Of a stretch of 64,000 bases of DNA, positions 1 to 64,000 are shown one piece after another (within the stretch, counting starts at the first letter, position 1; each line of letters begins with the position of its first letter). Location of the stretch: positions 1 to 64,000 of the IMG/VR virus record IMGVR_UViG_3300022872_000001. One strand, written 5' to 3'. The notes below the pieces were generated by a model, which saw only the letters and a list, made by a program, of their open reading frames with translations, was not told where the DNA came from and ran no database searches. The translations under genes were made by a program, and so were the position numbers. This DNA is from a virus.

Positions 1-1014
1 TTTCAATTCCTTCTTTGACATATACGTTTCGTTGGGATTAGGATCGAATCGCCGAGGATTCAATCCTACCTTAACCATCCATGCTTTCCATTCAGCACCG
101 TGTCCTGCTTCTTCCATTGAGAAGGATTTATCGATATCCGTAACTGCTTGATGACACATCTCATGCAAAAATATCTCGACAAAGAAGTCCAGGTGAGCAT
201 TGAATGTGCGTGGTGCCATTTCCAGGACACGCGGAGAGGGAAACCAACGACCTCTGGTACGTAATTTTTTTGCTTGGACATTAGGCATTAACTGAATTGC
301 CCTAGGGGCTGGCAATGCACCATGGAATTTTGCAGTATTCAAATGAGTCCACAATTGCTTCATGAACTTAATACGATAACCGGAGTCATCCATGTTCTGC
401 GCATACATATACTCCTGTTTCAGACGATCAGGGATACCTACGTGAGGTACCTTAGTATCGTCATTCATATGCGAGCCAGGAAGATCAGGCGTCTGGCGTG
501 GCTGGAACGTAATCTTTGGGGGCAACCCCGGGACGTTCACAAAGGTATTCTCGTCGTGAATGGTAGGAACAGGAATGAAAGGTTTAGCAGGTCCTGACGG
601 AGAATGCTGTTGCCTTTCCAAAAGTGCCTTAGGTATCCTGAGTGTACCCGGAGCCTTAGGCTCAACAGGAACATCCACTATCTTCTGACGTTTAGGTTTC
701 TCTCGGGTAGGTTCAACCGTATGTAGTTTCGCAGGTTTATCACTGTTCTTCAAAACCACAATATTGGATCTAGGTTTTACCACGATCATACCGTTGGTAC
801 CAAACTTCCAAGACAGGTAGTTATCTACAGGCTTGGACTTACCGAGTAGACCATCTAAGCCAGATTCATTGTAGGATTCAAAGTGAAAGGACACGCGGTT
901 TTCGCTATCACCTTTCAAGCTTAATCCTGTAAATCCCATATCTTGCAGGAACGTCTGAGCTTTGACTTGATCAGCTCGACTTGCTTTTAGTCTTTTCGCC
1001 GCTATAATGAGCAT
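1..1014 (-). CDS. SprT-like zinc metalloprotease, partial at window edge
   Basis: The frame is open from an ATG at 1014 to the window edge (338 codons visible), so the C-terminus is missing. The visible C-terminal part holds the SprT signature: HEMCH at residues 284-288 (two zinc His and the catalytic Glu) followed by a GHGAEWK motif at 304-310 with a third His. This matches the SprT/Spartan fold of DNA-protein crosslink proteases and related phage proteins. Residues 1-200 are a lysine- and proline-rich region I do not recognise. The start overlaps the end of the upstream gene by 44 bases. Role is inferred: a peptidase that could process DNA-bound or structural proteins. The family is secure; the substrate is unknown. 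Confidence 0.8.
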   Translation of the reverse strand, partial: MLIIAAKRLKASRADQVKAQTFLQDMGFTGLSLKGDSENRVSFHFESYNESGLDGLLGKSKPVDNYLSWKFGTNGMIVVKPRSNIVVLKNSDKPAKLHTVEPTREKPKRQKIVDVPVEPKAPGTLRIPKALLERQQHSPSGPAKPFIPVPTIHDENTFVNVPGLPPKITFQPRQTPDLPGSHMNDDTKVPHVGIPDRLKQEYMYAQNMDDSGYRIKFMKQLWTHLNTAKFHGALPAPRAIQLMPNVQAKKLRTRGRWFPSPRVLEMAPRTFNAHLDFFVEIFLHEMCHQAVTDIDKSFSMEEAGHGAEWKAWMVKVGLNPRRFDPNPNETYMSKKELK

Positions 1015-1387
1015 CTAATGTCCCCTGAAGAGATTTCCGAAAGTTTTCGGTGAATAGGCCTCGCATCAAGTAATCTGCACGGGTTTGGCCTAACTGTTGA
1101 ATTAAGGAATGTTGAACACGCTTACGTAGTGCTATATAGGCTTCCCTATATTCGTGCGCACTGGTTAGATGCCATAATGACCGCAAAGCTGCTACACGCA
1201 CGAATGGACTCTTACCTTCCCAAGGAAGCTCAGCTATCTGCTTAAGCTGTTCAATCTTGCCTTTATTAGATAAAGCGAGAATCGTTTGCATGAGATTCTT
1301 AACCGCTCTTTCGTCAGGGAGAACCTTAATAACCTCGTACCAAAGGGATACATCTGTCATGAGATTTTCTTGTGTTTTTAAATCCAT
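971..1387 (-). CDS. Hypothetical protein, 138 aa
   Basis: A 138-residue, mostly helical protein with a clear AAGGA ribosome site before the ATG. It begins 3 bases after the stop of the topoisomerase IB gene and overlaps the start of the SprT-like gene, so the three genes look like one transcription unit. No domain recognised. Confidence 0.75.
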   Translation of the reverse strand: MDLKTQENLMTDVSLWYEVIKVLPDERAVKNLMQTILALSNKGKIEQLKQIAELPWEGKSPFVRVAALRSLWHLTSAHEYREAYIALRKRVQHSLIQQLGQTRADYLMRGLFTENFRKSLQGTLDAHYSGEKTKSKSS

Positions 1388-1390
1388 TGC

Positions 1391-3061
1391 TTATCCTTGT
1401 GCATCAAATTTTTCAAGGAATTTCGGTATGCGAAAACCAAGTTGTCGAAAGAAAAAGATCTGTACTTCCGGTGAAATATAGTTTGCTAAGGCGGTGGTTC
1501 CTGTTACCTTGGTTGTACCTGCCATTCGCCGAACGTGGTTTAAGGCTTTACCAACGGCCTCACTCATCTTCTTCAAAGCAGCCAGTGCTTCCTTCTCCGT
1601 CTTAGGACGTTTATTGCTATTCAATAAATCGTTCATTAGTGTGGTGAATATATGGGTGCCTTTGACTGTCCGCAATTTATGGACCGTGGTTTCGCCTCCA
1701 CCTACAGCCTTGAAGTAACCATTAACTTCCGTAGAAGTAATCGGGCGTTTCTTTCCACCTGCAGTCTCTACAGTGAATATCCGTTCATTAGGTTCTTTAT
1801 TGGTTAGAAGAATATCCAATGCGTGGATGACAAAGCGTTGGTCATTATCCGACTTCAAAAGTTTATGTGTCGTAGCTACGCCGTCCTTACCTTTGTACTT
1901 CAAGGTGATATTACCAGAAGGATCTATGATCGCGTGCTTAACCAATAAGGTAGCCACACCATAGGTAGATTGACCTGCTGCCTTATTACCAACAGAACCA
2001 ATACGTGCCGAAAATTCATAAAGGATTTCCAGGACAACAGATACCACATCCTTGGCACTGGTTGGTTCAAACTTACGCACATTGGCGAACCAGCGCTTAC
2101 GCATTCCGTCTATCTTACCTGTTAAGTCTGCTACCTTCTTGAACTTCTTTTGTGCGGTATCCTTCTTAAAATCAGAAGTGTAATAGGTAGGGCCACGTCC
2201 ACCGTCTTTACGATCGGCACGGAATACCCAGTCACCACCGTCCGGTTTACCGTAGGTTGGATTCATTACGATAGTAGGGAAGGTTACGGCATTTGGCATA
2301 CCGTCAATCATCTTTCCCTTATTGGTATAAAGACGGGAACGGTCATCAATGAAACCATCAAAACCTGTAGACATCAGATGATCGATACCGTTCATCTTGA
2401 GGTAATTCAAGGCATCGGTGTACGGAACTTTGTCCTTACCTGATTTACGGATATATGAAACAAGCGCATCCTTCCACGATTGATTGAAAGCTCTCCGCAA
2501 AAGGAGGTAGGCTTTATACTCCTCGGGATTAGTTTCCGATAGTTGCTTGGCTTCGTCCAAGGTTAAGGCGGAATCCTTACGACCAACTAACCCTTGAACC
2601 AAGGTTTCCAGTTGCTTACGTGTAGATGCCTGATCCGTAGCGGTAGGAGCTAAGCGCTGCACTACCCAAGGGCTTTCCGAAGCACTGGCGAATTTCACCA
2701 ATTTACTAATAGCTGATTCCGATTGAGTACGGAAGAAGGCACCAAAAGCCTTAAACAACTCGAGGTCTTCGAAAGGAACTTCCTGATCGTTCTTAGCACC
2801 TTCCATCAATGCCTTAATTTCCTCACCGAGGCGCTGGTAAACAGCCTCTTTGTTACGTCCTCGTTGAATCTGCATCAAACCTTCACGCAAACTTGGTAAG
2901 GCTTTCTCCCATACTGGGATTATGTCCTTGGCTAGTGCATTGATTTCCAGTGTTGTATCGCTATCAGGTTTATTCTTACCTGATTCTAGGTAGTCAACCA
3001 ACAACACATAGAACAACTGAAGGAGTGGAGTTATACGGGAGGCGATAATCAGTGTTGGCAT
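1391..3061 (-). CDS. DNA topoisomerase IB
   Basis: Type IB topoisomerases relax supercoils by nicking one strand and forming a 3'-phosphotyrosine link. Residues 353-368 read RIGSVGNKAAGQSTYG, the family's active-site arginine motif. A YKGK motif at about 389-392 gives the catalytic lysine, HKLR at 461-464 gives the second arginine/histidine site, and ANY at 526-528 places the nucleophilic tyrosine at Y528. All catalytic positions are present. At 556 residues it is longer than most bacterial and poxvirus forms, with about 200 extra N-terminal residues. The C-terminal half is therefore the enzyme and the N-terminal half is unassigned. It sits in the minus-strand block that also carries type II topoisomerase and ligase. 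Confidence 0.85.
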   Translation of the reverse strand: MPTLIIASRITPLLQLFYVLLVDYLESGKNKPDSDTTLEINALAKDIIPVWEKALPSLREGLMQIQRGRNKEAVYQRLGEEIKALMEGAKNDQEVPFEDLELFKAFGAFFRTQSESAISKLVKFASASESPWVVQRLAPTATDQASTRKQLETLVQGLVGRKDSALTLDEAKQLSETNPEEYKAYLLLRRAFNQSWKDALVSYIRKSGKDKVPYTDALNYLKMNGIDHLMSTGFDGFIDDRSRLYTNKGKMIDGMPNAVTFPTIVMNPTYGKPDGGDWVFRADRKDGGRGPTYYTSDFKKDTAQKKFKKVADLTGKIDGMRKRWFANVRKFEPTSAKDVVSVVLEILYEFSARIGSVGNKAAGQSTYGVATLLVKHAIIDPSGNITLKYKGKDGVATTHKLLKSDNDQRFVIHALDILLTNKEPNERIFTVETAGGKKRPITSTEVNGYFKAVGGGETTVHKLRTVKGTHIFTTLMNDLLNSNKRPKTEKEALAALKKMSEAVGKALNHVRRMAGTTKVTGTTALANYISPEVQIFFFRQLGFRIPKFLEKFDAQG

Positions 3062-3106
3062 TTTATTTCCTGTTATTTGTAGGCAAGCATGTTATTAAAT
3101 TGCAGG

Positions 3107-3688
3107 TTAGCTAGCTATCCAGGAATGCCCTTTTATTGAGTAGGAATAAAACGTGAAGAGGTTTTCTAAAGAAGTTTTACTAGGTATTGCCAGGTATAAG
3201 TATTTGTCATCCATACTCATACGAATTAAGGGTGAGCAGGGCTGTATTTTGTAACTCATATACTCGACACGCGCAGCCGTCACATGAACCACGTTGTAGT
3301 AGGAATTACATTTGGCATTTCGAGTGGTTTTAATTTCGAGTAGGATAAAGGTATTCTTTGCGTCACTTACCGAATCCCTTAGAGTAATAGACTCAATACC
3401 ATTATTGAAAACGTGTGCGTATAATCGGTTACCTCGCTTAACCGCTAAGGCGTTTATGGTTCGTTGGGGATTCTTACCGCAGATTATAGGTGCACCTGCC
3501 GTTATAGGTGCAGATAATTGAGAAGGTATAGATACTCCTGAATCAATCGTACACGTGTTGTTGACGATGAACTCAATATTAGGAGTGTCCAATAATGGGG
3601 AGGAAGGACTTTGAATTAGAAGAACTACTGGCCAGATTAGGAAGCAGGTTAAGGACAAGGCTATACAAAATCGGTGCGAACTTTTCAT
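3107..3688 (-). CDS. Hypothetical exported or membrane-anchored protein, 193 aa
   Basis: An AAAGGAA ribosome site precedes the ATG. Residues 1-27 have a short basic start and a long hydrophobic stretch, consistent with a signal peptide or single membrane anchor. The remainder is polar and beta-rich with four cysteines in total after the anchor, suggesting a periplasmic domain. No family recognised. A terminator hairpin lies just upstream, so it may be its own transcription unit. Confidence 0.7.
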   Translation of the reverse strand: MKSSHRFCIALSLTCFLIWPVVLLIQSPSSPLLDTPNIEFIVNNTCTIDSGVSIPSQLSAPITAGAPIICGKNPQRTINALAVKRGNRLYAHVFNNGIESITLRDSVSDAKNTFILLEIKTTRNAKCNSYYNVVHVTAARVEYMSYKIQPCSPLIRMSMDDKYLYLAIPSKTSLENLFTFYSYSIKGHSWIAS

Positions 3689-3714
3689 GTTGTTTTCCTT
3701 TTCAAAAATACAAA

Positions 3715-3737
3715 GAGCGAGGTTAAGTACCTCGCTC
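3715..3737 (-). terminator. Hairpin terminator
   Basis: Perfect 8-bp stem GAGCGAGG/CCTCGCTC with a 7-base loop, followed on the minus strand by a T-rich run. It lies downstream of the 103-residue gene. Confidence 0.7.
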
Positions 3738-3752
3738 GTTATTACTTTAATT

Positions 3753-4064
3753 TTAAAGCTTTACGCCCTGGCGTAGTTGTTTCACGGTTTGTTCGAGAGA
3801 GATAATATGACGTTCGAGATTCTCTTTACTGGATAAGTAATCCTCCTCCGCCATATCTACGTCCTCCCCCTTATAGCTTTGGTCTTGATAACACTGTGCG
3901 TCAAGACCAAAAGCGTTTACCAGTTGCTGAGATTTCTTTGATAGCTGAGGCTTTTTACGTTTCAACTTGACTGAGTCTAGTTCCTTCTTAGCGATTTCTA
4001 AGGCACGTAACATAACATCTGCAGGAATACTGAGTTCCGCAATAGTTTTAGGTTTCTTGGTCAT
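3753..4064 (-). CDS. Hypothetical coiled-coil protein, 103 aa
   Basis: Small lysine-rich protein with predicted helices at 17-33 and 77-100. It is followed by a strong hairpin terminator, so it probably ends the transcript that includes the next gene upstream. No family recognised. Confidence 0.7.
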   Translation of the reverse strand: MTKKPKTIAELSIPADVMLRALEIAKKELDSVKLKRKKPQLSKKSQQLVNAFGLDAQCYQDQSYKGEDVDMAEEDYLSSKENLERHIISLEQTVKQLRQGVKL

Positions 4065-4073
4065 TTTTGCTCC

Positions 4074-4430
4074 TTAGGGTAAGCGAATAACCTTCAATGA
4101 ATCTTCCGCGTAGCCACCGTCTGACATTCCCGACAGACACGCTTTATTCCAGCTAGTAAGAGGACCACCCATATCTATCGTCTGTTCCCAGTACTGGAAG
4201 ACTGACAAGGGTTTAAAGCTTAGCGTGTATAATGGCGTCCCGTCGCAATCCCGACCATGGCGTACAACTAGGAGACGCAAGCCATTCAGCTCATTGCTTT
4301 TCCCGTCTTCTGGCTCCAGACCAACAACTTCAACGAGAGCACCAAGAGGAATATTGTGTTTCATCTCTCCGTTCTTTTGACGCCACGACTTTCCTGGAAT
4401 GTCAGAGGGCGTGTCGCATACGTTTATCAT
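4074..4430 (-). CDS. Hypothetical protein, 118 aa
   Basis: Beta-rich protein. Residues 28-70 alternate hydrophobic and polar residues around charged turns, like a small SH3-like barrel, but no family is recognised. The stop is 9 bases before the next start, indicating co-transcription with the 103-residue gene. Confidence 0.7.
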   Translation of the reverse strand: MINVCDTPSDIPGKSWRQKNGEMKHNIPLGALVEVVGLEPEDGKSNELNGLRLLVVRHGRDCDGTPLYTLSFKPLSVFQYWEQTIDMGGPLTSWNKACLSGMSDGGYAEDSLKVIRLP

Positions 4431-4453
4431 TTCTGTTCCTTAATGGACGGAAA

Positions 4454-4475
4454 GGGCGCAGCCGAAACTACGCCC
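4454..4475 (-). terminator. Hairpin, possible terminator
   Basis: Stem GGGCG/CGCCC with a mixed loop, followed on the minus strand by TTTCCG, just after the stop of the MazG-like gene. Confidence 0.45.
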
Positions 4476-4483
4476 GTTTTGGA

Positions 4484-5197
4484 TTAGAATTTCAGATGGT
4501 AGGGTTGCAGGTCAAGATTACCGAAGACAGTATCCTTAAAGCTTTCGGATTTCAGGAACTTGTCTTTCGGTGCATCCGGTTGATCAACCAAAGACTTCAT
4601 GATCATTTTCGGATATTCGCCTTCATAGTAAACCTGAAGTTCGCCTTCACCGCCCTTTGCCTTATGCTTGGCGTTGTGATTGGCGTAGGTAGCTTCCTTG
4701 TCGGAGTCATCTTTGACAAAGCGGGTCATCACGCCGTCGATAACATCCTGCATGTCATCATCGTGCAACACACCGATTGATTCCTGCATAGAGGCTGCGG
4801 TGTTGACGATATCATCCAGATAGAAAGCAATACTTTCAGGAGTAGGGTTATTAGAAAACAACAGCATCAGGTCGGAGAAGCGACGTTCCAGCTTATCCAT
4901 TTCCCGCTCAAAAACAGCCCAGATTTGAGGGGCATTCAGGTGACGAAGTTCCCAACCAGGGATACCTATCATGTGATGACCACCATAGGCAAAGACACAG
5001 ATATCGCAAAGTGCATCGCGCACCTGACTCATGTTTCTTTCTGAATAGGCGGTGTTCAATTCTCCGATTTCATCACCAATGTTCTTGCATTGGTTCTGGA
5101 CGCGTGCAAAATCAGGATTAGTACGCACACCTTCGGCATTGCCAAAAGCCAGGTTCATTGCTGCTACGATTTTAAACGAGTTGTTGGTAGATTGCAT
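4484..5197 (-). CDS. MazG-like nucleotide pyrophosphohydrolase
   Basis: The N-terminal 75 residues carry the all-alpha NTP pyrophosphatase pattern: EIGEL at 43-47 (E43 and E46) and DALCD at 61-65, together forming the magnesium site used to hydrolyse nucleoside triphosphates to monophosphates. Phage MazG-like enzymes are thought to clean nucleotide pools or act on alarmones. The last 160 residues are a phage-specific extension with no family recognised. An AGTAAATA box lies 38 bases before the ATG and an AAAGGAA ribosome site precedes it, so the gene probably has its own promoter. Confidence 0.7.
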   Translation of the reverse strand: MQSTNNSFKIVAAMNLAFGNAEGVRTNPDFARVQNQCKNIGDEIGELNTAYSERNMSQVRDALCDICVFAYGGHHMIGIPGWELRHLNAPQIWAVFEREMDKLERRFSDLMLLFSNNPTPESIAFYLDDIVNTAASMQESIGVLHDDDMQDVIDGVMTRFVKDDSDKEATYANHNAKHKAKGGEGELQVYYEGEYPKMIMKSLVDQPDAPKDKFLKSESFKDTVFGNLDLQPYHLKF

Positions 5198-5234
5198 ATT
5201 TATTCCTTTGTGGGTTAATGGATGTTACGTTACT

Positions 5235-5242
5235 TATTTACT
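5235..5242 (-). promoter_or_regulatory. AGTAAATA box, proposed phage promoter
   Basis: GCAGTAAATAAG on the minus strand, 38 bases before the MazG-like gene start. One of about 18 copies with the same orientation relative to the next gene. Confidence 0.6.
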
Positions 5243-5265
5243 GCGGATTCTTAGGAATTCATTCT

Positions 5266-5523
5266 TCATTCTTCCTTCTTTTCCTTTGCCTCTAGTTTCC
5301 TGAACTTAGTTTCTGGATCAAAGATGAGTTTCAGAGCTTTCTTCAGAATCTCCTCTGATTCATCCCAAGGCAAGGTCATACCTTGATGACCAACCTGCCA
5401 TTCCGTATCTTTCTTACGCTTGAACATCTTCCGTAGAGACAAATACTTGTTACCGTCAGCCATCTTTATGGCTTCAATCTGAATAGCTGCACTTGGAGTA
5501 AGTTCGATGATCTTCTTGGTCAT
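5266..5523 (-). CDS. Hypothetical protein, 85 aa
   Basis: Lysine/glutamate-rich small protein whose start overlaps the stop of the upstream gene by an ATGA junction, indicating translational coupling. No family recognised. Confidence 0.7.
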   Translation of the reverse strand: MTKKIIELTPSAAIQIEAIKMADGNKYLSLRKMFKRKKDTEWQVGHQGMTLPWDESEEILKKALKLIFDPETKFRKLEAKEKKEE

Positions 5524-5801
5524 GATTCGATACCTGTATTAAAAGGATTGGCTGGATCAATTTTCTTACCATTCACGGCATCCCACAATTCCCAAACTAC
5601 AGAATCAGAAGAATCTAAGGATTTTTCGTTGGCATTATGGCAAGCCTTTTGCTTGAATTTATACGTAACAGGAATTTCTCTACTACGGATATAGCATTTT
5701 CCTTCGTAAGGTTTCCCTTCGTATTTTTCATTGGAGGGAAATAAATGGTAGCGTGGAGTCTGTTTGAAACCACGCTGTAGGATTCTAAACAGTCTAGCCA
5801 T
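5520..5801 (-). CDS. Hypothetical protein, 93 aa
   Basis: The frame is open further upstream, but an ATG at 5801 sits one base after the TPM gene stop and has a GGAG ribosome site, so I place the start there. The protein is basic with many aromatic residues. No family recognised. Confidence 0.65.
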   Translation of the reverse strand: MARLFRILQRGFKQTPRYHLFPSNEKYEGKPYEGKCYIRSREIPVTYKFKQKACHNANEKSLDSSDSVVWELWDAVNGKKIDPANPFNTGIES

Positions 5802-5802
5802 A

Positions 5803-6843
5803 TTACCAATCTCCGGAGGAACCGCCGCCATCGAAACTGCTGCTCGAACTGCTAGAGTCAAATGAGGATGAACTGTCTGACGAGGAACTTCCATAGGAAG
5901 AAGAGCTGGTATCTGACGATGAAGACCTTGAGGAACTGCTCAACGAACCGATTAGGAAACCTGTAGCAAAGTCTGAGTCATTGCGCCGACGATTGTCTCT
6001 TTCCTCTTCTTCCTCTTCTTGACGTTTCTTGCGTTTGGTTGTTTCCTCATCCTGATTTTGTTTAGTCTTGGTATAGGCGTCTTGCCGAGTTACCACATTT
6101 AAATAGGTAGAATTTGAGGCTGCTTGGCGTATCTGTGCATTGTGTAATTCCTGTTCTCTTTCCCTACGACGTTCCTGTTCCTTTTGCAAATTCAATTTAC
6201 GTTGTTGTTCCTTATATCTGCTATGAAGGGTATTTGCAGCGTACACTACCATAAGTAGAGCGCCTGTGGTCAGGAGAATAATTACAATGATTGTTCCTGA
6301 GTCCTCAGGCTTAGGCTGATTCTCGGCAACTATTTCAGGTTTGAGTCCCGAGTAGGTTCCAGCTTTGGTTAAGAATATACCTATCGCTTTGCCATAATCC
6401 TTATTCTGCATTGCAGGTCTCATCGCATCAATGATCTCTGACGCACACGAATCGGTTAAGGTAGTTCCCATAACCCGTGATGTTTCAATCCGCATCTTAT
6501 GATCGCCTAACGAGATGATTAGCAAGGCAGAGCGTTCATCATCCTTATGTCCCGGCCTCCAAGCTTCGGCTACGCGTAAACCATACTGCTCAATAGTTTC
6601 ACCGTCCAGTTTAGGAATAATCACGGCTAGGAAGGTTGCACCTGTCTGTTGATCAATATCCTGTGAATACTTCCTTAAAGAAACAAGCTGGTCATCCGTT
6701 AAGGATGCGGTCATGTCCACAATTCGTGCAGGCTCCGGAATTGCCGTCTCTGCATGAACATAACCCGTCATCATTCCGATACCTAGAATCAGCATGAAAA
6801 GCAAATAAATATTGCGTCCATGTTTATTAAAGAATTTTTTCAT
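5803..6843 (-). CDS. TPM-domain membrane protein (YgcG-like)
   Basis: The signal peptide ends near VHA at residues 29-31. Residues 35-175 match the TPM domain (formerly DUF477), including the ADERSALL-like stretch DDERSALLIISL and an RIETSR-like strand. A membrane helix spans about 186-207. A long charged coiled region follows, then a serine-rich tail ending GGGSSGDW. The glycine/serine tail ending in W is typical of bacterial YgcG-type proteins, so the whole architecture appears intact. In bacteria such proteins are often encoded beside LemA, as here. Function is unclear even in bacteria; envelope stress roles have been proposed. Presence in a phage suggests acquisition from a host. Confidence 0.8.
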   Translation of the reverse strand: MKKFFNKHGRNIYLLFMLILGIGMMTGYVHAETAIPEPARIVDMTASLTDDQLVSLRKYSQDIDQQTGATFLAVIIPKLDGETIEQYGLRVAEAWRPGHKDDERSALLIISLGDHKMRIETSRVMGTTLTDSCASEIIDAMRPAMQNKDYGKAIGIFLTKAGTYSGLKPEIVAENQPKPEDSGTIIVIILLTTGALLMVVYAANTLHSRYKEQQRKLNLQKEQERRREREQELHNAQIRQAASNSTYLNVVTRQDAYTKTKQNQDEETTKRKKRQEEEEEERDNRRRNDSDFATGFLIGSLSSSSRSSSSDTSSSSYGSSSSDSSSSFDSSSSSSSFDGGGSSGDW

Positions 6844-6852
6844 GACTGCTCC

Positions 6853-7503
6853 TTATTTGAATTGAACAACTGGCGCATTTTGAAGATCAGCGTCATTACC
6901 GAAGGTAAGCTGAGGACGCGGTTGCAACTGAAAGAAACCAGCAACTATGTTTCCAGGGAATACACGAATGATCAAATTCTGTTTGCGTACGGATTCGATG
7001 TATCTATTACGTGCAACAGCAATGCGATTCTCTGTACCTTCCAATTGAGCATGTAGATCACGGAAGGCTTGGTTAGCTTTCAGATTAGGATAGTTCTCCG
7101 TAAGCATCATGAGCTTGGACAACGCATTTGTGAAGTCACCCTGCCGTTGACTGAATTGTTTCATTGCCTCAGGATCTTTCAAAGCTTCTGGCGAAAGCTG
7201 AATTGAATTAGCTTTCGCTCGTGCCTCGATAACGCCAGTCAGTGTAGACTTCTCGAAGTTTGCTTCACCTTGAACAGTAGCAACTAGCGCAGGTACGAGA
7301 CCAGAGCGCCGTTTGTACATGTTGGTAATTTCAGCCAGGGCTGCGTTGGTATTCTCATCCGCAACATTGAAACTGTTGTAGGTACCCTTTACAGTGTTGG
7401 CGATACCAATACAACTAATAACTAGGAATAGGACGATGACAGCTAGTACACCTAATAGCAGGTGCCATGGTTTGAGTACGTAGCCTTGTTTTGTATTTTC
7501 CAT
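6853..7503 (-). CDS. lemA: LemA family protein
   Basis: LemA proteins have one N-terminal membrane helix (here residues 12-33) and a long helical bundle. The sequence shows the family's conserved features: YNSFNVADENTNAALAEI after the membrane helix, then YKRRSGLVPALV, then ENYPNLKANQAFRDL, and finally ENRIAVARNRY. I chose the second ATG (7503) because AAGGA lies six bases before it; the ATG at 7509 has no spacing. Length (216 aa) is normal for the family. It precedes the TPM gene by 9 bases, so both are probably made together. Role in the infected cell is unknown; the pair would sit in the host envelope. Confidence 0.9.
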   Translation of the reverse strand: MENTKQGYVLKPWHLLLGVLAVIVLFLVISCIGIANTVKGTYNSFNVADENTNAALAEITNMYKRRSGLVPALVATVQGEANFEKSTLTGVIEARAKANSIQLSPEALKDPEAMKQFSQRQGDFTNALSKLMMLTENYPNLKANQAFRDLHAQLEGTENRIAVARNRYIESVRKQNLIIRVFPGNIVAGFFQLQPRPQLTFGNDADLQNAPVVQFK

Positions 7504-7565
7504 TTTCATTCCTTAAAAATTGGTTCTTCGGTTCGAAACTGCATTCGGATTGGTCGGACTACTTA

Positions 7566-7823
7566 TTAAATACCCTTAAGTTTATCCAATTCATTCTGCA
7601 ATATGGCGATGTGACCATTTGCAGCATTCAATGCTTCCTGCAAACGTTTGTTTGAGCTGATAAGTCTCAATTCGCTAATGCTGACGATTTTAGGATCATC
7701 AACTACAGGGTCAGGAGAACCTGACAAAGCAGGATGATTCCTACGCAGGTTATTGATTACAGATTGCTCCCTTTGCAGCATTTGTTGGCGATCAAGTTCG
7801 GCTAATTCCGTAAAGATATTCAT
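7566..7823 (-). CDS. Hypothetical coiled-coil protein, 85 aa
   Basis: The ATG at 7823 follows an AAGGG ribosome site. The helical C-terminus (residues 55-83) looks like a coiled coil. It is encoded between the lipoprotein and LemA genes and may belong to the same envelope cluster. Confidence 0.7.
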   Translation of the reverse strand: MNIFTELAELDRQQMLQREQSVINNLRRNHPALSGSPDPVVDDPKIVSISELRLISSNKRLQEALNAANGHIAILQNELDKLKGI

Positions 7824-7833
7824 TTTCAAACCC

Positions 7834-8184
7834 TTAGTTGTTATATTCAGGGCGCAGCATGTCGTAATGACTGCGGCGATAGTTGGCGCGCTCCATTTGA
7901 TCCTCGTAGGAACCGGGGATAAGGGGAGGCTCCATTCGATTACGATAAATCACCTGCTGAGTAGGTATAGGAGCTGCGCTAGAACTCTGAGGTGCGAAGT
8001 TATTTATTACAGGTGCAGGTGGATTGTTAATGATGATAGGTGCTTGGGTAGCAGGCTGCAAGGATTTAGCAATCGTGCTTAGACGTTCGAGATGATCTAA
8101 TTGCACGTCCATCTCTGTTTTCTTGGGAGCAGAGGAGCATGCGGTTAAAACGAGTGTCAGCAAAAGGATAGAAAAGGCTTTCAT
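7834..8184 (-). CDS. Lipoprotein, 116 aa
   Basis: A classical lipoprotein signal ends in LTAC with the lipidated cysteine at residue 16. The mature part is proline/asparagine-rich and probably extended. It lies upstream of the LemA and TPM genes, so three successive envelope proteins are encoded here. It is not obviously an outer-membrane spanin because no inner-membrane partner overlaps it; a better spanin pair lies at 58.2-58.9 kb. Confidence 0.75.
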   Translation of the reverse strand: MKAFSILLLTLVLTACSSAPKKTEMDVQLDHLERLSTIAKSLQPATQAPIIINNPPAPVINNFAPQSSSAAPIPTQQVIYRNRMEPPLIPGSYEDQMERANYRRSHYDMLRPEYNN

Positions 8185-8207
8185 GATATTCTCCTAAAGA
8201 GGTAGTG

Positions 8208-10145
8208 TTACTTGTAGGACTTCATCAACTGCTCGAACGTACAAACTTTCAAACCTTTTTCTTTCGCCTTCTCAATCTTGGTTGAAAGCTTGCCACCTTC
8301 TTTGTACAACAGGATTGTGGTTTTAGCTGAGAATTTATCAACCACCCCTCCCAACTTTTGAACCTGCGCCTCATGTGCAATATTACGGTAGCTGGTGAAT
8401 GTAACTACCTCACCATTCAATGGACCGGCATTCACCTTGGATTTAATCGCCTTCTCAGGCACACCGATGGTAAAATATGTAGCCATTACATTTAACCATC
8501 GGCGGAAATTGAGACGATTAGGCATAAACTTCTCAATGGTCTTGTCTTTGAACGTTGGGACACTCGCTAACATTTCACGAGCTTCTGTAGCTTTATCGCA
8601 TTTGATAAAAACACGCAAAGGATCTTTGAATCCTTTCCAATGATTTTCGAACTTCGAGATAAGTTCGAGACCAACTCCTGGAAATAGCGAAGAGGCTACC
8701 ATCAATTTTGCTATGGAAACGTTACCAGTCAATATGCGATTCATTTCCTGAACAAGTTTGGATGCTCCGGCTTTGCCCATACCGTATTCAATGAACACAC
8801 ACGTGTTCTCTGACGCCTTCCAAATCTTGAGGTAATCTAAGACCGTCTTAATACCTTGGTCATGCAACTTTGCAATCGTCTTGTCCTTAATGCCTTCGAT
8901 CCCCAATGTAACGAAGAATTTCTGAATGCGCTCTACTGTGGCTTCTTTTGAGTCATTCAAGGCATAGAAGTATTTACCACGAATCTCATAAGGAACATCG
9001 GGGAGGGTAAGCTTCTTGGCTTTCTTCACGACACCTACAACCTTTGGTATAACGTCTCCTGAACGTAGGACAAGGATCGTTGCACCAACACCAATGCCAC
9101 GTGATGTCATCCACTCCGCATTGTGCACCGTCGCGTGCTTAACCATTACGGAGCCAATCTTAGTCGGTTCAAAGTAAACCTTAGGATTGATACGTTTGTC
9201 CCCTGACGTTTGATAGATTACCTTATCGACGACAACAGGAACGGCACTACTAAGGTCATTCTCCTTATACGCTACAGCCCACGTAGGCTTCTTGGCATTT
9301 GCAAATCTCATTATTGCGTGAGGATGGCAAATAACCAATCCGTCGGCGTCAAATACTCCCATAGCACGCATTGATTTTAACTGCTTGGAAAGTTCCAAGC
9401 CTTCAGCGGTAATACTTTCTGGCTTACCTTTTCGGATATCGTAAGGTACAACAGTAAATCCCAAATTCTTTGATAGTTTCAAACCGGGTTCCATACTCAG
9501 GTTATAGATACCTAGGACGTATAGATTAATATCTTTGAAAGCAGGATGAGCTGAACCCTCCAGCTGCCGATTAAACAAGCCATTAACCATGCCACGAGGA
9601 TCATTGAATTCATCCTTGGTGCGCTTATCCTTACCAGTATGTTGCCACTTCTTTTTGAATAACGCATTCGGCATAACTGCTTCCAAACGTATTACCAATT
9701 CCTGCTTAGCCTTGATCTTTTGTGGAAGCTTGACATAAGGTAGCAGATAGGAAATGTCCTGACCAAGTGTACCGTCACCTCTAGTTACCAACCTAAAGGG
9801 GGTACCATTACGATAAGTAACCTGCAAAGATGTACCATCAATCTTTGCCATAATCAGAGCTTCTCCGTGATCTGGCGAATACTTAATGAGATTCTTAACC
9901 AGCCACGGATCGATCTTTTCTGGATACTTCTTATTCAGCGACGGCATGAAGTGCGTATGCTTCACTTCCTGCTTTTTATTGATAACACGAACGCCCGTCT
10001 TCTTGAGTTCAGGCCATTTTGGATCCTTGGTTTTAATAAAATCCTCCAGATCATCAAAAGCTGCATCCGTCAGGATAGATTTATTTGAATTGTAGTAAGC
10101 CTCTTTGGCATCCAGGTACAGTTGTTTGGCTTCGGCGATTTTCAT
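8208..10145 (-). CDS. ligA: NAD-dependent DNA ligase
   Basis: Joins nicks using NAD. Visible landmarks: the adenylated lysine in AKIDG (K101), TRGDGTLGQDIS and IRLEAVM of the nucleotidyltransferase domain, an OB-fold with VGATILVLRSGDVIPKV, a helix-hairpin-helix region, and a BRCT domain at the C-terminus (from about residue 570). The four-cysteine zinc finger normally found after the OB domain is absent: the segment around IRGKYFYALND has no cysteines. The start is the ATG at 10145, which has TAAGGAG seven bases upstream; the frame extends eight codons further without a better site. Length (645 aa) is close to the bacterial enzyme. Confidence 0.93.
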   Translation of the reverse strand: MKIAEAKQLYLDAKEAYYNSNKSILTDAAFDDLEDFIKTKDPKWPELKKTGVRVINKKQEVKHTHFMPSLNKKYPEKIDPWLVKNLIKYSPDHGEALIMAKIDGTSLQVTYRNGTPFRLVTRGDGTLGQDISYLLPYVKLPQKIKAKQELVIRLEAVMPNALFKKKWQHTGKDKRTKDEFNDPRGMVNGLFNRQLEGSAHPAFKDINLYVLGIYNLSMEPGLKLSKNLGFTVVPYDIRKGKPESITAEGLELSKQLKSMRAMGVFDADGLVICHPHAIMRFANAKKPTWAVAYKENDLSSAVPVVVDKVIYQTSGDKRINPKVYFEPTKIGSVMVKHATVHNAEWMTSRGIGVGATILVLRSGDVIPKVVGVVKKAKKLTLPDVPYEIRGKYFYALNDSKEATVERIQKFFVTLGIEGIKDKTIAKLHDQGIKTVLDYLKIWKASENTCVFIEYGMGKAGASKLVQEMNRILTGNVSIAKLMVASSLFPGVGLELISKFENHWKGFKDPLRVFIKCDKATEAREMLASVPTFKDKTIEKFMPNRLNFRRWLNVMATYFTIGVPEKAIKSKVNAGPLNGEVVTFTSYRNIAHEAQVQKLGGVVDKFSAKTTILLYKEGGKLSTKIEKAKEKGLKVCTFEQLMKSYK

Positions 10146-10171
10146 TTTTGACTCCTTAAACGTTACCAAAA

Positions 10172-10597
10172 CTACAACAGGTTGGGAGAGCTTGTGATGA
10201 TCGATTCTTTCTCAATGTCAGGGCTACGGGGAGGATGTTTGACCTGATACGTTATTGTCCAGACACCTGTAGTGAATTCAACTATGCGGCCATCGTTAAA
10301 ATGAAGGTCAACCTTCGTCGTCATCGGGCATCTGCCTTTCGGCAGGAACATGAACGGCGCGTAGATCAGAAACTTCGCAACCCACCATGCGGTGAAGGGC
10401 TGCTGGATCGGATAGCCGAACTTCTTTGATACTGCAATGGGAGCATAACGCATTGCCCACGCACACCCGAGGCACGTGTAATAACGTCTGGACAATTTGA
10501 ACACGGCTACTACGAGTTTGCATGCGCAATAGCCGATAACGAGATTCCCTACTACGAGTGCGGTCAGCATGTAGATAGGATGGTTGATGAATTGCAT
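10172..10597 (-). CDS. Hypothetical membrane protein, 141 aa
   Basis: Two hydrophobic segments (about residues 8-32 and 65-85) suggest an inner-membrane protein with a soluble tail of about 55 residues. Cysteines cluster around residues 24-45. No family recognised. Located directly upstream of the ligase gene. Confidence 0.65.
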   Translation of the reverse strand: MQFINHPIYMLTALVVGNLVIGYCACKLVVAVFKLSRRYYTCLGCAWAMRYAPIAVSKKFGYPIQQPFTAWWVAKFLIYAPFMFLPKGRCPMTTKVDLHFNDGRIVEFTTGVWTITYQVKHPPRSPDIEKESIITSSPNLL

Positions 10598-10639
10598 TTT
10601 ATTACCTCAGGTTTTGTGAAATTATATTTGAGTTTTATA

Positions 10640-12190
10640 TCAAAGAGTGCCTACCACCCCCAACAATTTACTTAGAACCGCGTCGTAATTCTGGCGTACC
10701 ATAACAAGACGCGCTCCTGTACTTTTCATAATTCCCTGCGCACGACTGGGTGCTACTTCTGAAAAGTGAATGATCAATGCTTCCTTGGTACCTACCAAAT
10801 CCTCATGTAGCGACTGTGGTTCGGTCATAATCAGCGTGAACCGTGCTGCAAAGCGCTCGCGTAACTGCTGCTTTTGAAAAGAACTTATATCTACGGTTAT
10901 GAATACTATAGGTTTCGTACCAGAGGAATAATTACGTGCCTGCGCTACGGCAGCTTCATTATCTCTTGCCTCGATCTTTACATCCGGAAAAGTTTCCTTC
11001 AGATACTCATCTACTACTTCCGGTGTGCTCATTTGCTTGGGAATAGCAATAGATATTTCAGGCTCTGGTTCCGGTTCTGGTTCTAGAATTACATCCACAC
11101 TGTAGATATCACAAACCTTGGCCGCTTGGGTAAAGGTGATGATCAGGTCTGGTGAAGCTGATACTCCCATGCAGTTCAAGGCTTCAAGAACGTAGGATAC
11201 ATGACCCTTAAGACGGTCTGCCAATTCCTGAACTGATATGTACTTGGGAAGATTGACCGCGGTAGACCAGCCACTGAGATCCTTTTCATCAGGAATTCCC
11301 TCCTTAGTTACTACCTTATCTTTAGGTTGATGACTGTACCAAACCTTAGAGATAGTGGTAAGCGTAGGATGGAGGTCCGCCTCCGGAATTAGGAACACCT
11401 TGATTTCCAACTTTTGGCACAGATAGGTCAAGCGCGGATTGAGTTTGTACCTATCTGATAAAAGCAGGACATTTGTATCCGGATGCTCTGCAATGGTTTG
11501 CATAAGGGCTGCATTCAAATGCCTGAGGTGACACTCAAACATAGGATATGTTTTTTGTAAATCGGAAGTAAGCGAACGACCAAAACCACAAACAATGATC
11601 GGAGGCTTACCCTCAAATACCGAACGAGTATAAGCCTTTAATGCAGGCAAAATCTGGTGACTATCTACCGATGTAACAGTTACAGTAGAGGTTGAAGGTT
11701 TCTGTTCGGGTGCTACATCTTCCGCATCAGGAGTACCCAAGGATTCCTTTGGACTGGTTAATACAGGTTCCTTGGCGGCTTCAATAATACGAGTGCCTAG
11801 AGCACCGAGTTCACCGAGTTTTTGTGCAACCTCGATAAGAACCATATGCATGGGGTCCGGTGAAACACCAACATGAGCAACTGGCATAATTTCCTTTTGA
11901 AGGATTGGAGTAGATACAGAGGGAATACCGATTTCTTCTCCCCTAATCGAGGTAGCTACCTCGTAGATCATGGCGCGTTTCGTTTTGATCCAATCGGAGG
12001 CGTACCCACCAAGAAAATCGCGGTATAGGCTGGTATCATTGCCGAGTACCTTAACCTGCGCCTCGTGCAGCAAGGTACTTCGGACATCACGCTTATCCAA
12101 GAAGGTAGGTTTCAATTGAAGGTTGTTGCAACCTTTTACGTAAAGGCTTGTTATTTCCCGCGTCTGTTCGGGAGACCAATGGCGAGCCAT
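10640..12190 (-). CDS. Unknown protein, 516 aa, paralogue of the 12.4-13.4 kb gene
   Basis: No family recognised with certainty. The N-terminus (WSPEQTR, then an AQ-K-rich helix) and the last about 90 residues (KPIVFIT to the end) align with the N- and C-terminal parts of the gene at 12.4-13.4 kb. Two regions (about 195-275 and 425-515) have an alternating strand/helix pattern with a strand followed by a helix, a second strand, and a helix, resembling the small Rossmann-like DUF2325 fold; this is a guess. A PEPEPEPE linker separates them at about residue 378. Confidence 0.7.
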   Translation of the reverse strand: MARHWSPEQTREITSLYVKGCNNLQLKPTFLDKRDVRSTLLHEAQVKVLGNDTSLYRDFLGGYASDWIKTKRAMIYEVATSIRGEEIGIPSVSTPILQKEIMPVAHVGVSPDPMHMVLIEVAQKLGELGALGTRIIEAAKEPVLTSPKESLGTPDAEDVAPEQKPSTSTVTVTSVDSHQILPALKAYTRSVFEGKPPIIVCGFGRSLTSDLQKTYPMFECHLRHLNAALMQTIAEHPDTNVLLLSDRYKLNPRLTYLCQKLEIKVFLIPEADLHPTLTTISKVWYSHQPKDKVVTKEGIPDEKDLSGWSTAVNLPKYISVQELADRLKGHVSYVLEALNCMGVSASPDLIITFTQAAKVCDIYSVDVILEPEPEPEPEISIAIPKQMSTPEVVDEYLKETFPDVKIEARDNEAAVAQARNYSSGTKPIVFITVDISSFQKQQLRERFAARFTLIMTEPQSLHEDLVGTKEALIIHFSEVAPSRAQGIMKSTGARLVMVRQNYDAVLSKLLGVVGTL

Positions 12191-12199
12191 AATATACCT

Positions 12200-12370
12200 T
12201 TAAAGGTGAATGACAGTGCCAGTACCGACAGGTACCTGGCGAGCGTTATTGATTACCTCTTCCGTACGTTCAACCAAAGACTTCATGGTAGGAACATCTG
12301 GAATGGTTTCATCTGCCATGATGCGCTGGAGATCAGCCATCAATTTATTTTCGAAAATAGTGGCACTCAT
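12200..12370 (-). CDS. Small hypothetical protein, 56 aa
   Basis: ATG at 12370 with AGGAG eight bases upstream; stop TAA at 12200, ten bases before the next gene. An AGTAAATA box lies 29 bases before the start. Acidic and helical. No family recognised. Confidence 0.65.
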   Translation of the reverse strand: MSATIFENKLMADLQRIMADETIPDVPTMKSLVERTEEVINNARQVPVGTGTVIHL

Positions 12371-12398
12371 TAAAACTCCTGGTTGTTTTGTTATAGTT

Positions 12399-12406
12399 TA
12401 TTTACT
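12399..12406 (-). promoter_or_regulatory. AGTAAATA box, proposed phage promoter
   Basis: ACAGTAAATAAAC on the minus strand; its first bases overlap the TAA stop of the preceding gene. 29 bases before the 56-residue gene. Confidence 0.6.
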
Positions 12407-13049
12407 GTGTGCCAAGCAAATCCTGAATTGTACGAGTTAATGCAGAAACAGAACCCGGGCAGCGAATATAGCGACCCTCACCTATTACGGACCTTATTAA
12501 ATCCTCGGTTGAATGAGGCATAAACTTGGTCATACCTATGGCATAATCCATGCTATTCAGCGATGAACGATTGAATTTGGTATCACCGAACTCAAACTGG
12601 ATACTATCAAAACGCCGTGTGATATCCTGCTGCTGTTTGGCCATCAAACCGTACACATAGACTTTCAAAACAGGAACGCGGGTAACTGTGCGAACAGGTT
12701 CAACCGGAACAGGAGGTAGTGCGGAAATCTCTGGAACGCTAGAGGCAGATACCTCAGGTTTTGCCAAGAAGGAGGTCAGTGCTGATAAAAGAGCGGTTGG
12801 TGAAATAGGATTATTTTCAGGGGCAGCCGCAGGACGTAATTCAGGAGCTGGACGACTCATAAAATCCTCGATATCAAACAATTGCTTCGCGTACCTCGCG
12901 TTCTGCTGTTCTACCACATCAAGGCGCGTTTGCAATTCGCGGAGTTCATCAAACACGCAGGTAACCAGGCGCTTTAAACCTTTCTCAGCACGTTTCAGAC
13001 GTTCCTCAGGAGTACGTTCCGGAATATCTGTAGGAGCTCCTGGTTTAAC
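12402..13049 (-). CDS. Downstream half of amber-interrupted gene
   Basis: This frame continues the frame of the gene at 13050-13424 directly after its TAG stop. The 31 codons after TAG (VKPGAPTDIPERTPEERL and on) look like normal coding sequence, yet contain no ATG, GTG or TTG until a GTG at 12956 that lacks a ribosome site. The C-terminal 90 residues (from VPVLKVYVYG) align with the C-terminus of the 516-residue paralogue. So the two halves match one continuous gene. Either the amber codon is read through, an ATT start is used, or the gene is broken. Confidence 0.6.
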   Translation of the reverse strand, partial: VKPGAPTDIPERTPEERLKRAEKGLKRLVTCVFDELRELQTRLDVVEQQNARYAKQLFDIEDFMSRPAPELRPAAAPENNPISPTALLSALTSFLAKPEVSASSVPEISALPPVPVEPVRTVTRVPVLKVYVYGLMAKQQQDITRRFDSIQFEFGDTKFNRSSLNSMDYAIGMTKFMPHSTEDLIRSVIGEGRYIRCPGSVSALTRTIQDLLGTQ

Positions 13050-13424
13050 CTACATTGCATCGGTGATCTTATTAACAACCGGTAGTACAACTTCAAAGCG
13101 TTTGGCGATATTGGAAAGTGACTTTGTATTCTCTTCCGACAACGAACTTTGAATATTAATAATATTCTGAATCTCAGAATAATAATTACTCACGAATGAG
13201 TAATATATGGTGTAGTATCCCTTGGTCGTTTTGAGAAAATCTCGAGTATTGAAGTTTGGCTTTTCCTTGAATAACTTTTCTTGTGCGTTGGTGATAATAT
13301 GCGCAAGTCTGGCTGGAATCAATCCCTCCGGAGGAATACTAGAGTGATTGATTCGGATTTCTTCTATGAAAGCGTGTAATACCTGATGGCGGGTTTCTTT
13401 AGTCCATACAATACGTTTGGTCAT
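13050..13424 (-). CDS. Upstream half of amber-interrupted gene, 124 aa
   Basis: A good AGGAG site precedes the ATG. The N-terminus (VWTKETRHQ) aligns with the WSPEQTR start of the 516-residue paralogue, where no stop occurs at the corresponding place. It ends with ITDAM then TAG, and the reading frame stays open for another 215 codons. TAG is a genuine stop elsewhere in this window (gene ending at 13822), so it is not simply reassigned. Confidence 0.65.
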   Translation of the reverse strand: MTKRIVWTKETRHQVLHAFIEEIRINHSSIPPEGLIPARLAHIITNAQEKLFKEKPNFNTRDFLKTTKGYYTIYYSFVSNYYSEIQNIINIQSSLSEENTKSLSNIAKRFEVVLPVVNKITDAM

Positions 13425-13448
13425 TTTTAACTCCTCAAAATAGGAATA

Positions 13449-13474
13449 GCCGGGAATCTTTCCAGATTCCCGGC
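13449..13474 (-). terminator. Hairpin terminator
   Basis: Perfect 10-bp stem GCCGGGAATC/GATTCCCGGC with a 6-base loop, directly after the stop of the 104-residue gene. Confidence 0.65.
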
Positions 13475-13481
13475 CGGTGCT

Positions 13482-13796
13482 TCATGGGTTAGGTATTACG
13501 GGTGCTTCTTGCGGTATTTGATAATGCACAGGCCACGCCGGCGTTGCTGCCTTTAATTGAGACGCCGACAAAGGTTTCTGTAAAAACTTTATTTGATCCT
13601 CGGGTGTTGATTGATTCACTTCCAACCACTTGCGTAACTGTGCAGTTACAGAGGCCCGAAAGGGTGAACGATGCTTCTTGGCTTTAAGCAATTCTAAGCA
13701 GGTATACAGGTCAACCGAAGTATGGAGTACCATCAGCAGGTGTAGTTGCCGCTTTGTTATTCCAAACTCTTTTGCAAAGCTTTCTCGTGCATCCAT
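13482..13796 (-). CDS. Hypothetical protein, 104 aa
   Basis: Helical N-terminus and proline-rich C-terminus. Ends just before a strong hairpin. No family recognised. Confidence 0.7.
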   Translation of the reverse strand: MDARESFAKEFGITKRQLHLLMVLHTSVDLYTCLELLKAKKHRSPFRASVTAQLRKWLEVNQSTPEDQIKFLQKPLSASQLKAATPAWPVHYQIPQEAPVIPNP

Positions 13797-13821
13797 CGGA
13801 GCTCTCCTAAATGCAATTAGT

Positions 13822-14790
13822 CTACAGAGGTGTACCTAACATTTCCTGGCGCAGACGTTCGAACAGCCTTTCTGTCTTGGCAGGTGTCATCTCAAAATAT
13901 GCCATAGCCTTTTTCATGTAATTAGGATAGGACATACGCTCTACAGCTTCATCATTAGGGGTTCCTAAAAACTCCGAAAAACTCTCATTGCGTTGACCCG
14001 CCAAACATAACAAGAAATTACGCTGCTGCGGTTTAACGTTTAGAGCGTTCTGTGCCTTCTCGATTGCCTTGATCTGTTCCTTAAGTTCGTCTCCGTAGTT
14101 CTCGGGAGCTGCAATATCTGCCAGCGTACCTATGTCCACGTTGACCGCTTCATGACCTCCGTGCTCCGTTTTCTGCAAACGTTGTCTCGATTTTGCCGTA
14201 TAGAAGTGAATCATGGAATGCGCGATGGAATGGATATTTGCTTTTGCTATGTTCACAAAATGCAGATAGCTTTCGTACATTGGGTACGTCCTGTATGCTA
14301 CCGAGATTGCAGCTTCATACAATTCAAGCGTGATATCCGATCGCGTGACGCCGTAGGACTTAATCAAAAACATCATCTTCTTGCTGACCAATTTACCGAT
14401 ATGCGTTTTCAATTCCGATGAGCTACATAACTTGTTAATCACGTACTCGAATTCCTTCAAGGTGAAGGCAGGATATGTATCAACATCGAGGTGAGCCAGG
14501 TTCAACCGACGAAGAATCTTGGCGTCTTCCACTGCTACACCATAATCCCGAGCTTTAGGTAATTTCTCCCCTTTAAGTTTTGCTGAGTAATGTGCATAGG
14601 CAAACAGCTTGCAGTTTTTCAAAACATAACCGCTACGCTTGCTAGCCGCCTTGATTGCGAGTGCTCTCTTCCTATCCCCTATTATTTTCTCGAATTGTTT
14701 CTGACTAATCCGACCAAAGTAATAGGTGAATAAAGCGGCAATGATCTCGCGACTTTCTTTTTGCTCAAGACTTAGTATTTCACACAACAT
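13822..14790 (-). CDS. Possible sigma-like transcription factor, 322 aa
   Basis: All-helical and basic. Residues about 125-205 (THIGKLVSKKMMFLI through ITLELYEAAISVAYRTY to HFVNIAKANIHSIAHSMI) follow the helix spacing of sigma-70 region 2: two helices, an acidic turn, then a long helix with aromatic residues. A possible helix-turn-helix lies near 265-300. This is a pattern match only. If correct it would be the natural candidate to read the AGTAAATA boxes, as T4 gp55 reads TATAAATA. The gene ends with TAG, which confirms amber as a normal stop in this phage. Confidence 0.4.
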   Translation of the reverse strand: MLCEILSLEQKESREIIAALFTYYFGRISQKQFEKIIGDRKRALAIKAASKRSGYVLKNCKLFAYAHYSAKLKGEKLPKARDYGVAVEDAKILRRLNLAHLDVDTYPAFTLKEFEYVINKLCSSSELKTHIGKLVSKKMMFLIKSYGVTRSDITLELYEAAISVAYRTYPMYESYLHFVNIAKANIHSIAHSMIHFYTAKSRQRLQKTEHGGHEAVNVDIGTLADIAAPENYGDELKEQIKAIEKAQNALNVKPQQRNFLLCLAGQRNESFSEFLGTPNDEAVERMSYPNYMKKAMAYFEMTPAKTERLFERLRQEMLGTPL

Positions 14791-14816
14791 TTAATCTTCC
14801 CCTTTTTTGCAATCGA

Positions 14817-15506
14817 TTAGCTAATCTGGAATACGTCTGACTTTTTGACTGATTTAGCATTGCGTTTGTGTTTCTTCGCCTGCTTGTCATGCCATTCCGG
14901 AGGTGCTGAATCTAGAGTTGGAGGTTCATCATTATCCGTCAACTTTGCACGTTTATCGTACAGAGGTTTCGGATCGTACTTCTTTCCTGCTTCCTGCAAT
15001 TGCCGTTTCTTGGCTTTCCATTCATGGGGCAGCATGAGGTGATCGGTAGATTCGCAATACATAGTATAGGAACGACCGCGCGTATTCTTTTCAGGAGAAC
15101 CAATCAGAATCAGTTGACCGGAAGAGGTATAACCAGCAACGTAACCTGAGAGATAATTACTTATGTAATCCCGTCCATACGCAAGGAAATACAATTTGGT
15201 GCCGAATGCAAAATGTTTCTTGGAAGACTTGGTACGTAAAACGCCCAATAGAATGCGTCTCTGTTTGGGATCAAAACCATCGAGGATTACTGCCAATTGA
15301 GCCAGTACATCGGAGTTAGATACAATGCGCGTAATGTCCGGGGTGAAACATCTTGGCGCAATTGCAAAGGATCTGACTCCCTCCTCCTTACAAATTTTCT
15401 GTCGCTCTGAATGTGCATGTGCTTTGAAGTGAAGGCATTCTCCGCAGCGGAATGCATCGGCTAATGACTTTGCACTAGCCTTACCTAAGATTTCTTTTTT
15501 GAGCAT
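14817..15506 (-). CDS. Hypothetical protein with N-terminal cysteine cluster, 229 aa
   Basis: Residues 21-53 carry CGEC, then single cysteines at about 39 and 53, a spacing that could bind zinc. The C-terminal 60 residues are strongly basic. This combination suggests a nucleic-acid-binding protein, but no family is recognised. Confidence 0.65.
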   Translation of the reverse strand: MLKKEILGKASAKSLADAFRCGECLHFKAHAHSERQKICKEEGVRSFAIAPRCFTPDITRIVSNSDVLAQLAVILDGFDPKQRRILLGVLRTKSSKKHFAFGTKLYFLAYGRDYISNYLSGYVAGYTSSGQLILIGSPEKNTRGRSYTMYCESTDHLMLPHEWKAKKRQLQEAGKKYDPKPLYDKRAKLTDNDEPPTLDSAPPEWHDKQAKKHKRNAKSVKKSDVFQIS

Positions 15507-15633
15507 GGGATAGCTTCTTAAATGGTATAGGTAAACTCTTTGACGATCTTTTCTTGATCGTATTGGGACTTGATTCTGACTGCTGTTTTCCTTTCAATGA
15601 TAGGTTACAGAATCATGAGGAACAAACGACGGT

Positions 15634-15660
15634 AACCGAACACGAGGGACGTGTTCGGTT
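15634..15660 (-). terminator. Hairpin, probable terminator
   Basis: 11-bp perfect stem AACCGAACACG/CGTGTTCGGTT around a 5-base loop, lying in the 180-base gap between the 36-residue gene and the 229-residue gene. The T-run after it is weak. The rest of the gap (15507-15633) shows nothing I recognise. Confidence 0.5.
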
Positions 15661-15669
15661 ATCACCACT

Positions 15670-15677
15670 TATTTACT
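15670..15677 (-). promoter_or_regulatory. AGTAAATA box
   Basis: GCAGTAAATAAG on the minus strand, just after the stop of the 36-residue gene and just before the hairpin at 15634. It is 164 bases from the next start, farther than other copies. Confidence 0.45.
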
Positions 15678-15686
15678 GCTAACGCT

Positions 15687-15797
15687 TTACTGGTTCGTAT
15701 TTTCCTGGATGGACAAAATCTCTACAGCGTCATCGAACGAAACGCCGAACTCAATGGAATAGGACATTGCTGCGCTGATAAATTCGTTGTAGTTCAT
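15687..15797 (-). CDS. Small hypothetical protein, 36 aa
   Basis: ATG at 15797 preceded by GGAGG with good spacing; stop TAA at 15687. Acidic helical peptide. Supported mainly by its strong ribosome site and position in an otherwise empty gap. Confidence 0.55.
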   Translation of the reverse strand: MNYNEFISAAMSYSIEFGVSFDDAVEILSIQENTNQ

Positions 15798-15844
15798 GTT
15801 ACCTCCATTTGAATTGACAAACACAGTATAACACGATCCTGAAA

Positions 15845-16141
15845 TTAATGTGCGATTTGAATACCTGACGTTGCCTTGATGTAATCAGCATCAAGTTGAG
15901 CTGGGGAAGCCGCGACGTGCATAACTTCGCTCGGGTGAAAGGATACGTCTTTCAGGGGAGGAAGAATACCTAATGAACCGTAAGGTTCAAGCGCAACATT
16001 GGTTACCTGTCCGTTAGGGGCACGCGTAACCTGGATTACCATAGGTCGATCGACCGCCACCTCCCCGGTATCCGCGTCGACGGCAAAACGGGAAACTAGG
16101 ACAGCACCTGTAGATAGGTAGATCAGACCGATTGGATTCAT
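15845..16141 (-). CDS. Hypothetical protein, 98 aa
   Basis: Beta-rich, hydrophobic start. No family recognised. It begins 28 bases after the stop of the frameshifted gene, which spans 16169-16572. Confidence 0.7.
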   Translation of the reverse strand: MNPIGLIYLSTGAVLVSRFAVDADTGEVAVDRPMVIQVTRAPNGQVTNVALEPYGSLGILPPLKDVSFHPSEVMHVAASPAQLDADYIKATSGIQIAH

Positions 16142-16168
16142 TTCGAATTTCCTTTTTTAGTGAAAGGG

Positions 16169-16572
16169 TTACTGGGTAATACGGTTCATCAAACCTGTGA
16201 AAGCTTCCATGGCCAAGCCGTGGCCAATGTCTACGTGATCCTGCATTGCTTCCGTCCATTCATTATTAGTACCTGGATGAAAATCGAATGGAAGTTTTGC
16301 CTTCGTCAAAAGCAGTGACGGCGTTCCATTTATCAGAACAATACCAATGCCGACATCTATGTTAGATCGAAGCAGGGATTTAAGTTCATCCCAATGCGCT
16401 TTGTCTTTTTAACATCTGGAATAGTAAGTGGAAAATCAGAAACAGGTATGATAACCGCCGCTTCATGGAGAACTTCGTCCTTATCAGATGCGTTGAGTTT
16501 ATCAGTTTCACTTTCCGCAACCTTAAACATAGCAGCCAACATACCTGCCATCCTCATGATTTCTGGGGTCAT
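16169..16572 (-). CDS. Hypothetical protein, two frames joined by a -1 shift
   Basis: ATG at 16572 has AAGGAG upstream. The first frame runs into a run of five A (16406-16410) and then stops after a short tail. Reading one base back at that run gives a second frame of about 79 codons to a TAA at 16169, with sensible composition (KAHWDELKSLLRSNIDVG and on). The second frame has no start codon of its own: it opens directly after a TAA. The joined product would be 134 residues. Possible causes are programmed -1 frameshifting, a real mutation, or a missing A in the assembly. Confidence 0.55.
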
Positions 16573-16582
16573 TGCGTTCTCC

Positions 16583-17041
16583 TTATTGAGATAGCCAAAG
16601 ATAGCTAGGAGCATCCTCGCTGTATGGTTCTGGAATTGGATCATCACAGTTCTGCTCTACAGCATCGAAGTAGTTCTGCAGGGATTTCGACAGTTGTATT
16701 ACTGGACGTTTTTGATAATCCGAGGGAGCGTCGTGCCAATTAGAAAAGGACAGGTAAAGATCAGGATGTACCAAGGTCATATCAGTACGGATCGCAAATG
16801 CGGCAAGTGCCCTATTAAGGGCAGGTGTGGAATATTCCGTATTAGTGGTCATATCACTTATCGATATGCAGGATGCAGTGACGGTATGCGCATCGGCTGA
16901 TGTAGGTGCCAGAAACATGATCTGCATGTCGATGGAGTATGTTTGCATTTCCTCCAGTTTCAGCATTAGGTTTCTGACCGTATGCTTGGAATCTGCAAAG
17001 AAATCCAAAAGTGTTTGTGCGAAATTTTGTTCTTGTGTCAT
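16583..17041 (-). CDS. Hypothetical protein, 152 aa
   Basis: AAGGAG site before the ATG, stop ten bases before the next gene. Mixed alpha/beta, acidic C-terminus. No family recognised. Confidence 0.75.
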   Translation of the reverse strand: MTQEQNFAQTLLDFFADSKHTVRNLMLKLEEMQTYSIDMQIMFLAPTSADAHTVTASCISISDMTTNTEYSTPALNRALAAFAIRTDMTLVHPDLYLSFSNWHDAPSDYQKRPVIQLSKSLQNYFDAVEQNCDDPIPEPYSEDAPSYLWLSQ

Positions 17042-17071
17042 GGTATTCTCCTTGAATGCAGAGTAAATAAA

Positions 17072-17548
17072 TCAGTGAATTGCTACGCTGCTCAGCAGCC
17101 AGTTGTGATTGGTATTTTCAAATGCACCTACAGGTTCTCCGGCGCAGTTATAAACTACAAACACATAGGAATCATCATTTGAAATGAGTTTGTAACCATT
17201 AAGCGTTAGCAGTTGAAGGTACTCGTCTGAATTCAGATTACGCAGTATTTCCAATGCGGAAGAATCGGTAATATCTGTTTTCTGTTTGGGAAGCGAAGCC
17301 ATCCAGCGTTCCAGATTCTTTTCCTGTTCAGATGTTCCAAATTTCTGGAGGAGTTGGATGGGATCCGCATTATGCAAATAACCAACCCGGCTTCGCTTTG
17401 GTTCATTCAATGACATGACGACCCAAAATACGGCAACTAGACTAACTGCTATGACGAAAGCAGGAGTGTTGAAATGATTCACTGCACTGACCGCCAATGC
17501 TGTCAGAATGATCATGATAGAAAGAGGAACTTTGATGAAGACTGACAT
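17072..17548 (-). CDS. Hypothetical membrane protein, 158 aa
   Basis: Two membrane helices at residues 4-24 and 27-46, followed by a soluble domain of about 110 residues. No family recognised. Confidence 0.7.
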   Translation of the reverse strand: MSVFIKVPLSIMIILTALAVSAVNHFNTPAFVIAVSLVAVFWVVMSLNEPKRSRVGYLHNADPIQLLQKFGTSEQEKNLERWMASLPKQKTDITDSSALEILRNLNSDEYLQLLTLNGYKLISNDDSYVFVVYNCAGEPVGAFENTNHNWLLSSVAIH

Positions 17549-17607
17549 TTTGAAATTCTCCTAAAAGAACTACAGTTACGTGTACTGAGGATTTTACAGC
17601 TTAGAAT

Positions 17608-17934
17608 TTATTCGTACATCCAATCGATGCGGAGTATGTCGTATGCTAGTTCTTTATACGGCGTTTTCTTCTTAAGCATCTGACGAACCTTTTCGTTATC
17701 GATAACGAATTTTTCAACATGCGTGCGTTTGAGTTGTTTAATGTAACCGTCCGCGCTGTTGAAACGGAAATTACCAGCTACCGATTGTTTCAGCAAATGG
17801 CGTGCAAGTTTTTCCTGTGTTGATTCAAGTTCCTTTTGCTCGGCGCGTAATTCAGCTAATCGCATCTGGTTTGCGTGATATTCATCCGCGTAGCTGCTGA
17901 TTGTTTTCGATGAAATAAACTTCATTGTTGCCAT
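17608..17934 (-). CDS. Hypothetical coiled-coil protein, 108 aa
   Basis: I use the ATG at 17934 because AGGAG lies six bases upstream; the frame opens two codons earlier. Residues 12-50 form a probable coiled coil. No family recognised. Confidence 0.7.
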   Translation of the reverse strand: MATMKFISSKTISSYADEYHANQMRLAELRAEQKELESTQEKLARHLLKQSVAGNFRFNSADGYIKQLKRTHVEKFVIDNEKVRQMLKKKTPYKELAYDILRIDWMYE

Positions 17935-17991
17935 GATCAACTCCTTGAAAGGTTTAAAATGCTGCTAGACATGGTATCGTTCGGAATATTA

Positions 17992-18585
17992 CTAACATTC
18001 CATAAGTAACTTAATCAGAGTTTCTGCTTCCCAGATAAAATGATCTGGTGCTGACCATGCTGCTGCTGACCTTGCTGACCATGCTGACCGTGCTGACCAT
18101 GCTGACCGTGCTGAATTTTCCATTTCTTGAGTAGCTGTTCCATCAATCTTATGTTGACAATAGTCTATTACTTGTTTGATGGCAGCCTTACATTGGATAG
18201 TGTAAGGTTCATTATCCTTAAGTGACTTTAGGGACTTTGTATGCCTAAGGATAGCTAATTTCCATCTTACGTTTTCAATGTCAGCTCCTACTCGAATGGC
18301 TTCTAAGGAAGCTTTAGCAAATAAAGGAGCCTTATCTTCAGGCAAACCTTCGAAGATAGCATTACATAAGTGTGCGTACCACTCTGGTAAGCCTAATTCA
18401 GTTGGATATTTGGCGTGGTTATATGAATGAAGAATACATCCTACGTTACAGCCTTTGGATAAACGTTTATCCCAACCTTCACCTTGAATGATCTGATCAA
18501 GTTTATGGTGTTCGTTAAGACGGTCGATGTAGAATTGACGAAGAACTGGATCATTATGAAATGCTTGGAGTTTTTGAGTTGTCAT
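17992..18585 (-). CDS. Imm-5-like protein with SARSAW repeats, 197 aa
   Basis: The N-terminal 150 residues are helical and include CNVGCILHSYNH at about 46-57. The C-terminal part has a repeated SARSAW/SARSAA stretch (DNA repeats of nine bases at 18048-18115) before a conserved end, DHFIWEAETLIKLL. Phage and bacterial proteins with such Ala/Ser/Arg/Trp repeats are often listed as putative immunity proteins of the Imm-5-like family; I recall this rather than having searched. The last third of this gene was copied to 35549-35896, where it is broken. What it protects against is unknown. Confidence 0.6.
   Translation of the reverse strand: MTTQKLQAFHNDPVLRQFYIDRLNEHHKLDQIIQGEGWDKRLSKGCNVGCILHSYNHAKYPTELGLPEWYAHLCNAIFEGLPEDKAPLFAKASLEAIRVGADIENVRWKLAILRHTKSLKSLKDNEPYTIQCKAAIKQVIDYCQHKIDGTATQEMENSARSAWSARSAWSARSAAAWSAPDHFIWEAETLIKLLMEC
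18048..18115 (-). repeat. Nine-base tandem repeat inside gene
   Basis: Repeats of GCTGACCxT on the plus strand encode the SARSAW run. Such repeats can change copy number by slippage. Confidence 0.7.
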
Positions 18586-18629
18586 TTTGAGTTTCCGTAT
18601 GCTTAAGATTTAGACAAAATAAGGAAATA

Positions 18630-18652
18630 GGACGCATAAAATCAATGCGTCC
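18630..18652 (-). terminator. Hairpin terminator
   Basis: Perfect 8-bp stem GGACGCAT/ATGCGTCC, followed on the minus strand by TATTTCCTTATTTT. It follows the stop of the 90-residue gene. Confidence 0.7.
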
Positions 18653-18675
18653 CTTTCTCCATTCAAACATCCAAA

Positions 18676-18948
18676 TTACGCTTGAACGAGACTGATTGTG
18701 CGTTCAGCCGATTCAACGATGATGCGACGGGATTTATCCAGCTTCAAGGTTCCACACGAATTCTTGATTCGGAAATCCTTCGAAGCCTTAGCCGCAGCGT
18801 TAGCCACGAAGCGATTCAGCTGGGACAAGGTAGCCTTGAATGTGATTACTTCCGGAGTGCGTGCAGTCAGCTTTGTTTCCTTGATCTTAACGCCGCTGAT
18901 TGCCTTGATGTAAGCGATTGACTTTTGCACGTTTGGCTTCTTGGACAT
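18676..18948 (-). CDS. Hypothetical basic protein, 90 aa
   Basis: Strongly basic small protein, possibly DNA-binding. It lies between an extended -10 promoter (19.05 kb) and a terminator, so it appears to be a single-gene transcript. No family recognised. Confidence 0.7.
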   Translation of the reverse strand: MSKKPNVQKSIAYIKAISGVKIKETKLTARTPEVITFKATLSQLNRFVANAAAKASKDFRIKNSCGTLKLDKSRRIIVESAERTISLVQA

Positions 18949-19042
18949 GATGATACCTTTCGATGTGATTTAAATTATATAAACAATATGTATTCAGCAC
19001 GTCATTTCATACCGTTTTGAACCTGATCCGAAGTGCCGTTTA

Positions 19043-19061
19043 TACGCCTTTATTATAACAT
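19043..19061 (-). promoter_or_regulatory. Extended -10 promoter, block with AAGGCGTA
   Basis: Minus strand reads ATGTTATAATAAAGGCGTA with TATAAT at 19052-19057. The -35 region is weak. The start codon lies about 95 bases downstream. One of four near-identical copies. Confidence 0.65.
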
Positions 19062-19178
19062 GAAAAAGCAGTTTTGTACCAAAATGTACCTTCAAAAAGT
19101 GATGATTTTTGACCCTACGTTGTTGCGAAAACAACACAAAACAAAGCTTTGGAATCAGTACCTAACTAGATGGTAAGG

Positions 19179-19208
19179 AAGCCGAACTGAATTGATTCAG
19201 TTCGGCTT
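19179..19208 (-). terminator. Bidirectional hairpin
   Basis: 13-bp perfect stem AAGCCGAACTGAA/TTCAGTTCGGCTT with a 4-base loop, 20 bases after the glycosyltransferase stop. Confidence 0.65.
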
Positions 19209-19227
19209 AAGTAGGGATTACACGAAA

Positions 19228-20331
19228 TTATTTCAAGGTATTTGCGTCTTCGTTGCGCTGACGGAAATATGTTTGGATATCAGACCTCAGTTTTGGTTTG
19301 TTACCCGTGAGTTGGAGAAGACCATCAGAACGGCGTACCAGATCCGTCTTCGGATCAAATTTATTCCCTACCAGAATATCCCAGCGTTCCACATACTTGC
19401 GGTCACCCTTACGACCGTGCCAGTAATGCAGAATCATTCCATCAACATATCCGAGATTACCAGCTACTACAGACGAAGCGTTGTTGAGATAAGCCAAGCA
19501 ATCATCCTTGAATGAATCTGTAGCCTCACCATGCAAACCTTGGTTAGGTTTACCGACGAAGGCCCAAGCCATTTGATGATCACCTGCACCAAGAATGGAG
19601 ATGTCTAACAGACCACCTAATGCATCCCAAATATCACGGCGCATAGCCCACGCGTAACCTGGATGCCAAGTAGTACCCGCTGCGGTATATTTATATTGCT
19701 CAGAAACACCGTTCACGTGGCAGTAACCAAAGCTAGATACCACTACGTCTTCGCCGGCCTTACCGTCCTTCCAATGAGGGAACCGAAGAGGTTTCAGGGT
19801 TGGATCCAGATCCAGAACCTCTGCCCACATCTGAACCACGCTGTAGCGGTTGCAGGCACGAATTGTATCTTGAATGATACTCGGATTCATAAACTTGATA
19901 TCTGCATCAACCCAGGCTACGTACTTCCATTCCGGATACAACTTCGTCAGGTTTGCCACACCCATATTAATCAGGTTCTCTTTGTGGAAGAGTTCCACTT
20001 CCGTTGTCACCTGAGTGTGGTGAGGATTATCTGCATTCGTAACCTCGAATGGCATATTCCGAACTACCAATTCGACCACGTGCAATACCACATTAGGCAT
20101 CCCCTCCATGTGTGCAACGAAGTTATCAAAATTCTTACGCGGATTTTCGAATCCATGGTGATTGAAATAAACCGCAATCACATGCAGCTTGTCATTTTCC
20201 GACATAGACCAAGCTTGAATAGGGGTACTAGTTTGTGGATTGAATGCCGATTGGAAGAATTCGCGGAATTTTGATAGTTTCATTTTCAAGAATTGATAAA
20301 GGTTGAATAGGAGATGTAGGAAGGATTTCAT
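19228..20331 (-). CDS. Glycosyltransferase-like protein (GT-A fold)
   Basis: Residues 140-146 read WVDADIK, the DxD motif that binds the metal and nucleotide sugar. The downstream features HPGYAWAMRRDIWDALGG and GAGDHQMAW, then HYWHG near residue 310, are typical of this phage glycosyltransferase-like family. Such enzymes may modify phage DNA, virion proteins or host surface sugars; the target is unknown here. Neither the ATG at 20331 nor that at 20283 has a strong ribosome site, so the first 16 residues are uncertain. Confidence 0.75.
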   Translation of the reverse strand: MKSFLHLLFNLYQFLKMKLSKFREFFQSAFNPQTSTPIQAWSMSENDKLHVIAVYFNHHGFENPRKNFDNFVAHMEGMPNVVLHVVELVVRNMPFEVTNADNPHHTQVTTEVELFHKENLINMGVANLTKLYPEWKYVAWVDADIKFMNPSIIQDTIRACNRYSVVQMWAEVLDLDPTLKPLRFPHWKDGKAGEDVVVSSFGYCHVNGVSEQYKYTAAGTTWHPGYAWAMRRDIWDALGGLLDISILGAGDHQMAWAFVGKPNQGLHGEATDSFKDDCLAYLNNASSVVAGNLGYVDGMILHYWHGRKGDRKYVERWDILVGNKFDPKTDLVRRSDGLLQLTGNKPKLRSDIQTYFRQRNEDANTLK

Positions 20332-20401
20332 GGCAATTTTTTCATTGAAAGAACTTTCTCTTAGAGTTATTAATTGTAGATGCTACTAATGGATAATGCG
20401 T

Positions 20402-20860
20402 TCAACCAAAATGCTGGTTGAACAGCTTTTCAAGGGCTATTAACAGAACTGCTTCCCGACTACGGTGTGACGGATAAACCTTCTTCAATTTATCTACCAT
20501 GAATTTATGCCTAGCAGTTAAGGTAACCATAGCGCTTGCCGATTTATTAGGATCGTTCCGCGTTTCGAGTTCCGCGTTGTACACAATGTTGGCTAGGTAG
20601 ACAAGTTTGCGTCTCTGTTCTGAATCCGCACCTTGGAGATGCGTGTAATAGGATTTGTTGGCTTTTAAGGCTACGGCAATCTTGTGCAAGGTGTTATGGT
20701 CAGAGTCACAGAGAGTTATGGTAGGACCATCAACTCCTCCGTAAGCTCTTGGCACCATGTGATGGACATGGCGCACCATAGGTCCCGGAGGCATAACATC
20801 GGTAAATCTTTGCTGACAAACCCAACAATGATCTAAGGTAATCGAATTTGGATTTGCCAT
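20402..20860 (-). CDS. HNH endonuclease-like protein, 152 aa
   Basis: Residues 12-15 form a CxxC pair, residues 33-34 the HH of the HNH motif, and C51 with DHNTLH at 54-59 completes the zinc and catalytic site. The start is the ATG at 20860 because AGGAG precedes it. It could be a free-standing homing endonuclease or a phage HNH protein used in packaging. It lies in a tight row with the 2H gene and is not inserted in a gene, which argues mildly against recent homing. Confidence 0.75.
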   Translation of the reverse strand: MANPNSITLDHCWVCQQRFTDVMPPGPMVRHVHHMVPRAYGGVDGPTITLCDSDHNTLHKIAVALKANKSYYTHLQGADSEQRRKLVYLANIVYNAELETRNDPNKSASAMVTLTARHKFMVDKLKKVYPSHRSREAVLLIALEKLFNQHFG

Positions 20861-20868
20861 CGTCACTC

Positions 20869-21393
20869 CTACAAACTAAGAAAAGAGTTACCGTTCCGAA
20901 CTTCCATGTTCATCAATTCCTGATAATCGGAATCAACCGGATACGATATGTCCTTTGTCATAACCAATTCGTTACCGAACTCTAGCTCGACTTCAGATTC
21001 ACTAAAAATATTCTCCATAGCAACCCGGAACTTACGGAAGGAAGGAGCGCCTGGCGGCATACCGTCAACAAGATGCATATGCGGATAGAATTCCTTGTAG
21101 AAGGCATCCTTACATCCTGCTTGCACCAGACTTGAATATAACTCCTGCAAAGCAGGCGAGTCTAAGCTCATAGTGAATGTGGAACGCTGCAATTGAGAAT
21201 CGTACACACGATCCAGTTTCTTACTCTTGGCAATGTAAATCTGCCCGGCACTCTCTGGAATAGGTTGGCGGGAGGTCAGAACCACCACGTGAAGCTTATC
21301 CAGATCGATATCAAACGGAGGAGGAGACATTTGGGTGCGGATGTAATCGACCGTCTCCTGTGTAGGTAGTACCACTAGCTGATAGAAAACCAT
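20869..21393 (-). CDS. 2H phosphoesterase-like protein resembling Acb1
   Basis: Two short histidine motifs are placed like those of the 2H family: LHVVVL with H35 and PHMHL with H105 and H107. The layout resembles T4 Acb1, the phage enzyme that cleaves cyclic nucleotides to block CBASS defence: a strand at the start, DKLHVVVLTSRQPIP near residue 32 (Acb1 has EKLHTTILYSR), and FYPHMHL near 102 (Acb1 has YIPHVTL). The canonical HxT/S residues are replaced by HxV and HxH, so activity is doubtful until tested. Start at 21393 has GGAG six bases upstream. The 2H fold is likely; the anti-defence role is inference. Confidence 0.5.
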   Translation of the reverse strand: MVFYQLVVLPTQETVDYIRTQMSPPPFDIDLDKLHVVVLTSRQPIPESAGQIYIAKSKKLDRVYDSQLQRSTFTMSLDSPALQELYSSLVQAGCKDAFYKEFYPHMHLVDGMPPGAPSFRKFRVAMENIFSESEVELEFGNELVMTKDISYPVDSDYQELMNMEVRNGNSFLSL

Positions 21394-21405
21394 TCGATAC
21401 TCCAA

Positions 21406-22335
21406 TTAATTAAAAGCGAAACCCCATTGAGGAACTGTTTTCTTGGAAGCAGGAAACGCCTTATGAAAGCGATTCATATCGTTTTCTGTCATCAACCAGA
21501 ACCAGGTTCCTGATAATTTTGTAAAAGGTGTACCTGAAACAAAATACAGTTTGGTCTTTAGTTGTTTCTCGAATTCTTTGATGATGCGTTTGGCTTCCAC
21601 ATCGATCATGCCCTTCATTTTATCCTGTTTGATCAGGCCAGGATTGGCTGCGAATTGCTTTGGATTTATACCGAGCACAATCTGTTTATCAATCGAAGGA
21701 TAACCTGCAAGATTATCTACCGAGAAGCCTGCACGTTTGAGTTTTTCAATCGATAGACCTTCTGCCAATGGCACCACAGGAACACGAGCGATAACGAACG
21801 GTTTGTCCTTAATGCTTTTCAATTTATTTACTTCATCCGCATTCTTGGTGATTACATCGTGTGCTTCATCGTAAAGCTTTTGCATATCGAAGGTATCTGC
21901 TTCGATAAGGTTGAGGCGGGATTTTGCTGTGTCAATAAGTGCCGCGATTTCCATCTCTGCTTTTTTGCAGGCGAACAGGCTGAGTTGTTTCTTGTCGGTA
22001 GCTGCACCTGTGAATACACCTTCATGCAGGCTGGTCAGTTCATTCAAACAACGCTTCAATGGCTGTTTGGTTCCTACTGGTAATTTTTCGTTGTACAGGG
22101 AGGTTGTGGATTCCACTGCCGCTACCAACATCTTCATTTGCCGATTCTTTGTGGCTACATGGAGTTTATTTAGGTCAAGGCGAAGAGCGTGCACCTTGGC
22201 GTGCACATCTGTGAGGTTTGCAATGCGTATTTCCAATTTTTGTTTTACCTGATCCGAGTTTGGCATCGGTGATCCCATTACCAATGCGGCTTCCAAACGA
22301 TCAAAGTTATTTTTTCCAAATGTACTATTCTGCAT
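21406..22335 (-). CDS. Hypothetical coiled-coil protein, 309 aa
   Basis: Long helical stretches between residues 25 and 190, then an alpha/beta C-terminal domain from about 190 to the end. No family recognised. It precedes the 2H gene by 12 bases. Confidence 0.75.
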   Translation of the reverse strand: MQNSTFGKNNFDRLEAALVMGSPMPNSDQVKQKLEIRIANLTDVHAKVHALRLDLNKLHVATKNRQMKMLVAAVESTTSLYNEKLPVGTKQPLKRCLNELTSLHEGVFTGAATDKKQLSLFACKKAEMEIAALIDTAKSRLNLIEADTFDMQKLYDEAHDVITKNADEVNKLKSIKDKPFVIARVPVVPLAEGLSIEKLKRAGFSVDNLAGYPSIDKQIVLGINPKQFAANPGLIKQDKMKGMIDVEAKRIIKEFEKQLKTKLYFVSGTPFTKLSGTWFWLMTENDMNRFHKAFPASKKTVPQWGFAFN

Positions 22336-22397
22336 TTTCTCACCTTGTGGATTGGTTATTTGAAGCTATGCAATGAAATTGCCCAGCTTAAATGCTA

Positions 22398-22430
22398 AAA
22401 GGCAGATAACCGTATAGATTATCTGCCTTT
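22398..22430 (-). terminator. Bidirectional hairpin terminator
   Basis: 12-bp perfect stem AAAGGCAGATAA/TTATCTGCCTTT; T-run after it on the minus strand. It follows the Lys/Ala-rich protein gene. Confidence 0.75.
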
Positions 22431-22463
22431 GGTATTACCTATTGCGTGTCGCTGACCTGCAGA

Positions 22464-22832
22464 TTAGATCAGGAAGTCATTCTTTGTCTTGCTCGACTTG
22501 GATTCCTTTTCTGCCTTGCCAGCCTTCTTGTCTTTGCCGCCCTTGGCTTTCTTGTCAGCCTTAGCTGGTTTCGCAACCTTACCAGCCTTCTTGTCTGCCT
22601 TGCCAGCCTTTTCCTTCTTCGCTGGCTTTTCTGCCTTAGCAGCCTTGACCTTCTTACCGCCCTTTTCCTTCTTCGCTGGCTTTTCTGCCTTTTCCTTCTT
22701 ACCGGCCTTTGCTGGCTTACCTGTTGCCTTGCCTGCGGCCTTCTTCAATTGCGCAACTTCCTTTTCCAGTGCCTTGATTTCCTTAGCGGCTGTCTTCAGG
22801 GAGGTGATTGCTGTTTGGATTGCTGTTGCCAT
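22464..22832 (-). CDS. Lys/Ala-rich histone H1-like protein, 122 aa
   Basis: After a 30-residue helical start with a coiled coil, residues 33-115 are almost only K, A, G, E and P in repeats such as EKPAKKEK. This composition is that of histone H1-like bacterial proteins, which bind DNA non-specifically through disordered tails. Short near-repeats at DNA level suggest growth by slippage. It has its own AGTAAATA box (45 bases before the ATG) and terminator, which fits a highly expressed phage DNA-binding protein. The role is inferred. Confidence 0.7.
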   Translation of the reverse strand: MATAIQTAITSLKTAAKEIKALEKEVAQLKKAAGKATGKPAKAGKKEKAEKPAKKEKGGKKVKAAKAEKPAKKEKAGKADKKAGKVAKPAKADKKAKGGKDKKAGKAEKESKSSKTKNDFLI

Positions 22833-22876
22833 TTTCTTTTTCCTTTAGGGAGGTTGATTTAACTTACTACACTGTT

Positions 22877-22884
22877 TATTTACT
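22877..22884 (-). promoter_or_regulatory. AGTAAATA box, proposed phage promoter
   Basis: GCAGTAAATAAAC on the minus strand, 45 bases before the Lys/Ala-rich gene. Confidence 0.6.
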
Positions 22885-22959
22885 GCGGTTGAAACTACTT
22901 TGTAAAATTACGGAATGTGAAATATATCAGGAACGATCCACACTCCCTAACTAGGATAT

Positions 22960-24510
22960 TTATTTCTTCCTGGGTTTCTTAACCAGTTCCTCGGCAAGAG
23001 TATCCAAGTGTTGCATGATGTATTTACTAGGCTTATCCATTCGAGCTTGGTAACCCTTACACTCTACCAGGATAGCTTTGATTTCGTCCGACAACTTCTG
23101 ATCTTCCAGGTGCCGCAATTGCCGAAGGTTACGTCCTAAGATTTGATTGGTCTGTTCGTCCGTAATTTTCAATTGCTTACCGATTTTCTTGACCAATGCA
23201 GCATCATCTAGTTTCCTATCCTTGATGCATTTGAAGATAAAATCAAGCTGACTAATTGCCAATCGCATGAGTTCGAGATATGCAATTTCCTTTTTGCGTT
23301 TCTCAATCCAGTATGCGCACGCCGTCTTTTCCAAATGAATGCGGTAGAGAAGCCATTCTTCCAGCAATTGAGGAACGGTGATCGGGCGCAGCTTAACATC
23401 CACCATATCCTCTTCGGAATTGAAAACCCGATCGGTTACCTTTACATCGTACCTCTGTGTTTCTGAGAAAAGGACATCGATAGCCTTAATTACTTTTTCG
23501 CGCTGTTCACCTTTGCAGGTCTTATTGAACCTGATAAGATACGCAACGCGGAATGGATCAGCGCCTTCGCCATCACTATCAATAGAACTGACACCAGGGA
23601 TGTTCTCAATGTTGGTCAGTAAGCGTTCCAACGGAGAAGCTTTATCTTTCGTGCTCTTATCATTTGTGGATATAGGAGCGAACCGGGTATACCTGATTGA
23701 GTTTTGTGCCTCGTTCAAGGTATATGTCGAACTCCACGTTACCTGTGCAGTACCTGTTTTGTAAAACTGTTTGATGGCTACCTTGTTGGCTTTCGTCTTT
23801 TTAACATGGCCACCGTAGTCACTTATCCATTCCAACTCTTCGCACATCTTGGCATCACATTTGCCTTTTGCCTTGATCATATTTTTCAGGACACTTACAA
23901 CAGAAGGTAATGTATAAGCCGGAGTACGTGTGTTCACACCAGGACAGATACCGAAGTTACCATTCAGTAAGCCGTTCGGTAATAGTGTTACCAAGTTCAC
24001 GGGCTCGCGTTTCGATCCGTCGTAGTTCGCAGCGAACGCCATAGTCGGCATGTAGAAAGGGTCGAAGAAAACCTTATCTGAATATTTCGTCAAGCGACCA
24101 TTAATATATCGCATTGCACCTGAACCAGAAAGCATGGTGCCCCAGTTACTATCGCTACCATCTACAAGAGGTTGAGGTAACTGTGACGCCGTGACAGCAG
24201 CCTGGAAGATACTGCTATCACCGTGGGGATGCCAGTCACCCATAGTGTCACCTACAATCTTTGCAGCCTTGACCGTATTGGCTTTGTGGTGCAAATTCAA
24301 TTTGAACATCGCCCATAAAGTGCGGCGTGTAACAGGCTTTACACCATCATACGTCCCTACGATTGCACGATCCTCAATAGTGGAAGTGCCATAGATGTAA
24401 TAGTCCTTGTCGCTTTGTTCATCCAGATAAACATCTTTGATCTTATCCTTAACACCTACTGGAATTTCTTCCTTCACAGCTTTGGACGTTTTATGCTTTT
24501 TCGTTGCCAT
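22960..24510 (-). CDS. DNA topoisomerase II, subunit A-like (T4 gp52 type)
   Basis: Cleaves both DNA strands and passes a duplex through. The catalytic tyrosine is in AMRYINGRL (Y135), preceded by the winged-helix motif GDWHPHGDSS (about 91-99). The enzyme stops after the coiled coil with no C-terminal beta-propeller, so it resembles T4 gp52 more than GyrA; ATP-driven relaxation rather than supercoiling is expected. The start at 24510 overlaps the stop of the B subunit (TGATG), giving coupled translation at matched levels. Confidence 0.93.
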   Translation of the reverse strand: MATKKHKTSKAVKEEIPVGVKDKIKDVYLDEQSDKDYYIYGTSTIEDRAIVGTYDGVKPVTRRTLWAMFKLNLHHKANTVKAAKIVGDTMGDWHPHGDSSIFQAAVTASQLPQPLVDGSDSNWGTMLSGSGAMRYINGRLTKYSDKVFFDPFYMPTMAFAANYDGSKREPVNLVTLLPNGLLNGNFGICPGVNTRTPAYTLPSVVSVLKNMIKAKGKCDAKMCEELEWISDYGGHVKKTKANKVAIKQFYKTGTAQVTWSSTYTLNEAQNSIRYTRFAPISTNDKSTKDKASPLERLLTNIENIPGVSSIDSDGEGADPFRVAYLIRFNKTCKGEQREKVIKAIDVLFSETQRYDVKVTDRVFNSEEDMVDVKLRPITVPQLLEEWLLYRIHLEKTACAYWIEKRKKEIAYLELMRLAISQLDFIFKCIKDRKLDDAALVKKIGKQLKITDEQTNQILGRNLRQLRHLEDQKLSDEIKAILVECKGYQARMDKPSKYIMQHLDTLAEELVKKPRKK

Positions 24511-26369
24511 CAAGCTACCCCCAATAATTTCTTGCGATACTCTGCGTTTTTCCCCATCAATGCTTCAAACCTAGCTCCACCTTTTTTATCCTTTGGAGGA
24601 TTCAAGCGTAGGAGACGCCGCTCTCCAATCTTGAAGGCAATCTCGCGCATCGGTTCATCGCTGATTTCCGCCCAACCTTTAATATGCCGGATATCAACCT
24701 TTTGAGTACCTGCCTTTTTATAGATAGCTTCCTTGGTAGAACCAAACAGCATCTTACCTTTGTGTTTCGCCATATACTCTGGAGACTTCACGATGAATAT
24801 CCGGCCTTCCTTAAACAATCGTGGCAGGAACTTCCAAAAGATTGCAGAGAACAAGCATTGAATGTGCTTACCGTCAACGTCAGGATCTGCCAGGTAAATG
24901 ATGCGGCCATATTTGATATGCGCTATAGGATCCTCTTTCGATAAGTCAAGACCGATTGCAGCCATCAATGATGCAATCTCCTTGTTCTTATTTATAGCAT
25001 CCTTGGTGGCCTCCATAACATTCAAAGGTTTACCCTTGGTCTTGAAAGTGGCCTGGAATGTTTTATATCTTGCCAGTTCTGCAATGCCACCGGCAGAGTC
25101 ACCTTCCACCAGATACAACTCGCGCTGTGCGATAGGTACCTTGGAGTTCGCTGAAATGCCTGCCAGTTTAGAAGCCAAACCAGAGCCGGCATTCTTCACA
25201 TTCTTAACCAGCTTTTTATCCTTCAGGAATGCATCGGTCTTGTTACGCAATTCGGATGCACGCTTGACCAAATCCTTTGCCAGTGTTTTGTTCTTCTTGA
25301 AATAATCCGAGAACATTTCAAGACATTCCTTGTAGCAAGGTTCTTTCATCCGAACATCAACCAGCTTGTCCTTGGTTTGTGAACTAAACTGAGGTGCGTC
25401 AATCTTGTAGTTCAGGATACCTACAAGACCTTCTTGTAAATCAGCTGGCTTGTATTGCAGCTTTCCCTTGTAGGGATCCAAGGATTTTGTTAATGCTTTG
25501 AAAAAGGAATCTGCATGGAAGCCGCGATCACCGTTGCGAATCGTATTCGTAAAGAACTGCACCTCACAATTCTCCACGTCAGCAAACGATAGTGCAACCT
25601 CCAACGTTCCGGAATTGTGGCTCAACGGAATCTTATTCATAGCAGTAGCTTTGAACTCGATCAGACGTTTGTCCAAGTACTCACTAATACCTTTCTTACT
25701 TAACCATTCCTTAGACTTACCCTTAGAGCCTGTAAGAATGATCTTCAAACCTGCATTCATGTAAGCGGTGATTTCGCACCACTGCATTAATTGCTCTGAT
25801 TGAAGCTTGGACTTATTGAAGATTTTTTCATCAGGAATGAAACGAACTATTGTACCTGACTTAGGCTTTTTACCATCAGGTAATTTCGGGGGGTTGGATT
25901 TCTTGACAGCTACCTTTTCCACACCACACTCGAACTTCGTATAATGCCAGCCTCCGGCATCGGAACGATATGTCCAAACCTCAAAAGATTTTGACAATGC
26001 GTTGGTTGCCTTAATACCGACACCGTGAGTTCCTATCGCAGATTTATAAGCGTCACCTGACATCTTACCGGAGGACTGCAAAGCCGTCAGGACGTGAGTC
26101 AGGGTAGATATCTTGGCTTTCGCGTGCTTCTTAACGGGGATACCTACTCCCTCGTCCACAACCCACATGGTGGCGTCTTTATCGATAAAGACGTGGATCA
26201 GTTTGTTACGACCTGCGCGGGCCTCATCGACTGCATTGTCCATGGCTTCACGGAGGATTGTGAATATACCAGAATCGTCGGTTGGCCCAATATACATCTG
26301 GGGCTTAGCCCTTAATTTTTTTAGATCGTTCTCAAAATACGAGATACTTTCTTCCGTGTACTTTGCCAT
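24510..26369 (-). CDS. DNA topoisomerase II, subunit B-like (ATPase and TOPRIM)
   Basis: GHKL ATPase motifs are present: REAMDNAVDEA, DEGVGIPV and GTHGVGIKATNAL. The transducer region follows, then the TOPRIM metal site LVEGDSAGG near residue 418 and ADPDVDGKHI near 490. At 619 residues it covers T4 gp39 plus gp60 in one chain, so this phage does not split the ATPase subunit as T4 does. It works with the A subunit encoded next to it. With topoisomerase IB and ligase elsewhere in the window, the phage controls its own DNA topology. Confidence 0.93.
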   Translation of the reverse strand: MAKYTEESISYFENDLKKLRAKPQMYIGPTDDSGIFTILREAMDNAVDEARAGRNKLIHVFIDKDATMWVVDEGVGIPVKKHAKAKISTLTHVLTALQSSGKMSGDAYKSAIGTHGVGIKATNALSKSFEVWTYRSDAGGWHYTKFECGVEKVAVKKSNPPKLPDGKKPKSGTIVRFIPDEKIFNKSKLQSEQLMQWCEITAYMNAGLKIILTGSKGKSKEWLSKKGISEYLDKRLIEFKATAMNKIPLSHNSGTLEVALSFADVENCEVQFFTNTIRNGDRGFHADSFFKALTKSLDPYKGKLQYKPADLQEGLVGILNYKIDAPQFSSQTKDKLVDVRMKEPCYKECLEMFSDYFKKNKTLAKDLVKRASELRNKTDAFLKDKKLVKNVKNAGSGLASKLAGISANSKVPIAQRELYLVEGDSAGGIAELARYKTFQATFKTKGKPLNVMEATKDAINKNKEIASLMAAIGLDLSKEDPIAHIKYGRIIYLADPDVDGKHIQCLFSAIFWKFLPRLFKEGRIFIVKSPEYMAKHKGKMLFGSTKEAIYKKAGTQKVDIRHIKGWAEISDEPMREIAFKIGERRLLRLNPPKDKKGGARFEALMGKNAEYRKKLLGVA

Positions 26370-26379
26370 GTTACCCCTT

Positions 26380-26967
26380 TTACTTTAACGCAATAACAAA
26401 TCGAATATAAGGATGGGTGTTCGGGTCGTAACCCCATCCCTCGGGTTCCTTAATCCGCATCCAAGGATTAAATGCCGCACCGGCTGGTGCCCAGTCTATA
26501 TCCGGAGCATGATAATCAAAAACTCCTACCTTTAATCCGTCTCTGTGGCAGGAATACATTCTTTTAATCCAAAAATCTCTTCCCTTTTCAGTTTGAGTAT
26601 CATCGCTGACAATTACCTTATGTCTTGGAAGAATAACTTTCTTAAAAATAAAAGACGCCAAACCATCTAGGGGAGTATCAAGAGTAAAGGTACGCCAAAC
26701 AGCTACCTGCGTTACAACAGGTAAAGGGAAATGCGGAACAGAATGTGTTACCAAATGAACCAAGTACACAATCAACCCTTCATACTCAGCCACGATATAG
26801 GATTCGGTCTTGGAGATAAAATATTCTGTTAAAGGTAGAATGCCGTAGGCAGGCATTTCAACAGAACGATGCTGCTTAAGTTCGGCTAACTTCTGGTGAT
26901 TCTTTTCTTCATCCTTGAGGCCGAAAGTTACAGGGTCTATAAGATAAGGGGCACTTGAGATTTCCAT
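26380..26967 (-). CDS. Unknown protein, possibly GNAT-like, 195 aa
   Basis: Paralogue of the gene at 29207-29806: both share the pattern VSD-x2-QT-x2-G-x3-W with similar flanking strands (VVTQVAVWR/TVTQTAVWK). The strand order and a central VAVWR strand recall phage acetyltransferase-like proteins, but the acetyl-CoA loop is not clear. An extended -10 promoter ends 23 bases before the ATG. Confidence 0.6.
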   Translation of the reverse strand: MEISSAPYLIDPVTFGLKDEEKNHQKLAELKQHRSVEMPAYGILPLTEYFISKTESYIVAEYEGLIVYLVHLVTHSVPHFPLPVVTQVAVWRTFTLDTPLDGLASFIFKKVILPRHKVIVSDDTQTEKGRDFWIKRMYSCHRDGLKVGVFDYHAPDIDWAPAGAAFNPWMRIKEPEGWGYDPNTHPYIRFVIALK

Positions 26968-26989
26968 AGGAATTTCCTTTCACTAGGAG

Positions 26990-27008
26990 TACGCCTTCAT
27001 TATAACAC
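26990..27008 (-). promoter_or_regulatory. Extended -10 promoter, block with AAGGCGTA
   Basis: Minus strand TGTGTTATAATGAAGGCGT with TATAAT at 26999-27004. The next start codon is 32 bases downstream. Confidence 0.7.
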
Positions 27009-27019
27009 AGTTATTTTAA

Positions 27020-27730
27020 TCAATCGTTTTTCTCTTCGTCGTTACCAGGGGCTAAGTTAACGATATCGATCATAGCCCTCATCATAGGTCTAACGTCACC
27101 AATTTGTGAGTACGTGCAGGTATGCGTATGAAGTGAAGTCCAACCTGTGCCTGCGGCTATTGAATAATTTACTTCAACCGTTTTCGACTTCATTATCAAT
27201 GTCAATCGACCGAATCCGATACGCAGTCGAATTGTAGGCGACGCTGCGGATGCTTCTACCAATGGAATAATTGGGAGCTTATCGCTATCGAATTTATATT
27301 TAACATGCAGCTTGCACTTGCCGCGGGATTCGCTGTAATCGAAAATAGGATGATAACCCCAACGCTCGAAGAACCGGCGTAAGGACATCTCCAATAAATC
27401 AATGCTCTTCTTACCTTCGGCATAAGCACGGGTGTGCAGTGTTTCGAATAACATTGAGGAGTGTGTAATCGTCGCTTTACGATCCTCTTGCTTCAACCAG
27501 GCACTACCGATTCTTTCCAGGTAAGGATCGAGAATGTCCTCGATGAACGCAACCGAGCGCCCTTTGATACCATGTTTCTTGCAAACGTGTTCGATGATTG
27601 GTAGCATGTTTTGATGGAAACGCGTTGCTGCGATACCTAAGGTACCTAGCATCAACTTGTAATCGTCCGCATCTACTGGCAGGTACCATTCTTTAATTTT
27701 TGTAAGGCGAAGGAATTTTTGAGCTTTCAT
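27020..27730 (-). CDS. Hypothetical protein, 236 aa
   Basis: Helical first half and beta-rich second half. It starts four bases after the stop of the next gene upstream. No family recognised. Confidence 0.7.
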   Translation of the reverse strand: MKAQKFLRLTKIKEWYLPVDADDYKLMLGTLGIAATRFHQNMLPIIEHVCKKHGIKGRSVAFIEDILDPYLERIGSAWLKQEDRKATITHSSMLFETLHTRAYAEGKKSIDLLEMSLRRFFERWGYHPIFDYSESRGKCKLHVKYKFDSDKLPIIPLVEASAASPTIRLRIGFGRLTLIMKSKTVEVNYSIAAGTGWTSLHTHTCTYSQIGDVRPMMRAMIDIVNLAPGNDEEKND

Positions 27731-27733
27731 AAC

Positions 27734-28060
27734 TCAGTGGGCTCCGGTTAGGGATTGGAGGATATCGGAAAAGCGAGATTGAAACTCTTTCGATTTTGAA
27801 GCAACACGTTTCAATAGGTGTGCCTCTTTCTCAAGATCACGTTTATCACGAGCTTTGAGAACTGATTTTGCATAGCGCATTGCTTGACCTACAGGAACTA
27901 CTTTAACCTCAAGTGCAGGACATTCCATATTGCCTTTGGAGAAGTGACAAGGAACGTATGCTTTCTTTGCACCATCAACTAGATGAGAGCACCTCAAGCA
28001 ATTCATTGAATAGATCGCAAAGGCTTCCTTTGGTTTAGCCTTTAGTTTGAGTTTGGTCAT
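27734..28060 (-). CDS. Hypothetical protein with four-cysteine cluster, 108 aa
   Basis: Cysteines in the pattern C-x2-C-x13-C-x7-C (about residues 20-45) could hold zinc or an iron-sulphur cluster. A basic helical C-terminus follows. The start is uncertain; I use the ATG at 28060, but the frame is open upstream across the preceding hairpin. Confidence 0.6.
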   Translation of the reverse strand: MTKLKLKAKPKEAFAIYSMNCLRCSHLVDGAKKAYVPCHFSKGNMECPALEVKVVPVGQAMRYAKSVLKARDKRDLEKEAHLLKRVASKSKEFQSRFSDILQSLTGAH

Positions 28061-28082
28061 TCCAATATGCATCCATAAATGA

Positions 28083-28112
28083 CAAGTGGAAGGAGAATAT
28101 TCTCCTTCCACT
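28083..28112 (-). terminator. Perfect 30-base palindrome, terminator
   Basis: Self-complementary AAGTGGAAGGAGAAT on each side of the centre. It lies after the stop of the acidic repeat protein gene and before the next start, and would form a very stable hairpin in RNA from either strand. Confidence 0.7.
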
Positions 28113-28153
28113 TTTGTTAGTAGACCTTGGTTAAGGTTTACTGGACCGAATGA

Positions 28154-29008
28154 TTAGAACAAGTTGTTGCCATCGTCCTCGTCATCACCATCTTCGTCAT
28201 CCTCATCTTCGTCGTCTTCGTCCTCATCTTCCGATTCCTCATCTTCGTCATCCTCATCTGAATCTTCGTCGTCTTCGTCGTCTTCGTCATCCTCATCTGA
28301 ATCTTCGTCGTCTTCGTCGTCCTCTTCCGATTCGTCGCTGTCTTCGTCGTCTTCATCCGAGTCTTCATCATCCTCGTCGTCATCACCATCCTCGTCCGAA
28401 TCATCTTCCGATTCGTCTGCATCCTCGTCGTCTTCCTCGGCGTTCAGAGGTTCCGAGTCATCGGTGAGCACGGGTGCAGTAATGATACCGACGGCGGAGG
28501 TAAATGCGATGACTGGCGTGCCGTCTTGCAGGATGTAGATGTTCTGACCCTTGATGTTCTTGATTTCAGCCAGAGGACCAAGCAGTTCGGTCGAACGATA
28601 CACGATGGTCTTGCCGACAACAGCTTCGACCTGTGCGCGGGCGATTTCGACACCATCCACAACATACGACTGCGGATTGATCTTGATGTCTTCACCAGTG
28701 ATAGTTTTTGTGGTGGTCAGCGAAACGAAACTTTGTGTTTCAACCGCTGGAGCTACTTTCTTGGACTTCTTACCGCCCTTCTTGGACTTCACTTCTTTTT
28801 CAGCCTTGGCTGCCTTCTTGCTGCCCTTCTTGGACTTCACTTCTTTTTCAGCCTTCTTACTGACCTTGGCTTTCTTTTCCTTCTTCGCTGGCTTTTCAGC
28901 TTTTTTGGTCTTCTTGACCTTGACTTCCTTTTCAGCCTTGGCGCCCTTCTTCAACTTCTTGTCTTTCTTGGCGTCTTTGGCTTTTGCATTCTTTTTGCTA
29001 ACTGGCAT
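28154..29008 (-). CDS. Charge-segregated protein: Lys-rich head, Asp/Glu tail
   Basis: Residues 1-80 are Lys/Ala-rich (repeats such as AEKEVKSKKG); 90-165 form a possible small beta domain; the last 90 residues are almost only D, E and S. The two ends carry large opposite charges. Lys-rich parts resemble histone tails and acidic tails resemble histone chaperones or DNA mimics. The ATG at 29008 has AAGGAA upstream; the longer frame lacks a ribosome site. Two AGTAAATA boxes precede the gene, suggesting strong expression. The role is unknown: DNA condensation, DNA mimicry or phase separation are all possible. Confidence 0.7.
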   Translation of the reverse strand: MPVSKKNAKAKDAKKDKKLKKGAKAEKEVKVKKTKKAEKPAKKEKKAKVSKKAEKEVKSKKGSKKAAKAEKEVKSKKGGKKSKKVAPAVETQSFVSLTTTKTITGEDIKINPQSYVVDGVEIARAQVEAVVGKTIVYRSTELLGPLAEIKNIKGQNIYILQDGTPVIAFTSAVGIITAPVLTDDSEPLNAEEDDEDADESEDDSDEDGDDDEDDEDSDEDDEDSDESEEDDEDDEDSDEDDEDDEDDEDSDEDDEDEESEDEDEDDEDEDDEDGDDEDDGNNLF

Positions 29009-29095
29009 GTTGTTTCCTTCAATTGAATTAATATTTAACTGCACCATGGTTGTAGATTTTGTGAAAACCTACGAAAACTAATCTGCTTCACTATG

Positions 29096-29103
29096 TATTT
29101 ACT
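29096..29103 (-). promoter_or_regulatory. AGTAAATA box, first of two
   Basis: GCAGTAAATACATAG on the minus strand, 88 bases before the charge-segregated protein gene. Confidence 0.55.
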
Positions 29104-29176
29104 GCAAAGAACCGAAACTTCAAAACTATAGATCGGATACAGAGGTTATTGAATTGTTCTATTGCTGCATATACCT

Positions 29177-29184
29177 TATTTACT
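29177..29184 (-). promoter_or_regulatory. AGTAAATA box, second of two
   Basis: GCAGTAAATAAGG on the minus strand, between the stop of the 199-residue gene and the downstream box. The two are 81 bases apart and share a similar flanking sequence (CGAAACTTCAAAACTA-like), hinting at a local duplication. Confidence 0.55.
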
Positions 29185-29206
29185 GCTGAAAACGAAAACT
29201 TCAAAA

Positions 29207-29806
29207 CTACGATTTTGCACGTATGAGAAAACGCAATCCTTGATGCTGTAAGGAATTATATGCCCAAGGACTGTCCTTACTTTCGTTGGTTAGCCACAGG
29301 CGTAGGCTAGCTCCGTTTTCTATCTCAACACATTTTGATGCATTGAAATTTACCAAAGCTACTTGGTATCCATGATCCAAGGCGAACCACATAAAGTCTA
29401 ACCAAAGCTTCTTACCGTCCTCAGTTTGAATTCTATCTGAAAGAATAGCTGGAAAAGTTTTCAGGAGAATATCAAAAACTACTCCGGCTACAAAGTTTCT
29501 GGGCAAACCTTGCCCTTCGGCTTTCCAAACAGCGGTCTGGGTAACTGTTTTACAACCTAAAAGATTCTTCTGTTTTACCTCATATTTCATGTAGTAGATT
29601 AGAATATCTTCTTCCAACTCCTTTACAAAGAAAGAACCTGAGGAATCTCCTGTTTTGTAAAACGCCATACGTGAAGGCAAAGGAACAGGGGGATCAATCT
29701 GAACGGCCTTTGAGGCAAGCTTGGTTAACAATTGTTTATTCGTTCGACTATTGTTAAGTCCAAAATCAGTTACATCACATAAGCTAGGCATTGCGTAAAT
29801 CTTCAT
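29207..29806 (-). CDS. Unknown protein, possibly GNAT-like, 199 aa
   Basis: Paralogue of the 195-residue protein at 26.4 kb. Shares the LSD-x2-QT-x2-G-x3-W motif and neighbouring strands. Immediately downstream of the tRNA cluster. Confidence 0.6.
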   Translation of the reverse strand: MKIYAMPSLCDVTDFGLNNSRTNKQLLTKLASKAVQIDPPVPLPSRMAFYKTGDSSGSFFVKELEEDILIYYMKYEVKQKNLLGCKTVTQTAVWKAEGQGLPRNFVAGVVFDILLKTFPAILSDRIQTEDGKKLWLDFMWFALDHGYQVALVNFNASKCVEIENGASLRLWLTNESKDSPWAYNSLQHQGLRFLIRAKS

Positions 29807-29830
29807 ATACGCCTCCTATGTCCAGGTTAA

Positions 29831-29916
29831 TGGTGCCGGAGACGGGACTCGAACCCGTACGCCCTTACGAGCGGCAGATTTTAAGTCTGCTATGGCTCCC
29901 TTTACATCACTCCGGC
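29831..29916 (-). tRNA. tRNA-Leu (anticodon TAA)
   Basis: Acceptor GCCGGAG pairs with CTCCGGC; anticodon stem GCAGA/TCTGC encloses loop CTTAAAA with anticodon TAA; a long variable arm follows (class II); T-arm has GTTCGAGTC; CCA is encoded. All elements are intact, so it should decode UUA and UUG. Confidence 0.92.
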
Positions 29917-29918
29917 GT

Positions 29919-29997
<79 letters not shown>

Positions 29998-30003
29998 TGG
30001 AAC

Positions 30004-30131
30004 TGGTCAGGCGGGAAGGATTCGAACCTTCGAATATGGCTGCCATAAGAGGAAGTCAGCGGTCATGGCGGTATGCTATCCCACGGACATAACTTCCTCA
30101 GTGCCATGCATTATCCACTTATGCTATCCAG
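30004..30131 (-). tRNA. tRNA-like element, atypical or decayed
   Basis: The 3' end is tRNA-like: T-arm GAAGG-TTCGAAT-CCTTC, then CCGCCTG, A and CCA; a TATGG/CCATA hairpin could be a variable arm. Upstream, CAGGCTG could form an acceptor with one mismatch, and GCAT/ATGC a D-arm, but the anticodon region has an 8-bp stem GAGGAAGT/ACTTCCTC enclosing about 35 bases. I could not fold it as a normal tRNA. Confidence 0.35.
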
Positions 30132-30143
30132 CCTGTGAAACTA

Positions 30144-30923
30144 TTACTCTTCGTCCGCGTCCTTCTTCTTGCCATTGCGTGTCTTCTTCGGAGGCATTTG
30201 AACCTTCTTGAAAGCACCTGGCAGAGAACGGGCAGTCTTACGAATTGCGCGGTAAACTGGATCAGTCTTTTCCAATTCAACGCCCTTGATATTGCCAGTC
30301 TTGCTGCTCTTAACGCCCTGTTGAATCCAGACGAAGCGGACAGCCAAGCTACTATCCGCAGCCTTCTTGGTAACACGGAGTAGAAGCTTGAATCCTGTGT
30401 TAGCTGGCAGACGCTTCGCGGTGCGATGAATCAGCTTGATCTTTGTTTCGCCGTTGACCTTTACCTTCTCGGTTGCTGTGCGTTCCTTGATGTCCTCAGG
30501 GTAACGCTTCTCGATGTTTGCCTTGAACGTTGGACCAGACAAGCGTGCCAGAATACCTTGCAACGTTTCTTGATCGTAGCTGCCCAGGTCAAACTTCTTT
30601 TTGTCAGGTGCTTGTGGATCGTACTTGCCTTGGAAGCGGGTTCCTTTGATGGCTGAGGAGAACAAACCGTCCTTGTCCGTACGCACATCGATTGCCAGGA
30701 AGAATGGTTTGAAGTCCTCAGGAGCAGTCCAGGTTGGAACGCCTTTCTTCTTACCCTTTGCCTTTGGCGCTTTGCCTGACTTCTTTGCCAAGCGTGCAGC
30801 TTCCAGCGGTGACAGCTTCTTACCTGTCTTACCTTCTTTGACAGCCTTCTTAGCCTTCTTTACTACTGTCTCCACGTCCTGCTTGGAAACTTTCTTGTCC
30901 TTCTTCGATTTCTTGGTAGCCAT
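30144..30923 (-). CDS. Hypothetical protein with basic tails, 259 aa
   Basis: The N-terminal 60 residues and C-terminal 15 are Lys-rich; the middle (65-235) looks like a folded domain with a pattern of strands. The tails resemble those of the other two Lys-rich proteins in this block. The gene starts inside the 3' end of the J-domain gene (74-base overlap), with AAGGAG before the ATG, and an AGTAAATA box 112 bases upstream. It may be a DNA-binding or virion-internal protein. Confidence 0.7.
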   Translation of the reverse strand: MATKKSKKDKKVSKQDVETVVKKAKKAVKEGKTGKKLSPLEAARLAKKSGKAPKAKGKKKGVPTWTAPEDFKPFFLAIDVRTDKDGLFSSAIKGTRFQGKYDPQAPDKKKFDLGSYDQETLQGILARLSGPTFKANIEKRYPEDIKERTATEKVKVNGETKIKLIHRTAKRLPANTGFKLLLRVTKKAADSSLAVRFVWIQQGVKSSKTGNIKGVELEKTDPVYRAIRKTARSLPGAFKKVQMPPKKTRNGKKKDADEE

Positions 30924-31596
30924 AGTATTTCTCCTTGAGATAGGTTAATTCATTGAATAAAGTTTGGATCAAAACCTTCTGAAACTTGCGCATTGCTACT
31001 TCCGCATCCGCTTTCTTTCCCGTTGTATGTAGCCTATTTACTGCAAACATGGGATTATTCTTAAACTTCGCCAAATTCATATGCGGACGCTGTTGTTCCT
31101 GTAAGGCGTACGCGAATCCTTTGGACTGCTGCCAGAATAAATCCTGGGAATACTGTAGGGAAATGAATAGTTCCTGTAGGAATATCAAGTCCCTTCCTAC
31201 GTAGGCATCTCTTACGGATTTGAAAATATCAGGATCACCACCTTTATCTGGATGAGTGAGCATAGCAAGTTTGCGGTATGCAGATTTAAGTAATACTGAT
31301 TCCGCATTGTATAACTGTTCATTCTCCGAAGCGAGGTAGAGGTTATTCGTTGCAGCATCCTGCTCGTACGTTGTAACCGTACCTCGTGTCATTAAACGAA
31401 TTTCGTTCCTCAAACGCTTTGTTTTTTCAGATAGTGATTCATCCTTATATAAATTGCACACCTTGATTGTAGAATCAATCAGACTCTTGACGCGCTCCCT
31501 TTCCTTACGAATTTTCTTCCATTGGATATTCAATTCATAAAGGCGGGCTAGATCGATTATGCATTGATCATTGCGTACTAGGGGGTAATCAGCCAT
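30850..31596 (-). CDS. J-domain (DnaJ-like) protein, 248 aa
   Basis: Residues 107-133 include YRKLAMLTHPDKGG with the HPD motif (115-117) needed to stimulate Hsp70 ATPase, followed by the helix IFKSVRDAY. The helix before HPD is also conserved. The J domain sits in the middle, flanked by about 100 charged helical residues on each side, unlike cellular DnaJ. It may recruit host DnaK for replication or assembly. The start at 31596 overlaps the stop of the preceding gene and has GGAA upstream. Confidence 0.75.
   Translation of the reverse strand: MADYPLVRNDQCIIDLARLYELNIQWKKIRKERERVKSLIDSTIKVCNLYKDESLSEKTKRLRNEIRLMTRGTVTTYEQDAATNNLYLASENEQLYNAESVLLKSAYRKLAMLTHPDKGGDPDIFKSVRDAYVGRDLIFLQELFISLQYSQDLFWQQSKGFAYALQEQQRPHMNLAKFKNNPMFAVNRLHTTGKKADAEVAMRKFQKVLIQTLFNELTYLKEKYYGYQEIEEGQESFQAGRGDSSKEG
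31035..31042 (-). promoter_or_regulatory. AGTAAATA box inside J-domain gene
   Basis: GCAGTAAATAGG on the minus strand within the 3' part of the J-domain gene, 112 bases before the next start. A chance coding match is possible. Confidence 0.4.
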
Positions 31597-31936
31597 TGCA
31601 CGGTTCCACATTGCATGCCGTTTGCGTTGGTAAAACCTCCAGTATGCGTAGGTGTGTGTGGAAAGGATTCGGCAATGTTTTAAAGAAAATCAACATTCCT
31701 AAGCCTTTGATAGGCTTCATTACCCAGTCATCCTTAACCTCATCAAAGGTAATGCGTGCACAGGGAGCACCTGACGTAACCGAATCATTACTGATTAAAT
31801 CAATCTGCAATTCAACCAATGTGCCTATCGCGGGTACCAGGAGTTTCTTAAACTGCGGAACCTTAATTGCAGGTTCCTTCTTAACTTTCGGTTTAGGTTT
31901 AACCTGGTGCCCGGTTAAAGGAGTGTAATTGCTCAT
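31589..31936 (-). CDS. Hypothetical protein, 115 aa
   Basis: ATG at 31936 has GAGG upstream; the longer frame has no ribosome site. A basic N-terminus with a KPKPKVKKEP stretch, then a beta-rich domain. No family recognised. Confidence 0.65.
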   Translation of the reverse strand: MSNYTPLTGHQVKPKPKVKKEPAIKVPQFKKLLVPAIGTLVELQIDLISNDSVTSGAPCARITFDEVKDDWVMKPIKGLGMLIFFKTLPNPFHTHLRILEVLPTQTACNVEPCNG

Positions 31937-31943
31937 ACCAACC

Positions 31944-32345
31944 TCAAAATGTTTTGTGGCTATCATTGTCCTCCTCTTCATCCACCAGGAGTTCAATGGT
32001 TTCATCATCAAGATCCATATCCGAAGGATTCTCCGCGTTAAGAATTGCCGCATCCAATTCCGTATCCGAATCTACAAGTATCTCTGGAAGTTCCAGGATA
32101 AGTTGCTGGAGTACGGACAACCGACCTTCCAAGGTATTATCGAAAGGTGCAGTCCACGATATGTCGCAATCCTCCAATGAGGAATAAACCATCAGAGTGG
32201 GTTGATCCTCGTCCTCATCGGAATCGAATTCTTCGTCAGCCTCCTCAGATGCGGTGAATTCCCACACCAGATTTAATGCATATTTGGCAATTAAAGCTGC
32301 CAGTACCTCGCTTACAGGAAGCGGCAATTCATTTGTATTAGACAT
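31944..32345 (-). CDS. Hypothetical acidic protein, 133 aa
   Basis: ATG at 32345 lies 27 bases after an AGTAAATA box. Acidic throughout (EEADEEFDSDEDED, DDETIELLVDEEEDN). No family recognised. Confidence 0.7.
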   Translation of the reverse strand: MSNTNELPLPVSEVLAALIAKYALNLVWEFTASEEADEEFDSDEDEDQPTLMVYSSLEDCDISWTAPFDNTLEGRLSVLQQLILELPEILVDSDTELDAAILNAENPSDMDLDDETIELLVDEEEDNDSHKTF

Positions 32346-32371
32346 GGTAGTCTTTCGTCGTTTGTACCGTA

Positions 32372-32379
32372 TATTTACT
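32372..32379 (-). promoter_or_regulatory. AGTAAATA box, proposed phage promoter
   Basis: GCAGTAAATATACGG on the minus strand, 27 bases before the acidic 133-residue gene. Confidence 0.6.
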
Positions 32380-32415
32380 GCAAAGAGGAACAAAATTGAA
32401 ATTTGCGGATGTGAA

Positions 32416-33474
32416 TCACACCAGATCGTCTTCCTCGTCCCACTCGTCAACGCCTAAGCGGCTAGTAGGTGTAGAGGGTGCAGCTGGAACCAGAACTGTG
32501 TCACCATCTACCTGGGAGAAGTTAAACTCCTGGTAATTAATCTCCTTATCCTCGTCCTGCGTCTCTGTATCTATAAAGGATATAGTGGTTGAACGGATGA
32601 ACATCAAATACTCCAAACTATTCGTATTGACGTCCATGGTGACGCGGGATTTAGTTGTACCTGGAAGTGGATTAATCTTAATACCCTTAGGGGTACGGTA
32701 ATTCATTTCAGTAAGGAAATCATACGTCCCTACAGGTTGGAGCATCAACGCTGCCAGCAGTGCTTTATCAGAGGATGATGAAAATCCAGGGTAGATGCCC
32801 TTCGTGTTAGAGTTCTCATCTTTATATACAGATCGACCCTCTATATCATACATGGGCTGGCTGACTGCATTAATGCATCCGGCTAGGAATACTCTAGGCG
32901 TAGTCATTTGAGTGCTTTGAATAAAAGACAAATGACTAGGAAGAAAGCTACTCGGATATTGATTAATCTTTTTTACAAAAATTTCAAATTCCTCGGAAGT
33001 ACCTAGCTGCCTATCTTCCTTACCGTGTCCTGTAAGAAACCACAATTCTGTATTAAGCTCCCGAGCGAGCTTTTCCTTATCAGTAGAGAACTTGTAGCTA
33101 GGGGTGATGATTTCATCTGAAGGATCCATTCTGTACCGTTTACTAACTTTTTTAGGAGCCTCATCTGCGGAAAAAGGTAATTTATAATCGGAAGCACGAC
33201 TAGCTAAGGTGCGTAAACTCCTATTTTGGGCCAGATGATAATAAACGACATAGGGGAGCATGCGAGCACGCAAGGCTGCGAATTCAGCCTCATCAATAAT
33301 TAAAGCGCTTTCAATAGTCCAGATGAGGTCGTTTAAACCTCCCACCAAAGCAATAACATGCAATGGAATTTTCTGAGATTTAACCAGAGATTTTGTACCG
33401 AAGAAACGAACCATACGACCAAAACCAGGAATGCAAGCGCTGCATTGTTTCAATACTTCGAGAGTTGTGTACAT
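32416..33474 (-). CDS. Hypothetical protein, 352 aa
   Basis: Mixed alpha/beta with an acidic C-terminus (GVDEWDEEDD). No family recognised. Its downstream neighbour has a separate AGTAAATA box. Confidence 0.75.
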   Translation of the reverse strand: MYTTLEVLKQCSACIPGFGRMVRFFGTKSLVKSQKIPLHVIALVGGLNDLIWTIESALIIDEAEFAALRARMLPYVVYYHLAQNRSLRTLASRASDYKLPFSADEAPKKVSKRYRMDPSDEIITPSYKFSTDKEKLARELNTELWFLTGHGKEDRQLGTSEEFEIFVKKINQYPSSFLPSHLSFIQSTQMTTPRVFLAGCINAVSQPMYDIEGRSVYKDENSNTKGIYPGFSSSSDKALLAALMLQPVGTYDFLTEMNYRTPKGIKINPLPGTTKSRVTMDVNTNSLEYLMFIRSTTISFIDTETQDEDKEINYQEFNFSQVDGDTVLVPAAPSTPTSRLGVDEWDEEDDLV

Positions 33475-33507
33475 GAGTTTTCCTTTTCGTTAGGGAAATG
33501 TGAGAAA

Positions 33508-33531
33508 CAGGCAGCCGTCATTAGCTGCCTG
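33508..33531 (-). terminator. Hairpin terminator
   Basis: 8-bp stem CAGGCAGC/GCTGCCTG, then TTTCTC on the minus strand. Follows the 71-residue gene. Confidence 0.6.
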
Positions 33532-33540
33532 AGGTAAAGC

Positions 33541-33756
33541 TTAAACAACTGTGCGGTTAAATGTTCGGACGATTGAACTCAGAACCTTGAGGCGATCTGT
33601 TTCCGGCATCTTTTGAATCAGACCAATTACGTAGTCTGTTTGATCATCAAACGATGTTTTATCCGGATAAAGAAGGGTAATAGGTACATTTACCATAGCC
33701 GGTTCCGTTACAGAGTGCGGAGCGGAAGTAATGGGGTTCCAATCTAATGAGGTCAT
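33541..33756 (-). CDS. Hypothetical protein, 71 aa
   Basis: Small helical protein followed by a terminator. No family recognised. Confidence 0.65.
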   Translation of the reverse strand: MTSLDWNPITSAPHSVTEPAMVNVPITLLYPDKTSFDDQTDYVIGLIQKMPETDRLKVLSSIVRTFNRTVV

Positions 33757-33785
33757 TTATTTCCTTTTAGGAATAGCGCAATAAT

Positions 33786-34403
33786 TTACAGAACGATGAC
33801 GAAAGCCTGCTTGCCCTTAGGCACTTCGATATCAAGCGTCGTAGCCTGCACCTTGAGAATAGGAACCAAAGTTGTCACCATCTTGTTACTGGTGAAGGTG
33901 CGCAGCGCTTCTTCGACTTGAGCACGGGTACGCAGCTTTGCTATGTACTCACCCACAAGATCAGCGTTCAAGGCTGAAACTGCAGGAGTTGCTGGCTTTT
34001 GTGGTTTGGACGTGGTAGCGCTGATCTTGTTTGGCGCGGTACTTGACGTAACGGAAGTGGAAGCAACACCAAGAGGATTACCAAAAATACTCACGCCATG
34101 ATATACTCCTTGACCGATCAGCGCGTACAACAAAGCTTCGGCTTCGGCTTTGTTGCAGATCAAGTCCGAATCATCGAAAACGTCAGGGTTGATACCGTAG
34201 GCTTCTACAGTAGCGTGGACATCACTGTTGCCTAACAGCCATTGATAATCATCAATGCTATTACTGATGAACACAACTTCCGCAGGGAACAGTGCGTCTT
34301 CAGGCCATTCTGCGCCATAGGTTTTCTTCAGGTAATTGAAAACTTTCGTGACGCGGTTTTGCAGAGCTGAGGATGCGCGCAACAGGGCGATAGATGTAAA
34401 CAT
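33786..34403 (-). CDS. Hypothetical protein, 205 aa
   Basis: ATG at 34403 has AAAGGAA upstream and an AGTAAATA box 33 bases before it. An N-terminal alpha/beta domain (1-110), a Ser/Thr/Pro-rich linker (115-140), and a helical C-terminus. No family recognised. Confidence 0.7.
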   Translation of the reverse strand: MFTSIALLRASSALQNRVTKVFNYLKKTYGAEWPEDALFPAEVVFISNSIDDYQWLLGNSDVHATVEAYGINPDVFDDSDLICNKAEAEALLYALIGQGVYHGVSIFGNPLGVASTSVTSSTAPNKISATTSKPQKPATPAVSALNADLVGEYIAKLRTRAQVEEALRTFTSNKMVTTLVPILKVQATTLDIEVPKGKQAFVIVL

Positions 34404-34435
34404 GGTATTTCCTTTAATGGTTAATGTTACGTTGG

Positions 34436-34443
34436 TATTTACT
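34436..34443 (-). promoter_or_regulatory. AGTAAATA box, proposed phage promoter
   Basis: CGTAGTAAATACC on the minus strand, 33 bases before the 205-residue gene. Confidence 0.6.
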
Positions 34444-34468
34444 ACGTGAAACACAAATGCAGAAAATG

Positions 34469-34491
34469 AAAGGCTGCTGTGTAAGCCAGCC
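34469..34491 (-). terminator. Hairpin terminator
   Basis: GGCTG-type stem with T-rich tail (TTTCATTTTC) on the minus strand, just after the NadV remnant stop. Confidence 0.55.
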
Positions 34492-34499
34492 TGTCTGTA

Positions 34500-35033
34500 T
34501 TACTTGATTGCACCCAAACGCTTGCGGATATCTGCAAGAGTTTCAAAACGTTGCATTCTGGAATTAATAAACATCAATTCCAATTCACCCTCTTCTTCTT
34601 GATCCCAGGTTTGCTGGTCATACAGAACGTATGAATCATTTTCGATTTCCACGCGAAGCAAACCCTTTGCCGATTTCTTGGTGCCGTTATCAGTGATTGG
34701 GTCCTTAACCAATTCACGCGCTTCACCATAGACCTCGCCATATGTCGCTTTGATAGCAGCACCGTAGGTATCGCGTGTGATGTATTGATACGTAAACGAA
34801 CCAACACCAAAGACGATATTGTCGGCAGCAAAACCCTTACGATGTAATTCTTCCAGAATTGTGTTTTCCAATTCCAAGGTAATTGCATCGCCGTAGATCA
34901 AACCGACGTGTGAATCCAATGTACGGAAGCCTTGGGAATTCGTAGTACCTCCGAAGATTTCCCACAGACACTCGACCGCGCCCATGTATTCAGGGCTACC
35001 TACAGGAGCCAATGGATTACCGCAGATAATTTT
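34500..35033 (-). pseudogene. nadV: C-terminal fragment of nicotinamide phosphoribosyltransferase
   Basis: The frame encodes the last about 175 residues of a NadV/NAMPT: KIICGNPLAPVGSPEY, then GGTTNSQGF, IYGDAITL, FGVGSFTYQYITRDT and KSAKGLLRVE, all hallmarks of this enzyme, which makes NMN from nicotinamide and PRPP. Homology begins abruptly within the RPDSGDP active-site loop, and the first 280 or so residues of the enzyme, including the catalytic histidine, are missing. The stretch before it is the end of an unrelated gene. The frame can be extended to a GTG at 35108, but I see no ribosome site. The fragment cannot be a normal enzyme. Confidence 0.75.
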
Positions 35034-35046
35034 GCCATGATAATCC

Positions 35047-35505
35047 TTAGGCGAGTTTGAGGTTAGTGCCGTACTTCGAAGCCAACTTTTGCAGACCCGT
35101 GATACCACGTTCGGTCAACGTCGGCTGTTGCGGATGCAGACTGTCAGAGAGTTGACGGGAGAACGTGTAACCCTTATCCGGCGTGAATGCTGTTATTCGT
35201 AAGTGCTCATCGAGCAGAAGAGGAACCAACTTCTTGATCTCTTCCTCTACCTCACGTTCCAGCATCTTCTCGAAACGACGCAGAACCGAAACTGCAAAAC
35301 TGAATTTTTGAATCGCGTTATGCACCTTAGTTGGGTGCAAACGATACCAACCTCGACCACGATATACCAAGACAACATGATCAGGGAATTCAATCTGACC
35401 TGTTGCGTGCATGTATTCCTTCAAACGCATGTATTCAGTTTCGTTCATACGAACTGAAGCATGGATTGTGTCGTTGTTGGTTACATTATGAATTGCGATC
35501 TTCAT
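35047..35505 (-). CDS. Hypothetical protein, 152 aa
   Basis: AAGGAG site before the ATG. Beta start and helical centre. No family recognised. Its 3' end abuts the truncated NadV fragment, marking a recombination joint. Confidence 0.7.
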   Translation of the reverse strand: MKIAIHNVTNNDTIHASVRMNETEYMRLKEYMHATGQIEFPDHVVLVYRGRGWYRLHPTKVHNAIQKFSFAVSVLRRFEKMLEREVEEEIKKLVPLLLDEHLRITAFTPDKGYTFSRQLSDSLHPQQPTLTERGITGLQKLASKYGTNLKLA

Positions 35506-35548
35506 TTTGAATAACTCCTTAAAAGGTATAGTTACAATTCTTTAGTCT

Positions 35549-35896
35549 TAACATTCCATCAATAGCTTAATCAGAGTTTCTGCTTCCCAGATAAAATGAT
35601 CTGTTGCTGATGCATCAGCCCTTGCTGACCGTGCTACTGACCATACTATGGATTCGGATTCTGCTGATGGGAATACTGTTGCTGTTGCTGACCTTGCTGA
35701 CCAGCATGTGGAATGCTGATGTAGATCCTACTGCGGCTGCTACTGCTAACCATGCTGCTGCCTCTCTTTCAGCTTCAGTAGCTGTTCCATCAATCTTATG
35801 TTGACAATAGTCTATTACTTGTTTGATGGCAGCCTTACATTGGATAGTGTAAGGTTCATTATCCTTAAGTGACTTTAGGGACTTTGTATGCCTAAG
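35549..35896 (-). pseudogene. Broken partial copy of the Imm-5-like gene
   Basis: 120 bases (35777-35896) are identical to 18130-18249, and the last 50 bases (from 35549) match 17993-18047 almost fully. Between them the repeat part has diverged. The copy lacks a start, and its frame ends in TGA near 35622 before the conserved C-terminus. It fills the gap between 35505 and 35955; nothing else is seen there. Confidence 0.85.
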
Positions 35897-35954
35897 TTAA
35901 GTCCTAAAGGTGGGATTGAAGGTAATTACCTGATATGCAACAACTTTAAATCGG

Positions 35955-36278
35955 CTATTCTTCCTGAGATTCTGAATCGTCTGGTTTAGAATTTGCTAAC
36001 ACCCCTTCGGGAGAACCGAAATAATTGATTTGCAGAGTTTGCAAATTCCCAATAAGCCGATCTATATCCTCGGCAGTCTTGAATGCAAGAAGCACGCAAG
36101 GAGTGGTCTCAGTTGAAGGATCAAGGGAATCCCCGGGAGCGTGACCTGCCACAATATGGTCTATAGTGAGAAAAGCATAATCGAATTCCGTAGCAGAGAC
36201 GGGCAAACCCACGGTGAGAAGACCGCGACCAAATACGGCGATAGCTGGATAGTCTTGAGCGGATAGGATTTTCTTCAT
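35955..36278 (-). CDS. Hypothetical protein, 107 aa
   Basis: AGGAG site before the ATG. Alpha/beta with an acidic tail. No family recognised. An extended -10 promoter lies about 105 bases upstream. Confidence 0.7.
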   Translation of the reverse strand: MKKILSAQDYPAIAVFGRGLLTVGLPVSATEFDYAFLTIDHIVAGHAPGDSLDPSTETTPCVLLAFKTAEDIDRLIGNLQTLQINYFGSPEGVLANSKPDDSESQEE

Positions 36279-36376
36279 TAGTAACTCCTAAAAGGATTTG
36301 CACTACGGGGATTGTTAAACGCGTCATTACGTTTTGCTTGTCGATTCCTTTTCATAGGGAATCCGGAGGGGTACTA

Positions 36377-36395
36377 CACGCCTTAATTATAACAT
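36377..36395 (-). promoter_or_regulatory. Extended -10 promoter, block with AAGGCGTG
   Basis: Minus strand TTATGTTATAATTAAGGCGTG with TATAAT at 36386-36391. Confidence 0.7.
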
Positions 36396-36416
36396 AAAAA
36401 ACGCGCAATTTTGTCA

Positions 36417-36602
36417 TTATTTACGACGTTTTGCGTCAAAAATTGACGTTATTTGCTGCTGGATTTCAAGGTCCGAATGCTTGGACATGTATTCATCCTC
36501 ATTCTGTTCATTATTTACTACGATTCGCGTAAAAACGAACATTACCAAAACGAATGCACACAATAGAAGGAATGTAAAAATTCCGAATTCCATATCGCTC
36601 AT
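36417..36602 (-). CDS. Small membrane protein, 61 aa
   Basis: One membrane helix (residues 7-27) and a charged tail. Its ATG overlaps the stop of the CYTH gene (ATGA), so translation is coupled. Confidence 0.65.
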   Translation of the reverse strand: MSDMEFGIFTFLLLCAFVLVMFVFTRIVVNNEQNEDEYMSKHSDLEIQQQITSIFDAKRRK

Positions 36603-37135
36603 TTCGGCCCTTTGTAATTCTTTGGAATAGTTTGCGTGATTGCCAGATTCTTATTCTTATAACGCTTATCAAAGGTCACTTCCTTACCAACCCAATCAGG
36701 TTTGATGAACTTCTGATCTTCAGAATCAAGTTCAATCTCTACGATCTCCATGCCTGCCAATTTCTTGCGCATTACATCTACTTCCCAAATTTTAAAATCT
36801 TTGTCAGTTCCGTACATGACCTCAAAGCGGTGTTTATGCACAGTGTAATCCCCGCACTTTTTAAGAAGTGCTTTTGCCATCTTCAAAGGAATTTCAGGTT
36901 CCTGCTCACTACGGGCAAACTTCATACCTTCAATAGGTAACTTCAAACCTAGGTACGCCGTTTTCTCACCGATTGGTTTTAGAGTAACCTTATCCACCCT
37001 TTGCTCGATGCGAACACGTAATGTCCCGCCACCATTTGTGTAAAGGTACCCTTGTTTAATTTTGTAGACAAGCAGAACCTTGTCTATAGTTGGTTTCTTT
37101 TTAAGGAGAAACTTACGTTCAATCTCAATCGGCAT
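36599..37135 (-). CDS. CYTH-domain phosphatase, 178 aa
   Basis: CYTH enzymes form a beta tunnel that binds triphosphates. The signature EIERKFLL is at residues 4-11, followed by the tunnel's charged strands: TLRVRIEQ, VTLKPIG, EQEPEIPL, KIWEVDVM, VEIELDSED and VTFDKRY. The full set matches small bacterial inorganic triphosphatases (about 155-180 aa). Possible activities are triphosphatase, thiamine triphosphatase or class IV adenylyl cyclase. The start at 37135 has AAAGGA upstream. Such an enzyme might remove 5' triphosphate species or alter signalling; this is open. Confidence 0.8.
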   Translation of the reverse strand: MPIEIERKFLLKKKPTIDKVLLVYKIKQGYLYTNGGGTLRVRIEQRVDKVTLKPIGEKTAYLGLKLPIEGMKFARSEQEPEIPLKMAKALLKKCGDYTVHKHRFEVMYGTDKDFKIWEVDVMRKKLAGMEIVEIELDSEDQKFIKPDWVGKEVTFDKRYKNKNLAITQTIPKNYKGPK

Positions 37136-37388
37136 TCTTCGTCCTTTCTTTCTTCTTACGTTTATTGAGGCACGACCTACGAACTGTGAAATAGTAGTGC
37201 ACACAGGACATGATGACCCAGTACTTATTCCACGAATTCAGCTTTGATATTGGGAGGCCCATAAGCCTCTTATTTGAAAGTATAACATAGAACTGGAAAT
37301 GCGTTACATATCTCAATAACTTGAAAATCTTCTTAGCACATTTACGGATTACGTATAACCCAAACAGTATCGGGTGAAGCCATAGCAT
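37125..37388 (-). CDS. Possible small basic protein, 87 aa
   Basis: Fills the gap between the CYTH gene and the gene at 37.4 kb; the ATG overlaps the previous stop. Aromatic- and lysine-rich, with a weak ribosome site. Coding is uncertain. Confidence 0.4.
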   Translation of the reverse strand: MLWLHPILFGLYVIRKCAKKIFKLLRYVTHFQFYVILSNKRLMGLPISKLNSWNKYWVIMSCVHYYFTVRRSCLNKRKKKERTKNAD

Positions 37389-37390
37389 AG

Positions 37391-37843
37391 TCAATAGAAC
37401 GAGGTTGGATTAAACAAGTCTTCCAGATTGGGAACACCTTCGATACGAATTATCGAGCGATCAATATCCTTGCGGCGGATGTATGCAGTAGCCATGACCA
37501 GGAGGTTTGGATCATTGGCAACATATACGTCAACACGACCAGGGGTAAGAATCTTATCCAGCGTGATAAAACGGGCGGTAGGACCCTTAGTACTTTGGTG
37601 AAAACCAGAATGCTGAACTTCAATGTAGTAATCAGTGATCGGACGGATGAACAACATCTTAGGACGCGCGGTATCGAAATTACCATCCGCATCCTCATGA
37701 TAGTGAACACCTGTGATCATGACCTCAACTGGAATACCAACCTCCGGTGTATCGGTGTGTTTGGGAAATACTGCAGGAATATCATTGACACGAACGTAGG
37801 AACGGGATGGATCGTTACGGTCTAGGATTGGGGTTACTTGCAT
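37391..37843 (-). CDS. Hypothetical protein, 150 aa
   Basis: Beta-rich protein with charged loops. No family recognised. Confidence 0.7.
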   Translation of the reverse strand: MQVTPILDRNDPSRSYVRVNDIPAVFPKHTDTPEVGIPVEVMITGVHYHEDADGNFDTARPKMLFIRPITDYYIEVQHSGFHQSTKGPTARFITLDKILTPGRVDVYVANDPNLLVMATAYIRRKDIDRSIIRIEGVPNLEDLFNPTSFY

Positions 37844-37855
37844 ACGAATTACTCC

Positions 37856-38098
37856 TTAATAAGAAAGTTCGTTACCGTGGGAATCTACGTGGGCCTCTTC
37901 CGCCATTAGACTCAACTTCTTCTGGGCGAGGTGTGAACGTTCCTGGTAGAGACCAGTCATCAACGTGTCCTCAGGATACTTATCCTTAACGTGTTGTAGA
38001 TTCATTGCGGCGGCAAGAAAGCTGCCGCGGTGCTTATGCAAATTACGGCGCTTACGTTCGATTGCTTCTTCCTGCTTTTGATATTTTGACTTAGGCAT
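37856..38098 (-). CDS. Hypothetical protein, 80 aa
   Basis: ATG at 38098 lies two bases after the stop of the 43-residue gene. A basic N-terminus (KSKYQKQEEAIERKRRNLHKH) and helical rest. A longer frame with a membrane-like start is open to 38206 but lacks a ribosome site. Confidence 0.6.
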   Translation of the reverse strand: MPKSKYQKQEEAIERKRRNLHKHRGSFLAAAMNLQHVKDKYPEDTLMTGLYQERSHLAQKKLSLMAEEAHVDSHGNELSY

Positions 38099-38099
38099 T

Positions 38100-38231
38100 T
38101 TAGTCCCGGTGTAAGGAGGGTTTCTGGAGAAGACGCTCACAAAAGTCATAACGAAGCATAACATTCCAACGAATAAGCCAGCGGTACTTGGTAGTACGTT
38201 GCGCATATTTGTTGTTCGTATGTTTCAGCAT
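38100..38231 (-). CDS. Small basic protein, 43 aa
   Basis: ATG overlaps the previous stop (ATGCTGA), and its own stop lies two bases before the next ATG. Arg/Tyr/Trp-rich. Supported by gene packing only; the ribosome site is weak. Confidence 0.5.
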   Translation of the reverse strand: MLKHTNNKYAQRTTKYRWLIRWNVMLRYDFCERLLQKPSLHRD

Positions 38232-38503
38232 TCGGCGAATCCATTTGTTTGGACGCTTACGTGAGGTACGCTCAATCTTTTTTCAGCATATTTGCTCCGT
38301 GCGTATTTTGCCTTACCTTGCTGAACGATGATAGCCAGCTTATACCCAACGAAGGCGTGTCGAGTATCTGCATTTTTGTACTGAATAAGAGGCTCAGGCC
38401 AAGGTAACCGGGTGAAGTCATAAAAGTTTGGATAGAGTGCCTCTAACTCTGTTTCAAAATCGATTTGAATCTGGGTCTTTGGTGGAAGTTTAATAACTGT
38501 CAT
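38225..38503 (-). CDS. Hypothetical protein, 92 aa
   Basis: Small protein nine bases after the stop of the preceding gene. No family recognised. Confidence 0.65.
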   Translation of the reverse strand: MTVIKLPPKTQIQIDFETELEALYPNFYDFTRLPWPEPLIQYKNADTRHAFVGYKLAIIVQQGKAKYARSKYAEKRLSVPHVSVQTNGFAEC

Positions 38504-38512
38504 GCCGTTCTC

Positions 38513-39031
38513 CTAATATTCCAACATCATAAATTTGTAATCATTGACACTCGCGGCTTCCACGAATGCCGCATTCAATGCTGACAAACTATCTGGATTG
38601 ATTCCATGCAAGCGTAGAATCATAATCACTTGTGGCACCATTGCATGCCAGCGCAGTTGCACGCCAGATTGCTTATCGTCAGAGATAAAGGTATAAACAT
38701 CCTCCAACCGCCCACGTACCTCACCTTCGATCTGTGTCACCTGAGTAAGGTTAAAACGCTGCTTGGTTGTTTTCAGGTTAGCACGTAATAGATACGTTAC
38801 CAGATCGTTTGTATCGCGCAGGTAAGGGGAACGGTAATATATTCCATTCGATTCCTTTATGACACGCAAACGATTCGGTCTTTTGTAGAATTCCACCGTG
38901 ACCGTTTTCGTCATGTGCAGCACTGCGGGATTCACACCATCCGAACGTTTCGTATAGGCGACGATGAATCCCAGACGTTCCACAATGGTTCGAATATCTC
39001 CCGTCTTATATTTCAGATTGTTGATTATCAT
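38513..39031 (-). CDS. Hypothetical protein, 172 aa
   Basis: Start overlaps the previous stop by one base (TAATG). Beta-rich first half. No family recognised. Confidence 0.7.
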   Translation of the reverse strand: MIINNLKYKTGDIRTIVERLGFIVAYTKRSDGVNPAVLHMTKTVTVEFYKRPNRLRVIKESNGIYYRSPYLRDTNDLVTYLLRANLKTTKQRFNLTQVTQIEGEVRGRLEDVYTFISDDKQSGVQLRWHAMVPQVIMILRLHGINPDSLSALNAAFVEAASVNDYKFMMLEY

Positions 39032-39723
39032 TATTTCACCTTACCCTTCTTCACAGCACGCAAACCAATATCCACTTCCTTATTCAAGGTATCGAACTGC
39101 GCGGTGATTATCTCTTCTCCGATTTGTTTTTCCACAAAAAGGAAAACGCCAAAACCATCTACGTTCAATTCAGCATCCCGCCAAACCTCTTGATCGTAAT
39201 TCAGAAGAGACTTGGCGATCTGATCTACGTAACCTTTCATGAACAAATGATGAACTAGTTCCTTACGGTTCGCGCAATGTTTGAAAGCATTTTGAATCCA
39301 AGTTATTTCCCGTTGGATTTCCTTATCGTACTTAGGAATACGTGTAACTTCGGTCACAACCTCCTGCTCCGGTTCAGCCATTGCGTAGGCTGGCCATTCT
39401 ACAGGGATAGATATTCCGTAGGGAGCGAAGCAGATCATGGCTTGATGACTAGAGGATTGGGGGCGTACCTCGATCAATCCTAAGCCGTCAGTGGCAAGCA
39501 GGTAACCGTAACGAAACTCCTTGGAGGAAGCGTCCTGACCCTTCTGATATTGTAAGCCAAGCGCGGTAATAAATTTATTCACTTGCCAGTTTTCAATCTG
39601 GACGAATATAACCTGTTGTTTCTTTTCATACAGCATGCGTGAACCGAGAATACCATGCTGGATAAGGTACGCTTGGAGATCGGTTAGCAGTTGCTGATCT
39701 TCCGGGGATATTGCGGCTTCCAT
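39031..39723 (-). CDS. Hypothetical protein, 230 aa
   Basis: AAGGAG site before the ATG. Alpha/beta first half, then a charged helix. No family recognised. Confidence 0.7.
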   Translation of the reverse strand: MEAAISPEDQQLLTDLQAYLIQHGILGSRMLYEKKQQVIFVQIENWQVNKFITALGLQYQKGQDASSKEFRYGYLLATDGLGLIEVRPQSSSHQAMICFAPYGISIPVEWPAYAMAEPEQEVVTEVTRIPKYDKEIQREITWIQNAFKHCANRKELVHHLFMKGYVDQIAKSLLNYDQEVWRDAELNVDGFGVFLFVEKQIGEEIITAQFDTLNKEVDIGLRAVKKGKVK

Positions 39724-39763
39724 GAAATACTCCTTCTTAAGGATAATAAAGAACTATGGATGA

Positions 39764-40471
39764 CTAACGCCGACGATTCGCGTGGTACTCTTCGGTACCT
39801 ATAATTGCCTGCACCCAGTCAGGTAAGGTGCGCTCGAATTCCTCCGATAAGCGTTCTACGATACGGAAATGTTCCGCAGTTATTGCATTTGTACCACCCG
39901 GTGGACCTAATTCCTCTTGGGCTTTATCGAAAGCCCAATCTTGGGGTATGAATGCCCAATAAGAATCTCTACCATTATACCAATGATCAGATGCAAAAGG
40001 GTGGAGACGGTTGTAAGATTGTACCAAACCTTCACGAACATCCTTATGAAAGGAACGCAGCTCTAAGGGACGCGTCTCTCCTTCGACCTGAAGGACAGTA
40101 ACTGGGTCATTATTTCCTAAATCATTTCCGTAAGCCAGATCGGAAGGTACTGATCCGTGTAACCAGATCATATTGGCCCTTTCAGGCTGAGAAGGCGTAC
40201 CATCCGCGTTCTCCCATTGCCAAGTATCTACGGTAATAATCAAACCGGAATCACGTCGAGCAAAAACCAAAAAGCGGGTCTCATTGTGATGACTACGCCG
40301 AAGGAATTTGAATTCTCCTACTTGCTCGAAATGCAGATGATCGACAATCACCGCAATCTGTTCATCAGCCGTCTGACTATTATTGGTTTCACATTTACCG
40401 GAAGTTTGGTAAATGTCTTCATTTTCTTCAAAACCATCATAATGTTCAGAATCTGAAAAGTGGTTTGTCAT
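39764..40471 (-). CDS. Hypothetical protein, 235 aa
   Basis: Acidic start, then an alpha/beta body rich in aromatic residues. AAGGAG site upstream. No family recognised. Confidence 0.7.
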   Translation of the reverse strand: MTNHFSDSEHYDGFEENEDIYQTSGKCETNNSQTADEQIAVIVDHLHFEQVGEFKFLRRSHHNETRFLVFARRDSGLIITVDTWQWENADGTPSQPERANMIWLHGSVPSDLAYGNDLGNNDPVTVLQVEGETRPLELRSFHKDVREGLVQSYNRLHPFASDHWYNGRDSYWAFIPQDWAFDKAQEELGPPGGTNAITAEHFRIVERLSEEFERTLPDWVQAIIGTEEYHANRRR

Positions 40472-40504
40472 TTTGAATTACTCCTTGAAAGGTGGGATTA
40501 CGGA

Positions 40505-40828
40505 TTAATAACGATAAGTGGTTGTGTAGAGATAAATGCGGCTGTAGCTGGGACTGTATTTGGACTTGTTCGGGTATGTGTGAATGGAAATACTGCCGTT
40601 AGGGATTTTAGGGTGCATCAAGAATGTGATTTTATGGTTAACGTCCGCATTAGCCTTTCCGACAACTTCCCAACCTGCTTTTAGGAGACGTGATTTAAAA
40701 ACACCTGCTGAAAAGAGGGGAATAATCTCAATACTATTATTGCTGGTAATTCGGGCCTTAACGGGATCAAGGTTCAGGGAAGACATGAATTGATCCACGC
40801 GATTTTGTACGTTAGTTTGCTTAGCCAT
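40505..40828 (-). CDS. Hypothetical protein, 107 aa
   Basis: Basic, with a tyrosine-rich end. Preceded by AAGGAG and, 37 bases upstream, an extended -10 promoter; likely the first gene of an early transcript. Confidence 0.7.
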   Translation of the reverse strand: MAKQTNVQNRVDQFMSSLNLDPVKARITSNNSIEIIPLFSAGVFKSRLLKAGWEVVGKANADVNHKITFLMHPKIPNGSISIHTYPNKSKYSPSYSRIYLYTTTYRY

Positions 40829-40855
40829 GATTAACTCCTTGAAAGGAGGTTTGTG

Positions 40856-40875
40856 TACGCCTTAATTATAACATA
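40856..40875 (-). promoter_or_regulatory. Extended -10 promoter, block with AAGGCGTA
   Basis: Minus strand TTATGTTATAATTAAGGCGT with TATAAT at 40865-40870, directly after a terminator, so it begins a new transcription unit. Confidence 0.75.
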
Positions 40876-40918
40876 AAAACGCGTTTAAAACCCAATTTTT
40901 CGAATATTTTATCGAAAA

Positions 40919-40952
40919 AATAACCCCTAAATACAATGACTTAGGGGTTATT
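40919..40952 (-). terminator. Strong intrinsic terminator
   Basis: 12-bp stem AATAACCCCTAA/TTAGGGGTTATT with a 10-base loop and TTATTTTTTCG on the minus strand. Separates the gene at 41 kb from the next promoter. Confidence 0.85.
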
Positions 40953-40985
40953 TTGTGCATTTTTACAACATTTTTGAACTACGGG

Positions 40986-41708
40986 TTAATTACGCGTTTT
41001 GGCCTTAGGCGCTCCGAGTTTTTGCAGTGTGGAAGTAACGATAGTTTGAACACGCGGACTATTCGTCAGTTTTGCCTTCATGTAGTTCAATTCAGAACGG
41101 GTGTAGGAAGCTTTGTGGTTACGAACAGCGTTGGCAGCTTCAGCGTCACCCAACAAAGCGGTACGTTCGATCCACATATCAAACTGATCCGTAATACCCT
41201 TCGGTAAATCCCCGCCGCCGTCACCTTCAGTAGTCATGGTAACCAGACTGACAGGAATTTCCTGCTTCTCATCGCTATCGTCAGTATCACCAACCCCACC
41301 AACCACCTTAACGTCGGCAGTGATAGCACGCGAACCTGCCGCTTCATCAACATGGCGTTCTTCGGCTTCCAAACGGTCACGTTCGATCTGAGCATCATCT
41401 TGGGAAAGAATGCGTTCGGCATCTCGAACCGAAATGATGACAATCAGTTTCTTTTGAACCAATGCGCGGAATTCCGAAGATGCTAGCAACTGCTGGCGAG
41501 TTACTACGTCGGTGATATTTTGCGGCAACCACGTTTGGCGAATGCGCAAAGGATCTTTGTCCGCACCGTTACGTTTTGGAATGGAGAGATAGATATCGCC
41601 GTTCGCCTTAACAGCCGATTCGGTAGAACTATTCAAAACATAAATCGGCTTCGGAGAATTGCGTCCTTCTTTTTCCAATTCGGAAATGGTCATGAGTTGT
41701 GCAGCCAT
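40986..41708 (-). CDS. Hypothetical protein, 240 aa
   Basis: ATG at 41708 has AAGGA upstream. Helical with an acidic/Gly-rich middle and a basic end. No family recognised. Ends before a strong terminator. Confidence 0.7.
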   Translation of the reverse strand: MAAQLMTISELEKEGRNSPKPIYVLNSSTESAVKANGDIYLSIPKRNGADKDPLRIRQTWLPQNITDVVTRQQLLASSEFRALVQKKLIVIISVRDAERILSQDDAQIERDRLEAEERHVDEAAGSRAITADVKVVGGVGDTDDSDEKQEIPVSLVTMTTEGDGGGDLPKGITDQFDMWIERTALLGDAEAANAVRNHKASYTRSELNYMKAKLTNSPRVQTIVTSTLQKLGAPKAKTRN

Positions 41709-41736
41709 TATTTGTTCCTTGTAGTTAAGATTTAAA

Positions 41737-42201
41737 TTAGTGCAACTCACGGCGAACCGCTTCGAGCAATTCGCTTTTTAGAGAAGCCACCGTCTCTTCA
41801 TTTGGAACATGTTCACCCACAAGAGTGGCGAGTGACTGTATGGTTAGGTTTGTATCGGTACGGTACTTACAGTAACCGGTTGATCTATGTTTCCAGAAAC
41901 AAGTGCCTTTCGGCAGTGGACATTGCGCGGTGATCAATTGTTTATTGATGACACCGCAGAATGTTCCCTGCACGTCCGCATTAGATAGCAGTAGGGCATC
42001 TGTTCTCTGTAGATCGATTATTGGGATTACACGAGGAAGGCGTGTATCTTTTTTCTTTTTTGTTTCTACAGGTTGTTTGATCTTTTCGATTCTAACAACC
42101 GTCGGGTTTATCACTTTATTTACTGCAACTGGTTTAAGTGCAACTGGTTTAAGTGCAACTGGTTTAAGTGCAACTGGCGTTTTATGCTTTTTCGGTAACA
42201 C
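41737..42201 (-). CDS. Hypothetical protein with VALKP repeats, 154 aa
   Basis: Starts at GTG with GGAGG ten bases upstream, inside the end of the SbcD-like gene (20-base overlap in another frame). Residues 9-26 repeat VALKP from a 15-base tandem repeat. The C-terminal half has cysteines at about 80, 90, 97 and 107 that could bind zinc. No family recognised. Confidence 0.65.
   Translation of the reverse strand: MLPKKHKTPVALKPVALKPVALKPVAVNKVINPTVVRIEKIKQPVETKKKKDTRLPRVIPIIDLQRTDALLLSNADVQGTFCGVINKQLITAQCPLPKGTCFWKHRSTGYCKYRTDTNLTIQSLATLVGEHVPNEETVASLKSELLEAVRRELH
42125..42178 (-). repeat. 15-base tandem repeat, 3.7 copies
   Basis: GCAACTGGTTTAAGT repeated on the plus strand. It encodes the VALKP repeats. 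Confidence 0.85.
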
Positions 42202-43213
42202 GGTGTCCTCCCAGTAACTGTTCCCTCAAAACCTTGGCTCGATCCACAATGCGGGATTCTATGTTCTGCACCGATAACCATTTGTTGAAATGTTCCTCCG
42301 TCCGTATAACCAATTCCTCACCTGAGGTTAAATCTTCCGTAAGGATGGTTTGCAACTCGGCCTTAGTCTTAAAACCTTTAACGCTAACTATATTAGGCAT
42401 TTGGCATTCGGGCGACTCCGGATCAATATCTGAACCTTCCTCGATAATCAGCTTCACCAAATGCTTCGTATCGGTTGGTAGTTTCTTTAAATCCTTTTTT
42501 GCATGCACAATGCAGGTATACAACTTGTACTTAGGATCAAAAGGTATCGAATCGATCGAGTAGTCATCTCGATCCTTGAAGTTAATGTGGTGAAAGAATT
42601 TAGGAAGGGATTCACCGAAGTAGGTTTGATACAGAGTTCCTGAATAATAGGAATTACGGATTCTGTGGTTGGTATGCAGGTGACCGACTGCCACAACCGC
42701 CTTGGAATTGGAATGTTCCTCGTTATCGAAAACTCGTCCAGAATCCATTTTAGATCCTTGGACTTCTACGTGAGCAATATTCAAAAGCTTTTTTGAGAAA
42801 TCCTGGGAAGGCCAGGGATGAAAATGAATCTTGGTTCCATCGATCTTGATTACCTCAGGTTCGGTAATTATGTGAACGTGTGGAAAAGGATAACGCTGGA
42901 TGATCTCCAACGAATGACCTTGGCTAGAATCCTCGGCAAACTTATCGTGGTTACCTAGAATGATCCAGAATTTAAATCTCTTATTCCTATCTAGGAACTC
43001 TAGTAAGGCTAATTGCGCGTCGTAACTCATCCGAGGATTTTCGCATATATCTCCTTTGAAGAAGACATTGGAAATGCCATTCTTCTTAGCGTAACTAAGA
43101 ACCCTTTGGCACTCTGACATAACATACAAGTCAGGTTCCTCTATGTAGTTCGAAAGTCCTCCCTTACCTGAATCATCTGTGAGATGAAGATCTCCTATGC
43201 TAACTGCGTGCAT
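42182..43213 (-). CDS. SbcD/Mre11-like nuclease (T4 gp47 type)
   Basis: Two-metal phosphoesterase motifs are all present: GDLHL (D8, H10), GDICE (D55), GNHD (87-90), AHVE (H148) and GHLHT (H178, H180). This is the nuclease of the SbcCD/gp46-gp47 pair, which processes DNA ends for recombination-dependent replication. The SbcC partner is not in the window. It is the first gene of the minus block: an AGTAAATA box lies 46 bases upstream. Confidence 0.88.
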   Translation of the reverse strand: MHAVSIGDLHLTDDSGKGGLSNYIEEPDLYVMSECQRVLSYAKKNGISNVFFKGDICENPRMSYDAQLALLEFLDRNKRFKFWIILGNHDKFAEDSSQGHSLEIIQRYPFPHVHIITEPEVIKIDGTKIHFHPWPSQDFSKKLLNIAHVEVQGSKMDSGRVFDNEEHSNSKAVVAVGHLHTNHRIRNSYYSGTLYQTYFGESLPKFFHHINFKDRDDYSIDSIPFDPKYKLYTCIVHAKKDLKKLPTDTKHLVKLIIEEGSDIDPESPECQMPNIVSVKGFKTKAELQTILTEDLTSGEELVIRTEEHFNKWLSVQNIESRIVDRAKVLREQLLGGHRVTEKA

Positions 43214-43258
43214 TTATAATCCTTAAGAAGCCTAATTGGTATTTAATCATTCATACTT

Positions 43259-43266
43259 TATTTACT
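43259..43266 (-). promoter_or_regulatory. AGTAAATA box for the leftward block
   Basis: AGCTAGTAAATAAAG on the minus strand, 46 bases before the SbcD-like gene. Confidence 0.6.
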
Positions 43267-43364
43267 AGCTAAGGATTTATAGGTACCTAGGATAGCGAAG
43301 GATTTTTGAAGACTTGAGTGCCTGTCTCAATGGTTGGAGTTAGATTCCTTTCCTTCCGACAGAC

Positions 43365-43403
43365 ATGGAATCCTAATATGGAATCCTAATATGGAATCCT
43401 AAT
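43365..43403. repeat. Tandem repeat 3 x 13 bp
   Basis: ATGGAATCCTAAT repeated three times without change. Variants of GGAATCCTAA/TTAATCCTAA occur nearby, so it may be a protein-binding array. Confidence 0.9.
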
Positions 43404-43807
43404 TCAAATATCAATCCTACTGATTTTATATTTATAAAAGATTGGTTCAGCTCGAAGTGGAACGGAGAGATGTGGATCGTAAAATAGAGAGTGAGCGGAG
43501 CGATACTCTCTTTAGGAAGTTTAGGCAAACAGGCAACCCCAACCTAGGTAGCTGGTCGAGTTTATTTATCCTTAAGGAGTTTGGTTAATCCTAATCCATG
43601 GGATTGGAACCGTACTTAGTTAATACCATCTTCCGCTTCGCTACAGATGGTTAAAAGGACTCCGTCCTACCTAATAATTTTGAAAATCATGATAATTGAA
43701 AAGCTAATAATCCCTTTAAAAACCTAATCAAAACTGCGTTTTTAGGGAAATGTAATACGTCAACGCAGTTATCTATTATATGGACACTTATTACATAAAT
43801 TCATTCA

Positions 43808-43815
43808 AGTAAATA
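43808..43815 (+). promoter_or_regulatory. AGTAAATA box for the rightward block
   Basis: CAAGTAAATAACG, 46 bases before the ATG at 43861. Confidence 0.55.
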
Positions 43816-43860
43816 ACGTACATAAATTCGATTTGCATGTATCTCTTCAGGAAGAAAATC

Positions 43861-46005
43861 ATGGAAGAAAAAGACCCTCACCGTAAACATCGCTCATATA
43901 TCAAACTTGTTGATTCTTTCCCTGGTATGGGAAAGACCGATGGTGCCATTATTACTATGAAAGAATGTGTAGAATCAAAGAAAGGTATTATTCTCTATGC
44001 AGGTCCAACTTGCAAACTTCTTAAGGAAGTTGAGAAGCGTTTATGTTCTGCGTTAGGTATAGATAAACATCCTTCGGTCATTCCCATTCATAGTAGTGCT
44101 ATGTACGGTTCCGGAGATCCTATGCATGAACGTGTGATTCATCTTATAGATGGCACTATAAAGGCTCGTTCACATTTGAAACTCGTGGAAGAAGGTTCTG
44201 TGGTTCTTATTACGCATAAGACATTTATGCAGTTACCTCGCTACCTAAAGAATAAAGAAAAAGTTACCGTTATTTTTGATGAAGCTTACAAGTGCGTTTT
44301 CGATCCAGTTGAGGTCAAACTTAAGGGTAAGGAAGTAAAAATCTTCGAAAGACATTTAGGAATACCTCGTGGTAATTCCAATGACTATTTGAAACTCGAA
44401 AAGATCTCGTCCTTGAATAAGATTCGAAAAGATTTGGCGCACCTTGAAACAAAAAAATCAGGTAAGCAGTTATTTGAGATTTTAGATTCGATACGTAAGG
44501 AGTCTTCGGAAGTGTATGTAAAAATTACAGGAGAATCCTCATCTCGTTTTGAATTTCAGGAAGTAAAAATTCCATCGACTATGTTTGATGGATGGGATTG
44601 CGTTTATTTGATGAGTGCATTTTTGAAGACCACTCAGCTTTGGGCATTACTAACACGTGGATATTTCAAGCTTGATGGGATTGTGTATAAACAAAAGATG
44701 GATAATTACGGCGATTGGGAAGTGCAGGAAAGTCGAAAGAAGCTCACACTTGATTCTCGAATGCTTTATGTGATTATGAATGACGTTACTGCTGACTTCA
44801 TTCCAAATTATGAGAAACGTCTGGAACAATTTCGTAAACGTTATGAGTCGGCAACGATCCTTGCGCTTACGGAAGGAACTATGCTATCTCGTAATCAATT
44901 GAATTCTGTACTAGTACCACAAGATACTTACGATGAGAAACAAGAAGAACTGCGTACCTTGATCAATAGTATGCGCGATAAGAAAGGTAGAGTTCTTGAT
45001 GGCAAACATCTACTACGTTTAACCCGTTCTGAATTATTCGAGTTTGCTTTCGCACCCGATAATCATCATACTATAACCAAACCAGTCCACAAAATTCTTG
45101 AGTGGTTTAACTCCTTGGATATAATCGCTCGTGATCCCTATAAATGGTACCTGAAGCATGCTGTCAATATGGCTATGCGTTGGATGGAGAAGCGCAAGTG
45201 TTTACATCTAAAACAGAAAATACCAATAGGTAAACGCTTTCATATCAATCTTGTTCCACAGAAGCCTCTTGTATTATTGAATGTGGCGGAACAAGATCGT
45301 GCAATGGCTAATAGTAAAATCATGGATCAGATTCAACTTCTACCATTTGAATGTGCAGGTATAAATGAGTTTCGAGATCATCGCGTAACCATCTTCTTGG
45401 CTGCGCTGAATGCCAGACCTTCACACCAGAATTTCTATTCCAGTATCTTACCTTGGTATAATCCGAAGCAAGACTATGCAGTAGCTTCTGCGGTGCAGGC
45501 AGTAACTCGTGGTATCTTACGCAATCATAAATCAAAGAAATCTGCATTGATTATTGTATCGGATATTGAAATGGCAATGATGTTGAAAGACCGTCTATTG
45601 GGTGCACCAACAATTGTCAAAGGTGCAGATTATGATATTCCTAATGTACGTGCTTTGGAATTTTCAGTACGCTCAATAAATGCTATTGATCGTCAAAAAT
45701 TCATTACTATCGATCCTATTAAGAAAGCGCAAAGAGCTAAGACTCAAACCAAGACAGGTAAGAAACGCTATGCCATATCTGAAGCCGACGTGCGTAAGAA
45801 TAGTCCGTACTTCGGCGAGATGAATAAAAATAATGTGCGTATGACGCGTATGAAAAAAGCTGCGGAAGTATCCATTCATACACAAGATGACAAAGCCGAA
45901 GTAATTGCACTTGAAAAACTAGTTAAATCTCTACGTCAACAACATTCCGACTGGGCTAAGCAGTATCGTAAAGAATTAAAAGCCAAACAATTCAACAGTA
46001 AATAA
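43861..46005 (+). CDS. SF2 helicase-like ATPase, 714 aa
   Basis: Walker A FPGMGKTDG is at residues 20-28, a DEAY box (VIFDEAYK) follows near 140, and QAVTRGILR near 560 resembles helicase motif VI. The order fits a superfamily 2 helicase core with a large insertion. A basic tail ends the protein. Distant relatives include origin-binding or replication helicases, but I cannot choose one. I use the ATG at 43861 because AGGA precedes it; an earlier ATG at 43837 lacks a site. First gene of the plus block. Confidence 0.6.
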   Translation: MEEKDPHRKHRSYIKLVDSFPGMGKTDGAIITMKECVESKKGIILYAGPTCKLLKEVEKRLCSALGIDKHPSVIPIHSSAMYGSGDPMHERVIHLIDGTIKARSHLKLVEEGSVVLITHKTFMQLPRYLKNKEKVTVIFDEAYKCVFDPVEVKLKGKEVKIFERHLGIPRGNSNDYLKLEKISSLNKIRKDLAHLETKKSGKQLFEILDSIRKESSEVYVKITGESSSRFEFQEVKIPSTMFDGWDCVYLMSAFLKTTQLWALLTRGYFKLDGIVYKQKMDNYGDWEVQESRKKLTLDSRMLYVIMNDVTADFIPNYEKRLEQFRKRYESATILALTEGTMLSRNQLNSVLVPQDTYDEKQEELRTLINSMRDKKGRVLDGKHLLRLTRSELFEFAFAPDNHHTITKPVHKILEWFNSLDIIARDPYKWYLKHAVNMAMRWMEKRKCLHLKQKIPIGKRFHINLVPQKPLVLLNVAEQDRAMANSKIMDQIQLLPFECAGINEFRDHRVTIFLAALNARPSHQNFYSSILPWYNPKQDYAVASAVQAVTRGILRNHKSKKSALIIVSDIEMAMMLKDRLLGAPTIVKGADYDIPNVRALEFSVRSINAIDRQKFITIDPIKKAQRAKTQTKTGKKRYAISEADVRKNSPYFGEMNKNNVRMTRMKKAAEVSIHTQDDKAEVIALEKLVKSLRQQHSDWAKQYRKELKAKQFNSK
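45997..46004 (+). promoter_or_regulatory. AGTAAATA box, proposed phage promoter
   Basis: ACAGTAAATAAAAG overlaps the stop of the helicase-like gene, 26 bases before the next ATG. Confidence 0.6.
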
Positions 46006-46029
46006 AAGATAGCAAACAAAGGAATTAAA

Positions 46030-46260
46030 ATGACTCAAACCAACAAAGATTATCTCGCATCCAAAGCTCCGGAATGGAATTATCCTCCCTTGGATCCTCC
46101 TGCACCTAAGGGTACCAAACTGAATTTGCTCACTATAGGAGGTGTTGCGGTTCTCGGTAACTGGCAGGACGACCAAGGTTACGTTGCATGGGCTCCCTTG
46201 ATCAAACGGAATCCTATCAAGGAACAACTGCTAAAGGACATGCAGAATGCAAATGCATGA
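46030..46260 (+). CDS. Hypothetical protein, 76 aa
   Basis: AAGGAAT site before the ATG; proline-rich first half. No family recognised. Confidence 0.65.
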   Translation: MTQTNKDYLASKAPEWNYPPLDPPAPKGTKLNLLTIGGVAVLGNWQDDQGYVAWAPLIKRNPIKEQLLKDMQNANA

Positions 46261-46621
46261 TACAGAGATCCAACGTGTGCGCGATTTGCCATTCAATACC
46301 AAGCACGATGATATGGTATTTGTTATTCTGGTTCATGCTTTGATTCGTAATAGCCAAATTATTTTGGTAAAGTTGAAGGGCGTTGAACGGGAAGAATTGG
46401 CTATCAAGGTAGGTAGTGAATTCTATAACCACTATACGTTGCACGGCGCAGAATACCTACCGCAGTTGAGGTACGGGAAGAGCAAGTCATATGGTCATTT
46501 AGTGGAGGCTTCACGCGTGATAGAGGTTGAATGGTTACAATCGCGTCTCGACTTCTTCGGTGCGCAGCAGGTGATCAAACTCTTCCATCAATTGAAGGAT
46601 GAAAAGGAGACAGCGTGCTAA
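46247..46621 (+). CDS. Hypothetical protein, 124 aa
   Basis: Overlaps the previous gene by 14 bases and has AGGAC upstream. Alpha/beta. No family recognised. Confidence 0.65.
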   Translation: MQMHDTEIQRVRDLPFNTKHDDMVFVILVHALIRNSQIILVKLKGVEREELAIKVGSEFYNHYTLHGAEYLPQLRYGKSKSYGHLVEASRVIEVEWLQSRLDFFGAQQVIKLFHQLKDEKETAC

Positions 46622-47061
46622 GCATGATAACCCCTATATTCTTTATAGAACCTCCGAGCATAGAGAATTCTTTTGACAAGCTACGCCGAGATGTTTCGGA
46701 ACGTGGAAGAGATATCTTTAATAAAGAATTCATAATCCACAATTTTGAACAGTGTCTTAATGAGATTGTGAGCGATCTTATCTTTTTCCAAACAAAAGAT
46801 ACAAGACATTATGAACTCCTGGTTGCTTCAAAAATTCAGGAGCTGATTAAGTATTATGTGTACCATGAAATAATCCTTAAGGGATTCCTTGAGGTTCCCG
46901 TTGTACCTGCTGACATAACCATTGGTACAGTTAAAAGGGATTGGGATTCTGGCAATTTAGTTGTCCCTGTCGTCGCCTCCGGTACGGTAGATACTAATCA
47001 TACCACAGGTTCACCTAAGTCCAAGAAACGCAAAGCCGGAATGAAAACGTCAAAAGAATAA
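46615..47061 (+). CDS. Hypothetical protein, 148 aa
   Basis: Probably starts at GTG (46615) with AGGAG five bases upstream, overlapping the previous stop; an ATG follows at 46624. Helical, with a basic tail. No family recognised. Confidence 0.65.
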   Translation: MLSMITPIFFIEPPSIENSFDKLRRDVSERGRDIFNKEFIIHNFEQCLNEIVSDLIFFQTKDTRHYELLVASKIQELIKYYVYHEIILKGFLEVPVVPADITIGTVKRDWDSGNLVVPVVASGTVDTNHTTGSPKSKKRKAGMKTSKE

Positions 47062-47067
47062 GTAGCT

Positions 47068-47075
47068 AGTAAATA
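47068..47075 (+). promoter_or_regulatory. AGTAAATA box, proposed phage promoter
   Basis: GCTAGTAAATACGG, 39 bases before the acidic 149-residue gene. Confidence 0.6.
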
Positions 47076-47113
47076 CGGCATGTAAGATACATTCAACTGA
47101 AAAGGGAAATACT

Positions 47114-47563
47114 ATGACAACAGGAAGCATGCAGGAACTGCCAGAGAATGAGTTGCAGGATTTAGGAACAAACTTAATTGATGCTTTATTAGGCAAAGCA
47201 TCCCGTGAATCTCTTGATGTCATGGCTGAACTTCAGGAATCAATCATAGACGCCATCGATTCCCTTTCTACCTCTCTTGGCATTAGCTATGAAGACTCAG
47301 ATGACGAGGACGACGAAGAAGATGACACGGAAGATGGTGAAGACGGTGCTGGTACGGATATCGATGCTCTTGAAACCGAAGAGGAAGTGGAAGTTACCAC
47401 TACCGAAGATGTCGATCATCTGACAAGTAATCAATTGCGCAAGCTGTCTATTAGCATCGCAAATGAATTATTCGTCCGTGCTTCGCAGGCGGATGCAGAT
47501 GATTGTGATGAAGAGGACGAAACCGAGGATTCGGAAGCTGATGAAGAGGATTCGCATTTCTAA
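47114..47563 (+). CDS. Hypothetical acidic protein, 149 aa
   Basis: Two similar helical segments (ELQDLGTNLIDALLGKAS and NQLRKLSISIANELFVRAS) are each followed by a D/E-rich run, so the protein looks like an internal duplication. Isoelectric point must be very low. DNA mimicry or scaffold roles are possible; nothing specific is recognised. Confidence 0.7.
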   Translation: MTTGSMQELPENELQDLGTNLIDALLGKASRESLDVMAELQESIIDAIDSLSTSLGISYEDSDDEDDEEDDTEDGEDGAGTDIDALETEEEVEVTTTEDVDHLTSNQLRKLSISIANELFVRASQADADDCDEEDETEDSEADEEDSHF

Positions 47564-47571
47564 TTTGTTGC

Positions 47572-47579
47572 AGTAAATA
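47572..47579 (+). promoter_or_regulatory. AGTAAATA box before the structured RNA
   Basis: GCAGTAAATAAAC, eight bases after the stop of the acidic gene. The only gene-sized element after it is the structured region. Confidence 0.6.
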
Positions 47580-47608
47580 AACAGTGAACAACACGAATGG
47601 AGGATCTT

Positions 47609-47782
47609 ATGTTTTCCGGCATTCGTGCGATGTTGCAAGATTGGTACTACGTAATCTGTAATACAGATTACCAAGTCTTCCTTTATAAGGTTGGGTGTGG
47701 GAACCTAGTTGCTGCAACCTACGGCAGGTCAGCAACATACACTATTAGCCGACGCGCTAGCCACAGATTTTGGTATCTGTAA
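47609..47782 (+). CDS. Alternative reading: small ORF, 57 aa
   Basis: ATG with GGAGG five bases upstream and a stop at 47782. Coding is possible, but the frame lies over three perfect hairpins and its stop falls within one, so I favour RNA. Confidence 0.3.
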   Translation: MFSGIRAMLQDWYYVICNTDYQVFLYKVGCGNLVAATYGRSATYTISRRASHRFWYL

Positions 47783-48120
47783 GGCTAGCGTGATCGTTAT
47801 ATAGAGCAGTACCCACACCGCACATCCTGCGACACGCGCACAGCCACAACTTTACAATTCAAGCATCAAACTAAAAGGCTCGTGCCTATTAGGACGTCCT
47901 AACTCTTACACAGTTATCTTGTTGATCGAAAGCTTCAAGGTTTCTATGTAAGACGGAATGTCCATTTATGCGTAGCGTGAGAGAACGCCGCCGGAAGCAT
48001 AATGCAGACAACTAGTAGTTGATATCGAGCGTAGTTATTTGGGTCGCTCCCGCTACATCCCGGTTTCATCCTATGCGTCGATTCACTGCTTCCGAAGCCG
48101 TTTTTAAATAGATTCAAATG

Positions 48121-48155
48121 AAGGGCGATTCAGAAATGGGTCGCCCTTTTCCTTT
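48121..48155 (+). terminator. Intrinsic terminator
   Basis: 8-bp stem AAGGGCGA/TCGCCCTT with a 12-base loop and a TTTTCCTTTT tail; ends the structured RNA region. Confidence 0.8.
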
Positions 48156-48163
48156 TGTTCAGT

Positions 48164-48171
48164 AGTAAATA
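48164..48171 (+). promoter_or_regulatory. AGTAAATA box, proposed phage promoter
   Basis: AGTAGTAAATAAAG directly after the terminator, 51 bases before the next gene. Confidence 0.65.
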
Positions 48172-48221
48172 AAGTGTGCATCATTTAAATCTAAGCTAAC
48201 TAATTCTCGAAAGGTACTATC

Positions 48222-48704
48222 ATGGCAACTAAGAAATCTGCAACTAAGGCTCTATCCGCAACACGCACTACCTACGCTGTTGATCTGAAGAGTAAGAAAA
48301 CAGTACCTGCAAAAACATTCGTCACTGGCCGCCTGGAACAACCGAAGCAAGCCTCCCAAGAACCTTTACCTGAACCAGAAACGGCAGTAGACGCTGGTAC
48401 TTTGCTTGGTACCTATATTCCTCCAGGTGACGGGGACTCGTCTACTGTATCTACCCGTTCGGTAATTCTCTCCCGCATTTGCGGCATGGAACAGACGATT
48501 TTACACAATCGTGGGTTACTCGGTGACCTTATCGCTACCCTCAGTCCTATTCTGGGGGAAGACGCCGTGGTACCTCCTGCGCCTACTTCATGCTTTGAGG
48601 CAAATGTTCACTCTCATCTGCGTCTTCGTATTGAGAATATCATCGATACTCTGGAAGATCAAACACGCGTTATTGTTTCCCTAATTACGGCTGTGGAGTT
48701 GTAA
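48222..48704 (+). CDS. Hypothetical protein, 160 aa
   Basis: Basic, disordered start, then helices. The last 50 residues resemble the ends of the next two proteins (a helix ending in ILxSL or similar). No family recognised. Confidence 0.7.
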   Translation: MATKKSATKALSATRTTYAVDLKSKKTVPAKTFVTGRLEQPKQASQEPLPEPETAVDAGTLLGTYIPPGDGDSSTVSTRSVILSRICGMEQTILHNRGLLGDLIATLSPILGEDAVVPPAPTSCFEANVHSHLRLRIENIIDTLEDQTRVIVSLITAVEL

Positions 48705-48961
48705 TGCGTTGCGATGAAGTGGCTGAGTCCCTCATCGCACTGGCAAACCCTATTGAGGGTTTCCTTGTGACCAGGGATCAAATCGAAAGGCTTCTTGGGA
48801 CTGAACTACACTATGTCCTACAGATCAGTATCAATCAGTCTCTTGATCGCCTTGGTTACATCCTAATTTCTCTTGAGAATATATTCTCCGTCGTTTCCAA
48901 GCAGCACCTCAAGGAAATGCCGTGCGTCACAGACGAATCAATAACCCATCTCCTTTCTTAG
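48704..48961 (+). CDS. Hypothetical helical protein, 85 aa
   Basis: TAATG overlap with the previous stop. Helical. No family recognised. Confidence 0.65.
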   Translation: MRCDEVAESLIALANPIEGFLVTRDQIERLLGTELHYVLQISINQSLDRLGYILISLENIFSVVSKQHLKEMPCVTDESITHLLS

Positions 48962-48971
48962 AAAGAAAATT

Positions 48972-49265
48972 ATGGCACTTCCTAAAAGTCTCAAACACCA
49001 TGCGCGGGCGGAATCCGTTCCAAAACTCTCCATTCTCCAGTTACGTTTGGAAGAGCATGATACGGCAATCAGTACGCTACACGATACAGCTAAGCTTCTT
49101 TCGAGTAGGCTTGATCCTGTTATGGAAGCGCCTTCCCCGACCGAGAAAGAATCACTAGACTCGGTATCTCATTCTCTCCTGACCGATACCATTGCCAACA
49201 ACACCAGGTCCCTGGCGTCCCTCAATTCTGTTCTCGAGGATATAATTTCCCGCCTGGTGCTGTAA
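48972..49265 (+). CDS. Hypothetical helical protein, 97 aa
   Basis: Helical, with repeated Ser/Thr-Leu patterns. Similar in style to its two upstream neighbours; the three may be distant paralogues. Confidence 0.65.
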   Translation: MALPKSLKHHARAESVPKLSILQLRLEEHDTAISTLHDTAKLLSSRLDPVMEAPSPTEKESLDSVSHSLLTDTIANNTRSLASLNSVLEDIISRLVL

Positions 49266-49282
49266 GTATTTTTAGGAATCGT

Positions 49283-51004
49283 ATGAAAAACCGTTTCAAG
49301 ATTGCGGCGAAACGGCTAATCGTTAATGTGGCGTCGTCTCACGGGATGGCGCCTCTCGACGTTTTGGCTATCCACAAATATGCTAGGACACAGAAATCCT
49401 ACAATCCTGCGTCCGTATTTGGTACATGTCTGTATGCTTACAAGGAGCAGCTATATCCTAAAACGATCAAACGATTCCTAAAAGGCAAAACTTCGGAAGC
49501 TTTGAAAGAAACGCAATACCTCAAAGCCAGAGATAAATTTGTTGATGGTCGTTACGGCTTTGCATTTGATTTTATAAATAATTTTTACGTCAAGCAATTC
49601 ATTGCTTTGTTCAATGACGAAGAGAAAAAGCAGCCTGTTTTCGGTTATACACAGTTGAATACTGCATTGACCAAACCTCAGCAAATTGTACGGGAACAGA
49701 TAAGGGAAAAGTCTCCCACATCTTCCTCTATAATTATTCCTACTTCGAAAGAAGTAGCGGCACTAACAAATAAGCTGCCGTCTCCTGTTATCTTTGATTC
49801 AATAAAATGGACTAAGCAACAGGCTAATGCCCTCAAACTTATCTATGCTTGGTTGCGCGACTCTAATCGAAAACCAATCTTCCGACTCTTCGGATACGCA
49901 GGTGTAGGTAAGACGTTCCTAGCCAAAGCTATTGCGGCTTTCGTTTATAACGAAGCAGGCAAACGTAATGTGCCTAAAGGGGATGTCCTATTCGCGGCTT
50001 ATACAGGCAAGGCTGCGTCGGTAATGCGACGTAATGAATGCGTAGGTGCCTCCACTCTCCACTCTTTATTATACAAACCTATCATCGATCCTGGTACAGG
50101 CAGGTGCACTGGTTTCATGCTTAATGGTGACTCGGTATTGGCACATGCCTCCGTTCTAATCGTAGACGAGGTATCCATGGTCAATGAGGAATTAGGTAAG
50201 GACGCGGAAGCTTTTAATATCCCTATCCTTTGCTTAGGTGATCCTGGTCAGCTTGATCCAATTGAAGGGTACGGATATTTCACCTCTGTGGAGCCGGACG
50301 TAATGCTCACAGATATTCAGCGCCAGGCAAAAGATAATCCCATCATTCACTTAGCAACCCGAGTGCGTGAAGGTAAATCTCTTAAAACTGGCAAGTATGG
50401 ATCCTCAAGAGTCATCGATACCTTATATACGCCAGCCTCCAAGATGGCTAAGTTCGATCAAATCATTGTTGGTCGTAATGATACTCGCAGGTCAATCAAT
50501 CAAACGATGCGCAAGCATTATGGATACTTCAAAGAATCCTCTATGTATCCTGTTGAAGGTGAACGGTTAATCTGTTTGAAAAATAATAAGACCAATGGTT
50601 TATACAATGGCACTATGTGGGTTGCCGGTAAATCGTCCATCCGTAAAGTATTGATTCCTAAATTCAAAGGATCTTATAGCAAGATTACAGGTTCTTTGGA
50701 TGTGTTAGCTTTCAAGGTAACCAGCGAGGACGAATTGACTCCGGAAGGTACACCAGTAATTATCGATACCCAATGCAGTCCTCATATGTTCAATCTTGGT
50801 TTACCTGAACCTGACTTTAGGGAACGTATTAGCTGTGATGAGTTCGCCTACGGTTATGCAGCCACTGTGCATAAGATGCAAGGGTCCCAATGTCGACGGG
50901 TGTTCCTAAAAGATGAAAGTGCCGCCTTTGGACGGAATGCATGGAAACATCTTTATACGGGAATCACGCGAGCTATTGAGGATATTACCATAGCGCTTGC
51001 ATAG
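49283..51004 (+). CDS. SF1 helicase, Dda/RecD-like
   Basis: Walker A FGYAGVGKT is at residues 203-211, TGKAASVMR and LIVDEVSMV follow (motifs Ia and II), then GDPGQLDPI (motif III), and YAATVHKMQGSQ near the C-terminus (motif V region). This is the T4 Dda-type 5'-3' helicase that clears proteins from forks. The first 170 residues are an extra, basic helical domain not present in Dda. It is placed just before the DNA polymerase genes. Confidence 0.88.
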   Translation: MKNRFKIAAKRLIVNVASSHGMAPLDVLAIHKYARTQKSYNPASVFGTCLYAYKEQLYPKTIKRFLKGKTSEALKETQYLKARDKFVDGRYGFAFDFINNFYVKQFIALFNDEEKKQPVFGYTQLNTALTKPQQIVREQIREKSPTSSSIIIPTSKEVAALTNKLPSPVIFDSIKWTKQQANALKLIYAWLRDSNRKPIFRLFGYAGVGKTFLAKAIAAFVYNEAGKRNVPKGDVLFAAYTGKAASVMRRNECVGASTLHSLLYKPIIDPGTGRCTGFMLNGDSVLAHASVLIVDEVSMVNEELGKDAEAFNIPILCLGDPGQLDPIEGYGYFTSVEPDVMLTDIQRQAKDNPIIHLATRVREGKSLKTGKYGSSRVIDTLYTPASKMAKFDQIIVGRNDTRRSINQTMRKHYGYFKESSMYPVEGERLICLKNNKTNGLYNGTMWVAGKSSIRKVLIPKFKGSYSKITGSLDVLAFKVTSEDELTPEGTPVIIDTQCSPHMFNLGLPEPDFRERISCDEFAYGYAATVHKMQGSQCRRVFLKDESAAFGRNAWKHLYTGITRAIEDITIALA

Positions 51005-51010
51005 TAAATA
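51003..51010 (+). promoter_or_regulatory. AGTAAATA box, proposed phage promoter
   Basis: ATAGTAAATAGAGG overlaps the stop of the helicase gene, 19 bases before the next ATG. Confidence 0.5.
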
Positions 51011-51028
51011 GAGGGTAAGGAGAATAGC

Positions 51029-51385
51029 ATGAATGTGAACAAGCAATTATTGGAAGAGGCTGCCTCGGCCGCAGGGCATACACTAGTATGGTCATACGAC
51101 GAGAGTTTATGTTTTCTTACCGATACCTGGGAGGGATGTTTTAACCATGACGAACCGTGGAACCCTATTCGTATGGATGCAGATGCCTTTCGTTTGCAGG
51201 TGAAACTTAAGATGTTAGTAATCTGGCTACCCCTACACGTGCGGGTTAGGTGTGGAAATATACATGCCCTAGAATTTATAGGAAGTTATGCTAATAGCGA
51301 AGATCCTTATAGAGACGCTGCACGCAGAGCTATTACACGGTGCGCAGCTAGGTATGCACCCACTAAGGAATTACACAATGCTTGA
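51029..51385 (+). CDS. Hypothetical protein, 118 aa
   Basis: AAGGAG site before the ATG. Alpha/beta with several Trp and Cys. Its end overlaps the polymerase start by eight bases. Confidence 0.7.
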   Translation: MNVNKQLLEEAASAAGHTLVWSYDESLCFLTDTWEGCFNHDEPWNPIRMDADAFRLQVKLKMLVIWLPLHVRVRCGNIHALEFIGSYANSEDPYRDAARRAITRCAARYAPTKELHNA

Positions 51386-53651
51386 CTCAAGTTTCACCTA
51401 TAAATTCGATAGTCCCAACGCCTATGATTTAACTCTTAAGCGTTGCTCGAATTGGAAGAATGAAAAGAAACGTGTGCTAATCATTATGCAGACGGTCGAT
51501 GGCCGCGATCTTCGCGCTAAGGCAATGCTGGGTGATAAGTTGACTAGTAATACAATGCATAATGCAATTAAGTACGCGCGCGGTATTGCTCGTACCTACA
51601 CAGAAAAAGGATTAAACGATGTAGCCTTTAGTGTTGTGCCCTTTCACCAATACAAACATCTCCATTTACCCTCCGGTCCTCGTCGCGCTGCCGAAGCTGC
51701 ATTCGCTCACCACGTCCACGCAATGATTGGTAAACTTAAACCAACGCACATATTGGTTTCAGGTGATAACGCAATGCATGCCTTGTTTCCAGCTATTGAT
51801 AAGCATGCATACAAACGCGGTTGGGTTCATGAATTACAATCAGGTGATCTTAAGGTAAAGGTAGTCTCCACGCTTGACATGGCACGCTTACTGGAGAAGC
51901 AAGGTCAACACGCAAACCTACTTGGATTTTGGTGCCGACATTTATGTAATCTTTTGATTGGTCGATTACCTCATGACCTTTCTCATGTTAAAGCAAAGCC
52001 TATCTATGTTAATACTCTGGAGAAGTTCGATAAGGTCATGGATCTCGTTGAATCTTCCTCTATCGTGGCAACGGATACGGAAACTGCCAACCTTACGGTA
52101 CTGCACAATAAAATCTATACAGTGCAGTTCGCTAGTGATAAATTGCCGTTAAATGGTTACATCATTCCATACAAGCATCCTCAGACGCCTTGGAATAAGG
52201 AAGAATTAAAACACGTCAGAAAACGTCTAACGAAGTTCTTTAGCAGTAAGAAAGGTCCAGAACTTGTTACGTTTAATGGTATGTTTGATTTACGTGTCAT
52301 TCGTCGGCAGTTCAAGCTTCCAATTATTTGGAATCGTGTTTGGGAAATTACAGCAGGTGAACACAACCTGGATGAGAATATTTCCTCCCTCTCCAGCTTC
52401 GGTGCCAAACCTGGTGGCTTGGCTGCTGTCTATTGTTCGTATGGTAATGAATTCTACTACACAGCCGAGTTCGGTAAGGATGAGAGAGCCACAATCTCTC
52501 ACGTAAATATTAATAAGAACAAAGGCTTTCAGTTTTACGCAGCTACTGACGTTGTATCTATTCTAGCGCTTAGAAATGCTCAGATTGAAAAAGCTGACCA
52601 TCAGTTTATCCAAGGTAAGAAGTACGGCCCGTATTTTAAACGCCATGTACTCTACCAAATGAGTGACACTGCGCATCAACTATCCCACTTAGCTGAGGAT
52701 GGTTCCTATGTTGACGCAAAATACCTGCGACATCTGATTGGTGCAGATTCTCCCTTGCGAAAGGAGTTGCGAGTCCTTGATAAGGATATGCGTAACTTCC
52801 CTGATATGCAGGAAGCTAATCGTGTACTTCTGGCTAATTCGGGTTTGAAATCCAAAGGCTTATTCGGTGCAGCTCGACAAGCCACTAATTGGATGCTTCG
52901 CGTATCTAAGACAGCGCATTTACGTATTCTGTTCTTTGATGTAATGAAGCTGGAAGCTGTATCTGAAACTGACGGTGGGGAACCTTCTACAGATAAGGAA
53001 TTCGTTAATGAATACAAGGATACCAACATCGTTGTGGACGCGTATGGTCAGTATGCAGCCTTAGCCAAGCTACTGAGTACCTACGCTAAGGGTTGGTACA
53101 AAAAACTAACTACATCAAAGGATTCGATTACTGACGGTCATCTTAGACCTCAGTACACCTTCTTTGATGTAGATACAGGACGTTTGGCTTGTAAGAATCC
53201 TAATCTGCAAACAATTCCATCCAGGTCTAAGCTAGCTAAGATCATTAAACGGATGTTCGTTGCTCCTCCGGGTGCCATGCTCGTAAGGTTCGATTATAGT
53301 GCCCATGAAGTTCGTGGTTGGTCGATTGTTAGTGGTGATAAGGCATTAGCCGAAGTGTTCCGAATGGGTCAAAAGCTTCGGCAGATCTTCATTCAAGATC
53401 CTTCGGAAGCAAATGCCAAAGCTGTCAAAGAAAAGGGCGATGTTCATCTTTTGAACGTAAAAAGATTATTTAATAAAATCGTCGAAAAGAAACATCCATT
53501 ACGTGATGCGGTCAAAGCTGTTATCTTTGGACTTTTATACGGAAAGTCTACCCAATCATTAGGTGTCGATACTAAGAAGGGTGACCTGGATGCTATCAAA
53601 GGCACGCTTAATGCCTTGCGTAAGGAACTCAAACAATTGGAGAAGGTATGA
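51378..53651 (+). CDS. Family A DNA polymerase, N-terminal part (exonuclease, motifs A and B)
   Basis: Residues 30-190 form an alpha/beta domain (VLIIMQTVDG, HILVSGDNAMHAL) that recalls the uracil-DNA glycosylase fold fused to some phage polymerases. The 3'-5' exonuclease follows with ATDTE (D233, E235), FNGMFDLR and ATDVVS. The polymerase core has FDYSAHE (motif A, D639) and R709-x3-K713-x3-F717-x3-YG (motif B, O-helix). The gene ends 36 residues after motif B; motif C is in a separate gene at 54281. Start at 51378 has AAGGA upstream. The stop overlaps the next ATG. Catalysis must need both products. Confidence 0.9.
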   Translation: MLDSSFTYKFDSPNAYDLTLKRCSNWKNEKKRVLIIMQTVDGRDLRAKAMLGDKLTSNTMHNAIKYARGIARTYTEKGLNDVAFSVVPFHQYKHLHLPSGPRRAAEAAFAHHVHAMIGKLKPTHILVSGDNAMHALFPAIDKHAYKRGWVHELQSGDLKVKVVSTLDMARLLEKQGQHANLLGFWCRHLCNLLIGRLPHDLSHVKAKPIYVNTLEKFDKVMDLVESSSIVATDTETANLTVLHNKIYTVQFASDKLPLNGYIIPYKHPQTPWNKEELKHVRKRLTKFFSSKKGPELVTFNGMFDLRVIRRQFKLPIIWNRVWEITAGEHNLDENISSLSSFGAKPGGLAAVYCSYGNEFYYTAEFGKDERATISHVNINKNKGFQFYAATDVVSILALRNAQIEKADHQFIQGKKYGPYFKRHVLYQMSDTAHQLSHLAEDGSYVDAKYLRHLIGADSPLRKELRVLDKDMRNFPDMQEANRVLLANSGLKSKGLFGAARQATNWMLRVSKTAHLRILFFDVMKLEAVSETDGGEPSTDKEFVNEYKDTNIVVDAYGQYAALAKLLSTYAKGWYKKLTTSKDSITDGHLRPQYTFFDVDTGRLACKNPNLQTIPSRSKLAKIIKRMFVAPPGAMLVRFDYSAHEVRGWSIVSGDKALAEVFRMGQKLRQIFIQDPSEANAKAVKEKGDVHLLNVKRLFNKIVEKKHPLRDAVKAVIFGLLYGKSTQSLGVDTKKGDLDAIKGTLNALRKELKQLEKV

Positions 53652-54055
53652 ATGACATCGTAGTGGTTAAGCCAGGTGAAGGGGTCATAATTGATCCAGC
53701 TGCTAAACTTCAATACACCAAACACTTTCCAAATCGCTATACGGTAGTAGCAACTCCTTCAGATTACCATGTAGCTTATAAAATCTATGAAATCGCTGGT
53801 TGGGCAGGTAAGACTTCGGATAAGAATCTGGATACTCCTTTATACGGCGAAGACTTCACTGAAGGTATCGATGGGATTGATACGGTTATCAGTGGTTCGG
53901 TAAAATGGGATGGTTGCAGCAATTGGAGTTTTGATGAGACTGCACGCGGCCATATGACCCACGGATGTAGCAAAGAGGACATATTGAGTATAGGCCTTAT
54001 TCTTGGCGAATGCTGGGAATGGACGAAAGAACTTTGCCCTAATTGGAGTTACTAA
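53648..54055 (+). CDS. Hypothetical protein inserted in polymerase locus, 135 aa
   Basis: ATGA overlap with the first polymerase gene. Mixed alpha/beta with many Trp. It has no intein, HNH or other homing motif that I recognise. Confidence 0.75.
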   Translation: MNDIVVVKPGEGVIIDPAAKLQYTKHFPNRYTVVATPSDYHVAYKIYEIAGWAGKTSDKNLDTPLYGEDFTEGIDGIDTVISGSVKWDGCSNWSFDETARGHMTHGCSKEDILSIGLILGECWEWTKELCPNWSY

Positions 54056-54288
54056 TGGAATCACCTTCTCTAATTAGTTTTCTGATATACCTAGCAACCA
54101 GTGCGTATATAATTGCGGTCTATTTTGCAGGTGGGCGTCGCCGCAACGATAATTCGTTATCGTGCATATTTATGGCCATCTCCATATTTTGCATATTCAA
54201 CATCTTTATGCCTTTGAATCTGGCAGTGTGGTTAGCCATATCATGTATTTGTTGGTTCGTACTAATCATGAGGAATAGAAATGGCTAA
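54055..54288 (+). CDS. Small membrane protein inserted in polymerase locus, 77 aa
   Basis: TAATG overlap with the previous stop, GGAG site upstream. Two or three hydrophobic segments cover most of the length. No family recognised. Confidence 0.7.
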   Translation: MESPSLISFLIYLATSAYIIAVYFAGGRRRNDNSLSCIFMAISIFCIFNIFMPLNLAVWLAISCICWFVLIMRNRNG

Positions 54289-55159
54289 GGTACTAGAGAA
54301 ACCTGTTGAACTCACAGGTAAAGCAAGGCAAAAACGTATTGAAGAGATCAAAACTTTAATTAAGAAGGAAGAGAAAGCTTTAGCTGTTTTGATTGCCGAA
54401 GACCGTACACCTTATGCGCAGGACATTGTTGATCGTATGTTCACTGAATTCCCTAAGGGTGCGCAGTGGACTAACAAGATGAAGAAATTGGCGGAGGAAG
54501 AATTCTATGTCTTCTCACCAATCGGACGCAAGCGTAATCTCTTCGCAGCAATGACTCAAGATCAAGCTATTGTTGCACGCCAGGTTCGCCGTGGCACCAA
54601 TGCTCCTATTCAAGGTTTCGCTTCGGAGATTAGCGTTAAGGCTGGTCGCGTGGTTTATGAAACATACTACGAACACTTGCCGACCTTCTGTGAATTGATG
54701 GAGGTAGACTACGATCCGTGGGAATGGCGTGTACCTTACAATCGAATCGTACATGATGCTTCCTATTACGCCGTGCCCTTCAAAATGGTAATACCTTTCG
54801 TGCATATCCTGCAATACGATACTACATACGGAATTACCAAACGTTACAAAGAGGAATTCGGTGTTGCCTTTACAGTAGAGCCAGAGATCGAGATCGACTT
54901 TGGTGCTCGTGATGACAATACATTCGGTTGGGACTGGTCCATTCCTTCCATTGTAGATTCCATGGATAAGTCCTTGCAAGATATGATTGAATTGAAAATC
55001 CTTAGAGAAAATAAGGAGAAGATCATGAAACAAATTTTCAAGCCATGGGCGAATAAGAAGTTTCGCCATTACCTGCAAGAACATTTCCCCCTACTCGGTG
55101 TTACCGATTTAGATAAACAAATTGTGGACGCCATTCGCCCCATTTATAAGAAAGAATAA
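54281..55159 (+). CDS. Family A DNA polymerase, C-terminal part (motif C)
   Basis: Begins with a charged helix, then continues the polymerase fold: YAQDIVDRMFTEFP, FYVFSPIGRKRNL, RRGTNAPIQGFASEI and motif C IVHDAS (H158, D159). The usual Glu after HD is Ala here. It fits exactly onto the end of the gene at 51378-53651, so together they give one full polymerase. No residues at the junction suggest an intein. Two unrelated genes lie between the parts. Confidence 0.88.
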   Translation: MAKVLEKPVELTGKARQKRIEEIKTLIKKEEKALAVLIAEDRTPYAQDIVDRMFTEFPKGAQWTNKMKKLAEEEFYVFSPIGRKRNLFAAMTQDQAIVARQVRRGTNAPIQGFASEISVKAGRVVYETYYEHLPTFCELMEVDYDPWEWRVPYNRIVHDASYYAVPFKMVIPFVHILQYDTTYGITKRYKEEFGVAFTVEPEIEIDFGARDDNTFGWDWSIPSIVDSMDKSLQDMIELKILRENKEKIMKQIFKPWANKKFRHYLQEHFPLLGVTDLDKQIVDAIRPIYKKE

Positions 55160-55163
55160 ACCA

Positions 55164-55568
55164 ATGGACTCGCCTAATATTGAAGAACAGTACGGTAGGT
55201 ATCAGATTCGTATAATTAGTGCAATGACGTTAATCATAACTGATCTCTACCATACGCTGCATTATATGTTCTTCATAACCCCCGTCGAGTCCGGTTTCAC
55301 CAATTTCCAGATAACACTAGCATTGACCAGCACTCGCCCTGAGCATCTCCTGAATGAACGATTCGTTGTATTCGACCAGGAGATATTCTCGTGCTACGCG
55401 TTCCTTGCATATGATCGTGAGCGTATAAATATAACTCGCACCATCATTAGTCAGTTCACCAATGATTTTGAAATTTCAAACCCTGTTGAACTTGCAGCCG
55501 AGCTCGGTGGAACAATCTTCCACGAGACGTTCATGCTCCCTAAATTACCAAAGTCTTCCTACTCATGA
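55164..55568 (+). CDS. Hypothetical protein, 134 aa
   Basis: ATG at 55164, four bases after the polymerase stop. Helical. No family recognised. Confidence 0.65.
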   Translation: MDSPNIEEQYGRYQIRIISAMTLIITDLYHTLHYMFFITPVESGFTNFQITLALTSTRPEHLLNERFVVFDQEIFSCYAFLAYDRERINITRTIISQFTNDFEISNPVELAAELGGTIFHETFMLPKLPKSSYS

Positions 55569-56266
55569 TAACCCAATTCTTCGCAGGAACTCTTGTCCTT
55601 CATGCGCGTCGGCGTGTATCTGATTTTGAGATTCCGGAATTCCGTGACTGCTACAAACAACGAGGACAACACGTTCCTGGTCAGTATAATGGTTACTGGA
55701 CTTTACATACCTCGATATCCGATTCTGCTTCCATATATCTGCCTCAGCGCTACAAGCATATGCAGACGCTATGCACCGATACCGAAATGATATGGCATAT
55801 TCAGAAAGGTCTTGAATCTCTTGATTCTTTGTATGAAGGTTCCCGACAGCTCTATAAGTTGCAGAAATTGATCGAATCCTTAGATTCCAAATCCTACGGC
55901 GCTGTAGTAAATATAGAAGCAACAACAGCAAATGGTCAAGCCACACCTGGCAGCTTCTATATTTTAAGCAACCGATTACCCGTATATGTGGCTTTAGTGT
56001 TTGACCAGGAAGAGGAATCTGTTCGCCTTGTTTGGGCTACCTTTGATATTGTTGCAAAGTTGCGAACATCAAGTATTAATCCGAATCGTTTTGTTTTCTT
56101 CCGATTTCCTGTAGCAGTTTCACGTCCTTTATTTCTGCCCTCTCAGGTACTATGTCAGCGTTGGTACAACTTCACGAAAACCTTTAAGGATAAACCTCTA
56201 GGTTTGCTGACGGCGTGTAATGCCTTTGAGAATTTTCTGTTTAAAGATCCTAAGATTGCCTATTAA
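55565..56266 (+). CDS. Hypothetical protein, 233 aa
   Basis: ATGA overlap with the previous stop. Mixed fold. No family recognised. Confidence 0.7.
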   Translation: MITQFFAGTLVLHARRRVSDFEIPEFRDCYKQRGQHVPGQYNGYWTLHTSISDSASIYLPQRYKHMQTLCTDTEMIWHIQKGLESLDSLYEGSRQLYKLQKLIESLDSKSYGAVVNIEATTANGQATPGSFYILSNRLPVYVALVFDQEEESVRLVWATFDIVAKLRTSSINPNRFVFFRFPVAVSRPLFLPSQVLCQRWYNFTKTFKDKPLGLLTACNAFENFLFKDPKIAY

Positions 56267-56268
56267 TT

Positions 56269-57288
56269 ATGGATGCCGTCGAACGGTCAAAACGCTTAGC
56301 GTTCGTTAAAGAACAATTAGCAATGTACGGTGGAAAGAAGGTAGTTCATGCCGACTACCATTTTATCAGTTGTCCTTTCCATAATGAGAAGACACCCTCT
56401 GCCCGTATATTTCATTACCCTGATTCAAATAGCCCAGGTTCCATGAAATGTTATGGATGCGGTGCCAGCAAACCTTGGGATGAACTTGCTCCTGTAATTG
56501 GCCTCCTACCTTATAAACGAGGTAAGCCAAAGGATGAGTATGCAATGATGTCCCTATCTTCCGTGGAACGCTTGGTCGAATATGACGAGAGTTCCTTGAA
56601 GAAGGAGCGCATGAGATTTAAGAAACTGAAGGCAGGTCAGGTGTGGCGACATATTAAGACCGACCTTCTAATGCGATTCGAAGCAAAGCAGTGCAAGGTA
56701 TGGAGCGAGGAGTACCAGGCTTGGGGTGCAACGATGATGTACCTTCCGTGCCATATAAATGGTGAGCTTGTAGGTTACATCAAAGCCCGTTTGGAGAAAC
56801 ACGACACCAAACCTTCCTACATAAATGCCAGTGGTAAATGGTCTAAGACGCATGGTCTATTCCCTTTTGATTATGCGGTCAAGGTGATGAAACGCAAGAA
56901 GTCATCTACAATGATACTGGTAGAAGGTCCACGCGATGCTCTCAGGTTATTGCAAATGGGAATTCCTGCAATGTGTATCTTGGGTACACAATCATTCAGC
57001 CAGAATAAAGCAAAGCTGTTAGAGTTAGCAGGCATTACTCGTGTCGTTTTATTCTTTGATGGTGATGAAGCCGGCATCAAGGCAACCGAGAAGGTAAAAC
57101 CTATTGTTGAATCGATGCTAGCTGTCCGTGTTCTTAAGCTATGGTCAATGAAAGGTTCACCCTGGAAGAAAGTAAAGGACGCACCGAAACCAAAAGACGC
57201 TGCCAAGAAATTAGGCTTATCTTTATGGGATCCAGGTAACGTAGATAAGGCAATACTAAAGAAAATCAAGGAGAAATATTATGGCTAA
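56269..57288 (+). CDS. DnaG-type primase (zinc finger and TOPRIM)
   Basis: Makes RNA primers. The CHC2-type zinc finger is C35, H38, C61 and C64. The TOPRIM domain has E219 (VEGPRDAL) and DGDEAG at 264-269. At 339 residues it matches stand-alone phage primases such as T4 gp61; no helicase domain is attached and the partner replicative helicase is not in this window. It follows the polymerase operon with only short spacing, consistent with a replication cluster. Confidence 0.9.
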   Translation: MDAVERSKRLAFVKEQLAMYGGKKVVHADYHFISCPFHNEKTPSARIFHYPDSNSPGSMKCYGCGASKPWDELAPVIGLLPYKRGKPKDEYAMMSLSSVERLVEYDESSLKKERMRFKKLKAGQVWRHIKTDLLMRFEAKQCKVWSEEYQAWGATMMYLPCHINGELVGYIKARLEKHDTKPSYINASGKWSKTHGLFPFDYAVKVMKRKKSSTMILVEGPRDALRLLQMGIPAMCILGTQSFSQNKAKLLELAGITRVVLFFDGDEAGIKATEKVKPIVESMLAVRVLKLWSMKGSPWKKVKDAPKPKDAAKKLGLSLWDPGNVDKAILKKIKEKYYG

Positions 57289-57655
57289 ACTGAACTGGTT
57301 ACGTTGGGTACCCGGGCGATTGAATAATGGGTATCGAAAGCTATGTATCATTAGTAGCAGGTATTTGAAGTTTGATATGTACCTTCTGCATTTTCCTGAA
57401 GGTGCAAGTGCACCACATCATCGTGACCCTGCATCTAGGGGATACGAACATCACCGCATTGACATCATCCTGAAAGATTCGGATGTTGGCGGCCGCTTCT
57501 ACATCGGCAAGTCCGCAGTGCGTGGACGTTTCTGCTACTTTCGTCCTGACCATCAAAGCCACAGTATCACTCCTGTACTTGCAGGATCTTTGTGGATGTT
57601 GAGCATTGGTTGGTTGCGGAAGGAAAAGAACGGAGGTGACTTCTATGTGTGCTAA
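57281..57655 (+). CDS. Cupin-like or 2OG-oxygenase-like protein, 124 aa
   Basis: HHRDP near residue 46 supplies an HxD pair; HSITPV near 94 could supply the third ligand of a double-stranded beta-helix iron site. The strand pattern fits. Weak: no extra cofactor residues can be confirmed. Overlaps the primase end by eight bases. Confidence 0.4.
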   Translation: MAKLNWLRWVPGRLNNGYRKLCIISSRYLKFDMYLLHFPEGASAPHHRDPASRGYEHHRIDIILKDSDVGGRFYIGKSAVRGRFCYFRPDHQSHSITPVLAGSLWMLSIGWLRKEKNGGDFYVC

Positions 57656-57887
57656 TTGTGAAGGGCACGATACCTCTCACCTGGAGTTAGCTGTTCGAGT
57701 CATCGGTAATTCCGGGAGTGCCTTGGTTACACGGTTAGGTATTCAGGATAGGGACACCCGTAGCTTGATGGAAGCTTACGTGGTATTAAACAATGAATTG
57801 CGGTCTCTGGGAATTCTTATGAATAACAGTGAATTAGAGACTGCCATAGGTGATGAGGACTTGGAAGATGAGCTGGAAGATGATTGA
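57645..57887 (+). CDS. Hypothetical acidic protein, 80 aa
   Basis: ATG at 57645 with GGAGG upstream. Acidic end. No family recognised. Confidence 0.65.
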   Translation: MCANCEGHDTSHLELAVRVIGNSGSALVTRLGIQDRDTRSLMEAYVVLNNELRSLGILMNNSELETAIGDEDLEDELEDD

Positions 57888-58122
57888 TCCCTCGGAATTA
57901 ATGACAGCCAAAGAATTAGCTTTATTGATTCTTTCCTTGCCAGAAGAACAACAGAATCTTCCATTTACATGGAATGATGACCACCGGCATCCAGTAACAT
58001 TCAAACAAGATATAGACCCTGTTCTAAAGGTTATAAACGTAGAGAACGATACTGCTCACTACTACTCAGCTAACCCATACAGGGAGCCCTCATTCAAGGT
58101 ATTGAGCCTTGGAGAATGTTAA
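57880..58122 (+). CDS. Hypothetical protein, 80 aa
   Basis: ATG at 57880 overlaps the previous stop. No family recognised. Confidence 0.6.
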   Translation: MIDPSELMTAKELALLILSLPEEQQNLPFTWNDDHRHPVTFKQDIDPVLKVINVENDTAHYYSANPYREPSFKVLSLGEC

Positions 58123-58160
58123 TCCTATAACGAGTTTTATCCCACACAAGAGGAATTAAA

Positions 58161-58556
58161 ATGAAATGGTATTACAAATTATTGGCTGTACTTGTTCTCA
58201 TCGGTATAATTGCAGCAGGTCTGTTTGCTCTGTACAGTTCAGGCGTCAATGCAGGCAAGTTGATTGGTGATAAGGAAGGATACACGCGTGCTTGGAATGC
58301 CCAGCAAACGGTTATCGACAAGTTGGTCAAGGATACGAATGACGAACGTACCGCGAAAAATGCAAAGATATCTAAGCTGGAGCAAGATGCTTCCATTCGG
58401 GATGCGAAGATTAATACGTTGACTCTTCAAAATCAAACGCATTCAGCTAGCGTCATTGCTGAATACGTCAAGGCTAATGCAACTACCTCAACAACATGCG
58501 GTATGGATAAGGCATCTATGGATGCTTTGATCGAAATTATGGGAGTTCAAAAATGA
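58161..58556 (+). CDS. Inner-membrane spanin (Rz-like)
   Basis: One N-terminal membrane helix (residues 6-27) and a long periplasmic coiled coil, the layout of i-spanins. It overlaps the start of the lipoprotein gene that follows (ATGA), the classical spanin gene arrangement. With its partner it fuses the inner and outer membranes at lysis. No holin or endolysin was recognised near it. Confidence 0.8.
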   Translation: MKWYYKLLAVLVLIGIIAAGLFALYSSGVNAGKLIGDKEGYTRAWNAQQTVIDKLVKDTNDERTAKNAKISKLEQDASIRDAKINTLTLQNQTHSASVIAEYVKANATTSTTCGMDKASMDALIEIMGVQK

Positions 58557-58867
58557 AAAACGCAATCATCATCCTAGCTTTGCTGCTTTCCGCGTGTGGT
58601 AGCCAATCTCAAGATGTTAAACCAAATGATCCTGTTCTCGTGCAGTCGAAGCAGACGGTAGTAATTCCTCAGGAACAGCTACAAGATTGTGCCCCTCTTC
58701 CTCCGCCAGAATCTCGTGACTATTCCAAGAAGGAAATGTTGGATCTTATGTCGCAATGGTGGAACATTCATGTCACCTGTTCGCTGAATAACTCCTCTTT
58801 GATCAAAACAGTCAAAGACGCCTTCAACATCACAGATCCTGCTCCTGTTTCCGTCCCTAGTAAATAA
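58553..58867 (+). CDS. Outer-membrane spanin (Rz1-like lipoprotein)
   Basis: Signal ending in LLSAC with lipidated C15, then a proline-rich stretch (APLPPPES) and a short helix. This is the usual Rz1 pattern: a small outer-membrane lipoprotein encoded right after an i-spanin. Two further cysteines could form a disulphide. Confidence 0.8.
   Translation: MKNAIIILALLLSACGSQSQDVKPNDPVLVQSKQTVVIPQEQLQDCAPLPPPESRDYSKKEMLDLMSQWWNIHVTCSLNNSSLIKTVKDAFNITDPAPVSVPSK
58859..58866 (+). promoter_or_regulatory. AGTAAATA box, proposed phage promoter
   Basis: CTAGTAAATAATAG overlaps the stop of the o-spanin gene, 51 bases before the next ATG. Confidence 0.6.
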
Positions 58868-58916
58868 TAGCAGTAACAAACAATTAACGCATTGACACAC
58901 CCTATAAGGAAATAAA

Positions 58917-59849
58917 ATGGATAGTATCGCTGATTTGGAATTGCTCACCGAAGGTTCTGTTTGGACCCGTACAAACGGTCAACACAATATCGTTCTTTGC
59001 GTCACCAACGAAAACCTTCCTCCGAAGGCTGTGAAAAGCAATCCTCGCCAAGTTGTCTACATCAATGAGAAAGGAGATATCTTCAATCAAACAGTAGGTA
59101 ACTTCCTTTCGACTCGCACCTTCTTCAATGTGCATCCGGTACTGGAATCGCGTCTGCTGGCTTTGCTCAAAAATCTGGATGAAGGTGAAGAAACTGAGAA
59201 TGAGGAAACCACTCTTCTCGTCGATGACAGCGAGGAAGAAAACGAGACAGTAATTGATCCGATCGAATCGATTGCATCTGAAACGCCAAAGAATCCGATT
59301 AAGTTCTTCCCGATGAACTCCGTGGAATTGCCAACTCTGATTCAACCACAGCGTCTCCAGGAACTGCTGGCATCCTACGAGGTTGTTCCTAATCTGGAAC
59401 GTAATTGGCTTGTACACACCCTGGCATTCCGCATTGAACCAGATGTTTCGGCAAATGACATCTTCAAAACATTCCATGCAAGTAACGTGGAGCACAATGT
59501 TCTGTTCGGTTTCGATGTCACCTCACCAGCCGTAGTAAATGGGCGTGACCACGTTGCTTGGGTTTATAGCCTCGGTACGTATCCCTACATTGTTGATGGT
59601 GACCAGTACACCCGCGTTATGTTGGCTACTAACTCGCCGGTCCCTACTGAAATCCCAGAAGAAACAGCAACGACAAGTTTTGCAGACTTCATCCCCGGGG
59701 AAAACACTGACACTCCTTTGGAATCGTCTTCCGACTTCGAGGACGCAAGTGGAGCGCCAGTAACTCTGCACGACGCGAACGGTTTTGCAACTGCGGATGC
59801 GGTCGCTGCGGTTCTCGAAAAAGAAGCACAAGAAACGCAGGCAGGCTAA
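58917..59849 (+). CDS. Hypothetical acidic protein, 310 aa
   Basis: Acidic linker regions (residues 93-130 and 245-290) separate two folded parts. Followed by a strong terminator. No family recognised. Confidence 0.7.
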   Translation: MDSIADLELLTEGSVWTRTNGQHNIVLCVTNENLPPKAVKSNPRQVVYINEKGDIFNQTVGNFLSTRTFFNVHPVLESRLLALLKNLDEGEETENEETTLLVDDSEEENETVIDPIESIASETPKNPIKFFPMNSVELPTLIQPQRLQELLASYEVVPNLERNWLVHTLAFRIEPDVSANDIFKTFHASNVEHNVLFGFDVTSPAVVNGRDHVAWVYSLGTYPYIVDGDQYTRVMLATNSPVPTEIPEETATTSFADFIPGENTDTPLESSSDFEDASGAPVTLHDANGFATADAVAAVLEKEAQETQAG

Positions 59850-59876
59850 TCGCAGGCTATCGTAGTACGTAATACT

Positions 59877-59916
59877 AAGCCCGACCCTTAGGTATCAAAG
59901 CCTGACGGTCGGGCTT
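59877..59916 (+). terminator. Intrinsic terminator
   Basis: 10-bp stem AAGCCCGACC/GGTCGGGCTT followed by TCCTTAATT; 27 bases after the gene stop. Confidence 0.75.
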
Positions 59917-59943
59917 TCCTTAATTCAACTACAAAAATCCATC

Positions 59944-60972
59944 ATGCGAATTAATAAAGGTGATTACTTAATCGTTTCCAATACTTCTCAAAAGGGAAGC
60001 AAGAAGCATATGATTAAGGTGAAAGCTGTAGACAGCAAAGAGGTGCAAGGTGTTATGGAGCATATGCGCCATATTCCTAAATTGCGTCAATTCATTACCT
60101 GCAAAACTTCCGATGTACTCCTTAGCCTCGGTACTGATCCTGCTATCGGTAAAGTATATGGTGTAGAGGTAGGTGAACGTTACCAAGGTGCTAAGACACA
60201 TAAGCATTTTGGTGATATGCATCTTTTCTATCCTGCCGAGAAACAGGTGATCACGGATCTATTTGAAGCTTGTGATAAGGTTCATAAGATTCTATCCCGG
60301 CTAGGTCTTGAATTCCTGCTAGATGCCATCATTTGGGAAATTGTTCCCCACACGGGAGGTAAATGGGCAGGCAAGTATATCTATAAACGTAAAGGTGAGG
60401 AAGTTACTTGCCGAATTCGTCTGCAACTTGAACATTCTCCTGCTTCGGAATACGTGTACCTTCTGCTGCACGAAATTGCACACCATATGCATTTCATGTT
60501 CGCCACAGGTAAGAAGTTGAATGCTAAGTGGGTGCAACTATTCAATACGTCCATCAAGCCACAGACAATCAAAAAGGAAGTCAGCCAATCCCTTTTGGAG
60601 AATCTAATTGCAGGTGAGGACCTTCCTAGTGACTACCGCCGATTGATTCCTGAGGAGGATACGCTGAGCTATAAATGGATTCTTAGAACCATTAGTCAGG
60701 TACACGGCATTACAGTTCAAGAATTGGACATTCTTTTTGAAGCTGGCTATAAGGATGATATACGAGCTTTGTGGCCTACACGTACTATCTCTCATAAGGA
60801 GCTGGAGCCTGTAATTAGCGAATATAGTTGCGTCAACTGGCGTGAGACATTTGCGGAGGCGTTCTCCTTGCACTATGGTCGTAAGAAGAATGATGCAGCT
60901 TTACCAGACCCTGTAATCAAGCTACTGGAGCGTTCGATATCCTACGCCAAAACACAGCAGGAGAAATCATGA
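59944..60972 (+). CDS. HExxH zinc metallopeptidase, 342 aa
   Basis: HEIAHH (H176, E177, H180) gives the zinc and catalytic site; a downstream WRETFAEAF stretch near 297-306 offers a gluzincin-type third ligand. First 160 residues show no recognised domain. A second peptidase besides the SprT-like one. The substrate is unknown; virion maturation or host targets are possible. Confidence 0.7.
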   Translation: MRINKGDYLIVSNTSQKGSKKHMIKVKAVDSKEVQGVMEHMRHIPKLRQFITCKTSDVLLSLGTDPAIGKVYGVEVGERYQGAKTHKHFGDMHLFYPAEKQVITDLFEACDKVHKILSRLGLEFLLDAIIWEIVPHTGGKWAGKYIYKRKGEEVTCRIRLQLEHSPASEYVYLLLHEIAHHMHFMFATGKKLNAKWVQLFNTSIKPQTIKKEVSQSLLENLIAGEDLPSDYRRLIPEEDTLSYKWILRTISQVHGITVQELDILFEAGYKDDIRALWPTRTISHKELEPVISEYSCVNWRETFAEAFSLHYGRKKNDAALPDPVIKLLERSISYAKTQQEKS

Positions 60973-61145
60973 AACTGCCTAAAATCTCGGAAGAGGAATT
61001 CATCAAGGCGTATTGTGAAGCTTCCGATATCTCCTGGGAAGAATTACAAAAGACACAGTTTGTTATTGAGTGTGAGTGTGACTACGCGGGGTGCCGTGGT
61101 TGGGTCATGGTATCCAAACAATTAGATTTTCTACCTGCACCGTGA
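60969..61145 (+). CDS. Small cysteine-rich protein, 58 aa
   Basis: ATGA overlap with the peptidase stop. ECECDYAGCRGW at residues 35-46 holds three cysteines, plus one at 16; metal binding is possible. Confidence 0.6.
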   Translation: MKLPKISEEEFIKAYCEASDISWEELQKTQFVIECECDYAGCRGWVMVSKQLDFLPAP

Positions 61146-61166
61146 ACTGAATCTAACTGATTCGCC

Positions 61167-61174
61167 AGTAAATA
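61167..61174 (+). promoter_or_regulatory. AGTAAATA box, proposed phage promoter
   Basis: GCCAGTAAATACATAG, 29 bases before the QueD-like gene. Confidence 0.6.
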
Positions 61175-61202
61175 CATAGTACCAATAACTGAAAGGAATT
61201 AT

Positions 61203-61694
61203 ATGTACCGCTCAACTAAAACATACGATCACAGTATCGGCATTAGCGCAGCATTTCGGCAATGGAGAGCTACGCATTCCCATTGTTCTTTCCTGCACGG
61301 GTATGCTCTTAAGTTTCATTTTGAATTTGAAAGTACAACCTTAGACTCGCGCAATTGGGTAATTGATTTTGGTGGTTTGGACTTCGTCAAGCAACTGCTC
61401 CAGGAAAACTTCGATCATAAGACAGTAGTAGCTTCAGACGATCCGCAGCTTGAATGGTTTAAGGAAGCAGAGAAACGAGGCATTCTCCAGCTTACTATTA
61501 TTCCTAACGTAGGCTGCGAGAAATTTGCGGAAGAAATTTACAACATGGTGACTACCGCACTAGCACAAAAGTTTCCCGAGCGTGCTAAGACAGTTAAGCT
61601 GACTTTGGTAACCGTTGCCGAGCATACAGCTAATAGTGCTTCCTACCTTCCTGACCATCCTCGTGAAATTGTTTATATTAACCAACCAGATTAA
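61203..61694 (+). CDS. queD: QueD-like 6-pyruvoyl/6-carboxy-tetrahydropterin synthase
   Basis: This enzyme makes 6-carboxy-tetrahydropterin, the first step after GTP cyclohydrolase on the route to PreQ0 and queuosine-type bases. The site FRQWRATHSHCSFLHGY has the catalytic C28 and zinc His (H25 or H27, and H32); the second His of the usual HGH is Tyr (Y34). FDHKTVV (D71, H72) completes the catalytic relay. Length (163 aa) is normal. Phages use the pathway to modify DNA with deazaguanine; QueC, QueE and DpdA-type partners are not in this window, so the purpose is inferred. Confidence 0.8.
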   Translation: MYRSTKTYDHSIGISAAFRQWRATHSHCSFLHGYALKFHFEFESTTLDSRNWVIDFGGLDFVKQLLQENFDHKTVVASDDPQLEWFKEAEKRGILQLTIIPNVGCEKFAEEIYNMVTTALAQKFPERAKTVKLTLVTVAEHTANSASYLPDHPREIVYINQPD

Positions 61695-61703
61695 GGATTT
61701 AAA

Positions 61704-62090
61704 ATGCCAATTACAAAACGTTGGATCGAAGTTAAGTTTGTCAAAGAAGGAATTCATTGTTACCCACAGGCAGCTACCGATCCTAAACTTGCCACTGGAG
61801 GGTGGGACGATGTCTCATTCTTAGGTTCCCCTCACTTCCATTATTTCCATTTTGTCGTCAAGGTAGCTGTAACATTCAACGACCGTGACATTGAATTCAT
61901 CCAATTCAAACGCTGGTGCGAACGCCTGTATTCGGAGGGTACTCTCGAATTGAATAGCCAATCGTGTGAGATGATGGCAGAAGCCTTGATTGGTCAGATT
62001 GCTTCTCAATATCCTTTGCGGCATATTCAGGTATCTGTGTACGAGGACAACATCAACGGCGCTACTTTGGAATATACGGCAGAGGCTTGA
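61704..62090 (+). CDS. Conserved phage protein of unknown function, 128 aa
   Basis: Starts with strands, then GSPHFHYFHF and DREIEF-like motifs (NDRDIEFIQFKRW) and a helix containing SCEMMAEAL. I recall relatives in other large phages, without a known role. Placed directly after QueD, nine bases apart. Confidence 0.65.
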   Translation: MPITKRWIEVKFVKEGIHCYPQAATDPKLATGGWDDVSFLGSPHFHYFHFVVKVAVTFNDRDIEFIQFKRWCERLYSEGTLELNSQSCEMMAEALIGQIASQYPLRHIQVSVYEDNINGATLEYTAEA

Positions 62091-62091
62091 C

Positions 62092-62901
62092 ATGTCTAAA
62101 CTAAACTTTGCGGACTTCACATTCCTCACCACTACATATGAAGGACGTGTTCCTCTTCTCATAAGTACCTTAACCTGCGTAATGAATTCGGTTGTTAATG
62201 GTGAATTCCAGGTTCAGTGGTACGATGATCAAACCTCTACTAACCTTGTAGCCTATAGCTATGCGAAAGACATGCTGTTGCGTATCGCGCGTGCCACAGG
62301 CAATATGGTATGCATCGTTCCTATCAACGAAGCTTTGTCCGTTGCTCACTCCAAGAAAATTAGTCTTAAACGGAATTATTTCGTTAATTTGGATGATGAT
62401 CTGATTATCTCTCCGAGGTCCCTGGAACGTTTATTGGAATCCACACAGAAAGGCATTGCTGACGTTATTACGATCGGCGTTATGGATGCCGATAATTCCC
62501 GAGGCTTTAAGGATTTTGATGAGGTTCGCTATACCTCAATGGAACATTTCCTACAGCATCATCCTCCAGGTAAAGCAAAGCATCATTATTTTGCTAACGA
62601 ATTTACGTTCCATAATCAAAAATGGATCTCTCAGTTATATTGCATGACCCAAGAGGTTTACCAAGACATGATAATTTGGCGTCCGGTATTGGATAAATTC
62701 ACGCAACGCGGCATCCGTGGCTACGACATTGTCCTTGAAAACCAGCTAGCTGCTAGCAAGTATTCCATCGCTTTGCATTCAGGTAACGAGGCGATCCATA
62801 TTGGTCTAGAAGAGCCTTACATTGGTGGTCAATGGACAGGGACAGATTCGATTGCTACAACGGTGGTATCCACCAAGGATGGTTTCAATGTCAGTCAGTA
62901 A
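62092..62901 (+). CDS. Glycosyltransferase family 2-like protein, 269 aa
   Basis: GT-A fold pattern with LDDDL at residues 100-104 as metal and sugar-nucleotide site, and later a WISQLYCMTQEVY region. ATG at 62092. It overlaps the next gene by 14 bases, which encodes a DUF2264 protein, so the two may act together on a glycan. Confidence 0.7.
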   Translation: MSKLNFADFTFLTTTYEGRVPLLISTLTCVMNSVVNGEFQVQWYDDQTSTNLVAYSYAKDMLLRIARATGNMVCIVPINEALSVAHSKKISLKRNYFVNLDDDLIISPRSLERLLESTQKGIADVITIGVMDADNSRGFKDFDEVRYTSMEHFLQHHPPGKAKHHYFANEFTFHNQKWISQLYCMTQEVYQDMIIWRPVLDKFTQRGIRGYDIVLENQLAASKYSIALHSGNEAIHIGLEEPYIGGQWTGTDSIATTVVSTKDGFNVSQ

Positions 62902-64000
62902 TCAAATAGAATATCCAACTCGGCATTTCTGGTTGAATGAAATGCAGAAAATGGTCAAACCCGTTCTGACCCGACTCTCAGAAATGCCATTGGTAAATTC
63001 AGGATCCTTGAATAGGGATTCCTGCACTCACCTAGAGGCTTTAGGCAGAGTGCTATGCGGTATAGCCCCTTGGTTGGAGGCCTACCTGGAAGATAGTGAT
63101 GAAAGAGATATTCGAAATGAATATCTCCATCTATCCTATTTAGCTATTATCGAATATTTTGCAATTGATAAAAAACCCGAGAAGCAAAATATCATCGATT
63201 TTGGATACCTGTGCCAAGCCTTTATTCGATGTCCTTCCTTATGGCGTAGTCTTCCAGATTCCACACAATTCCTTATTCGTGATTTTAATGCCAAGTTGGA
63301 TACCTTATTGCCTATAGCAAATAATTGGGTGGTCATGGATGCGATGCCCTCTGCTTTCTTCCTGAGCCTAGGTGAATCCATTAATCCAGCCAAGATTGAT
63401 TTAGCCTTACGTTTAACAGATACTTGGTATAAAGGGGATGGCATATACGGGGACGGCATTAACCTACAAAATGATTACTATAATTCATTGGTAATGCATC
63501 CCGGTTTGGATGATATTGCAGAGGTTATTTTTTATTCTTTTTATAAAGAGGAGTGGCACAAATTTCCGAGGTATATTCGTGCCCGGGCTTACCGATATTC
63601 GGAAATCCAGGAGCGTATGATATCTCCTGAAGGTACGTACCCTGTTCAAGGTCGGTCAATTACTTATCGGTTTGGTGTGTTTCACGCCTTGTCCCATGCT
63701 TTATGGAAAGGCTATTATCCCGGCAATCGTGCAGCCGCCAATCACGCTCTGGCAACCGTAGTGTCTCGCTTTATTCCTACAATGTATGATTCAAACGGTT
63801 GGTTAAAAATAGGATTCATTGGTGACGAGAATAAAGCAATCGCTGAACCGTATATCTCCACAGGTAGCTTGTATGCCGCTGCTCTAATCTTTCCTATACT
63901 GGGTACCTCTACCAGAGATCCTGTGTGGATATCTCCTACAAATACGGAGTGGACGTCACAATTAGCCTTCGGTGGTTCTTCCTTTCATAAGTACGTCGCC
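62888..64000 (+). CDS. DUF2264-domain protein, partial at window edge
   Basis: 371 codons are visible to the window end. DUF2264 landmarks: GIAPWLEAYL near residue 57, NNWVVM, GIYGDGINLQNDYYNS, GRSITYRFG, and AEPYISTGSLYAAA. The domain is related to (alpha/alpha)6-barrel glycoside hydrolases and lyases. AAGGA lies eight bases before the ATG. With the glycosyltransferase upstream this suggests a module acting on polysaccharide; the substrate is unknown. Confidence 0.75.
   Translation, partial: MSVSNQIEYPTRHFWLNEMQKMVKPVLTRLSEMPLVNSGSLNRDSCTHLEALGRVLCGIAPWLEAYLEDSDERDIRNEYLHLSYLAIIEYFAIDKKPEKQNIIDFGYLCQAFIRCPSLWRSLPDSTQFLIRDFNAKLDTLLPIANNWVVMDAMPSAFFLSLGESINPAKIDLALRLTDTWYKGDGIYGDGINLQNDYYNSLVMHPGLDDIAEVIFYSFYKEEWHKFPRYIRARAYRYSEIQERMISPEGTYPVQGRSITYRFGVFHALSHALWKGYYPGNRAAANHALATVVSRFIPTMYDSNGWLKIGFIGDENKAIAEPYISTGSLYAAALIFPILGTSTRDPVWISPTNTEWTSQLAFGGSSFHKYVA

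Follow-up and report, generated by a model that had tools for sequence, protein, structure and literature searches.

A candidate large structured non-coding RNA in a jumbo-like phage of the BcepSauron/Motura group

The very large phage RNAs known so far fall into only a few classes, of which two build nanocages from RNA alone, for purposes yet to be explained (PMC12286853). The locus described here, a long gap in a tightly packed phage operon, raises the question of whether it holds the gene for another such RNA, and, if so, whether that RNA belongs to a known class, encodes a peptide, or acts at all as RNA rather than as DNA.

The locus, its transcription signals and its genome

The window, a 64-kb stretch of DNA, comprises the beginning of a 192,170-bp virus record. 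Beyond 43.8 kb its genes have plus-strand orientation, and the gene ending at 47563 is separated from that starting at 48222 by a gap of 658 nt (47564-48221) with no credible gene inside; the 44-56 kb operon contains just one other gap that reaches 230 nt. A preliminary description of the sequence had reported a gap of about 650 bases in a packed plus-strand operon, with a box and an intrinsic terminator of its own, and all three elements were recovered in our analysis. A promoter-like AGTAAATA box, a T4-late-like single element, occupies 47572-47579 on the plus strand and would drive the candidate RNA from an expected start at about 47584-47586. The putative intrinsic terminator (48120-48149, plus strand) consists of a hairpin of 13 pairs with a GAAA loop and a T-rich tail. 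A second AGTAAATA box (48164-48171, plus strand) would serve the gene at 48222, setting the RNA apart from the downstream operon.

The whole genome has 43 copies of the AGTAAATA box, compared with about 9.4 expected; in 38 of these the box shares the strand of the nearest gene, and R then T are preferred 12-13 nt past its start. It is also present in BcepSauron and in L003, L032, L034, L035, L041 and L047. T4 late promoters are of a one-element type, TATAAATA, which AGTAAATA resembles. Judged by this distribution, AGTAAATA is a genuine recurrent signal, promoter-like and group-wide. The first box, the terminator and the second box together give the candidate its own start and end and the next gene a start of its own, so that 47585-48155 has, from sequence signals alone, the independent transcription unit expected of a large structured phage ncRNA. 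Elsewhere in the window, at 29096-29184 on the minus strand, two AGTAAATA boxes lie about 80 nt apart, each with a similar TAGTTTTGAAGTTT stretch ahead of it, a duplicated promoter unit that might serve a very short transcript.

The same signals bear on whether the candidate is a cis-acting, riboswitch-like leader or attenuator of the genes from 48222 on. As a leader would be, it is co-oriented with these genes, directly upstream of them and terminated before them, but beyond the terminator a separate AGTAAATA precedes the next gene, no riboswitch or leader family matched, and 570 nt is long for such an element; we find this explanation quite unlikely.

A family-A DNA polymerase and a Dda-like helicase put the phage near the Burkholderia phages BcepSauron and BcepSaruman and the Achromobacter phage Motura, the 231-kb phage of L003 being a more distant relative than these. 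In a DNA-polymerase alignment search, identity to relatives was 49-59% at best, and no relative closer than the top match of 59% was found by polymerase search in IMG/VR or in GTDB bacterial genomes. By these comparisons, the genome hosting the candidate is that of a jumbo-like phage of the BcepSauron/Motura group.

Two further features of this genome were recorded. The family-A polymerase is divided between two frames (51288-53651 and 54281-55159), with two small frames between the halves, one at 53648-54055 that belongs to a PHROG family without assigned function and one at 54043-54288; it is a single frame in most relatives and is likewise split in L042 (9902-12031 and 13083-14198). A group I intron (RF00028, 74.3 bits) lies on the minus strand at L027:14717-15030, corresponding to positions 158717-159030 of the record.

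Folding stability and predicted architecture

The stretch 47585-48155 had a predicted folding energy of -198.9 kcal/mol (z -6.7), and when the terminator was dropped the remaining body still reached -178.7 kcal/mol (z -7.0); in both cases none of 100 shuffles was as stable. For comparison, 332 control windows of this length (571 nt) taken across the genome averaged a z of -0.85 (sd 1.3), and the only one to equal the candidate sits at 114 kb in repetitive coding sequence. Relative to both shuffled and genomic controls, the candidate has the stability expected of a large structured phage ncRNA. Among the gaps found in its genome, it is the largest with strong structure; the higher-ranked one at 140 kb reads as a coding frame. 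Perfect Watson-Crick helices of at least 7 bp numbered 13 (7.0 ± 2.7 in shuffles) and those of at least 8 bp numbered six (shuffle mean 1.8, maximum 5). The claim of at least six perfect helices of 7-14 bp was therefore correct in number but not in length, since the longest strictly perfect helix has 9 bp, not 14, and longer ones include G-U pairs or bulges. The pseudoknot also suggested as possible did not stand out, the best loop-loop matches being of 5 bp and none above chance.

Base-pair probabilities of the predicted fold were used to lay out the domains of the candidate structured non-coding RNA of about 570 nt (47585-48155), all given here on the plus strand. A predicted 5' hairpin (47592-47627) has a perfect 8-bp stem, CACGAATG/CATTCGTG, and a loop region holding a GGAGG and an ATG. 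It would be followed by a multi-branch domain I (47627-47837; mean pairing probability 0.92-0.97), whose closing stem (47627-47641/47824-47837) encloses a hairpin at 47651-47671 and a multi-branch part. A sub-domain at 47694-47819 (mean pairing probability 0.92-1.0), closed by GGTGTGGG/CCCACACC, contains a hairpin at 47708-47736 and a long hairpin at 47742-47804. Next comes a 31-nt A-rich unpaired loop (47846-47876) closed by 47838-47845/47877-47885, and then domain II (47892-47963), an extended stem-loop with 23 pairs in three stacked helices (mean pairing probability 0.87-1.0) and CGAAAG in its terminal loop. The 5' arm of domain II falls within a 14-nt palindrome, TTAGGACGTCCTAA, that can be read directly from the sequence. 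Domain III (47981-48105) is built from CGGAAGCA/TGCTTCCG plus outer pairs; its outer stems have pairing probabilities of 0.75-0.89, compared with about 0.5 in its interior, where two folds are nearly equal in energy (-65.4 vs -65.9 kcal/mol) and the ATCGAGCGTAG/CTATGCGTCGAT pairing belongs to the alternatives.

The fold alone does not indicate RNA, because the two strands fold almost equally, also with DNA parameters: the opposite strand of the body is nearly as stable as the plus strand (-176.7 vs -178.7), the plus strand has no excess of G-U pairs (13 of 170 pairs vs 15 of 169 on the minus strand), and DNA parameters give the body a z of -6.2. Since the body folds about equally well both ways, the assignment to a strand rests on the promoter and the terminator. 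Hairpins with mostly Watson-Crick pairing and no strand preference in folding, in a setting of replication genes about 8 kb from the cumulative GC skew minimum (40438), could belong to a DNA-level element such as a replication origin or recombination or packaging hairpins. Against this, the promoter and terminator frame the unit exactly and in the plus direction, and gene orientation can explain the skew minimum, which is close to the strand switch. A purely DNA-level role consequently appears improbable to us, and we infer that the candidate RNA is transcribed, from the plus strand.

Coding potential and search for relatives

The only sizeable plus-strand frame of the candidate, of 57 codons (47609-47782), begins with an ATG at 47609 preceded at 5 nt by GGAGG, a good ribosome-binding site, and is probably no gene. 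The candidate might nevertheless be an mRNA for a phage peptide of 57 aa, comprising a structured coding region and a 3' part whose fold would be secondary. In favor of this, the GGAGG is near-ideally spaced, a motif carried by only 6 of the 180 genes called here, and some of the neighboring small genes have codon scores that are likewise low (-0.04 to -0.14 per codon). The score of the frame itself (-0.115 per codon) is the same as that of wrong-frame ORFs (-0.133 ± 0.10, n = 137), its product matched nothing in phages at E values up to 10, hit no Pfam family and had as its only PHROGs match one (E 0.074) that is not meaningful, and the frame spans only the first third of the 570-nt unit. We judge the peptide mRNA unlikely; the score leans toward a non-coding candidate, though several genuine small genes in the neighborhood score no higher.

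Rfam cmscan, run both with gathering cutoffs and with E values of up to 10, returned only meaningless matches of at most 16 bits. The covariance models of ROOL, GOLLD, OLE and the group I intron gave no match at E 10, and no known riboswitch or leader family, tRNA or intron had a credible match at the candidate. The preliminary description had been unable to place the RNA in any class, and this assessment holds, with Rfam covariance models negative even at E 10 and those of ROOL and GOLLD, which it had singled out, negative at the gathering threshold as well. A DNA search of annotated phages and plasmids found no homologue, and relatives of the proteins flanking the candidate were not found.

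Several short matches were rejected. A 28-nt match in BcepSauron (blastn/nhmmer against related phage contigs) was dismissed because it sits in coding sequence. Scans of IMG/VR with exact 16-mers gave 20, 20 and 5 matches, attributed to chance given their dissimilar flanks, and scanning GTDB genomes with an 18-mer yielded 2, both due to chance. Covariance models, each from a single sequence, were built for the sub-domains R1 (47692-47821), R2 (47838-47964) and R3 (47981-48105). R1 and R2, with the insensitivity of such models, retrieved nothing in 30 records; an R3 match in G009 (E 0.042), where a 27-nt blastn match lies, was ascribed to chance, as it is antisense within a lysine-rich open frame. 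The candidate thereby appears to be an orphan, and these searches, given how insensitive single-sequence models are, weakly suggest that it is absent elsewhere.

Its restriction to this phage, with none of the relatives searched carrying it, and the presence of a group I intron elsewhere in the genome would fit a decayed insertion (an intron, a transposon remnant or a dead tRNA array) with residual hairpins. Such a remnant is hard to reconcile with an intact promoter and terminator, a stability far beyond chance, the lack of an intron, tRNA or other credible match in Rfam, and a genome in which no repeat of the candidate of at least 14 nt was found elsewhere; we give this origin little credence. 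The genome also showed no antisense match to the candidate of at least 14 nt.

Other structured non-coding stretches occur in the group. In BcepSauron, the region immediately ahead of the same helicase (Dda-like) is a tRNA island, and after it comes a 236-nt structured non-coding stretch (L031:7750-7985; z -5.0) that ends in a terminator followed by a AGTAAATA box. A related phage contig has a 670-nt gap (L040:7161-7830; z -6.9) in which GAAGGGTTTGAGGCTTTAGCCTT and its complement can pair almost perfectly over about 26 bp, a candidate for a large structured RNA or an inverted-repeat element, and another has a strongly structured gap of 749 nt (L042:4264-5012; z -5.7); Rfam was negative for both. 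The candidate has no sequence similarity to the L040, L042 or BcepSauron stretches. Phages of this group may thus tend to carry variable structured non-coding stretches, with the candidate possibly one of several unrelated ones.

Comparison with known large RNAs and possible role

The likeness in size to ROOL and GOLLD that had been proposed is real, at about 570 nt. ROOL, which forms a homo-octameric nanocage, is similarly large (659 nt for ROOL env-120) and phage-borne, with an ornate multi-domain fold and a disordered linker (PMC12286853); the candidate differs from it in having no covariance-model match at E 10, in not lying beside tRNAs and in being known from a single copy. GOLLD is a large phage RNA, often located by tRNA islands, whose expression goes up during lysis (PMC12286853). 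Unlike GOLLD, which often exceeds 800 nt, the candidate is shorter, has no covariance match (to the conserved 3' region) and contains no internal tRNA, and the GOLLD-type tRNA association was not seen, the nearest tRNAs lying 18 kb off at 29831-29997 on the minus strand. Membership in ROOL or GOLLD is not supported by these comparisons. A highly diverged member of either would share the length, the phage location and the large fold of several domains that includes an unpaired loop, and the relative BcepSauron carries tRNAs at the corresponding position; with no match at E 10 and its own tRNAs so distant and on the other strand, we strongly disfavor this origin and consider it very improbable.

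OLE RNA is large and structured and works as an assembly (PMC12286853). The candidate is likewise large and structured, with no OLE match. The OLE family is not known as a phage RNA. A group I intron (RF00028) is also structured and several hundred nucleotides long, and one is present elsewhere in the same genome, but the candidate has no RF00028 match, lies outside genes and has its own promoter and terminator.

Taken together, the transcription signals, the z values and the codon score indicate that the candidate is a real, non-random structured unit, probably transcribed and non-coding, and a good orphan candidate that does not yet amount to a class. The large structured non-coding RNA of the preliminary description is thus retained as a stand-alone, highly structured and probably non-coding unit, without the ROOL and GOLLD affiliation, for which the models were negative. 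We favor, with some confidence, the interpretation that this jumbo-like phage has at 47585-48155 a stand-alone gene for a non-coding, trans-acting structural RNA. Transcription would start just past the AGTAAATA at 47572 and stop at the terminator at 48149, yielding a transcript of about 570 nt predicted to fold into the 5' hairpin plus domains I to III, linked through the 31-nt unpaired loop. This RNA would most likely be made during infection and act in trans as a structural RNA.

How it would do so is a more speculative matter. It might work like ROOL and GOLLD, accumulating to serve as an RNA scaffold or particle, or it might divert host factors as a decoy, a proposal we hold tentatively and with clearly less confidence than the existence of the gene itself. 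Action as an abundant particle of the ROOL/GOLLD kind is compatible, by analogy, with the size, the setting and the 14-nt palindrome, and under a scaffold or particle reading contacts could be made through the TTAGGACGTCCTAA palindrome and the free loop. A bolder proposition, which we regard as rather unlikely, is that the candidate represents a hitherto unrecognized class of large ornate phage RNA, separate from ROOL and GOLLD and with no other member known so far, and that it assembles into an RNA-only particle or scaffold when jumbo-like phages infect.

As a compact unit with defined ends, the candidate is directly transcribable and testable. Its absence from covariance libraries and annotated phages implies that scanning for a gap together with a promoter and a terminator catches what family searches miss. 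If the interpretation is true, an unrelated RNA of such size in the BcepSauron/Motura group would mean that large phage RNAs arise repeatedly.
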